The translations under genes were made by a program, and so were the position numbers. The notes under the pieces were generated by a model. It was not told where the DNA came from. It worked only from the letters and a program-made list of their open reading frames with translations, and ran no database searches. Below are positions 1 to 24,801 of a stretch of 24,801 nt of DNA, piece after piece; the first letter of the stretch is position 1, and each line of letters starts with the position of its first letter. Where the stretch lies: the IMG/VR virus record IMGVR_UViG_3300020450_000088, positions 1 to 24,801 of that record; one strand, given 5' to 3'. This DNA comes from a virus.

Positions 1-1040
1 AGCTGTTCAAATATTATTTCTTCTACAAATATTAACTCAGGCTCTTCAAAAGTGTCATACTCAAATTCAAATACATATTCTTCAAAGACTTCAGGCTCTT
101 CAAAAGTGTCATACATGTCATACTCTTCTTGATAACCATAATCAAAGTCTTCTTCAAAGTAAGCTACTGAATTTTCTTGTCTATAACCTTGACAGAATGG
201 TGCATATTGTGGGTCTAAATCACATTGCAGGTCATCATAGGCTTCCCAATAGTAAGGACATGATTCAGAATATAACTGGTCTATATCACATTGTTGTGTT
301 TGATATGCGTCAGCATAACCTGTACAACTTGTATCATTTAAAGGATTACTACAATCTATTGGTGTATAATATAAAGAACCACCATTTTCTAAGTCATCGT
401 TTTTATCAGAGTTATTCCAGTCATAATTGTAACAACTTGAAGTGTTGGTAGTTCCTGTATTACATTCATCGTGATAATAATAGGTGTATATTTCATTTGA
501 TTTACCTTGCTCACCTATCAAAACATCATGGTTGATAACATCTAACTCACCATATCTAAACTCATAAGAGTCATTGTTCCAAAGTATAACCTCAAAACTA
601 TTATCAGATGAACGATTATATTCACGCATGTCATACCAACCAAAGACTGCTTTATCATCAAAGTTCTTGGCTAACATTTTAGAGTTACCATCTCTAATAA
701 GGTCAGTCCAAAATGGAAAAAGAGTATAGTTGTATTGTGGAAGTGGGTCAGGTGTATAATCACCACAATAATTATTGTAATTTACATTACCTGTACCTAA
801 TCCAAAGTGAAGACATCCGTTGGTAGCCATACGAGCAGATGTAAAAGATTCTCCATAAAAATCAAAAGTAAAATCTAAATTAAAAGCAGACGAAAGCTGG
901 TCATCTCCAGAGTTTAGATTGGTTACATTGGATAGATTAGTAAGGTCTATTAAAGACTGATTGCCTTCATAGATATACTCACTAAAGACATTAAGACTTA
1001 GTAGACACGCTACTGCGTAGCATAAAATTCTTTTTTGCAT
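1..1040 (-). CDS. Secreted NIDO-like, cysteine-repeat protein (3' end outside window)
   Basis: An open frame starts at ATG 1038-1040 and stays open for 346 codons to the window edge, so the C-terminus is missing. Residues 1-20 look like a signal peptide: KR, then a hydrophobic run ending near VFS. Residues 50-180 resemble a NIDO (nidogen-like) domain, with ARMATNGCLHFG at 69-80 and LFPFWTDL at 107-114, which match the usual 'NG.i.FG ... PFW.D' signature. Residues 229-285 hold cysteines at 230, 239, 251, 261, 273 and 283, forming three tandem C-x8/9-C units about 22 residues apart. From 294 onward the protein is acidic and aromatic (EE, F, Y), with YDTFEEPE occurring twice. The start overlaps the end of the preceding gene by 31 nt and has only a weak ribosome site. 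Its function is unknown; I recall similar proteins in marine phage sequences. A role at the cell envelope or outside the cell is inferred. Confidence 0.85.
   Translation of the reverse strand, partial: MQKRILCYAVACLLSLNVFSEYIYEGNQSLIDLTNLSNVTNLNSGDDQLSSAFNLDFTFDFYGESFTSARMATNGCLHFGLGTGNVNYNNYCGDYTPDPLPQYNYTLFPFWTDLIRDGNSKMLAKNFDDKAVFGWYDMREYNRSSDNSFEVILWNNDSYEFRYGELDVINHDVLIGEQGKSNEIYTYYYHDECNTGTTNTSSCYNYDWNNSDKNDDLENGGSLYYTPIDCSNPLNDTSCTGYADAYQTQQCDIDQLYSESCPYYWEAYDDLQCDLDPQYAPFCQGYRQENSVAYFEEDFDYGYQEEYDMYDTFEEPEVFEEYVFEFEYDTFEEPELIFVEEIIFEQ
37..114. repeat. 24-nt exact direct repeat inside the acidic tail
   Basis: The same 24 bases occur at 37-60 and 91-114, 54 nt apart (18 codons, frame preserved). 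They encode the two YDTFEEPE copies in the acidic tail of the secreted protein. Identity at the DNA level, including third positions, points to a recent duplication or slippage event. Confidence 0.85.
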
Positions 1041-2098
1041 TGTCTTTTAGTTTTAGTTTTAGCTGTATAGGTTTTTTTTACTAACCCAGCTACATCTTTA
1101 TTTATATTATCTCTGTTAGGATTTTTGTCGTATGTACATTCTTTTATAAAAAGTTTTAATTGTTCTTTAGCATCAGGTCTTTTAGATTTATTTTCTGACC
1201 AAGCTTTAGCAGCTTCTTTACCTATCTTACCTTGATAAGGGCAAGGAGTACCAGCCATTTCCATAGCCTTAAATACTCTAGGGTCTTGACATAATATTGA
1301 AACTGAAGCTACTTTCATACCAGTATCATAAAGATACTTAGAAAGTTTTAATCGTTCACAGTTAGTATCAGTAACTGTTCTTCCTGTAGAGATACCAAAT
1401 ACTTGTCCTTGATAAGCACCAGAACGACCAACAGTACAAAGGTCTTGAGAGTAAGACATAATACTAGGTGCTATAGCAGAAGCAGGAGGTGCTTTACTTT
1501 TTATTTCTTGTCTAATTGTTTGTGTTGAGTTAGACTCATTAATATTTCTATTTGTATTATCAGATGTTGTATTGTTATTGTTGTTATTAGTATTATTAGT
1601 AGTAACATTAGAATCTGAAGTAGACTGATTAATATTTGTATTATTATTAGTATTGGTATTATTACTAGTAGAAGTACTATTATTATTTACATTTTGATTT
1701 ACTGTAGAGTTTACAGTAGAGTTAGATGTAGATGTAGATGTGTTAACATTGTTATTATTATTGGTGTTAGTACTAGTAGATGTGGAAGTATTAGTATTGT
1801 TATTTGTATTAGTTGATGTATTAACATTAGTATTATTATTAGTATTTGTGTTAGTATTTGTATTAGTGTTAGTATTTGTATTAGTGTTAGTATTAGTATT
1901 TGTATTTGTATTATTGTTAGTATTATTATTAGTGTTAGTATTTGTAGTAGTTGTATTATTAGTAGTAGTTAAATTATTATCTTCACAATACTGTGTACCA
2001 GCATCACAGTCATCTGCACTTGCAGCAAAGGATAACGCTATTAAAAATAGTATTAGTAATGGTCCAAAAAAATTTCTATTTATTTCGCCTTTTGACAT
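1010..2098 (-). CDS. Secreted Asn/Thr/Ser-repeat protein with Cys-containing C-terminal domain
   Basis: This 362-aa protein begins with a classic signal peptide (hydrophobic FFGPLLILFLIALSFAASA, with an AxA cleavage motif near residue 28). Residues about 31-40 (CDAGTQYCED) carry a cysteine pair. Residues about 41-192 are almost entirely Asn, Thr and Ser, largely alternating NT. The last ~160 residues form an ordinary-looking domain with six cysteines, including GRSGAYQGQVFGIS, LYDTGMKVASVSILCQDPRVF and AGTPCPYQGKIG, which I recall as a conserved marine-phage domain of unknown function. The end is strongly basic. A good AAAGGAGA ribosome site precedes the start. It follows the holin-like gene and overlaps the next secreted gene. 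Its function is unknown. The repeat could be an extended, exposed linker or stalk, and its length probably varies between relatives. Confidence 0.85.
   Translation of the reverse strand: MSKGEINRNFFGPLLILFLIALSFAASADDCDAGTQYCEDNNLTTTNNTTTTNTNTNNNTNNNTNTNTNTNTNTNTNTNTNTNTNTNNNTNVNTSTNTNNNTNTSTSTSTNTNNNNNVNTSTSTSNSTVNSTVNQNVNNNSTSTSNNTNTNNNTNINQSTSDSNVTTNNTNNNNNNTTSDNTNRNINESNSTQTIRQEIKSKAPPASAIAPSIMSYSQDLCTVGRSGAYQGQVFGISTGRTVTDTNCERLKLSKYLYDTGMKVASVSILCQDPRVFKAMEMAGTPCPYQGKIGKEAAKAWSENKSKRPDAKEQLKLFIKECTYDKNPNRDNINKDVAGLVKKTYTAKTKTKRQCKKEFYATQ
1523..1978 (-). repeat. Low-complexity Asn/Thr/Ser-coding hexanucleotide tract
   Basis: About 450 bases consist mostly of short units encoding Asn-Thr, Asn-Asn or Ser-Thr; on the plus strand this reads as runs of TTAGTA, TTTGTA and TTAGTG. 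The most regular section is about 1840-1915. Boundaries are approximate. Such tracts tend to change length in multiples of six without breaking the frame. Confidence 0.8.
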
Positions 2099-2121
2099 TA
2101 TTTTATCTCCTTTTATTTATT

Positions 2122-2562
2122 TTATCTTCCTTTTGCTAAACTACCACCAAAGTACATACCTATAATGGCTGATACTAAGTTGGTGTCTAATTGTGTAATT
2201 ACAAGACCTTGGAATGTAACCCATTCAAATATTTCTCTACCTACTCTAAACAATCCTCCGGGATTCCATTGTGTATAACCTACAGTAACACTTACATCAG
2301 GATAATATACAGCTACAAGTTTAGGGAAAAGAACAATAGCAAATACAGAAGTAAGTGCAATAATTCTTCTAGTCCATGCAAAACCTTTGTCTTTTAAACC
2401 ATGGTCAAGTGATTGTTTTTTAGCTTTAATATCAAACTCACCACGAGTTATAAGAAGTTTTTCATTCTCTGCTTTAGCTTTACGACTTTCAGCCCAGATG
2501 CTCATAACTCCACCAAGCACAGTTGATGCTAACATAGTTATTATTTCAAATGGAAAACCCAT
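2122..2562 (-). CDS. Holin-like small membrane protein
   Basis: This 146-aa protein has a hydrophobic N-terminal segment (about 5-23, with a GG turn), a long charged and probably helical stretch (24-62, rich in K and E), a second strong membrane segment (about 66-86, RRIIALTSVFAIVLFPKLVAV) and a third weaker one (about 115-140, containing SAIIGMYFGGSLA). It ends in basic KGR. The size and two to three membrane spans fit a holin, as does its place right after the gene carrying the wall-degrading domain. I recall similar proteins in marine phages, but the holin role is inferred. It starts 1 nt after the stop of the polyvalent gene and has no clear ribosome site, so translational coupling is likely. 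It could instead be a structural membrane protein. Confidence 0.75.
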   Translation of the reverse strand: MGFPFEIITMLASTVLGGVMSIWAESRKAKAENEKLLITRGEFDIKAKKQSLDHGLKDKGFAWTRRIIALTSVFAIVLFPKLVAVYYPDVSVTVGYTQWNPGGLFRVGREIFEWVTFQGLVITQLDTNLVSAIIGMYFGGSLAKGR

Positions 2563-2563
2563 A

Positions 2564-5500
2564 TTAATCTATTATTAATCTACCTAACTGTTCAGCAATT
2601 TTTTTGGATGCATTTATTCGTCTATCTAAATGAGGAATACCGGGTTTTTCAAATACTTCCATAAAAACTTTAGTTGTTTCTTCTATATCACCTTTTTTAA
2701 AACTTTCAATAAGTTTTTCTCTTTCATCACTACCTAACATTTTACCATCAAAATTAGCATAAGTATCTGTGCCTTGTATTACATCATTTATATATTCAAT
2801 ATGACTATCTAAAGAATCTTTTTTATTATTATGACTTAAATAATCAAAATAATAATCATTCATAAAATCAAATTGTGCTATACCATATCCTTTTTTAGGT
2901 TTACCTATATCTTCTGATGTTTTTAATTTTTTAGTAGCTTTATTTATCACACCTTTTTTTATATCTTCTTCTGTATAAACTAAAGGATTACCTTCAAGTT
3001 CTCCTTGAATAATATCATATCTAAAAGTATCTCCTGATTCTACAGAAAAATTACCTAACATTCCTATTACAGCTTCTGGTCTATATCCAAACTCATTAGT
3101 AAATCTATTATAGATATAATCTCTATTTGAATTAGAATTTTTTGTAGTTACATCAGCACCTTCTTGAAAACCAAGCCTAGTCATTTGTTCAGAATATGGT
3201 ACTCCTGTATTAGGGTCTACTCTATCTGCAGGGTTTTCTTTAGTATTAGGAACATCAAATGTACCTGTTACTAATCCACCCGTAGCAAAACTTCTAACTC
3301 CAAGTTTTAATATTTTTTCTCTAAGTTCTGGAGTAATTATAATAGTATTAACTTTGTACATTTCTTCTCTTTTAATATAATTTTTTAAGTTTTCTCCAAA
3401 TAATTCTTCTCTAATTTGGTCCATCATTTCTCTATTTTCTTGATACAAATCTATTGGATTAGTACCGTCTTTATCCATTAAATCATTTTTATCTATTTGT
3501 AATTTTTCAAATGTTCCACCATATTCTTCTGCTAGTTCTTTCATATAGTTAGGAATATTTTTATCATATAAAGGTCTTGTATATTTTGCTTGACTTATCC
3601 CATATCTGTTTTGTATAATGTCTCCTTGAACTACTGACAAAGCATCTTGACCATTTTTTACAGCAGCTAATAATTCTCTTTCTAATATTCTTTTATAGAA
3701 CTTTTTAGTTATTGGATTTTTAGGAAGAAGATTTTCTGGATATCCATATTTTATTTTATTTGTTTTAACTGATTCTTTTAAAGAGTTTAAATCTTTAATT
3801 AATTTAGAAGTAATACTTTTTGCATAATTCTCTGATGCTAACTCATTAGTTCCTACTTCTATTTCAGGTGTATTTTTAAATATGTTTTCATCTATTGTGT
3901 TTAAAGGTGTTTGTCCTAGTATACCATTAGTAATTTTTTTTGTGCCACCTTCTCTGGCTTTGTCTAATTTTATTAAATCAGAAAAATCTATATAATTTAA
4001 TTCGTTATATTCTTGAAATGTTTTTGGATTTGTATAATCAAATTTTGTTTTTAAAAAGTCTATTTTATCATCAATAGCTTCTAGAATTATATTCATTTCA
4101 TCAAATATTTCTTTAGCTAATTTTTCATTTTTATCAGTCTTTATACCATAGTCGTAAAGCCTAGTATAATAATCACTTTGAAGTTCTTCTATGTTTCTAG
4201 AACTAATAGTTCCTACATCACCTTTTCTTAATCTTCTATCTTTTGATACTGCATGTCCAAATTGAGTTAACTCATCATTTCCTGAAAAATGAAAACCTGA
4301 AACTGAAAGCTCTTCAACTTTTCTACCTTGTACATTATAAATAGTTTCTCTATAATTTTTTCCTCCGGGTGAATTATCATCAATAGAATTAAATAATTTA
4401 ACATCATAATCTGCTCCAAAATCTGCTATTAAATCATTCTCTTGTAGAAACATTTGCATTTGAATTTTTGCTTCTGCAGGACTTCGTATATCGCCCATAC
4501 TTTCTGCTATAATTTCGCTATCAAATAATAAATTTTTTATTTTTTCATCTTGAGAACTAATTTTGTAACCAATGTCTTGATTACCGTATGCATATAAATT
4601 TAAATCTCTATCTATTTTATCTATAAAATCATCACCACCTAATGCTCTTTCAACATCAGATAAATTTACTTTTATTACTTCAATATCTTTTTTACCAAAC
4701 AATACATCAAGTTGTTTTTTAACAGTAGTGTCTGTAGATTTACCTAATCCTTCAAATTTAAAAAAATCATCTTTATTCATAGTATTAGTATCAAATTTTA
4801 AATCTTCTTTTAAACCTGTTGCAGTTCTAACAAAGGGAACTATTTCTAGTCTTCTATCCGATATGTTTTCTGCTATCTCTATACCTGATTCATAAGGGTG
4901 TTCCATTATATATTGTTCTATGTCTAAATAATCCATTTCATCTTTTGTAACTGCTGTACCTTTACCTCTTGTTGCTTCTTTTTTTAAAAACTTAATTAGT
5001 TTAGGTCCTGTCATTCCTGCTGGAGCATCTTCTGCTAAACTTCTAAGTACAGGAGAAACATTACCAAATTTATCCATGTAAAATGATTGTACTAATTCTT
5101 GTAATTCTTCATCAAACTCTGGTGTAATTTCTCCATCTATATTGTAATCACTAGGACCACCTTCCATGTCATCAGCTTTTTTATAAAAGATAGGTTTTAA
5201 ATTATCTCCTAGTTTATTTGTATTTAATTTTCTAGCTAAAAATGAACTAACTTTACCACCAATTCTAAAAGGTTTTCTATCTTTTATTTCTCTTTTTTTA
5301 ATACCTGTTTCTTTTTCTTTTTCTTCTTTTGGAAAAAATTCTCCAGCAGCTTTTCTTACTGCACCTCTAGGTAGTTTTATAGGTTTAGCAGCTTCTTGTA
5401 AAGGAGTATAAGGTTCTCTAACACCTGTATACTCTTCCATAATATCTCCAAGATATCTATCAAAAATATTTTTAGTTCCTGTCAAAGGAGCTTTACGAGC

Positions 5501-8302
5501 TAATGTTTCTAAAAATCCTCTATCATACAATAACATTCCTACAGCATCACCAAGAATAGGACCTCCTGTTCCTACAGCAGCAGTTAAAGGATTTTGTCCA
5601 TAAGCCATACCTTCAACACCTCTAAATAAATATTCTGGTGGACCTAGTAAACCAACACGCTGTATAGCTTTTATATTATCATAAACTTTATCTTCTCCTC
5701 TATCTATTCTAGCTCTTTCTTCTTCACTAGCTCTCCAATAGTTAGTAGCTTTAGCAACATTAGTAGATATAGCAATAAATGCAGCTAGTTTTGGAGCATT
5801 AACTGCTGTATCTGTTATAGTGTTTCTAGCAAAATTTCTTAGTACCGTATTACCGAATACTGTAGGATATCTTAAAAACTGTGTAAATATATCAACTTTA
5901 GGATTAGTCATAAATCTAGGAACATTAGCAAACTCTCTACCTGTTTGTAATATTACACCGTTAGTAAATCTTCCTGCTCCTCTTGTTATATCATTTCTAT
6001 AAAAGTTTGTTTTCCTAGCAGTTTCATTTATATTATCGCCATACTTTTCAATAAATTTTAATCCTTCATCTATGTTTACACCTAAGTCTAATAACTCTCC
6101 TTCAAGTCTTTCTTTAGAATTTTTACTTAAAGTTTTACCAAATGCATTTGTGTTGGTTGAAATTCTTCTTAAGTTTTCCATTATCATATCTTTACCTGTA
6201 GAAAACGCAGCTAACTGTACTGTTTTTGTCCAAGGTATAAGCATGTTGAGTCTATAAAAACCTCTAGCTCCTCTTTTTAAAAATTCGTTTTGTAGTCCTT
6301 CACCATCTAAACGATTTGTTAAATCTGCAACAGCTTCATCTACAGCTAAGAAAACTCTATTCATTTCTTGAACTATCTCATTGTCAGTTAATTTATGTTT
6401 TTCTTTTAGTATTTGACCCATATCTCTCATCAATATGTGTCCTCCATTTTCTATAGCATCTTGCATACCTTTAACTGCAGATGATGTAGGAGCTTTTCCT
6501 AATGCTATAAATGCTTCTGATAATGAAGAAACAGTAGCTAAAGGTAAGTAAGCCATAGCATTAGCTAATTTAGTTCCGTCATATAAAGCTTGAAACTCTT
6601 GTCCTCTAAAATAATCTACTTGACCTGTAATAGATTTGTAAGTATTTATAATTTGTTTTTTATCTCGGGCAGTTAATTGTCTACCAAACTTTTTTAAGTC
6701 TTTATTTATAGGGTCAATAAATCTTTTTACAAATTGTGCTTCATTATCCATTTTAAACATTATTAAATTCTCTGAATCTGTTTTACCCATAACTCTAACA
6801 TCAGAACCTTTTTGTAAAAAATGTATTTTGTGTTCTATAGTTCTAGCAGCATTCATAAAATAATCTGTAGTAACCATGTGTAAATCATTTGTTAAAAATT
6901 CTTTAAATAAATTATCATCTAAGTTTTCAAACTTACGAGCTTGAGTTAATAAATTAGAATGAGAACTATATAGTTCATCTTGTTTATTAAGCATACCTTC
7001 AACAACATCATCTACTTTATCTCTGTCAACAATTCTAAATTTATTTCCGTCTTTATCTGTTCTAAGTCTTGTCAACATTTTTTTAAACTTTTCTGGATTA
7101 TCTTCTATTGCTTGTCTATTCCAACTACGAGGAAAATAATCTGTAATATCTTGAACATTCATACCTGCTTTTATAGCATCATTTCTTATACCATCATAAA
7201 ATTTTCTTAAGTTCTTAGAAACTTGTACTACTTCTTTAGAAGCATTAGGAACTTTACCACCTCTTAAAAGAGTTACTACTTGCTCTCCTTGTTCTACAGA
7301 CATTCTACCTGTTGAGTATAAAGGTCTTATAGCATCTTCATAAGCTTCTTTATAATTACCTCTTCTAAATTGTATATCCTCTGCATAAGAATATCCTAAT
7401 CTTTGTTTAGACCTTTTAGTTAAATCTTTATTAAATTCAGATGTCATTTTTTGACCAAGCAATCTAGAGTTTGGAGAAAACTCTGCAAAGCCTTTTAATA
7501 TCCAAGCAGGACTAGCTATAGTGTTAGCTAAAATTCTATCTTTATATCTTCTAGCTTTAAATGCAAGGTCACTACCTGCTTCTTTTCTATACATATCATT
7601 TGTATAAAGTCTTTCCATTCTATCTTTAAAGAATTGATTTTTGTTTGCAAGACCTCCAAAGACACCACCTGCTAATAAACCTATCGCTGTTGTATTTGCT
7701 AACTCTGGAGCAGAAAAAGCTTTTCTCATCTTTGTATTTACTTCTGCGTTTTGTTTAAAATAATTTTCTGTACCAGTCCAAGTACCAGCTTCAATAGCTG
7801 CTAATCCAGTAGCTTTAGCAGGTGTAATTTTACTAGGTGCTGTGTTTATTTTAGCAATTCCTTTTAAAGCTTGTTGTGCTGCTTTACCTGATGCTATTCT
7901 AGTTGCTAATGTAGTTCCTCCACTTACAGGAGTAAAAAGAACAGAGGCTAAAAGTGTTGGGTCAGAAATCATATCTATTCCAGCATCTTTAATAAATCCA
8001 AGATATTGTTTCATACTTCCCATATCTGCACCATCAAAAGTGCTACGAAGATAAGCATAGTCTTGTTTTTGTTGCTCAGTAAAATTACCAGTATCATTCA
8101 TTCTTTTTAATCCTTTTAAAAGATTAAAATCAGCATCTCTAAAATACTCAAAAATATCATCAGACTGTTCTCCTATAGATGTTAGGAATCTTTCTGATAT
8201 TTCTTGGAATTGTTCGTTGTTTTCTAGGTCATCTAAAGTATAACCTAAACCCAGCCTATCTGGTGTTCCTAAACCTAAAGAACCTCTTGATTTTATAGCC
8301 AT
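2564..8302 (-). CDS. Giant polyvalent/ejection protein with C-terminal lysozyme domain
   Basis: At 1912 aa this is the largest gene here. Residues 1-900 are helical with several apolar stretches (around 108-140, 200-218 and 575-600) and a DYFPRSW motif at 388-394, as in phage polyvalent or internal virion proteins. Residues about 1340-1600 match the pattern of a large polyvalent protein-associated domain: FGHAVSKDRR, then EELQSD at 1372-1377, and later RYG and LYDKNIPNYMKELAEEYGG. A Gly/Pro linker follows, with PADRVDPNTGVPYSEQM at 1691-1707. The C-terminus (about 1730-1910) looks like a phage lysozyme or transglycosylase domain: GMLGNFSVES with probable catalytic Glu1755, and GYGIAQFD at 1805-1812. 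The likely role is to enter the cell with the DNA and open peptidoglycan during ejection. The start lies 1 nt after the upstream stop. The lysozyme call is solid by motif; the role of the rest is inferred. Confidence 0.85.
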   Translation of the reverse strand: MAIKSRGSLGLGTPDRLGLGYTLDDLENNEQFQEISERFLTSIGEQSDDIFEYFRDADFNLLKGLKRMNDTGNFTEQQKQDYAYLRSTFDGADMGSMKQYLGFIKDAGIDMISDPTLLASVLFTPVSGGTTLATRIASGKAAQQALKGIAKINTAPSKITPAKATGLAAIEAGTWTGTENYFKQNAEVNTKMRKAFSAPELANTTAIGLLAGGVFGGLANKNQFFKDRMERLYTNDMYRKEAGSDLAFKARRYKDRILANTIASPAWILKGFAEFSPNSRLLGQKMTSEFNKDLTKRSKQRLGYSYAEDIQFRRGNYKEAYEDAIRPLYSTGRMSVEQGEQVVTLLRGGKVPNASKEVVQVSKNLRKFYDGIRNDAIKAGMNVQDITDYFPRSWNRQAIEDNPEKFKKMLTRLRTDKDGNKFRIVDRDKVDDVVEGMLNKQDELYSSHSNLLTQARKFENLDDNLFKEFLTNDLHMVTTDYFMNAARTIEHKIHFLQKGSDVRVMGKTDSENLIMFKMDNEAQFVKRFIDPINKDLKKFGRQLTARDKKQIINTYKSITGQVDYFRGQEFQALYDGTKLANAMAYLPLATVSSLSEAFIALGKAPTSSAVKGMQDAIENGGHILMRDMGQILKEKHKLTDNEIVQEMNRVFLAVDEAVADLTNRLDGEGLQNEFLKRGARGFYRLNMLIPWTKTVQLAAFSTGKDMIMENLRRISTNTNAFGKTLSKNSKERLEGELLDLGVNIDEGLKFIEKYGDNINETARKTNFYRNDITRGAGRFTNGVILQTGREFANVPRFMTNPKVDIFTQFLRYPTVFGNTVLRNFARNTITDTAVNAPKLAAFIAISTNVAKATNYWRASEEERARIDRGEDKVYDNIKAIQRVGLLGPPEYLFRGVEGMAYGQNPLTAAVGTGGPILGDAVGMLLYDRGFLETLARKAPLTGTKNIFDRYLGDIMEEYTGVREPYTPLQEAAKPIKLPRGAVRKAAGEFFPKEEKEKETGIKKREIKDRKPFRIGGKVSSFLARKLNTNKLGDNLKPIFYKKADDMEGGPSDYNIDGEITPEFDEELQELVQSFYMDKFGNVSPVLRSLAEDAPAGMTGPKLIKFLKKEATRGKGTAVTKDEMDYLDIEQYIMEHPYESGIEIAENISDRRLEIVPFVRTATGLKEDLKFDTNTMNKDDFFKFEGLGKSTDTTVKKQLDVLFGKKDIEVIKVNLSDVERALGGDDFIDKIDRDLNLYAYGNQDIGYKISSQDEKIKNLLFDSEIIAESMGDIRSPAEAKIQMQMFLQENDLIADFGADYDVKLFNSIDDNSPGGKNYRETIYNVQGRKVEELSVSGFHFSGNDELTQFGHAVSKDRRLRKGDVGTISSRNIEELQSDYYTRLYDYGIKTDKNEKLAKEIFDEMNIILEAIDDKIDFLKTKFDYTNPKTFQEYNELNYIDFSDLIKLDKAREGGTKKITNGILGQTPLNTIDENIFKNTPEIEVGTNELASENYAKSITSKLIKDLNSLKESVKTNKIKYGYPENLLPKNPITKKFYKRILERELLAAVKNGQDALSVVQGDIIQNRYGISQAKYTRPLYDKNIPNYMKELAEEYGGTFEKLQIDKNDLMDKDGTNPIDLYQENREMMDQIREELFGENLKNYIKREEMYKVNTIIITPELREKILKLGVRSFATGGLVTGTFDVPNTKENPADRVDPNTGVPYSEQMTRLGFQEGADVTTKNSNSNRDYIYNRFTNEFGYRPEAVIGMLGNFSVESGDTFRYDIIQGELEGNPLVYTEEDIKKGVINKATKKLKTSEDIGKPKKGYGIAQFDFMNDYYFDYLSHNNKKDSLDSHIEYINDVIQGTDTYANFDGKMLGSDEREKLIESFKKGDIEETTKVFMEVFEKPGIPHLDRRINASKKIAEQLGRLIID

Positions 8303-8303
8303 A

Positions 8304-9839
8304 TTAACCTACTGGATTATCTGTAAATTTTTTATTATATTGAAAAAAAGAGTCTAAAGTAGGAATTACGCTAGGATTATCTTTGTCTCCATTGTCTCCA
8401 TCATCATTTTTAAACATGTCTTTTACCATCTGTATAGTTGGATATCCTCTACTTTTAAGAATTTCATCAGTTAATTCTTTGTCAGCCTCATCAGTAAATT
8501 GTTCTGGTAAGTTTAAAATCATTTCAAGGACTCTTGGTTCTCGTTCTTGCTTTGTAAAATTTTCTTCAAAATCATCTAAATACATTATTAATTTTTCACC
8601 AACATCAAAACCTTCTTGACCTTTAGTGTCAGTTTTTTCTAATATCATCATATCTATTTCATACAAAGAAGGTTTTGTTGTGTATCTATCTTTTAAATGA
8701 TTCATATATACACTACCCATAGCATATTCTAAAGCTGCTATAGGACTTGAAACTATATCTGAATAAGTATTTAATATATGTCTTTTACTTAATTCTATAG
8801 ATTCACCAAATAAAAATCTTTGTAATTCAACATCTTTATTTTTAGGATTATCTTTCATGAATTTAAATTCTCTTTGAAAACCCGGTACTATTTTTTCCAT
8901 ATAATTCATTTTTGTATATAAACTATTATATAAACTTTCATTTAATGATAATTGAGTTTCTGTAATTTCTTCTTTTTTCGTAGTTTGTGAAAAATCGTCT
9001 GGCATAGCTATTGTTTTAAAAACAGTTTCACCGTCTTGGTATTCTTTTGTTATAACTATATGAGGTATAAGTTTATTACCTTTTGGCATATATACAGGTT
9101 CATCAAATTTATCTTTTATATAAGGTCTATATTTTTCTGGATTTTTTTTCATTTCTTCTTCTATAGCACTCATAGAACCTTGATACATAGTTGCAGAATC
9201 TCCAAAATTAAATCCTAACTTAGCAAGTCTATCTATTACTTCACTTTTAACTTGAGCATCTTTAGCTTGTAAAGTTTCATCAGTATGTGACATAGTAATC
9301 TTTTTAATTTTATTACCTATTAGTTCTCCTATATTTCTTGGAGCTTTAACTCCTGACTTAATAAACTCTGTTAATTGTTCAGGACTTATTGAACCTATTT
9401 TTTTATGATGATTAACCATTCCCATGAAATCATTAAAATTAGTTTCATCATTTACATAATCGTTTATTAAACTATCTCTAGCATCTACTACATAACCTTC
9501 ATTATTAGGGTCTATAAATCTTGCAAAGTCATCATTAACATAATCTCTAAATATTTGTTTATCTGTTTTTGTTTGTTTTTCTTCATTATAAAAATTTAAA
9601 AAATTAGTAGATGCTTCTACTTCACTAAACAGATTAGAATTTTTAAATAGCTCTTCTTGTTCTAATGCTTCTGCTTTATTATTTAAAAATATATTAAAAC
9701 CTTTACCAGCTAAATCAGCTAATAATAATCTTCTACTAAATTTGTCTTGTTTCTTAGCTTCTTTATCTCTTCTTTTTCTAGCGTTGTCAAATTGCTCTTG
9801 TGCAAATCCTACTCCACCATCATCATAAAATGTAGACAT
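8304..9839 (-). CDS. Putative virion protein of unknown function (511 aa)
   Basis: No enzymatic motif is recognised. The N-terminus is highly charged and helical (ARKRRDKEAKKQDKFSRR at about 20-37), followed by an amphipathic segment, LLLADLAGKGFNIFL. The rest is a mixed, acidic, mainly helical sequence, and the C-terminus is Asp-rich (NDDGDNGDKDNP near 480). There are no signal peptide or membrane segments. Its start codon overlaps the stop of the 200-aa gene by one base, and a GAGGAG ribosome site lies inside that gene's end. It sits directly before the polyvalent lysozyme gene. By position it is probably an internal or ejected virion component. I recall similar proteins in marine phages but cannot give a function. 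Confidence 0.75.
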   Translation of the reverse strand: MSTFYDDGGVGFAQEQFDNARKRRDKEAKKQDKFSRRLLLADLAGKGFNIFLNNKAEALEQEELFKNSNLFSEVEASTNFLNFYNEEKQTKTDKQIFRDYVNDDFARFIDPNNEGYVVDARDSLINDYVNDETNFNDFMGMVNHHKKIGSISPEQLTEFIKSGVKAPRNIGELIGNKIKKITMSHTDETLQAKDAQVKSEVIDRLAKLGFNFGDSATMYQGSMSAIEEEMKKNPEKYRPYIKDKFDEPVYMPKGNKLIPHIVITKEYQDGETVFKTIAMPDDFSQTTKKEEITETQLSLNESLYNSLYTKMNYMEKIVPGFQREFKFMKDNPKNKDVELQRFLFGESIELSKRHILNTYSDIVSSPIAALEYAMGSVYMNHLKDRYTTKPSLYEIDMMILEKTDTKGQEGFDVGEKLIMYLDDFEENFTKQEREPRVLEMILNLPEQFTDEADKELTDEILKSRGYPTIQMVKDMFKNDDGDNGDKDNPSVIPTLDSFFQYNKKFTDNPVG

Positions 9840-10441
9840 TATCTTTCTCCTCTAGCTAATAAACTTTCTTCTTCTTGTTGTTGTGGTTCTTCTCTACTTA
9901 ATAAACTTTCAGGCATTTCCATGTTATCTATTTGTTGTAATATTTCTCTAGGAACAACTCCTGAAGGAACTTTAGATTCTTGTGAAACTTTTGTATTTAC
10001 TAATTCTTGTAAGTTTTTTTGTTTCATCATTTGAATATCTTTTTCATCATCCTCATCCATGTCTTCTTCTTCATCTCCGTTTATACGATATTGAATATTT
10101 GCTTTTTCTGCTAAAGCCATTAATGTATAAACAGTAGGTTCAATTAACATCATTAATAAATCAGGATTCCATTTACCTTGTTCAAAACCAGCTTGTAACA
10201 TTTGTAATGTTATATCTGTTATAGGAACTCCTGCTCCTATACCTTTCATAAGAGGAACATAGACTTCTTTATCTAATAGTTGGTCAGCTATAAAGTTTAA
10301 AGCTTGTTTGTAATCTGTATACTCTGGTGGATTTTCCCAAGGATATCTTTGGTCTGGGTCATTTGTTAATGATTGTCCGGGTATAGGTTTACCTGCATTT
10401 ACTAATGCATCTACTGCTTCTTGATTATATATTTCTGCCAT
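9839..10441 (-). CDS. Conserved marine-phage virion-associated protein (200 aa)
   Basis: The protein has a distinctive conserved pattern: PIPGQSLTNDPDQRYPWENP at about residues 19-38, a helical region, a short GIGAGVPITDITLQML segment, then GKWNPDLLMMLIEPTVYTLM near 90-110. I recall this arrangement in many marine phages, both short-tailed and T4-like, where its role is not defined. Residues about 122-136 are a strongly acidic stretch (EEEDMDEDDEKD). The C-terminus is Gln/Glu-rich. A weak AGGA site precedes the start. It lies within the block of probable internal virion proteins. Family recognition is fairly sure; the function is unknown. Confidence 0.8.
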   Translation of the reverse strand: MAEIYNQEAVDALVNAGKPIPGQSLTNDPDQRYPWENPPEYTDYKQALNFIADQLLDKEVYVPLMKGIGAGVPITDITLQMLQAGFEQGKWNPDLLMMLIEPTVYTLMALAEKANIQYRINGDEEEDMDEDDEKDIQMMKQKNLQELVNTKVSQESKVPSGVVPREILQQIDNMEMPESLLSREEPQQQEEESLLARGER

Positions 10442-10444
10442 AAT

Positions 10445-11182
10445 TTATCCTAATCTTTGATTTACTGGTTCAGCATAATATTGACTTATATCCTGCCAGT
10501 TATTCATTTGAAATGATTGTTGAGTTAAATCTGTAGTATTAAAAACTCCCATTCCACTACCTGTAGTAGGTAGCCCACCAGTATCTGCATAAGTTACTAA
10601 CTGTCTTGAGGCTGGAGGGTCTCCTGCTAGTTGATATTTAGTTCTACTTCTAACAGCATCACCAGCTCCTTTTATCATTTCTTGTTTTATTTTTTCTTTT
10701 CCTTTATCTAGTAGACTTGGTTCTGTTACTTTTTCTTCTATTTCATCTTTAATAGTTGTATCAAATACTGCACTATCATCTGATACTTTAACTCCTTTAG
10801 GTTCAACAATACCTTCTCCTTTAGCAAACTTTGCATCAGCTCCAAAGAAACCTTTACTAGGGTCTGATAAAACAAATCCTTCTCCTTTCATAAAGTTTAA
10901 GCTTCTATCAAATCCATTGCTTATAGCTTGAGTAACAGTTTGATAAGCATTACCTACAGCAGTTCCTGCATTGTGTATAACTTTTACAGCTTGTTGTAGT
11001 AAGTTACTACCGGGTTTAGCCCAACTTCCTATACTTTGCCACATATTTCCAAGATGAGGCATTAAAAACATTAAACCTATTTGACCTACAATACCTAGTT
11101 TACCAAAAGCTTTACCAATTTTTTTAACAACCTTTTTAATTCCTCTACCTATTTTTTTAACTGTCTTTCTTAAAAATCCCAT
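10445..11182 (-). CDS. Protein with cationic membrane-active-like N-terminus, possible ejection component
   Basis: Residues 1-28 carry eleven Lys/Arg and no acidic residue, spaced so that a helix would be amphipathic (KKIGRGIKKVVKKIGKAFGK). Residues 29-41 then form an apolar segment (LGIVGQIGLMFLM). The remainder (about 50-245) is Gly/Ala/Gln-rich, with one helical Asp/Glu/Lys stretch and no recognised domain. The N-terminus resembles cationic antimicrobial peptides or membrane-inserting peptides. Since the gene sits among probable internal virion proteins, a role in crossing or disturbing the host membrane during ejection is reasonable (inference). A good GGAG site lies before the start. Confidence 0.75.
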   Translation of the reverse strand: MGFLRKTVKKIGRGIKKVVKKIGKAFGKLGIVGQIGLMFLMPHLGNMWQSIGSWAKPGSNLLQQAVKVIHNAGTAVGNAYQTVTQAISNGFDRSLNFMKGEGFVLSDPSKGFFGADAKFAKGEGIVEPKGVKVSDDSAVFDTTIKDEIEEKVTEPSLLDKGKEKIKQEMIKGAGDAVRSRTKYQLAGDPPASRQLVTYADTGGLPTTGSGMGVFNTTDLTQQSFQMNNWQDISQYYAEPVNQRLG

Positions 11183-11195
11183 TTACTACTCCTTA

Positions 11196-13394
11196 TTATG
11201 ATGGTGGAAATACTGTATCTATTACTCTAGATATGTTATTAAAATTACTTTGCCAATTCTTAGCAATATCTCCTTCAGCACTAGCAGCAGCTATCATAGC
11301 TTGTACTTTTCTTGTAGCAGTATCATTAGCCCATCTAAAATTATAATCTGCTTGGTCTCTTAATTCTTGCCATAAAAATGATTGAGCTGCTGAAGTTAAA
11401 CCAAAAGACATTTTAACATTCTCTTGATTAATAGCATTCTGTGCAGCAGTATCAGCTAAGTTTGCTCTTCTTCTCCACTCTACATTTGACTGTTGAATTG
11501 CTAATGCATTTTGTGTATTAAACTGGTTTCTATTAAATTCCATTTGTTGATTAAACTGTCTTGTTTGATTTACTATAGCAGCATTTGCTCTATTAATATC
11601 AGCTTCTCTTCCTGCTCTACGAGCTTCTGCAGCATTTGCTTGTTGTACATTAAATTGTTGAGAAGCGTTTAACTGTTGAGAATTAAATTGTTCCATTTGT
11701 AAATTAAGATTTGCCATGAACTGTTGTGTTTGATTTTCACTAGCAGCATTAAATTGTCTTGCAGCGTTTGTAGCAGCTTGATTACTTAGCATTCTTTGTT
11801 GTTCTTGTTGAGCTTGTAATACATTTGCTTGTTGTTGATTACTTAAGTTAGCCATATCTAAAGCTAAAAAGTTTTTAGCATTTTGTATTCTTCTTTGTCC
11901 ATCTAAACTAGCTTCAGCTATATTAGCTTGTGACATAAGAACAGCATTTTGTATTGCAGCTTTTTGTTCGTTATTAGCTTCTACAATGCTTACAGTTTGC
12001 ATAAACTTACTATTACTTAACTCTGTTTGTTGGTCAGCACTAAACTGAGCCATGTTAAGATTAAATACTTTATCAGCATTACTTAATGCTGTTTGTTGTC
12101 TCATCTTAGCATTTTCTATTTCTACTTGTGCTTCAATAGACTTTTGTTGAGCTACACTTTGTTGTATAGCTTGTGCATTACTTTGAGCTATTGGTACAGC
12201 ACTTTGTATAATAGCATTAAATAAATTATCTCTACCAACACTAGAAGCACTTAGTCCTCTTCTTGCTAACATAGCTTCTACACTAGCAACAGCAGGTCTA
12301 GCCCATGTAGGTATTTCACCATTTTCCATACCACTTAATAAACTATCCATTTGATTAGATACTAAAGCTTCTTTAGGTAATCCAGCTATTACACCTCTTT
12401 GTTGTTCTGTAAAGTCTGTTAGTCTAGCTTCTAAATCTTCTGGGTCGTTACCAAGATTTGTTATATCTTCTTCTGATAATCCTGCATTTCTTAATTGCTT
12501 TTTAGCTCTTGTTATCCTTGCTAAAGATGTACCAGCTACTTGTGCTGCAGATGCTTTTGCCTCTTCACTTAATGTTCCTACAACTCTTTGTGCTAAAGCA
12601 CCGGGTTCTATTTCTATCTCTGCACCTTCAACTGGTGCAACTCTATCTACTCCTACAGCTTTAGCTATAGCATCATCTTTCATTTCTGTTTGTGCAGCAT
12701 TTACTGTTACTTCTTCAGTTATAGTATCTGCAGTCATTTTAGATGCAACTACAGGCTCTGGAGCTTTTACTGTTGAAACATTTTCCATTTGTTGAACAAC
12801 TTCTGGTCCAACTTCTTTTATGTACTCTGGAGTAACTCCTTTTAAAGAAGCTAGTTCAATAGTTTCTGCATCAAACTCTTCCCCTGTTTTTAATTTAACT
12901 AATTCTTGTTGAGGTATTGTACCTTCAGGAATATTACCAGCAGCTATATCTTCTGCAGTTCTACCAGTTTGTGTAATTCTTTTTGCTCTTTCTTCATCAA
13001 ACTGTTCTTGAGTTCCTGTTATAGTTGTTTCTCCGGGTGGTGTATCAGGAGGTGGTGGTGGTGGAGGTGGTGGTGGAGGTGGTGGTCCATCATTTCTACC
13101 TCTACCTCTTTCTCCTACTCTGTCTTCAGCAAATATCATGTTATCTCTAGGATTAGGTTGGTCTGGCATTTTTGTAAGTGGTTTATTTACATTTTTATTT
13201 GTTGCAGTAACTTGAGGTGTGTCCTCTCTTTGTATAGACATATCCTCTCTTTCAGGTACTTCATCCATTTTTTCTAGCCCATGAGGACCACCATGCCTTA
13301 AAGATACTCTACCACCATTACGCATGTCTAGTCTACCACCTGTAGTATATTTTTGTCTATATTTTTTATTTCTTTTTTTCTTTTGTTTTGCCAT
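11196..13394 (-). CDS. Large Gln/Asn/Ala-rich coiled-coil virion protein with polyproline tract
   Basis: This 732-aa protein starts with a very basic segment (KQKKKRNKKYRQK), then a TTGGRLDMRNGGRVSLRHGG motif at 17-36 that I recall from marine phage proteins. An acidic, Pro-rich part with 13 consecutive prolines at residues 104-116 follows. Residues about 130-330 are helical and acidic. From about 370 to 690 there is a long Gln/Asn/Ala-rich helical array (repeating QQFN, NAA and QQ patterns) typical of coiled coils. A GAGGT site precedes the start. It is probably a virion component, internal or tail-associated, by position and composition. No catalytic motif is seen. The exact role is unknown. 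Confidence 0.8.
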   Translation of the reverse strand: MAKQKKKRNKKYRQKYTTGGRLDMRNGGRVSLRHGGPHGLEKMDEVPEREDMSIQREDTPQVTATNKNVNKPLTKMPDQPNPRDNMIFAEDRVGERGRGRNDGPPPPPPPPPPPPPDTPPGETTITGTQEQFDEERAKRITQTGRTAEDIAAGNIPEGTIPQQELVKLKTGEEFDAETIELASLKGVTPEYIKEVGPEVVQQMENVSTVKAPEPVVASKMTADTITEEVTVNAAQTEMKDDAIAKAVGVDRVAPVEGAEIEIEPGALAQRVVGTLSEEAKASAAQVAGTSLARITRAKKQLRNAGLSEEDITNLGNDPEDLEARLTDFTEQQRGVIAGLPKEALVSNQMDSLLSGMENGEIPTWARPAVASVEAMLARRGLSASSVGRDNLFNAIIQSAVPIAQSNAQAIQQSVAQQKSIEAQVEIENAKMRQQTALSNADKVFNLNMAQFSADQQTELSNSKFMQTVSIVEANNEQKAAIQNAVLMSQANIAEASLDGQRRIQNAKNFLALDMANLSNQQQANVLQAQQEQQRMLSNQAATNAARQFNAASENQTQQFMANLNLQMEQFNSQQLNASQQFNVQQANAAEARRAGREADINRANAAIVNQTRQFNQQMEFNRNQFNTQNALAIQQSNVEWRRRANLADTAAQNAINQENVKMSFGLTSAAQSFLWQELRDQADYNFRWANDTATRKVQAMIAAASAEGDIAKNWQSNFNNISRVIDTVFPPS
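13047..13085 (-). repeat. 13-codon polyproline tract
   Basis: Thirteen successive CCA/CCT codons encode residues 104-116 of the 732-aa protein. The CCA and CCT codons are mixed. Long proline runs stall ribosomes unless elongation factor P is present, so this protein likely depends on it. Confidence 0.9.
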
Positions 13395-13395
13395 T

Positions 13396-13638
13396 CTACT
13401 TTACCTCAAAGAGTTTGTCAACCTTTTCATGTAATTTTTCTACTCTATCCATTAGAGTATTCATATCATCTTTTAATTCTTGTTTAGTTACATAGTCTTT
13501 TGCAATCTCTTCACGAGTCTTGTTTAAGAGTATGTCAATTCTTTTAGCCTCTGCAGTATTACCACGAATACCATAAAGTATGGGAGCTAACACCAATGTT
13601 ATAAAGATGTTCCAAAATAAGTAAGGTGTTAGTTCCAT
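13396..13638 (-). CDS. Small membrane-anchored coiled-coil protein
   Basis: This 80-aa protein has one N-terminal membrane segment (about 4-22, LTPYLFWNIFITLVLAPIL). A charged helix follows, containing IRGNTAEAKRIDILLNKTRE and DYVTKQEL, with heptad-like spacing to the C-terminus (LMDRVEKLHEKVDKLFEV). I recall small proteins with this pattern in marine phages, of unknown function. The layout (inner-membrane anchor plus coiled coil) resembles an i-spanin, but there is no partner o-spanin with a lipobox nearby, so that idea is weak. There is no obvious ribosome site in the 6-nt gap, so coupling to the 95-aa gene is likely. Confidence 0.75.
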   Translation of the reverse strand: MELTPYLFWNIFITLVLAPILYGIRGNTAEAKRIDILLNKTREEIAKDYVTKQELKDDMNTLMDRVEKLHEKVDKLFEVK

Positions 13639-13644
13639 TATATA

Positions 13645-13932
13645 TTATTCTACTGCTTCGTTAGCTGCTTTCTTAGCATTCTTAACTGTAGTAGTCCAGA
13701 CTGCATTACAAATACCTTGAACTTCTGCAGACTCTCCAGATATATCTGTATCTGTATGAGTCCAAGAACTACCATCATAAGATGATGATACGCATTCAAG
13801 AGCTTTTCTATGAAAAGACCTTGTAAGCTCTTTGCCATCTTCTTTGATAACAGTAGCTGTTCTTATTTGTATAGTTTTGTGGTCTCCAACAACTTCTATT
13901 TTGTCTTCGACTATTTCTTTAGTTATTGCCAT
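13645..13932 (-). CDS. Conserved small marine-phage protein of unknown function (95 aa)
   Basis: The protein is short and soluble, beginning MAITKEIVEDKIEVVG and continuing with a strand-rich section (TIQIRTATVIKEDGKELTRS). A middle loop and a helical C-terminus follow. I recall this N-terminal pattern from marine phage genomes, always without an assigned function. A strong AAGGAGG site stands 6 nt before the start, which suggests high expression, as expected of a virion or tail-accessory protein. It lies immediately after the large fibre gene, so a role in tail assembly is possible but not shown. Confidence 0.8.
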   Translation of the reverse strand: MAITKEIVEDKIEVVGDHKTIQIRTATVIKEDGKELTRSFHRKALECVSSSYDGSSWTHTDTDISGESAEVQGICNAVWTTTVKNAKKAANEAVE

Positions 13933-13952
13933 ATTTTCCTCCTTATGGTCCG

Positions 13953-13972
13953 TACCTAGAATCCACTAGGTA
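13953..13972 (-). other. Intergenic 7-bp inverted repeat (hairpin)
   Basis: TACCTAG and CTAGGTA flank a 6-nt loop in the 49-nt gap between the 1351-aa fibre gene and the 95-aa gene. There is no T-run after it on either strand, so it is not a standard terminator. It could be an RNA processing or stabilising hairpin. Confidence 0.45.
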
Positions 13973-13981
13973 TATTAGTTA

Positions 13982-16900
13982 TTATAAGTTTGTAACATAT
14001 GTAAATGAAAATCTTAAAAAGTTTCCAGATGAGTTACTAAGGCTTGTATTAGAACTACCTATATATGTTTGTCTGTCTGAATCAAGTTGGATTAAATTTA
14101 AATTTAAATAAGCTGTGTTATAACAACGAACTCCTATTCCTGCAAAGTTAGATACTCCATCCCAATTACCACTAGGATAAAAATAAACATCACCTGCACT
14201 TGAGGGAATACTTGTACCTGCATTAGTAAAGGGTAATGTCATTCTTAAATCACCACTAAATGTACCAAATGCTTTATTATATATATCAACATGTATAGTG
14301 ACTAGCCTACCAATTTTTGTATAATATCCAAGACCATCATTGTTTGCAGTACCACTAGTACTTCCATAAAATAAAGGTGTAAAAGTTCCTTCTTCATAAT
14401 CATCAAGTGCATTAGCTGCTGCTGTATCAGCACCAAATTTTATTCCATCACTATCAAATCTTGCTACTACTGCATTATCAGCTTCAATAACAACTCTTGA
14501 ATTAGACTGAGCATTATCAGAATCAGCACTAATTGACATGTATTCAGCTTCACACAATATGTGATGTTTAAATACATCTCCTACTTTAAAATCAATTCTT
14601 GGAACACTTGCATTAATAGTTAAACTTTTTTGACCACTTAATGCTTTTGGTGTAGTCGTGCCTAGTCCAAGATTTCCTGAATTGTCTAGTTTTGCTTGAA
14701 AAGTATTATTAGTGTAAAAATTTATATCGGCGTCTTCTGCTTGATAAATCATAGCATCGCCTGTTGTATTACCCTCAACACCAACAAAAAACTTATCTGT
14801 ATTATGGTCATTTGCAAATGCTATGTTTGCACCAACTCCTGAACCTGAACCATGTATGTCGATTAAAGTATTACCACCAGTAAATGTACTTTGTCCTATC
14901 GCTAATGTTCCAGCTACTGCAGCGTTTACATCTACATCTAAAGTATCAATATGTGCTGTTCCATCTAAGAATAAATCTTTAAATTCTAGAGAACTTGTAC
15001 CTAAATCTATATCATTATCAGTTGTTGGTTTTAAAACACCATCGGCTAGTACAATCTGTTCAGTACCTCCAATATCAAACCTTATAATATCTTCATCAGA
15101 ACTTTCTTCTACTTGTATTTTAGTATCTCCATCAGCATCTTGAAAAGTTGTAACAGCTACATTAGTAAATGTTACACATTCTACTTTTGTACCAGTAGGA
15201 GGAGCAGCACTAAATGTTAGTGTGCTACCTGATATTGAATAAGTATCTTTATGCTGAACAACGCCATCAATAGTTACAAAAGTTTGATTCTCTGAAGTTG
15301 GAGTTGTGCTAAGAGCTAGTGTAGTGTCTGAACCATCACCAGTCATAGTATCTATAACTGGAGCAGAACCTACAATACCTGCTTCAACTGTAAAAACTTC
15401 TATAACTCTGCTATTTACAGGGGCTGTAGCAAAAGTTAAAGTTGTGCCTGATACAGTATAAACATTGTCTGCTTGATATACACCATCAATAAATACTAAT
15501 AAGTTATCTTCGTTTGATGCACTAATGCTTAATGTAAATGCTGTTGTGCTTCCATCACCTGTAAAAGTATTTTTAGTAAAGGCATTACCAACACTATTTC
15601 CACTACCACCACCACTAGCTGAAGATGCAAAAGTTACAGTATCTCCAGAAGCATTTGTAGTAATAGTCATATTACTTCCAGCTACTAAAGTAAGAGTATC
15701 AGTAGCAGAATCGGCTACTACATCATCTTGTCCAGATACAGATATTGTTTTAAATGCTTCTCCTACTGAACCACCACCTGTAACATTAAAGTCTAATGTT
15801 CCATCTGAGTCTTCATAAGTAACAGTAATGTTAGATTCTGTATTACCAGTTACCATAGCTCCTACAGTATCTTGTATAACCTCTGTTAGGTCTATATTAG
15901 CTGTTCCATCAAATGAAACACCATGTATTGTTCTAGCTGTTTCAAGTGCTGTAGCTGTTGCTGCGTTACCTGTTGTACTTTGATTACCTGAAGTATTTAC
16001 ACCGGGTAAATTAATATTAGCACTACCATCAAAACTTACACCACCAATAGTTCTTGCAGTTGTTAAAGTAGCTGCTGAACCTGTAATATTACTTGATGTT
16101 AAAGCTATTGTACCTGTTGTATTTGGTAAAGTTACTGTAGGATTACCACTAAATGCTGAATGAGCAGGTGCTTGTAGTCTTAGATAATGTGCATTGTTAC
16201 TTTCACAATAAAAATCTATATAAGATTGTGTACCACCATTTTTAATTTTAATAGCACCTTGTTCAATAACTACACCATTTGTAGAGCCACCACCGACTCC
16301 TAATGAGGTTGTTATTTCTGTAGCTGATGGTAAACCTATTGTTACTGTACCTGAACTTTCTGCTACTTCTACTTCGTTAGAAGTTCCAGAGAATGTTAAT
16401 GTACCACCTAATGAAATAGCAGTAGTATTAGAACCATCACTAACTGTTATACTTGAGTTTGATAATTTACTATTAGCAATAGAACCTGCTAACATAGCAT
16501 TAGTAATAACTCCTGAACCTATAACAAAGTCTAGAGTATTATCTGAATCATCATAGGTTACTGATATACCTGTTTCAGTATTAGAGCCTACCATAGCTCC
16601 TACAGTATCACTAATAGTTTCTGCTAGTGTTGTGCCATTTACTGTAATTGCATCAGCTTCTAAAGTACCATCAATATCTACATCTCCTGATATATCTAGT
16701 TCTGTAGCTATTATTTTACTATTAAAAGTTGCAGCTCCTGCTTCTGACATATCAATAGTAAGAGCTGTAAAACCTGAACCTCCATCATTACCTTTTAATT
16801 TAAAATCTTTATCTGCCCCACTTACTGTAAAAGCTGTAGAATCAGCTTCTTTTTGAATAAAACCAAATTGAGTTCCATCATCTGAAAAAGCAATGATACC

Positions 16901-18037
16901 TGTATCAGAATCAAGAGTAATATTTCCACCAACATCTAGTGTAAAAGCTGCACTATCAGAAATAGTAGACCCATCAATAGTAATATCATCAACTGTTAAA
17001 GATGTTAAAGTACCTAAACTTGTTACATTAGTTTGTGCTGCTGTTGATAAAGTTCCTGCTAACTCTCCACTTGAGCCATAAATGACAGCTTTACTATTTA
17101 CAACTGTATTAGCTGTAGAACCATCAAGTAAATTTATTTCTGTTGCTGTACTTGTAACACCATCTAAAATATTTAATTCAGCAGCAGTAGAAGTAACACC
17201 ATCTAAGATATTTAGTTCTGCTGTAGTGCTGGTAACACCATCAAGAATATTAAGTTCGGCTGCTGTACTGGTAACTCCATCAAGAATATTAAGTTCGGCT
17301 GTTGTGGATGTTACACCATCCATTATATTTAATTCTGCAGTAGTTGCAGTTACGCCATCCATGATGTTTAGTTCTGCAGTTGTAGCAGTAACACCATCCA
17401 TAATATTTAGTTCAGCAGCAGTTGCACTTATTGCTGTACCATTAAAGTTTATAGCATCTAAATATGCAACACCGTCAATATAAATATCTTTCCATTGTTT
17501 TGAAGAACTACCTAAATCATGTGTATCATCATCATCAGGTATAATATTAGAATCTACTTCTCCACCAAAAACAATATTATCTGTATCAGCATCACCTAGA
17601 GTTAGTGTACCACCATTAAATGTTGTTGTACCTGTTACTGTAAGATTACCACCTACATCTACATTACCTGTAGTAGTTATAGAATCTATAAATGCATCTT
17701 TAAATCTTAAACTTGTTGTACCTATATCTACATCACTATCTGTTACAGGAACTATAGCACCATCTGCTATATATAGTTGTTGTACTGAACTACTAGATAC
17801 TTCTACATAAAATTCTATATGGTTATTTGTAGTATCTATTAAAACTTTATTGTTTGGAGAAGTTTCTCCTGCATCACCAATTAAACCTATAACTGGTCCA
17901 GAAGCTGCTGTGCCATCGTGTGCGTGTCCTGTTGAGTTGTTAAATGCATTTACTAACTGATTATATTCATTATTGAATAAAGCAGCAGTAATTGTATCTC
18001 CATCTGCAAAAGAACTTTGTCTTGTATATCCTGCCAT
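13982..18037 (-). CDS. Large repetitive tail fibre / receptor-binding protein
   Basis: This 1351-aa Ser/Thr/Gly/Asp-rich beta-type fibre begins with a conserved head (ADGDTITAALFNNEYNQLV and GHAHDGTAASG at about 37-47). Modules of the form 'D.D.G.SS..FKD...DG' occur near residues 112, 182 and 1019. Residues 208-311 hold eight 13-residue repeats of the AELNI(M/L)DGVT type. Residues about 820-960 hold two tandem domains with TGDGS, FIDGV or TIDGV and SG(T/S)TLTF motifs, seen in other phage fibres. The C-terminus has AAANALDDYEEGTFTP (from 1206) and YYTKIGRLVTI, a tip module shared with the 305-aa fibre. It is expected at the tail periphery, binding the host surface. A GGAG site precedes the start. 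No S74 chaperone motif is visible. Confidence 0.9.
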   Translation of the reverse strand: MAGYTRQSSFADGDTITAALFNNEYNQLVNAFNNSTGHAHDGTAASGPVIGLIGDAGETSPNNKVLIDTTNNHIEFYVEVSSSSVQQLYIADGAIVPVTDSDVDIGTTSLRFKDAFIDSITTTGNVDVGGNLTVTGTTTFNGGTLTLGDADTDNIVFGGEVDSNIIPDDDDTHDLGSSSKQWKDIYIDGVAYLDAINFNGTAISATAAELNIMDGVTATTAELNIMDGVTATTAELNIMDGVTSTTAELNILDGVTSTAAELNILDGVTSTTAELNILDGVTSTAAELNILDGVTSTATEINLLDGSTANTVVNSKAVIYGSSGELAGTLSTAAQTNVTSLGTLTSLTVDDITIDGSTISDSAAFTLDVGGNITLDSDTGIIAFSDDGTQFGFIQKEADSTAFTVSGADKDFKLKGNDGGSGFTALTIDMSEAGAATFNSKIIATELDISGDVDIDGTLEADAITVNGTTLAETISDTVGAMVGSNTETGISVTYDDSDNTLDFVIGSGVITNAMLAGSIANSKLSNSSITVSDGSNTTAISLGGTLTFSGTSNEVEVAESSGTVTIGLPSATEITTSLGVGGGSTNGVVIEQGAIKIKNGGTQSYIDFYCESNNAHYLRLQAPAHSAFSGNPTVTLPNTTGTIALTSSNITGSAATLTTARTIGGVSFDGSANINLPGVNTSGNQSTTGNAATATALETARTIHGVSFDGTANIDLTEVIQDTVGAMVTGNTESNITVTYEDSDGTLDFNVTGGGSVGEAFKTISVSGQDDVVADSATDTLTLVAGSNMTITTNASGDTVTFASSASGGGSGNSVGNAFTKNTFTGDGSTTAFTLSISASNEDNLLVFIDGVYQADNVYTVSGTTLTFATAPVNSRVIEVFTVEAGIVGSAPVIDTMTGDGSDTTLALSTTPTSENQTFVTIDGVVQHKDTYSISGSTLTFSAAPPTGTKVECVTFTNVAVTTFQDADGDTKIQVEESSDEDIIRFDIGGTEQIVLADGVLKPTTDNDIDLGTSSLEFKDLFLDGTAHIDTLDVDVNAAVAGTLAIGQSTFTGGNTLIDIHGSGSGVGANIAFANDHNTDKFFVGVEGNTTGDAMIYQAEDADINFYTNNTFQAKLDNSGNLGLGTTTPKALSGQKSLTINASVPRIDFKVGDVFKHHILCEAEYMSISADSDNAQSNSRVVIEADNAVVARFDSDGIKFGADTAAANALDDYEEGTFTPLFYGSTSGTANNDGLGYYTKIGRLVTIHVDIYNKAFGTFSGDLRMTLPFTNAGTSIPSSAGDVYFYPSGNWDGVSNFAGIGVRCYNTAYLNLNLIQLDSDRQTYIGSSNTSLSNSSGNFLRFSFTYVTNL
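14379..14422 (-). repeat. 44-nt exact repeat, copy in large fibre
   Basis: Identical over 44 bases to 18421-18464 and in the same reading frame. It encodes AAANALDDYEEGTFT at the start of the C-terminal tip module. Confidence 0.9.
17105..17416 (-). repeat. Eight 39-nt tandem repeats in the large fibre gene
   Basis: Eight 13-codon units encode (A/T)E(L/I)N(I/L)(M/L)DG(V/S)T plus three residues. The last unit is degenerate (TEINLLDGSTANT). Two adjacent copies share 25 identical bases at 17238 and 17277, while others differ at many silent sites. Confidence 0.9.
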
Positions 18038-18071
18038 TTATTTTCTCTCCGTTATATTTTTAACAAGTTCA

Positions 18072-18989
18072 TTATGAAGCTGTTGTATATGTATGTGTTC
18101 CATGTATTTGACATGAGTTGTTAGCTATATCACTATGTACGATAATATCCCAATTACCTGCTTGTGTATTATAAAATTCAAGAGTACTACTGTTAGTTGG
18201 AACATAACTAACTAAATTATCTGTAGTAAGAAATCTTGCCATAGCACTACCTACTGAACCATCTGTACTTGCTGTAGAAGGAAATGGTAAACTACTAATT
18301 CTAATTGGGTTGCTGCTAGTACCTGCGGCTGAAAAACCTATAAAGAATCGTATATTAACTAGATTACCTATTTTTGTATAAAAACCTGTACAAGTGGCAG
18401 TCCCACTATCAATTACTGGCGTAAAAGTTCCTTCTTCATAATCATCAAGTGCATTAGCTGCTGCATTATTTCCATTAAAAGTTATACCACCACCACTATA
18501 AAAACGAACTCTTTCAGCACCTGCTGCATTACTATACCAAATTAAATTATCACTTGTATCTCTGTAATTAACCCATTTTCTTGTTGTTCCTACACCAAAT
18601 CTAATTCCTACATTATTATCATTTTTTGCAGAAATACCAACCATTGCTTCTCCATTATTTCCATCTTGAAAAGATGCAAAACAATTATCCATTGCTGAAG
18701 TAGTATTTAAAAATAAATCACCATCAGAGCCTAAACGCATTCTTTCTGCATTACCAGTAAGCATTGTAATAATGCCATTGTCATTTAAAACTATTTCTGT
18801 ATCAGGTGTATCATCATCACTATCAGCTAAAACTAAATGACCATTACCTGAACCATCATTAAAAATATTAAACTCTCTTGTATCTCCACTTTCTGTTAAC
18901 TTTATATGTGGTGCTGCATTTGTTCCTGTAGCTTCTATTTCTATATTATTAAAATCTATAATACTATCTGTAACTTTTGTTAATGCCAT
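18072..18989 (-). CDS. Short tail fibre-like protein (305 aa)
   Basis: The protein begins MALTKVTDSIIDFNNIEIE and then has beta-rich fibre sequence with an AERMRLGSDGDLFL motif near residue 80, like the repeats of the S74 fibre. From residue 176 it carries AANALDDYEEGTFTP followed by FYTKIGNLVNI, the same C-terminal tip module as in the 1351-aa fibre; after that the two diverge. It has no signal peptide or membrane segment. A GGAGAT site lies upstream. It is likely an adsorption-related fibre or tip, and could be an alternative or extra receptor-binding protein. Confidence 0.8.
   Translation of the reverse strand: MALTKVTDSIIDFNNIEIEATGTNAAPHIKLTESGDTREFNIFNDGSGNGHLVLADSDDDTPDTEIVLNDNGIITMLTGNAERMRLGSDGDLFLNTTSAMDNCFASFQDGNNGEAMVGISAKNDNNVGIRFGVGTTRKWVNYRDTSDNLIWYSNAAGAERVRFYSGGGITFNGNNAAANALDDYEEGTFTPVIDSGTATCTGFYTKIGNLVNIRFFIGFSAAGTSSNPIRISSLPFPSTASTDGSVGSAMARFLTTDNLVSYVPTNSSTLEFYNTQAGNWDIIVHSDIANNSCQIHGTHTYTTAS
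18421..18464 (-). repeat. 44-nt exact repeat, copy in short fibre
   Basis: This is the partner of 14379-14422. The codon phase is the same, so recombination between the copies would keep the frame and swap C-terminal tips. Confidence 0.9.
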
Positions 18990-18993
18990 TTAT

Positions 18994-20601
18994 TTATCTC
19001 CTGCCTGAAGGTATGTAATCTACATAAAAACCATTTATCGTATATGGGGCTTTTGTGTCATCACTTATAATTGTAAAATTGTTACTTGTTCCACTTCCTT
19101 GTAATGGAACTCTTATTAAAGGATTATCTCCTCCACCGAATACATTTGTATTAAACAATGCATCTGCAAACTTTGAAGGTGGATTAATAACTCCTAAGTC
19201 AAATAAATCTGGTGGTTGTGGTATATCTGTATTACCATAATCAAATCTAACTTGTACATCTGGTTCTGTTATACCTTCGGAACTTGCTGATACTCTAAGA
19301 TAATGTAAAGTCTTTAATGTTCCTAAATCACCATAATCATAGTTAGGTGTTTCAAACCTAGCTAATATATTACTGCCATCAAAACTATTTCCTGTATCAT
19401 GTTGATAAACAAAACCATTTGTATCTCCATGATAATATTGTTCTACATTATTATTATCAAATCCTGAACCTATAGCAGTAACTTCTAATCCTCTTGTCTC
19501 TGACCATTGAAACCCGTTTGGTCTTAATGTTCCTATAATTCCTTTTTGTTGTGTTTGTTCTAAACTTGTATCTGTATAAAATAATCTGTATTGTGATTTC
19601 TCTCGTAATACAACACTATCTATTACAAATGAATTTATGTTTTCTGCTAAGTTTGTTACTAAAGGTTGTATAGCTTTACTAACTGTACCTAACTCGACAT
19701 CTCCGATTCTCGCAGTACCGGCAACTGTTCTTAATCCATCTGGTGCTAAAAATATTAAGTCACCACCAATCTCTTGAATACTATAGCCACTTAAACAACC
19801 AACATTCTTTGTAACAGGTACTATGGCTATATTACTTGAATCATTTATATTTATTAATTTAAATATACTGTTAGTACAAAATATAAATAACTCATTACGG
19901 AATCCTCTGATTCCTTCTATCTGGTCTTCTACTACTATAGAACCTGAACCAGTACCACTAAAGCTTGTAGGGTCTAATGTAGCACTAAAAAATATAGTAC
20001 TTAAATTATCTTCAACTCCTGCAGCTATTAAATGTTTATCGTGAGTTGTAACATATTTAACACCTTTTGTTCCTGTTACAGTTATTTCTTCTGCAAAGAA
20101 TGTTCTAGATGTTAATACTCCTGTACCTTCCATTCTAAATATGTAAGGTTTGTTAGCACCATCAGCTATAATAACTTGACCATAATCAAATGTAGCTCCA
20201 TCAAATAATGTAAACTGACATTGACCTTGTGAAGTTCTTGTTAGTGTACTTCTACCTGTAAAGGTTGAATAGTTATCACCACTACTTGATACAGAACTTC
20301 TACCTATATTTACCCAAGTTTGTCCATCATTAGTAAAAAATATTCCTGTACCTGCAGTAGCTATTACACCATCTGCATAAGGAAATACACCTAATATATT
20401 TGTTGCACCACCTGTAGGTTGTGTAGCACTTGTAGTACCAAACTTTTGATACCCATTAATTCTTCTATAGCCACCCTCTGTAGAAACCTCAAAGTTTCTT
20501 AAGTCTTTTGCAACTCCGGGAGTTTTAAGTAAATCAATTACATTAGATGATTCTACTAAACCTCCATTTACTGCGACTGTATAAGGTTGACTTATTGCCA
20601 T
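18994..20601 (-). CDS. Tail nozzle / tail tubular protein B-like
   Basis: This 535-aa, strand-rich protein opens with a conserved signature (GVAKDLRNFEVSTEGGYRRI at about 29-48, then NGYQKFG). Repeating beta segments follow that read like propeller blades: VFPYADGVIATAGTGIFF, YVTTHDKHLIAAG, GIRGFRNELFIFCTNSIF and EIGGDLIFLAPDGLRTV. It ends with GFYVDYIPSGRR. The pattern matches proteins annotated in marine short-tailed phages as tail tubular protein B or stabilisation/nozzle proteins, which form the distal tail tube. It starts 2 nt after the previous stop with no Shine-Dalgarno, so translational coupling is likely. Family assignment is by recall of the pattern. Confidence 0.8.
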   Translation of the reverse strand: MAISQPYTVAVNGGLVESSNVIDLLKTPGVAKDLRNFEVSTEGGYRRINGYQKFGTTSATQPTGGATNILGVFPYADGVIATAGTGIFFTNDGQTWVNIGRSSVSSSGDNYSTFTGRSTLTRTSQGQCQFTLFDGATFDYGQVIIADGANKPYIFRMEGTGVLTSRTFFAEEITVTGTKGVKYVTTHDKHLIAAGVEDNLSTIFFSATLDPTSFSGTGSGSIVVEDQIEGIRGFRNELFIFCTNSIFKLININDSSNIAIVPVTKNVGCLSGYSIQEIGGDLIFLAPDGLRTVAGTARIGDVELGTVSKAIQPLVTNLAENINSFVIDSVVLREKSQYRLFYTDTSLEQTQQKGIIGTLRPNGFQWSETRGLEVTAIGSGFDNNNVEQYYHGDTNGFVYQHDTGNSFDGSNILARFETPNYDYGDLGTLKTLHYLRVSASSEGITEPDVQVRFDYGNTDIPQPPDLFDLGVINPPSKFADALFNTNVFGGGDNPLIRVPLQGSGTSNNFTIISDDTKAPYTINGFYVDYIPSGRR

Positions 20602-20603
20602 AA

Positions 20604-20948
20604 CTAGCTAAGTACTTTAGTTACGCTAGTAGGTGTTACTTTTTCAGCTATCTGAGCATCTAATGCAGCTTTCATAGCTGTAACAGTATCAGCAGTTAAT
20701 GCTGTCTCAACCCATCCTTGAACATCACTAGCTGTTAAGCTAGACCATTCTATAAAGTTTGAAAGGTCTGAAATATCTAAAGTCTGTGAACCATAAATAG
20801 TAGCAGTCCAGTTATTACCATCGCTATCTTTATTAGTATCATCAGTTGCTGTAAGTCTCCAATGAACATTGTAGACTACATCACTTTTACTATCTTTTGT
20901 AGGGTATGTGTCGCAAGTTTTACAATCCCAAGTATATCCTATTGCCAT
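20604..20948 (-). CDS. Conserved small phage protein (114 aa), tail-associated by context
   Basis: The N-terminus MAIGYTWDCKTCDTYPTKDS and SDVVYNVHWRLTATDDTNKD are strongly patterned, followed by TATIYGSQTLDISDL and a helical VQGWVETAL...AALDAQIAEKV end. I recall this as a conserved family of unknown function in marine phages (possibly the one catalogued as DUF7936, unverified). It has C9 and C12 in a CxxC arrangement (CKTC). It lies between the S74 fibre and the nozzle gene and has an AAGGAG site. A role in tail structure or assembly is inferred from position only. Confidence 0.8.
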   Translation of the reverse strand: MAIGYTWDCKTCDTYPTKDSKSDVVYNVHWRLTATDDTNKDSDGNNWTATIYGSQTLDISDLSNFIEWSSLTASDVQGWVETALTADTVTAMKAALDAQIAEKVTPTSVTKVLS

Positions 20949-20950
20949 AT

Positions 20951-22342
20951 TTATTCTCCTTTTAAGTTATTAATTTCAGACTGTAAGACATCAATCTGTG
21001 TTTGTTGTTCTTGTATAGCTTTTGTTAAAGCAGCAATAATTGGTCTGTCTGTAAGTCCAATAAAAGTACTTTCAACTCCATTTGCATCTTCATTTGTATC
21101 TTCAAAATAAGCCTCAGGTATTATATTTTCAACATCTTGTGCTACAAAACCTAATTTTTTAGGAGCATCATCTGCATCATCTATCATTCTGAATTTTTTT
21201 GGTTGTAGTTGCATTACTTCAGCTAAACCTACAGTTGAAATTTCAAAATCTTTCTTTTTATTTTTATCAGAAAGAGCAGTATATGCTCCTGATGAACGAT
21301 TAATACTAACTATGTTATTACCATCACTATACAAAGAATGAACTGAAGTTCCCGTTGAGTACCAACCACCCCATCCAGCTAATGAACCTATAGTTATACC
21401 ACTTCTGTTTTCCCAAAAATATCCTGCGTATGTTCCTCTACTTAAAATATCAGTATTTACTTGCATTTTAACACCAGCACTAGCTACTGAAGCTGCTGTT
21501 TGGTTTACCATCACTCTGCCTGAAGAATCAATACGCATTCTTTCTGTATTATTAGTACCGAATACAAAATCATTATTGGCTCTGTTGTATAAAAATCCTA
21601 CATCATCTGTTGCATTAGTAAAACCTTGTCCTATTAGTATTTCTGCAGATTGTGCGTTACCATCAGCCCTTATTGATAATGCAGCACCATTACCTGAACC
21701 ACCCTCTAATAAAATTCTATCTCCTGCTACATGAAGTTCTTCTGAAGGACTATTAATTCCAATTCCAACCTTGCCTGAACTATCAATACGCATTTTTTCA
21801 GTACCATCACCAGCACCAAACTCCATGTGATTGCTAGAATGGTTATAAGTAATATATCCTGTAAATGTACTTGTACTTGAAGTTCCATCTGCAAAACAAA
21901 GACTTCCTAAACTACTATTACCGCTATAAACAGTAATTCCTTCACTACCGCTACCGCTACCAACTACTAAATTACCTGACGCATTAGCAGAATTTATCGT
22001 AGTTGCAACAGTATTACCAATACCAACATTCCCTGAAGTATCAACACGCATTCTTTCTGCATCATTAACTTCAAAAACCATGACTTGTGAGCCACCACTT
22101 GCTTTTATTTGTGTTTGACCTGATAAAGCTAAAAATGAACCACTAAGAGTTCCACCATACTCTAAATCTACTCTACCCTGATTAGTTCCGTTTATTGTTA
22201 ATGTAGTTACATTACTGTATGCATTAGGACTTGTCGTACCAATTCCAACATTTTCACTACTATCAATAGTTATAGCTGTTGCATTACTTCCATCTACTAT
22301 TCCGGGGGTACTCGATAGTTCTACTGGTATTTTTGTTGTCAT
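20951..22342 (-). CDS. Tail fibre with C-terminal peptidase S74 intramolecular chaperone
   Basis: The 463-aa fibre has a beta-rich body with repeated 'E(R/K)MR(I/V)D(S/T)SG.V' motifs near residues 96, 183 and 267 and GIGTTSP near 33. Residues about 356-463 are the S74 chaperone domain: LSDKNKKKDF, with Ser358 and Lys363 as the expected cleavage dyad at the usual five-residue spacing, then LQPKKF, LGFVAQDVENIIPEA at 397-411, and a C-terminal coiled coil (TKAIQEQQTQIDVLQSEINN). In this family the domain folds the fibre as a trimer and then cuts itself off. It has a good AGGAGAT ribosome site. It lies between the adaptor and nozzle genes, so it is a probable main receptor-binding fibre. Confidence 0.93.
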   Translation of the reverse strand: MTTKIPVELSSTPGIVDGSNATAITIDSSENVGIGTTSPNAYSNVTTLTINGTNQGRVDLEYGGTLSGSFLALSGQTQIKASGGSQVMVFEVNDAERMRVDTSGNVGIGNTVATTINSANASGNLVVGSGSGSEGITVYSGNSSLGSLCFADGTSSTSTFTGYITYNHSSNHMEFGAGDGTEKMRIDSSGKVGIGINSPSEELHVAGDRILLEGGSGNGAALSIRADGNAQSAEILIGQGFTNATDDVGFLYNRANNDFVFGTNNTERMRIDSSGRVMVNQTAASVASAGVKMQVNTDILSRGTYAGYFWENRSGITIGSLAGWGGWYSTGTSVHSLYSDGNNIVSINRSSGAYTALSDKNKKKDFEISTVGLAEVMQLQPKKFRMIDDADDAPKKLGFVAQDVENIIPEAYFEDTNEDANGVESTFIGLTDRPIIAALTKAIQEQQTQIDVLQSEINNLKGE

Positions 22343-22351
22343 TTATATCTC

Positions 22352-23116
22352 CTAAAAATATGTTCTATCATCTGTCATGTACTTAGGCGTTGGATTCATT
22401 AGATTTGATTTCATACTTCTTAATCCTTTCTTATAATCATCTAATGCAAAAGCTGCCTGTTGTGGACTTTCTTTAAACTGCCATACATAGTACCTAGTCC
22501 TTGCAGTTACAACATTACTATATTGTTCTGGTAATGCCATTGTATCTCCGTGAGCATCCAAAGCTGTAGGCTTTGTAAATGCATAGAAGTGTACATTGTA
22601 AACTTTGTCTGGTATTGGACTTAATCCAAATTTTCTACTATCAGGAGATTTAATTACATATACAGGTTCACCATGACTTGAATCTGCATCATCTGAGTTT
22701 TCACTATCTCTGTAATATCTTCTCCAGTCTGCAAGTGTTAAATATTGTAATCCTTTAGAAACAAAAGGACTTGATTCTCCACTTACATTTATTGTAGTAA
22801 TATAAAAGTCATCCCAATCTATAGAAGCAAAGTCTGTAGTTATACTAGAACTACCATCTTTTAAAGTATAAAATCTTTGTCCTGCTACAGTTGCTACTGT
22901 TGTATTACCATAGAAAGGGTCTGTACTACCACTTACACCAGCACTAAAAAAAGGTAACTGAGGTTCAGCATTAGCTATGTCAAATATAGATTTATTAATT
23001 GCATCCTTTACAAACTTTTGAAAACCTACAGCATTTGCAAAGTTTGCAGATGTTAGTGGGATTTCATTTAGTTCTCGAAGAACTTCGTTAGTTAAATCTA
23101 AATATGTTGTAGCCAT
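22352..23116 (-). CDS. Head-tail adaptor, tail tubular protein A-like
   Basis: This 254-aa protein starts ATTYLDLTNEVLRELNEIPL, a typical start of gp11-like adaptors in T7-type and marine phages. It has a helix around residues 28-50 (VGFQKFVKDAINKSIFDIA), a beta section with GQRFYTL, then YLTLADWRRYYRDSE and a C-terminal helical part (SNVVTARTRYYVWQFKES, FALDDYKKGLRSMK). It would form the ring between portal and nozzle. The start overlaps the previous stop by one base (TAATG), so the two genes are likely coupled. The family is recognised by pattern and by position between capsid and nozzle genes. Confidence 0.82.
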   Translation of the reverse strand: MATTYLDLTNEVLRELNEIPLTSANFANAVGFQKFVKDAINKSIFDIANAEPQLPFFSAGVSGSTDPFYGNTTVATVAGQRFYTLKDGSSSITTDFASIDWDDFYITTINVSGESSPFVSKGLQYLTLADWRRYYRDSENSDDADSSHGEPVYVIKSPDSRKFGLSPIPDKVYNVHFYAFTKPTALDAHGDTMALPEQYSNVVTARTRYYVWQFKESPQQAAFALDDYKKGLRSMKSNLMNPTPKYMTDDRTYF

Positions 23117-23373
23117 TATTTACCTACTTTTTTCTGTGCTGCTTTATGTGCCTGTGTAAAAGTTTTACCTCTTTTCATCATGTTTGCCATCATTTTCATA
23201 TGCTTACCAGTATGATGAACAGAATGTTTTTTCATTGTGTCTTGTTGCCTAGCAGTTAAACTTGATAAATCTGCACCTTTCACCATTACTTTTTTATTAG
23301 CTGTTTTTTTAGCCATTTTCTTTTTAGCAGGTCTACCTCTTTTACTACCATATGTACCCGGTCCACTTGGCAT
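23116..23373 (-). CDS. Small very basic protein (85 aa)
   Basis: The protein begins MPSGPGTYGSKRGRPAKKKM, a start I recall from small proteins near capsid genes in marine phages. It is Lys-rich, with only two acidic residues, and has His/Met-rich stretches (HSVHHTGKHMKMMANMMKRG). It has no membrane segment. An AAAGGAG site lies before the start. The charge suggests binding to nucleic acid or to an acidic virion surface, such as a head decoration or packaged DNA. This is inference only. It ends in a one-base overlap with the adaptor gene. Confidence 0.8.
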   Translation of the reverse strand: MPSGPGTYGSKRGRPAKKKMAKKTANKKVMVKGADLSSLTARQQDTMKKHSVHHTGKHMKMMANMMKRGKTFTQAHKAAQKKVGK

Positions 23374-23394
23374 AATTATTCTCCTTTATTAATT

Positions 23395-23550
23395 TTAATT
23401 AGGTTTAGCTTGTGGCATTCCACCAGTACCGTACATCATTCTACCCATACCAGCTTTTTTTCTTTTCATCATCATTTCTGTGCCCATATTAGCTTTTTTT
23501 CTTTTCATCATACCACCGGGCATTTTCTTTTCTCTTTTTGTTCCGTACAT
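23395..23550 (-). CDS. Tiny Met/Lys/Gly-rich basic protein (51 aa)
   Basis: ATG 23548-23550 follows directly on the stop codon of the 54-aa gene (TAA then ATG, no gap), with GGAG inside that gene's end as ribosome site. The 51-residue product reads MYGTKREKKMPGG, then two 13-residue units (MMKRKKANMG and MMKRKKAGMG types), and ends MMYGTGGMPQAKPN. The MYGT motif recurs near the end. The frame is intact, and its tight placement between two other genes supports it being real. Its composition is like that of its 85-aa neighbour, so both may be related virion-associated basic proteins. The function is unknown. Confidence 0.7.
   Translation of the reverse strand: MYGTKREKKMPGGMMKRKKANMGTEMMMKRKKAGMGRMMYGTGGMPQAKPN
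23452..23511 (-). repeat. Two-copy 39-nt-period repeat in the 51-aa gene
   Basis: 21 identical bases occur at 23452-23472 and 23491-23511, 39 nt apart, encoding MMKRKKA twice. The exact identity suggests a recent in-frame duplication. Confidence 0.8.
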
Positions 23551-23715
23551 TTATTTCTCCACTTTGTTTTTTTCGTTATAGTAACCCGGTCTTAAACTTT
23601 CGTTATAACCAGCCATATCTTTACACATCTCTTCTTTTTCTTTTATAGATTTGTAATATTTAATATTTCCACTAGGTCTAGGATTACCAGTTTCTTGTTG
23701 TTCATATTTATCCAT
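23551..23715 (-). CDS. Tiny charged protein (54 aa)
   Basis: ATG 23713-23715 follows AAAGGATAAAT, a good ribosome site, and lies 12 nt beyond the terminator. The 54-residue product begins MDKYEQQETGNPRPSGNIKY and ends RPGYYNEKNKVEK; it is hydrophilic and helical in the middle (KSIKEKEEMCKDMAGY). Its stop abuts the next ATG, as expected of an operon gene. No family is recognised. Because it is the first gene after the terminator, it would be expressed only by readthrough or from an unseen promoter. Confidence 0.7.
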   Translation of the reverse strand: MDKYEQQETGNPRPSGNIKYYKSIKEKEEMCKDMAGYNESLRPGYYNEKNKVEK

Positions 23716-23727
23716 ATTTATCCTTTT

Positions 23728-23755
23728 AAAAAAGGAGGAGTCCTAAGACTCCCCC
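23728..23755 (-). terminator. Rho-independent terminator after the capsid gene
   Basis: On the minus strand, GGGGGAGTC, a TTAG loop and GACTCCTCC form a 9-bp stem (one G-U pair), followed by six T. It starts 12 nt after the capsid stop. Placement directly behind the major capsid gene mirrors T7, where such a terminator reduces but does not block downstream expression. Confidence 0.88.
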
Positions 23756-23767
23756 AAATGATTACTA

Positions 23768-24742
23768 TTAATCAATACCGTAGAAAGCACTTACTAATGC
23801 TTCAGGTCTAAGAACTTTTGCTCCATAGACATGAAGACCTCTCACGATGTCGCCAAAAGAACTTGGGTCTCTTAGGACTTCTGTTGAAAGGATTGTGTTA
23901 GCAGTTGCAGTAGAACTGATATGACCACCCATACATTTACCAGCAGCATTAGATGTTGCAGCAATGTTGTTAGATTTGTACATATCAAATCCTCTTAGTT
24001 TTCCACTAGATACTAAACCATTTCTAATTGAACCTTGACCTGCGTTGAAGTCTACAGATAGCAATTTAGAAGAAGCTTGACCTAATACTTCGTAGAAGTC
24101 AGGACCAGCAACAAACCATCTTCCTTCTTCAGGAACACTTTGTTCGTCTAATAGTCTTGCCATTCTAGCTAAAACATCAATTGGGTCATGCTCACCTGAC
24201 GCAAAACCTATGTCAAGGTTACCAGTTCCATCAAATGTACCGGCAGCTAAGTCGGTAGCATTGTCAGCACCTAACACATGGTCTGGTGATGAACTAGAAA
24301 CTCCTGAGAACATAGTTGCGATAACAGCAGCGTCATATGAATCTCTTAAAGCGTAAGCTGCAGAACTTGAAGCTACTTCTTTAAAGTTTACATGTGACAT
24401 ATTTGTTTCAATATCATCTACGATGAATTTGAAAGCTTTAGCACTATCGACAACCAATGTAAGTTCTTGGTCAGTTAGTTTAGTTGCAGTAGTATCACTA
24501 CCTCTTGTATAATCAGAGACAGAGATAACTGGTTCTTTGATAATCTTTACAGAGTCTCCGAAAGCAGATATTTCACCAGCATAGTCGGTGTTTGTAATAG
24601 CTTCTACGACCGAGGATTTTCTAAAGAAGTTTAGAACCTTTTTAGAGTAAATCGAAGGTAGGAAGAAACTATTAGCCTGTCCACTTACGGAGTTAGCAAA
24701 GTTAGCATTAGTATCGGTTGAGGGTTCAAAAAATTGAGCCAT
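23768..24742 (-). CDS. Major capsid protein
   Basis: This 324-aa protein begins MAQFFEPSTDTNANF and continues with SIYSKKVLNFFRKSSVVEAI, ISAFGDSVKIIKEP, TRGSDTTATKLTDQELTLVV and KAFKFIVDDIETNMSHVNF, the pattern of HK97-fold coat proteins in marine short-tailed phages. The C-terminal half (WFVAGPDFYEVLGQAS, GLVSSGKLRGFDMYKSNNI, GLHVYGAKVLRPEALVSAFY) fits too. It would assemble the icosahedral head. An AAGGAG site 8 nt before ATG is strong, and the gene is followed by a terminator, both suited to very high expression. The length is in the usual range for a coat protein without a long scaffold domain. Confidence 0.88.
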   Translation of the reverse strand: MAQFFEPSTDTNANFANSVSGQANSFFLPSIYSKKVLNFFRKSSVVEAITNTDYAGEISAFGDSVKIIKEPVISVSDYTRGSDTTATKLTDQELTLVVDSAKAFKFIVDDIETNMSHVNFKEVASSSAAYALRDSYDAAVIATMFSGVSSSSPDHVLGADNATDLAAGTFDGTGNLDIGFASGEHDPIDVLARMARLLDEQSVPEEGRWFVAGPDFYEVLGQASSKLLSVDFNAGQGSIRNGLVSSGKLRGFDMYKSNNIAATSNAAGKCMGGHISSTATANTILSTEVLRDPSSFGDIVRGLHVYGAKVLRPEALVSAFYGID

Positions 24743-24769
24743 GATACATTCTCCTTTATGTTATATAGT

Positions 24770-24801
24770 TTACTTTACGATTCTGCCTTCTTGCATAGCA
24801 T
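24770..24801 (-). CDS. C-terminal end of an upstream gene (possibly scaffold)
   Basis: A frame entering from the window edge reads AMQEGRIVK and then stops at 24770-24772, 27 nt before the capsid start, which would be normal spacing here. The position before a capsid gene usually holds the scaffolding protein, but only nine full codons are visible, so identity and even frame are uncertain. Confidence 0.4.
   Translation of the reverse strand, partial: AMQEGRIVK

Follow-up and report, generated by a model that had tools for sequence, protein, structure and literature searches.

A predicted exported protein with a NIDO-related domain, a possible exchangeable head of a three-gene envelope module in marine phages of SAR11-type hosts

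SAR11 phages rank among the sea's most abundant viruses. In marine phages, hypervariable 'carbohydrate-binding' genes have so far been interpreted as virion host-recognition parts. Carbohydrate-type genes of this kind are already known as single genes. They lie in the middle slot of a three-gene set, here termed A-B-C, of which we found no description in open-access papers and which appears to be previously undescribed as a module. The carbohydrate-type pelagiphage protein (HTVC033P gp45, BAQ94057) shares this middle slot, a signal peptide and an acidic stalk with the protein studied here, NIDO-B, but its N-terminal domain is unrelated to that of NIDO-B (hhalign Prob 0.2) and its C-terminal domain shows no detectable relation either (Prob 5); a C-terminal motif common to the two proteins was a first impression, dropped at this value. 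The module of HTVC115P (gp54-gp53 and gp52/gp49) resembles the one described below in its A domain (58% identical), in the C-terminal domain of B (related, Prob 91, E 1e-6) and in a coiled-coil membrane protein ending in ENPLSNMK, as C. It differs in that its B head is unrelated to NIDO and in its location within the tail-fibre region.

A further described system is the pelagiphage curli/type VIII secretion (T8SS) cluster, which is, like A-B-C, exported, possibly adhesive, borne by SAR11 phages and common to several phage families. It has been surveyed among pelagiphages (PMC9599517), and 'sibling capture' has been proposed for the curli genes of pelagimyophages (PMC7029224). A link between curli and NIDO-B was dropped because none of 22 NIDO phage records, some of which may be fragments, contained CsgG, the control being positive in 4 known genomes.

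The window, i.e. the whole stretch of DNA analysed, is a complete IMG/VR virus record (IMGVR_UViG_3300020450_000088) of exactly 24,801 bases, with a GC content of 29-35%. The nearest named relatives of this phage are the Pelagibacter phages HTVC115P and HTVC103P (capsid identity 61% and 51%, respectively). Gene B is a minus-strand ORF (3..1040) that encodes the first 346 aa of the protein and is open at the contig end, where the gene is cut. The first-pass annotation had considered a frame break just beyond this edge; full-length relatives rule it out, since the B frame of the relative L066, 97% identical, is open for 669 aa, and the gene measures about 650-780 aa in near relatives. At full length, B consists of a signal peptide, a NIDO-type domain, Cys repeats, a Glu-rich stalk, a Ser/Thr-rich part and a conserved C-terminal domain of ~75 residues, in this order. 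The same annotation had proposed an exported phage protein made of a signal peptide, a NIDO-like section, a three-unit cysteine-pair repeat and an acidic aromatic tail, all of which are borne out below, and had called its export from a late operon unusual. The protein is no isolated oddity: at least 577 IMG/VR stretches encode the domain in a scan with the NIDO-domain alignment (a first pattern set had yielded 213 B relatives), and B belongs to a conserved A-B-C module that has its counterpart, with other B heads, in cultured SAR11 phages. NIDO-B is absent from annotated phage records, and the family is thus known solely from uncultured phages. A cellular origin was rejected, as no B relative was found in 84,980 species genomes.

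The predicted signal peptide of B occupies about residues 1-21 (978..1040, minus strand) and is recognised from a family in which mutually dissimilar, hydrophobic N-termini precede a single conserved mature start. The B family displays 96 distinct N-termini (a few of which stem from truncated frames picked up by the regular expression), nearly all hydrophobic and each leading into the mature start Y[IV][YP]E; position -1, as predicted, is S, A or G in 128 of 135. Such a pattern, in which unrelated signal peptides are exchanged and the cleavage site is kept, is that expected from selection for export; on this family pattern, we consider the predicted export of B well supported. Because A and B both have signal peptides, it is also plausible that virion assembly has no need for B. 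No lipobox was noticed by eye in A or B, and no outer-membrane anchor or secretion signal was recognised in B. Given the lack of a visible outer-membrane anchor and of CsgG in the sampled NIDO phages, any display of B before lysis is putative, and the protein might stay periplasmic.

The NIDO-type domain, as modelled from Pfam, profile-profile and PDB matches, spans residues 22-224 (369..977, minus strand), and its core, about residues 37-180 (501-932, minus strand), is the part matched to bacterial NIDO domains by profile comparison. NIDO (nidogen-like) domains are adhesion domains of animals and bacteria. As a single sequence, B matches Pfam NIDO (PF06119) with E 0.018, so that the HMM search suggested with the initial NIDO call did return the family, but its score of 15.5 bits stays under the gathering cut-off of 25 bits. 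In a diverse family set, NIDO is the Pfam family matched by most members (7/17, best E 0.0017); cathepsin and CPW_WPC matches were weak and not significant. We then compared by hhalign 42 phage domains with bacterial PF06119 domains, taken from proteins that the Pfam NIDO model matched in 492 genomes, and obtained Prob 99.3 and E 4e-20 over 136 columns, against Prob 0.1-2.8 for the reversed alignment and five column shuffles, which excludes a chance NIDO-like motif. Note that the bacterial domains were excised with a loose motif, which ties their selection partly to the pattern, a bias common to the controls. Searched against the PDB, the phage NIDO profile retrieved one sequence, chain 8gl6_D, named RemA (8GL6; E 6.9e-9, residues 44-172). 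RemA is a gliding adhesin, and the substrate RemZ is a RemA homologue (PMC10994853, the paper on the 8GL6 structure). With the bacterial NIDO proteins and RemA, B shares export and a homologous core (DD-x-S / FxF-YG / NG-x-L-x-F / PFW-x-D / SFEV-x-L-W / RYG); it differs from them in being phage-encoded, in the Cys repeats and the acidic and Ser/Thr-rich stalks that follow the domain, and in its score under the gathering threshold; no type 9 secretion tail was noticed in it. AlphaFold2, run on the NIDO and Cys region with a shallow alignment, gave a pLDDT of 35.5, a value too low to inform on the fold. From the strong profile-profile match and the RemA chain, we term the domain NIDO-related by homology of its core, as judged from sequence comparison; it is not filed as a Pfam member because the single-sequence score lies under the curated cut-off.

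The domain is followed by six cysteines at residues 230, 239, 251, 261, 273 and 283 (192..353, minus strand), arranged as C-x8-C, C-x9-C and C-x9-C with a repeat unit of about 21-22 residues. Relatives differ in how many pairs they have (two in 22 proteins, three in 107, four in 3 and six in 2), and the units are therefore a real repeat rather than a chance spacing. Residues 290-346 (3..173, minus strand) form the start of the acidic, aromatic stalk, which in L066 continues for about 150 residues with 36% Glu; beyond the window edge, relatives run unbroken into the Ser/Thr-rich and conserved C-terminal parts.

Protein A (1010..2098, minus strand; 362 aa) is composed of a signal peptide, an N/T-rich repeat, in which N and T make up 75% of residues 41-200, and a conserved C-terminal Cys domain of about 105 aa (1166..1480, minus strand) common to the A proteins of cultured SAR11 and Roseobacter phages. 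It matches phrog_20531, of unknown function (E 3e-14), and Pfam does not call it a curlin. The end of gene A overlaps the start of gene B by 31 nt (1010..1040, minus strand), an arrangement in which translational coupling is possible. The predicted structure of the Cys domain, of moderate quality (pLDDT 73.5), is a beta hairpin plus helices; it has no PDB match, and its BFVD matches are uncharacterised phage proteins alone. In the 84,980 species genomes, relatives of A occur on 22 contigs only, mostly MAG contigs of phage-like appearance. An A-type layout (signal peptide, N/Q/G-rich repeats, Cys domain) is also present in the N4-like Achromobacter phage JWAlpha (JJJB_0025; L170, 4455-5369), whose match to A is weak (E 9e-3); the A family could thus extend beyond marine phages. 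Upstream of the module, a small hydrophobic, putatively holin-like protein (2122..2562, minus strand; phrog_38283, unknown function) is encoded; genes of this type neighbour the module in many relatives and were not counted within it.

The order of the module is A, then B, then C. Gene A lies directly upstream of NIDO-B in 163 of 167 distinct loci, and C follows B at a distance of at most three genes in 135 of 139. In the phage of the window, C falls outside the sequence, and it is present beside the 97% identical B of L066. Protein C combines one N-terminal hydrophobic (transmembrane) segment with a predicted coiled coil, a layout that, we presume, resembles the lambda Rz-type inner-membrane spanin. 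Unlike such a spanin, C ends in the conserved NPL tail, and no outer-membrane lipoprotein partner was noticed. Between phage groups, C proteins are only 25-29% identical, yet they retain the final residues NPL[AS]x, as does the 122-aa protein encoded after B in L066, a conservation suggestive of a short docking motif. A search of annotated phages using the Cys domain of A uncovered related modules in the cultured phages HTVC202P (gp24-26), Mosig (Mosig_00202-00200), HTVC033P (gp46-44), Baldr (genes 1, 3 and 4), HTVC023P (gp45, 46 and 48) and HTVC115P (gp54, gp53 and gp52/gp49), and in the uncultured MedDCM S28-C10. In the Roseobacter phages CRP-207 and CRP-810, A stands beside a lysozyme and the second gene is different. 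The three genes thus stay together in phages that are unrelated to one another, and the position of the module differs among these.

We then compared the B heads carried by these modules. In the module-bearing named phages, the A domain is 55-61% identical to that of the window, whereas forced alignments of their N-terminal B domains with window B give 20-29%, around the shuffled baseline of 24%, and the NIDO profile does not match the three other B head types (Prob 0.1-0.6). NIDO-B is present in phages with a HTVC115P-like capsid and in others with a HTVC023P-like capsid. HTVC033P, HTVC202P, Baldr and MedDCM S28-C10 share a carbohydrate-type head at 56-77% identity; within the annotated phage collection, this head occurs only in the B slot. 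With the same head types in different phages and capsid types, and A conserved where heads differ, these data indicate that heads move between phage lineages.

The reading we favour, with confidence a little short of even, assigns to B the role of an exchangeable ligand-binding head within a three-gene envelope module in marine phages of SAR11-type hosts. The layout of B, with an exported head, disulfide-type repeats, a long stalk, a conserved C-terminal domain and secreted and membrane partners, fits a binder that the infected cell produces and that acts at the surface, and the module probably works at the cell surface and not within the virion. In the infected cell, A and B would cross via Sec into the periplasm, and C would be anchored in the inner membrane, its coiled coil pointing outward. 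The C-terminal domain of B would dock on A or C, and its acidic and Ser/Thr-rich parts would form a long stalk; the NIDO head and the Cys repeats would be exposed at the infected-cell surface or released at lysis, where the head could bind a surface glycan or protein. The role of B (receptor masking, cell capture or lysis) can only be inferred. The most likely benefit would be that the phage's own receptor is masked or decoyed, with less superinfection and less loss of progeny to cell debris, a choice we make because the heads vary as receptor-binding parts do; capture of neighbouring cells would come second. The envelope reading is weakened by the low identity of C between phage groups, by the undetectable relation between the C-terminal domains of carbohydrate-type B and NIDO-B, and by the missing outer-membrane anchor and CsgG. 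In its widest and more tentative form, the proposal is that SAR11 phages possess an undescribed envelope module, an exported stalked binder with swappable heads (NIDO, carbohydrate-binding and others) that remodels the infected-cell surface or coats debris, evolving like a receptor-binding protein and working outside the virion.

An alternative, which we hold to be unlikely, is that B is a receptor-binding or decoration protein of the virion, its N-terminal hydrophobic segment being unused for export. Genes for a 'putative carbohydrate binding domain containing protein', which include the carbohydrate-type B-slot genes, were the most frequent identifiable genes of metaviromic islands and have been interpreted as receptor-binding or host-recognition genes (PMC3909814). 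In HTVC115P the tail-fibre region contains the module, and in MedDCM S28-C10 the module comes after a tail fibre. Our literature search turned up no proteome of a phage of this type. Against a virion role stand the cleavable-type signal peptides of A and B, which have been exchanged for numerous unrelated sequences without loss of the cleavage site, the disulfide-type Cys pattern of B, the membrane protein C as a partner, and the varying position of the module among phages.

It is rather improbable that A-B-C is a lysis apparatus, with C acting like an inner-membrane spanin and A and B as its periplasmic and outer partners. Such an apparatus would fit the spanin-like layout of C and several neighbourhoods, the module coming after lysozyme and holin-like genes in HTVC115P-like relatives and HTVC033P, an M15 peptidase following it in HTVC023P, and a lysozyme following A in CRP-207 and CRP-810; however, of 35 loci with complete flanks, only 10 have a lysis enzyme at most six genes away (limited reference set), leaving adjacency to lysis genes unsupported as a universal rule. 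No lipoprotein partner was noticed in the module, and a lysis function gives no reason for exchangeable ligand-binding heads.

We also give little credence to an adhesive cell-capture module, in which infected cells would show N/T-rich A fibres with adhesive B heads. The composition of the A repeat (75% N+T), the NIDO relatives in surface adhesins and the precedent of the pelagiphage curli genes (PMC7029224; PMC9599517) speak for capture, whereas the sampled NIDO phages have no curli pore and no clumping was observed with the curli-bearing phage Melnitz (PMC9004378). A periplasmic superinfection sensor that controls when lysis occurs, with a role like that of T4 RI, is highly improbable: holin and lysozyme genes are close by in part of the phages and a variable head could track variable ligands, but B has no similarity to RI and is far larger than required.

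If the envelope reading, with export of B and action at the infected-cell envelope, is true, part of the diversity of the islands would consist of post-infection effects on the cell surface, such as superinfection exclusion, debris masking or cell capture. The conserved three-gene set with a swapped head domain points to an undescribed phage action on the cell surface, and the presence of the module in cultured SAR11 phages makes the envelope reading directly testable.

Some features of the surrounding genes are recorded here. A gene for a NifU_N/IscU-like iron-sulfur scaffold (PF01592, E 8e-38) directly follows the module in several related phages, including L021 and L039/G004 (37279-37680), and an Hsp20-type small heat-shock gene lies near the module in L016 and similar loci and occurs also in HTVC115P and HTVC103P. 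In the window, positions 2564-8302 (minus strand) encode a 1912-aa protein, the last 200 residues of which match the phage tail lysozyme (PF18013, E 5e-19); many relatives carry, in place of this tail-lysozyme end, a separate T4-type lysozyme gene after the large protein. Further along, positions 13982-18037 (minus strand) encode a tail-fibre-like protein of 1351 aa with tandem units of 11-12 residues (TAELNIMDGVT / TAELNILDGVT).
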